A DNA stretch of 7,898 bases, taken from NCBI GenBank assembly GCA_903918125.1, contig CAIXDB010000132.1:1-7898 (forward strand), in the 5' to 3' direction. This stretch comes from an uncultured bacterium (GTDB taxonomy: Bacteria > Patescibacteria > Paceibacteria > UBA9973 > Zambryskibacteraceae). The position numbers were made by a program, and so were the translations under genes. Positions 1-7,898 of the stretch are shown here, piece by piece (within the stretch, counting starts at the first letter, position 1; each line of letters opens with the position of its first letter). The notes beneath the pieces were generated by a model, which was not told where the DNA came from, ran no database searches, and saw only the letters and a list, made by a program, of their open reading frames with translations.

Positions 1-581
1 AGTTTCGTATCAAACTTTGCACCGCCGAGAATAAACAGAAACGGGCGCGCTGGCGCAAACGCCTTCGACAAATTTTCTATTTCTTGTCGCAGAAGCAATC
101 CGCCGTAGTGCGGAAGAAGTTTCGGCACGCCGATAATCGACGCATGTTCGCGATGCATGACAGAGAACGCATCGTCGACATACATGTCCGCCATCTGCGC
201 AAGCTTCTGTGCAAATTCCGGATCGTTTTTTTTCTCGCCGTCGTTCACGCGCACGTTTTGAAAAAGCAGCACCCCCCCGTCTTTTAATTCTAAAAGTTTC
301 GCAACAGCCTCCGGCGTAAAATATGTCGGACAAAAATCCAACGGGAAATATCCTTTCAAATAATCAAACATCGGCAGAAGTGTCGTCGACTCCTTGCCTT
401 CGCAGTGCGCGATAATTATCGTCTGCGCTTTTTTCGAACGCAAAAAATCCACGGTCTCGATCGAGCGCTCGAGTCGATACGGGTCGGTTACTTTTCCGTC
501 TTGTATCGGCACGTTCAAGTCAAGTCGTAACAGCACTCGCTTTCCTTCCAATTCAACACCCTCGTCAATGTAATGAATCAT
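1..581 (-). CDS. pgk: Phosphoglycerate kinase, N-terminal part (3' end outside window)
   Basis: Cytoplasmic glycolytic enzyme that interconverts 1,3-bisphosphoglycerate + ADP and 3-phosphoglycerate + ATP. Translating from the ATG at 581 gives 193 complete codons, open to the window edge. The visible part is the N-terminal, 3-phosphoglycerate-binding domain and the start of the interdomain region. Family landmarks are RLDLNVP (residues 19-25, with Asp21 and Asn23), the substrate arginine in PYRL (Arg36), QNVRV (Arg111), DDAFSVMHREHAS (136-148, Arg144) and LGGAKFDTK (185-193). The usual HLGRP loop reads HCEGK (59-63): the His is kept but the substrate-binding Arg is lost. The substrate pocket is therefore divergent, although the family call is secure. 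The gene follows tpiA by 59 nt and is probably co-transcribed with it. No Shine-Dalgarno precedes the start; the leader is A-rich. The C-terminal nucleotide-binding domain (about 200 residues in the family) is not in the window. Confidence 0.93.
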   Translation of the reverse strand, partial: MIHYIDEGVELEGKRVLLRLDLNVPIQDGKVTDPYRLERSIETVDFLRSKKAQTIIIAHCEGKESTTLLPMFDYLKGYFPLDFCPTYFTPEAVAKLLELKDGGVLLFQNVRVNDGEKKNDPEFAQKLAQMADMYVDDAFSVMHREHASIIGVPKLLPHYGGLLLRQEIENLSKAFAPARPFLFILGGAKFDTK

Positions 582-599
582 GTTTTTTTGATTAATTTC

Positions 600-630
600 G
601 TCCGAGGATTACCTCGGACATAAGTGTCCG
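600..630 (-). repeat. Two overlapping inverted repeats (alternative hairpins) in the tpiA-pgk gap
   Basis: Two perfect stems share bases. One pairs 600-607 with 612-619 (8 bp, 4-nt loop ATTA). The other pairs 615-620 with 625-630 (6 bp, 4-nt loop). They overlap at 615-619, so in RNA the full stems are mutually exclusive. In the minus-strand transcript the 6-bp hairpin comes first, just after the tpiA stop, and the 8-bp hairpin lies about 18 nt before the pgk start. No U-tract follows either stem, so this is not a classical intrinsic terminator. It could be an mRNA stability or processing element, a pgk leader switch, or one copy of a genome-wide short palindromic repeat. Pairing is read directly from the sequence; function is unknown. 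Confidence 0.6.
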
Positions 631-640
631 CTACGCTCCC

Positions 641-1411
641 TTAAATTGCTTCAATATCTTTTACAATCTGCACGAAATTTTTCGGTTTCAAACTTTCGCG
701 ACCGACAAGCAGGCCGGACACATTGCCTTCGCGCACGATTTCCGCCGCGTTGACCACATCCACCGACCCGCCGTACAAAATCCGCACACCGTCCGCAAGC
801 GCACCATACGCGTCCGACAAAATTTTGCGGATGAAAATCGCCGTCTCGTGCACATCGCGCGGAGTCATTGCGTATTTTGCGCCGATTGCCCAGACCGGCT
901 CGTATGCCACGACAACATGGTCGAGTGATTTGCGCGACACGTCTTTCAACGCCGAGAGCAATTGCCCGCGAATGAACGCCAAGTAGTCGCCGTTGTGATC
1001 CCTCTTCGCCTCGCCGACACACACGATCGCCGTCATCCCTTCGCCGACCACCGCGCGCACTTTTTTGTTGACCATTTCGTCCGTCTCACCGCGCGCGCGT
1101 CGCTCCGAATGTCCGATGATGACCATACTCACCTTGAAATCCGGCAATTGCGCGTAGCCGACCTCGCCCGTGTACGCGCCGGACGTTTCCGGAGACGCAT
1201 CCTGCGCACCAAGCATCAACGTCGCACTGACCACGCCCCCAACCGCGCTCGCCAAGACCGGCAAATACACAAACGGTGGACAGAGCACCACCTCGGTTTT
1301 TTTCAACCCGCGCAAGCCCTTTTTGACATCCGCACCAATCTTTTTGGCCTCCGCCAACCCCACCGGATTCATCTTCCAATTCCCCACCACAAGTTTTTTT
1401 AATCGTTTCAT
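641..1411 (-). CDS. tpiA: Triosephosphate isomerase
   Basis: Cytoplasmic TIM-barrel enzyme interconverting dihydroxyacetone phosphate and glyceraldehyde 3-phosphate. At 256 aa it has the normal full length (about 250). Catalytic residues are all visible: Asn11 and Lys13 in VVGNWKMN, the electrophile His101 in IIGHSERR, the base Glu171 in AYEPVWAIG, and the phosphate-binding GGS at 214-216 with LLVGRESL near the C-terminus. GETDEMVNKKV (108-118) is also standard. Loop 6, normally AIGTGK-A-T, reads AIGAKYAMTP (175-184). This keeps the Trp-Ala-Ile-Gly hinge but changes the lid tip. The ATG at 1411 gives the family-typical N-terminus just ahead of the first beta strand. No Shine-Dalgarno is present, and a candidate promoter lies so close to the ATG that the mRNA may be nearly leaderless. 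Pgk follows, so the pair supplies consecutive lower-glycolysis functions. The neighbouring pilus genes show no metabolic link. Confidence 0.97.
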   Translation of the reverse strand: MKRLKKLVVGNWKMNPVGLAEAKKIGADVKKGLRGLKKTEVVLCPPFVYLPVLASAVGGVVSATLMLGAQDASPETSGAYTGEVGYAQLPDFKVSMVIIGHSERRARGETDEMVNKKVRAVVGEGMTAIVCVGEAKRDHNGDYLAFIRGQLLSALKDVSRKSLDHVVVAYEPVWAIGAKYAMTPRDVHETAIFIRKILSDAYGALADGVRILYGGSVDVVNAAEIVREGNVSGLLVGRESLKPKNFVQIVKDIEAI

Positions 1412-1425
1412 ACTATATATAGTAT
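1410..1425. repeat. 16-bp perfect palindrome at the tpiA start
   Basis: Bases 1410-1425 read ATACTATATATAGTAT, which is identical on both strands, and the first two bases of the tpiA ATG fall inside it. It overlaps the proposed -10 box. A regulator bound here would block both transcription and initiation, so an operator is possible. A pure AT-rich promoter sequence that is palindromic by chance is the simpler alternative. Symmetry is directly seen; the role is inferred. Confidence 0.4.
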
Positions 1426-1449
1426 CATGCCGACCACTTCCCCCGCCAA
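1421..1449 (-). promoter_or_regulatory. Candidate sigma70-type promoter for tpiA-pgk
   Basis: On the minus strand a -35-like TTGGCG (1444-1449, 4 of 6 matches to TTGACA) is separated by 17 nt from a -10-like GATACT (1421-1426, 4 of 6 matches to TATAAT). Shifted readings in the same AT-rich run, such as TACTAT, are also possible. The -10 box ends 9 nt before the tpiA ATG, so transcription would begin within a few bases of the start codon. The position in the only sizeable gap after the pilin genes fits a separate promoter for the glycolytic pair. Both boxes are imperfect, so confidence is modest. Confidence 0.4.
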
Positions 1450-1452
1450 GCT

Positions 1453-1473
1453 AGACAAACAAAACGTTTGTCT
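1453..1473 (-). terminator. Hairpin after the last pilin gene, weak terminator candidate
   Basis: Bases 1453-1460 (AGACAAAC) pair perfectly with 1466-1473 (GTTTGTCT) around a 5-nt loop. The hairpin starts 7 nt downstream of the stop codon of the 497-aa pilin, where an operon end would be expected. It is AT-rich and no U-run follows on either strand, so it does not meet the intrinsic-terminator pattern. It may instead protect the 3' end of the pilus mRNA or allow read-through into tpiA. Confidence 0.3.
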
Positions 1474-1480
1474 CACAGTT

Positions 1481-2974
1481 TTACTGCACCTCCCCCCACG
1501 AGATGGTCTGGTACTGACTCGACGTCAGCGGGAAACTTGGTGGCGGGCCGTACAGGAAGTTCGCGTCGTAGCTTGCGGGCTGGCTGGAGTAACCGCTGAC
1601 ACACACGCCACCACTGTTGCTATAACAGAAATATCCCTGGCCGTTCGAAGCGAACATGCCGTACGTGGTAAGCGAGTTGAGCAGGTTGTACGCGCCACAG
1701 TTACTATAATAGTATCGTATCGTCTGACCGTTTTGGGCGATGATGGCACCGTCGATGGTCAAGTTGTTGGCGCTGTTCATACCGACCAGAAAATTCCCTT
1801 GCGCGATGAGTCCGATGGAATCCGTGCCGTCGAAATATGTGTAGGTTAAGTTGTTATTGACGATGATATTTTTGTACGTCGATGAGTTGACGGGAAACGT
1901 GCCGGCGGCGATAGTGATGCGATTGCCTTTGACTTGTCCTTGCACCCAGACATTGTCCTCGAAAAAGAGGACACCGCTCGCCGGATACGCGTACGTGCCG
2001 ACAAGCGTCGTGGCGTTGACGCTCCACGTGCCCCAGCCGGTTTGACTGTCGGCGTTCGTGCATCCGTTCGGCGTGGACAAAAGCGAGTTAACTTTATACA
2101 CCGTAAATGTGTTGTTGGTATTGAGCACCACTTCGTACCCGGACGCACCGGAAAAGCTGAAATCGCACGAGCCGCTGCCGCACGTTTCGCCTTGCGCGGT
2201 CGTTCGTATCGTCGACAAGTCGCTCGTAATACCGCTGAAATCCACCGACGGTACGGGGAATTGTCGCCCGCTCACAAAGACATCAGAACGAGTCGGCACG
2301 GATGCGGGCGGAGTCGGGTCGCCGGAGGGATAACTCACACTCGGAACACTGGTGTACACGCCGAAATGATTGCTACCGTCGTTGAACGTCGATACGGCAC
2401 TCGTCACGACATTGTGCGCAATCGGCTCGGGTGACCCGGCTAGAAATCCGACGCCGACGTTTGAATGAATCGGTCCGGAAACATTGTCTCCGGAACCATA
2501 GTACACCAGACTATTCGTCACCATAACGTATTTTGCCAGTGACGGAATGCCGAGTTTCACTTTTATTTTACGCACCACGGTCGGATCAGTGGCGATGTTG
2601 CCCTGGGACACGACAGTCACGATGGTCGAACCGACCGCCGGCGGTGTGATGGTCAGCGTAAAACTGCCGATGTTGTTATTGTCCTTGTCGTAGTACTGGT
2701 GCACGTACGGTCCGGTCGAAGTGGCGTTGCCGTCTTTGTAGTCAGTCGCATTGTATGCCAAATGCCAGCGATAGTATTCGATACCGGCTTCAGCGATTTG
2801 AAAGGCTTGTTCGCGCTCGCCTTCGAGACGCGAGGCTTTCATGTTAATCCCCGCCCACGCCACGAGTGCGCCGACGATAACCACAGCGATGGAACCGAAC
2901 ACAATCGCTTCGATGAGCAGGTAGCCAGATTGTGCGCTGTGCATTCGAGGAGATTTGGAATTAAATTTTTTCAT
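1481..2974 (-). CDS. Large PilX/GspK-like prepilin with beta-rich C-terminal region
   Basis: A 497-aa type IV pilin-like protein, probably a minor or tip pilin. The leader of 17 residues ends SG, followed by YLLIEAIVFGSIAVVIV. Prepilin peptidase would cut after Gly17, giving Tyr at +1 instead of the usual Phe, and Glu22 at +5. The hydrophobic helix runs about 18-42, followed by the helical stretch EQAFQIAEAGIEYYRW (55-70) typical of PilX-like N-termini. The remainder is extracellular, Ser/Thr/Asn/Gly-rich and beta-predicted. Residues about 334-415 (LFFEDNVWVQGQV onward to IIAQNG) have the short repeated strand pattern of a beta-solenoid or bactofilin-like fold. Six cysteines (265, 270, 305, 426, 450, 458) could form three disulfides. 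The start overlaps the upstream stop in an ATGA, implying translational coupling; Met11 is a possible alternative start. It is the third of three prepilins in V-W-X order. The family call rests on the N-terminus; the ligand is unknown. Confidence 0.85.
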   Translation of the reverse strand: MKKFNSKSPRMHSAQSGYLLIEAIVFGSIAVVIVGALVAWAGINMKASRLEGEREQAFQIAEAGIEYYRWHLAYNATDYKDGNATSTGPYVHQYYDKDNNNIGSFTLTITPPAVGSTIVTVVSQGNIATDPTVVRKIKVKLGIPSLAKYVMVTNSLVYYGSGDNVSGPIHSNVGVGFLAGSPEPIAHNVVTSAVSTFNDGSNHFGVYTSVPSVSYPSGDPTPPASVPTRSDVFVSGRQFPVPSVDFSGITSDLSTIRTTAQGETCGSGSCDFSFSGASGYEVVLNTNNTFTVYKVNSLLSTPNGCTNADSQTGWGTWSVNATTLVGTYAYPASGVLFFEDNVWVQGQVKGNRITIAAGTFPVNSSTYKNIIVNNNLTYTYFDGTDSIGLIAQGNFLVGMNSANNLTIDGAIIAQNGQTIRYYYSNCGAYNLLNSLTTYGMFASNGQGYFCYSNSGGVCVSGYSSQPASYDANFLYGPPPSFPLTSSQYQTISWGEVQ

Positions 2975-3585
2975 AAATTGTCTTTTAAGTTACGCATCAT
3001 GACCTGCGACGTCTCCACGAGCTGTGCCGGCGAACGGTTCGGATTACTGTCAATAATAACAGTAATTTTAACCAAGCGGATGGAGGAAACGTTCACCGGC
3101 TGTGCAAGCGGTGTCGACGTGCCGGCGTAGTTTTCATCGTAATATTGAAATATCGGTGCGGTTGAACTTGCCATGACCGAGCCAATGACCGTCGAGAGCA
3201 CTTCGTTCGCGGGGTTGTACGTTGCTGGTGAGCCGGTTGGCGATGTGATACCCATGGTAATGTTCGTACCGTTCAAAAAGTATCGCACTTGCTCGATTGT
3301 GCCGTCACCATTCACGTCGCTGAAAAATGTGATGCCCGTACTGCTTGCCAGTGCGATGGCGTACGTGCCCGTGGCGGACTGCGTCGTTCCGCGCAGTTGT
3401 GTGACCATCGTTTTCACCACGTGACGCGCCGAGAGCTGTGCGTCCATACTGGCATACAAACTGAATCCGAGGTCGAACACGTCTCCTTCAAACCTACTCA
3501 GCACAAAAATAATGCAGGTTAAAATAGTGAGACTGACGAGCAGTTCGATGAGTGTAAAGCCTTTTTTGTGATGGAAGTGTTGCAT
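2971..3585 (-). CDS. PilW/GspJ-like minor prepilin
   Basis: A 204-aa prepilin. The leader MQHFHHKKG is followed by FTLIELLVSLTILTCIIFVLS, a textbook class III signal: cleavage after Gly9, Phe10 at +1, Glu14 at +5, hydrophobic helix about 10-30. The helix continues through DAQLSARHVVKTMVTQLRG (48-66), and a globular head of about 130 residues follows. Within it, DVNGDGTIE (90-98) has the Asp-x-Asn-x-Asp-Gly spacing of a calcium-binding loop and sits directly before the strand QVRYFLNG. The size and the helix-then-strand layout fit PilW/PulJ minor pseudopilins, which act in the initiating tip complex. The start is 1 nt after the TGA of the 598-aa prepilin and the stop overlaps the next ATG by 4 nt, so it is translationally coupled on both sides. 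No Shine-Dalgarno is visible. The minor-pilin call is secure; the specific equivalence to PilW is inferred from order and length. Confidence 0.85.
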   Translation of the reverse strand: MQHFHHKKGFTLIELLVSLTILTCIIFVLSRFEGDVFDLGFSLYASMDAQLSARHVVKTMVTQLRGTTQSATGTYAIALASSTGITFFSDVNGDGTIEQVRYFLNGTNITMGITSPTGSPATYNPANEVLSTVIGSVMASSTAPIFQYYDENYAGTSTPLAQPVNVSSIRLVKITVIIDSNPNRSPAQLVETSQVMMRNLKDNL

Positions 3586-3586
3586 A

Positions 3587-5383
3587 TCAGTTTGAGACGA
3601 GCGAAATATCCTGACTTTGCCACGACGCCGACAAAGAAAGCGAAGTGACGGTTGTTGTCGCGTAGCCGGCTTTTGAAATCGTCAATGTGTACGGACCGGA
3701 ACTGGTTGTCGATAACCCGCCAAACACCACTTGCCCCGGTGGCGTGCAGGAAGAAGTGAATGTGAATGATACGTCCGACACGTCCGGTGTGAACGTGGTC
3801 GACGCCGTGTTTTCGATAATTTTGTAACGGAAATAGCGATTACCGTTCACGATCGAGTTTATATTTTGGTTTGCGGTGGTGTAATACGTGCTTGCCGTGC
3901 CGTCGGGACCGGTGAAATTCCACGTCCCGCCGTCGTTGTTGCTTGCCACTTGAAACTCGACGCTTGTCGCACCGGTCGCCGGCGGTTGACTGCCCGGCAA
4001 CCAGCTGATGGTTTGAAAATTACTTGGCGATCCGGTATCGAATGATGACGACGTCAGTGTCCCACTCGCGACATACGCGCCAAATATTTTTTTAAGTTTC
4101 ATGTCGCCTGGCACGGTTGTCGTATCGATGTTCCCATCAGTCGAAAAGTACTGCGACGCCACGGTCGAAGTTGCCTGCCCCGGACCGCCCGACCAATCCG
4201 TCTGCGTCATTGTACCTTGACCGGTAACGTATGTAATCGGGCTTGAAAGCGGTGTGCCGGAAAGTGCGACGGTGGCGCCGGAAATCGGCAAACTGGTCGC
4301 ACTATCTCGCACCGTCACCAGAAGCGTTCTCGGATTTTTCGGCTGGACGATAAGTTGCACTGCTTGCGCACCGTTTGGTGCAAGACTGACGGGTGAGAGT
4401 GGGTTTTCGCCGACCAAATCATACGACGAATCGGTGCCGGAAATGGCGTACGAATCCCATTCCATATTGTTGAGAGTCAAACTTGCCGAACCGTTGGTCA
4501 TTTGATTCTGACTATATTTATACACGTTTGGATTCGTGCCGACGAGTTTGCTACCCTGCAGATTGAAGTGATAGCCAGGCACCGGTGTGCAAGTCGAAGT
4601 CTCGGAATTGACGGTGAACGTACTCAACTGGTCGATATTAAAACTGATGGCGGTCACTTGTTGCGCGACGATGGTGGCGTTTGGTTTGCTTGGATGCGGA
4701 TTGGAAACCGTCGTCGATGCCGTACTGTCAGTGGAGTAACCGGGTTCGGTCACGCTAATCTGATACCCGTTGACGCTCGGCGGAGTGTCGAGCACGGTGA
4801 GCTTGCCGGATGCGTTGGTCACATCGTTAATCAAAATGTTCGGCGTAACAGAATTGTTTGTGATAGTCACATTGGCGTTCTCCAGCGGGTTGCCGTTTGC
4901 ATCGAACACGCTGACCACCAGCGCACCGTCGGTCGTGTCGGTGATCAGTCCCTTCGGCGCGACAGTGGTGGTGATGGAAACCGGCGTGAAATCGCGACAG
5001 TTCGGACAGGCGACGTCGACTTCAACCGACTTGTAATCCGCGTCGTAGTGATTACTGTCGAACGGATCGTTTATATTTCTCACAAACGTGGTCACGGTAA
5101 ACTGACTGCCGTCGCGCACGAGTGTCTGCATGTGCGATAACACGCCGGAAGGAATGCCACTGACAATGCCGACTTCCGAGTATGGCATGTTGCGAATGGT
5201 TTCCACTTGCTCATCGAGCACATCGGCCGCGTCGATTTTGGCTTGACTGGTGTAGACAACGTTGAAAATGGACGTGTATGCGGCGTACACGGCGATGATG
5301 ATGACCGTGAACACAGACACGCCGACGACAAGTTCGACGAAACTGAAACCGCGATTAAGCTTTGGTTTGTGTAAAACTTTCAT
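3587..5383 (-). CDS. Giant PilV/GspI-like prepilin with carboxypeptidase-regulatory-like modules
   Basis: A 598-aa prepilin, several times the length of a usual minor pilin (150-200). The leader MKVLHKPKLNRG is followed by FSFVELVVGVSVFTVIIIAVYAAY; cleavage is expected after Gly12, with Phe13 at +1 and Glu17 at +5. A pilin-like head with a CPNC pair (126-129) runs to about 145. Next come beta-sandwich segments resembling CnaB or carboxypeptidase regulatory domains: about 152-226 (VVSVFDANGNPLENANVTI), about 253-347 (YHFNLQGSKLVG, MEWDSY), and a third that begins at 353-376 (LLVTVRDSATSLPISGATVALSG) and resumes at 547-583 (QVVFGGL, YTLTISKAGY). Between these halves sits a module of about 155 residues (392-546) rich in Trp/Tyr (TDWSGG, ASNNDGGTWNF, RYFRYKI). 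It is the first of the three prepilins, 14 nt after pilC. It probably projects an adhesive or stalk-like head from the pilus tip. The signal is certain; module names are by pattern only. Confidence 0.85.
   Translation of the reverse strand: MKVLHKPKLNRGFSFVELVVGVSVFTVIIIAVYAAYTSIFNVVYTSQAKIDAADVLDEQVETIRNMPYSEVGIVSGIPSGVLSHMQTLVRDGSQFTVTTFVRNINDPFDSNHYDADYKSVEVDVACPNCRDFTPVSITTTVAPKGLITDTTDGALVVSVFDANGNPLENANVTITNNSVTPNILINDVTNASGKLTVLDTPPSVNGYQISVTEPGYSTDSTASTTVSNPHPSKPNATIVAQQVTAISFNIDQLSTFTVNSETSTCTPVPGYHFNLQGSKLVGTNPNVYKYSQNQMTNGSASLTLNNMEWDSYAISGTDSSYDLVGENPLSPVSLAPNGAQAVQLIVQPKNPRTLLVTVRDSATSLPISGATVALSGTPLSSPITYVTGQGTMTQTDWSGGPGQATSTVASQYFSTDGNIDTTTVPGDMKLKKIFGAYVASGTLTSSSFDTGSPSNFQTISWLPGSQPPATGATSVEFQVASNNDGGTWNFTGPDGTASTYYTTANQNINSIVNGNRYFRYKIIENTASTTFTPDVSDVSFTFTSSCTPPGQVVFGGLSTTSSGPYTLTISKAGYATTTVTSLSLSASWQSQDISLVSN
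3746..4210 (-). other. Module inserted inside the third Ig-like domain of the giant prepilin
   Basis: Codons about 392-546 encode a Trp/Asp/Asn-rich block that splits a carboxypeptidase-regulatory-like domain between its 'GATVALSG' strand and its 'GQVVFGGL...YTLTISKAGY' end. The block has its own internal logic: YFSTDGNIDTTTVPGD, SGTLTSSSFDTGS, FQTISWLPG, VEFQVASNNDGGTWNF, RYFRYKI, DVSFTF. This looks like a jelly-roll (discoidin or carbohydrate-binding-like) beta sandwich. Boundaries are approximate. Reading frame and base composition continue without a break, so this is a domain insertion and not a DNA rearrangement artefact. The fold assignment is inference. Confidence 0.5.
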
Positions 5384-5397
5384 ACTGTCAAAATAAA

Positions 5398-6603
5398 TTA
5401 CAGGGAGTTGGCTAAGGAGTACGTTGGGGTCAACATCGCCAGTGCGAAAAATCCGACCGCGGCGCCGATGACAATCATGAGCAACGGTTCGATGACCGAC
5501 GACATGTCCTTTGTTTTCTGGTCGACTTCCTCCTCGTAAAACTCGGCAACGGACAGCAACATGTCCCCTATTTTGCCCGTTTCCTCGCCCACCGAAACCA
5601 TTTCACCGACGAAGAGCGGGTACAAATTGTCGTGCGATAAGAAAATTGCCGAGATCTGGTCGCCTTTCTGGATGGTGTTCTGAATTTCATCGAGCACGTC
5701 ACGATAGTATGAGTTTTGAATGACTTGTTTGGTCACGCCGATCGCCACGACAATGTCCACGCCGGAGGAGAGCAGTGACGACAGCGTGCGTGTGGTGCGA
5801 GCGGCGTTCACTTGTACAACCATTTCGCCGATAATTGGAAAATGGATGGACACAAAATCCACCAGTCGCTGTCCGCGCTTGGTGCGAAAGGCGAGCGTGC
5901 CAAGAAACACGATAAGCGCTGTGCCGAGAATAGCGATGATGTAGTCGTTTCGCAAGAAATCACTGATGGAAATGACTAGTCGAGTCGACCACGGCAACTG
6001 CACGCCGAGTCCGGTAAACGTGGCGGTCAAGGTCGGCACCATGAAGACCATCATGAGCACGCCGATGACGATCATGAGCGAGAAAATAACGGCCGGATAC
6101 ATCATCGCACCTTTGATTTTTTTGCCGAGAAGGTAGGTTTTCTCCATTTGCAATGCCACATTTTTGAGCGCCGTACCCAAGTTTCCCGACTCCTCGCCGG
6201 CTTTGACCATCGAGACGAACAAGTCGGAGAACACGCGAGGATATTTACTCATCGACTCGGAGAGCGTCACACCTTTTGAGAGCGATTCGTTGAGACTCAC
6301 AAGCACTTCCTTTAATTTGCCTTTTGCCTGACGCTCCATGATGGACAATCCGCGGGTAATGGGCAGTCCAGCGTCGATCATCGAGCCGAGATTGCGCGCA
6401 AACATGATTTTGTCGTGCGCTTTCACTCCGCTGAAAATGTTCAAGTCCATGGCAAAGACGGACTTCTTCGCTTCCTCGACGGAAATGATGGTTGTGCCGT
6501 CTTTTTTAAGCGAATGAAAGAGTGTCGCCTTGTCCTTCGCCTCGACATCGGCCTCCGTCGGCTCGCCCTGCGCATCGATTATTTTGTAATGAAAAAGAGT
6601 CAT
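5398..6603 (-). CDS. pilC: Type IV pilus inner-membrane platform protein, PilC/GspF family
   Basis: Polytopic inner-membrane protein that couples the PilB ATPase to pilin insertion. It is 401 aa, the normal family length. The N-terminal soluble segment begins TLFHYKIIDAQGEPTEADVEA, as in most PilC proteins, which supports the ATG at 6603. Two T2SSF repeats are visible: about 66-188 (MFARNLGSMIDAGLPITRGLSIM, then VKAGEESGNLGTAL at 133-146) and about 269-391 (RTTRTLSSLLSSGVDIVVAI, then VSVGEETGKIGDML at 336-349). Membrane segments are at about 168-190, 221-239 and 371-391. The duplicated GEESG/GEETG motifs mark the two halves. It sits 14 nt after pilB and 14 nt before the first prepilin, in the order seen in many pilus operons. 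No Shine-Dalgarno is present in the AT-rich leader. Nothing appears truncated. Confidence 0.95.
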   Translation of the reverse strand: MTLFHYKIIDAQGEPTEADVEAKDKATLFHSLKKDGTTIISVEEAKKSVFAMDLNIFSGVKAHDKIMFARNLGSMIDAGLPITRGLSIMERQAKGKLKEVLVSLNESLSKGVTLSESMSKYPRVFSDLFVSMVKAGEESGNLGTALKNVALQMEKTYLLGKKIKGAMMYPAVIFSLMIVIGVLMMVFMVPTLTATFTGLGVQLPWSTRLVISISDFLRNDYIIAILGTALIVFLGTLAFRTKRGQRLVDFVSIHFPIIGEMVVQVNAARTTRTLSSLLSSGVDIVVAIGVTKQVIQNSYYRDVLDEIQNTIQKGDQISAIFLSHDNLYPLFVGEMVSVGEETGKIGDMLLSVAEFYEEEVDQKTKDMSSVIEPLLMIVIGAAVGFFALAMLTPTYSLANSL

Positions 6604-6617
6604 GAAATATATTAAAA

Positions 6618-7898
6618 TTATTCCGAAACCACACGCAGCACCTCTTCAATCGTCGTCAGTCCTTGCACGCATTGGAAAATCCCGTCCTCGATCATGGTCA
6701 GCATGCCTTCGGCTTCGGCTTGAATCTGGATAGCGTCCGCCGTGCCGGATTTGAGAATGATTTCCTTGATCGCCGGCGAAACTTTCAGGATTTCGTGAAT
6801 ACCGAGTCGCCCGCCGTAGCCGTCTTCCGAAGCCACGCCTTTTTTCGGTCGATAAAAAGCGATTTTCTCCCATGTGTCGCCCTTGCTCACCACTTTTTCG
6901 TCCTTGAGTGCAGTCAAAACTTTGTCGAGATTGACCGACTTGCCGAGTGTCGCCAACTCTGTTTTGGTCAGAAAATATTTTTCTTTTTGCTCGGCGACGA
7001 GTTTGCGCACGAGACGTTGCGCGATGATGATGTTCACCGTCGAAACGATGAGAAACGACTCGACTTTCATATCAACAAGACGCGGCACTGCGCCGGCCGC
7101 GGAGTTGGTGTGCAAGGTCGAAAGCACCACGTGTCCGGTGAGTGATGCGTTGATGGCAAGCGAAGCCGTTTCATTATCGCGGATTTCACCAACCATAATC
7201 ACGTCCGGATCCTGTCGCAGAAGCGTGCGCAAACCGTCAGAAAAAGAGAAACCAATTTCCGGACGAACCTGCGTTTGATTGATGCGTTTCATTTGATACT
7301 CGATCGGGTCCTCGATGGTGGAAATGTTCACGTCCGGCGTGTTCAAAATGTCGAGAATGGTGTACAGCGTCGTCGTTTTTCCCGAGCCGGTCGGTCCGGT
7401 GGCGAGGATGATGCCGGTGGTGGACTTCAGTGCGCCGTGAATGCGCTCGAGTCCCGTGCCGTGAAAAGCCAAACCTTCGAGGGTGAATCCGGAAACCGAC
7501 TCGCGCAACAAGCGCATAACGGTTTTCTCGCCATAGTACGTCGGCAAAGTCGATACGCGGAAAGAAACTTTCTCGCCATTCATGTCGATTTTGAAGCGAC
7601 CGTCCTGCGGAAGACGTTTCTCGTCGAGCTTGAGCGAGGAGAGCACTTTGATGCGCGCGGTGATAGATGCCGCGATATTTTTCGGCAAAATCATGGCGTC
7701 GTGAAGCAAGCCGTCGATGCGATAGCGCACGAGAAGCTGCGCTTCCTGCGGTTCGATGTGAATGTCTGATGCGTTTTGCAGAATGGCATGTTTCAAAAGC
7801 GTGTCCACGATACGAACCACCGGTACGTCGTCCGCCAACTTTTTCAAATCTTCTTCCGACGTTTTTTCATCACCCGTCACGTCAGCGATATTTTTCAA
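6618..7898 (-). CDS. pilB: Type IV pilus assembly ATPase PilB/GspE, C-terminal part (5' end outside window)
   Basis: Hexameric cytoplasmic ATPase powering pilus extension. The visible 426 residues include the linker/N2 domain with SDIHIEP (44-50) and RYRIDG (58-63), then the ATPase core: Walker A GPTGSGKT (168-175), Asp box STIEDPIEY (193-201), Walker B DPDVIMVGEIRD (230-241) and His box TGHVVLSTLHT (254-264). The C-terminus IEEVLRVVSE is typical. The tetracysteine zinc motif of many GspE/PilB proteins is absent: QRLVRKL is followed by VAEQ instead of a CxxC, and the second pair before GYGGRLGIHE (360-369) is replaced by KKGVASED. The first codon in the window is a TTG, but family alignment indicates the protein extends perhaps 130 or more residues upstream, so it is internal. 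The preserved order Walker A, Asp box, Walker B, His box and the prepilin neighbours favour PilB over PilT. Confidence 0.95.
   Translation of the reverse strand: MKNIADVTGDEKTSEEDLKKLADDVPVVRIVDTLLKHAILQNASDIHIEPQEAQLLVRYRIDGLLHDAMILPKNIAASITARIKVLSSLKLDEKRLPQDGRFKIDMNGEKVSFRVSTLPTYYGEKTVMRLLRESVSGFTLEGLAFHGTGLERIHGALKSTTGIILATGPTGSGKTTTLYTILDILNTPDVNISTIEDPIEYQMKRINQTQVRPEIGFSFSDGLRTLLRQDPDVIMVGEIRDNETASLAINASLTGHVVLSTLHTNSAAGAVPRLVDMKVESFLIVSTVNIIIAQRLVRKLVAEQKEKYFLTKTELATLGKSVNLDKVLTALKDEKVVSKGDTWEKIAFYRPKKGVASEDGYGGRLGIHEILKVSPAIKEIILKSGTADAIQIQAEAEGMLTMIEDGIFQCVQGLTTIEEVLRVVSE

Follow-up and report, generated by a model that had tools for sequence, protein, structure and literature searches.

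A predicted jelly-roll module nested in a stalk domain of a probable minor type IV pilin from a likely Patescibacteria-type cell

Introduction

Can a pilin carry a whole domain inside one of the domains of its stalk, and what would such a module do on a pilus? The question is raised by a 598-aa prepilin encoded in a stretch of DNA of 7,898 nucleotides (the window, by which we mean the whole stretch that was analysed). The third of its stalk domains, a carboxypeptidase-regulatory (CPR, transthyretin-like) domain, is interrupted from residue ∼ 388 to ∼ 550. All window features given below with positions in the form x..y lie on the minus strand.

Results

Architecture of the prepilin and its operon

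The 598-aa prepilin consists of a pilin helix, a head and three stalk domains. The N-terminal helix (residues 13–64; 5192..5347) follows the prepilin motif G12/F13...E17 and is assigned from conservation, an N_methyl match and the predicted structure, in which a helix spans residues 15–64. G12, F13 and E17 are at least 90% conserved in 80 rows, and a class III leader (G/F), a glutamate at +5 and then a hydrophobic helix are present, as in type IV prepilins. The N_methyl match of the protein itself (E 5.9e-4, 19.8 bits) lies just under the Pfam cut-off of 21.2; 73 of 80 members have the match at E 0.01. Matches to minor-pilin families are mixed among members (ComGE 64/80, GspJ 31/80, GspI 27/80), and the NCBIfam scan gave no decision on which minor pilin the protein is. 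The head (residues 65–150; 4934..5191) is followed by an intact CPR domain (residues 153–240; 4664..4927) and by a second beta domain (residues 243–350; 4334..4657). ‘CPR2’ for the latter is a label by position; neither Pfam nor profile comparison (prob 2.0 and 3.0) supports the CPR name.

The gene order on the minus strand is PilB/GspE-type ATPase, PilC/GspF-type platform protein, 598-aa prepilin, 204-aa prepilin and 497-aa protein. The assembly ATPase gene (6618..7898; T2SSE E 1.6e-119) is truncated at the window end, the platform gene lies at 5398..6603 (T2SSF E 8.8e-54), and the 204-aa second prepilin comes next in the operon after the 598-aa prepilin (2971..3585; N_methyl E 5.8e-7). The 497-aa protein (an ORF at 1481..2974) has weak family matches, no clear family in Pfam or NCBIfam, and takes its PilX/GspK name from its position; its composition is repeat-like and it may be a beta-solenoid. 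Triose-phosphate isomerase and phosphoglycerate kinase genes, both identified by eye, lie 3′ of it at 3–1411. The same two glycolytic genes trail the pilin operon in L001 and L002 (L numbers denote loci; in L002 with ORFs interposed), and in L036 they adjoin it on the opposite strand. Named homologues of the 598-aa protein include Parcubacteria, Zambryskibacteria and Patescibacteria MAGs; the source is thus likely an ultra-small, Patescibacteria-type (Paceibacteria/Parcubacteria-like) cell, as the initial annotation had held.

The third CPR domain hosts a separate domain

The third stalk domain (CPR3) is made up of an N-terminal half (residues 351–388; 4220..4333) and a C-terminal half (residues 550–598; 3590..3736), with the inserted module (residues 389–549; 3737..4219) between them. 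Scored separately against PF13620, the flanks reach 15.8 and 21.5 bits; joined, and only then, they exceed the curated cut-off (38.6 versus 32.3 bits, profile positions 2–72 of 82), which identifies CPR3 as a carboxypeptidase regulatory-like domain. For the C-terminal half the model adds to this evidence. CPR3 also superposes on transthyretin. The guest site is, in the model, the loop between strands three and four of this last stalk domain, and both ends of the guest are thus tied to the stalk. A separate domain is nested within the third CPR domain.

That residues 352–598 form one continuous, if unusual, fold would be in keeping with the whole-protein Pfam scan, which places its best PF13620 stretch at 157–234, in the first stalk domain, with a second stretch passing E 1. 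The joined-flank match, the separate predicted folding of the insert, the transthyretin superposition and the existence of uninterrupted relatives all contradict it, and we regard a continuous fold as extremely improbable. The claim of a nested module therefore stands. Of its proposed limits, the interruption itself is borne out; the borders drawn at VALSG (371–375) and QVVFGGL (551–557), or at 392–546, are not, and are corrected to 389–549.

Fold, sequence and conservation of the insert

Modelled alone, the insert is predicted to be a jelly roll (pLDDT 89.8, pTM 0.85), the fold that had been suggested from the sequence. Jelly-roll domains of this kind often bind sugars or proteins. In fold it is best matched by phage tail and virion proteins. 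Foldseek against the PDB gave no match at E 1e-3; those to CBM6 and CBM86 have E 0.0065 and 0.0069, and a ligand site was not found. A BFVD search gave eight matches with E up to 0.001, of which the named ones are phage or archaeal virus proteins, a likeness of fold only. The phage tail jelly rolls of SU10, Pa223 and GP4 are 9–16% identical to the insert and stand in a different context, again alike in fold only. PHROG matches are weak (7e-4, function unknown; 0.05, minor tail protein), and we claim no phage origin for the window's insert.

At the level of families, Pfam at 0.01 gives no match for at least 33 of the 35 inserts, among them that of the window; one of the 35, another than the window's, matches F5_F8_type_C (E 2.3e-4). 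A Lipocalin_4 match of the insert alone (Pfam E 0.018, below cut-off) was taken as chance, as were 22 distinct sequences, all coronavirus spike, from a sequence search of solved structures (E ≥ 0.035). The initial description of the insert as Asn-rich is not supported by its composition. Its GC content is close to that of the remaining gene (53.3% versus 52.6%) and thus gives no sign of recent import. Conservation over 80 homologues is 0.72 for the insert, 0.63 and 0.56 for the CPR3 halves, 0.76 for the first CPR domain and 0.74 for the head; that the insert is more conserved than the halves of its host domain speaks against fast host-tracking.

Relatives with and without the insert

A search found 679 homologues at E 0.001 or better. 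Among the best 120, a set biased to the closest, nearly all are full-length (51–68% identical), which makes the nested form widespread. In 383 genomes from the class to which genome G001 belongs, a profile search gave a match in 325, many of these matches being weak. We counted as chassis rows ORFs whose profile match starts by position 50, reaches position 210 and scores > 80 bits. Both forms sought in relatives exist: of 113 such rows, 36 have a CPR3 insert (the window included) and 43 no guest at these sites, 28 have the second stalk domain occupied by a jelly roll, three by a GH43-like region, and three are unassigned; the loci are the stronger among the matches listed from the 383 genomes, with three candidates scored in most, and the proportions are not population frequencies. 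L003 and L004 were removed as repeats of L001 and L002, L027, L089 and L129 are excluded by the row rule, and L154, added later, lies outside the 113. L018 is the second L088 gene and is counted twice, so that the 36 insert rows represent 35 genes, window included. The operon context is common to all types: in most rows of each, a homologue of PilC is encoded upstream of the chassis gene and one of the 204-aa pilin downstream of it.

The cleanest empty form is L036, at the same locus, where the profile match runs over 6–395 and then 549–597 with zero residues between, and CPR3 is whole at 360–430. A tree was built from L036, 35 of the 36 insert rows and 13 rows picked by hand from the 76 others; in it L036 falls within the insert-bearing rows (the smallest set with good support has 12 rows, 99/92). 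A tree grouping the 35 insert rows without L036 was rejected (AU p = 0.003), the clade having been tested only after an earlier tree had been inspected. Going by this phylogeny, the empty CPR3 of L036 most likely reflects loss of the insert. A search of the L036 genome, run without a positive control, did not find the jelly-roll module elsewhere. Together with the guest-free rows, this apparent loss indicates that some lineages can do without the module.

Other guests in other loops

Guest sites lie at ∼ 110 in the head, at ∼ 268 and ∼ 300 in the second stalk domain and at ∼ 388 in the third, each between strands on the window's model. C126, C129, C265 and C546 are invariant in 80 aligned rows; C265 sits at the second-stalk-domain guest site and C546 at the end of the CPR3 guest. 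In relatives the loop at ∼ 262–276 of the second stalk domain is taken up by a jelly roll, by a GH43-like region or by an ice-binding-like domain. The jelly rolls of the 28 rows are inserted at profile position ∼ 268. A profile of 25 of them (L057, L058 and L121, similar when read by eye, are outside it) matches the CPR3 inserts with prob 94.6, and the CPR3-insert profile in turn matches eight of the 28 (E < 0.01); judged by these comparisons, the two sets probably belong to the same jelly-roll family. The GH43-like region matches PF04616 in L073 (E 4.7e-10) and L075 (E 9.6e-7, under the Pfam cut-off at 28.9 versus 32.2 bits); L072 resembles L075 by eye and has no GH43 match. All three proteins stop near profile position 350, without CPR3.

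Two relatives hold two guests. The chassis pilin of L154 (2353–4782, minus strand) has an ice-binding-like domain, matched over the full profile (PF11999 E 1.4e-61), in the second stalk domain and a jelly roll in CPR3. The 1322-aa pilin of L088 (1387–5355, plus strand) carries, besides the jelly roll, an LVIVD propeller of 13 stretches (PF08309 E 1.1e-146; LVIVD we take to be IPR013211) at ∼ 300, in the loop at ∼ 295–304 of the second stalk domain. Each of these two guests, the propeller and the ice-binding-like domain, is seen in one chassis. The L088 locus encodes a second chassis pilin (7502–9379, plus strand), and each of the two is followed by two more ORFs that resemble minor-pilin genes by eye. 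In L089, ∼ 290 extra residues lie in the pilin head near position 109–116. That the guests in relatives' stalk loops vary or are absent suggests that working parts of the pilus are swapped.

The module in other proteins

Domains related to the insert occur in proteins of ∼ 270 to 2000 aa, some with a recognizable pilin start and some lacking one. By prediction, then, the 598-aa protein joins a pilin module to a domain that is not specific to pilus biology, as a modular pilin does. In a sample of the phylum, 92 of 379 genomes have a match. ORFs of ∼ 615–700 aa matched by the insert profile there are not chassis proteins with a CPR2 guest: in 20 of 20 inspected the domain is C-terminal, none matches the chassis profile over head plus first CPR domain, and 10 match the pilin helix weakly. 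The related domain is likewise a C-terminal module in L079 and L159. In four other pilin-like proteins (L148, L149, L152 and L158) the jelly roll is itself split by ∼ 300–400 residues, which contain LVIVD repeats (L148, L152), a LamG domain (L158) or nothing named (L149); three of the four have an N_methyl match, and the pilin start of L148 was read by eye. The jelly roll is thus inserted in some pilins and itself receives an insertion in others. A 1391-aa protein of L077 (1160–5335, minus strand) matches the profile's jelly-roll part in six stretches and is a possible repeat adhesin.

Discussion

Modular pilins and domains inserted in pilins are already known; what is new here is that the guest sits inside a stalk domain, and that a single chassis has different guests in its loops. 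PilB and PilC of Streptococcus sanguinis are described as modular type IV pilins (Raynaud et al., 2021; PMC8179133), and the PilB module was found experimentally to bind host proteins (PMC8179133). As presented there, they combine, like the 598-aa pilin, a polymerizing pilin part with an extra domain of general use; their module sits on a short linker, whereas that of the 598-aa pilin lies inside CPR3 with both ends tied. The survey of modular pilins in that paper has PF13620 among its common extra domains and cites a pilin from Falkowbacteria in which IPR013211 occurs 12 times (PMC8179133); LVIVD pilins may therefore already be in print, and the survey table of the paper may include nested architectures like this one.

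The statement in the initial annotation that nested domains are rare in pilins is in part mistaken. GspK of the T2SS and ComZ of Thermus have domains inserted in the pilin part (PMC7248040; GspK also PMC8179133), and 67 of 110 assigned rows, picked from strong matches and hence no population frequency, have a guest in a stalk domain. By these accounts GspK and ComZ resemble the 598-aa pilin in that a large domain is inserted in another domain of a putative tip minor pilin, but theirs is in the pilin part and ours in a CPR stalk domain; a head insert occurs only in L089. Closer in lineage, PilX1 and PilX2 of Nanosynbacter lyticus TM7x are reported as minor pilins with a jelly-roll-like or propeller domain, and Saccharibacteria without pilX2, whose product has the propeller, bind fewer hosts (4.6% versus 10.6%; PMC12206443). 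They are thus Patescibacteria minor pilins with comparable domains, and PilX2 contributes to host binding; the likeness is one of description, and the TM7x domains are C-terminal on PilX-type proteins whereas ours is nested in a CPR stalk. Pilin gene clusters are described as conserved in methanogen-dwelling Paceibacteria (PMC9763046). The titles and abstracts searched describe neither nesting in a stalk domain nor one chassis with different loop guests. No paper on LVIVD pilins, or on modular pilins in the candidate phyla radiation, was found in a search of largely open-access literature, which gave one review on domains nested or inserted in minor pilins.

In our interpretation the 598-aa protein is a minor type IV pilin that probably sits at the tip of the pilus and displays an adhesive module (probability about 0.6). 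Its large size, the neighbouring pilin genes and the modular-pilin precedent point to a tip position. The N-terminal helix and head would insert the protein into the filament, and the three beta domains would form a stalk that lifts the jelly roll away from it. The jelly roll would then make contact with a partner cell or surface, its ligand most likely being a glycan or a surface protein of either, and pilus retraction might pull the cells together. By analogy, the strongest outside support for a contact role would come from the experiments on S. sanguinis PilB and Saccharibacteria pilX2.

A serious rival, though an unlikely one, is that the insert is structural: it would cap, stiffen or size the tip protein and bind nothing outside the pilus. 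High conservation of the insert would fit such a role, its best fold matches, the phage tail and virion proteins, may themselves be structural, and the GspK insertion, as PMC7248040 describes it, may retain the complex in its tip position and cover a cavity at that end. Against this reading stand L036, which appears to have lost the insert and retains an intact CPR3, the rows that have no guest at these sites, and related domains that are terminal modules in other proteins. Alternatively, several loops may simply be permissive, and unrelated guests would give different tasks (adhesion, contact with substrate or ice, and perhaps the cleavage of glycans) instead of a single adhesin role. GH43-like regions (L073, L075), the LVIVD propeller and the ice-binding-like domain on the same chassis favour this reading, which we nevertheless think somewhat doubtful: the GH43 match is below cut-off in L075 and absent in L072, the three proteins concerned have no CPR3, and single chassis support the other two guests. 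Beyond the adhesive reading of the window's own pilin, we tentatively suggest, at a little short of even odds, that the family is a payload chassis, in which a conserved head and stalk keep one operon position while whole unrelated domains are taken into the loops, lost from them and swapped. This would give different Paceibacteria-type lineages access, through their pili, to different partners or surfaces.

The means by which Patescibacteria select their hosts and hold on to them are poorly known, and a conserved pilus protein whose nested domains may be exchangeable offers candidate binding parts. Such candidate modules could be expressed alone and are hence testable. The loops of the stalk domains are also natural insertion sites, which keep both ends of a guest anchored under pull.
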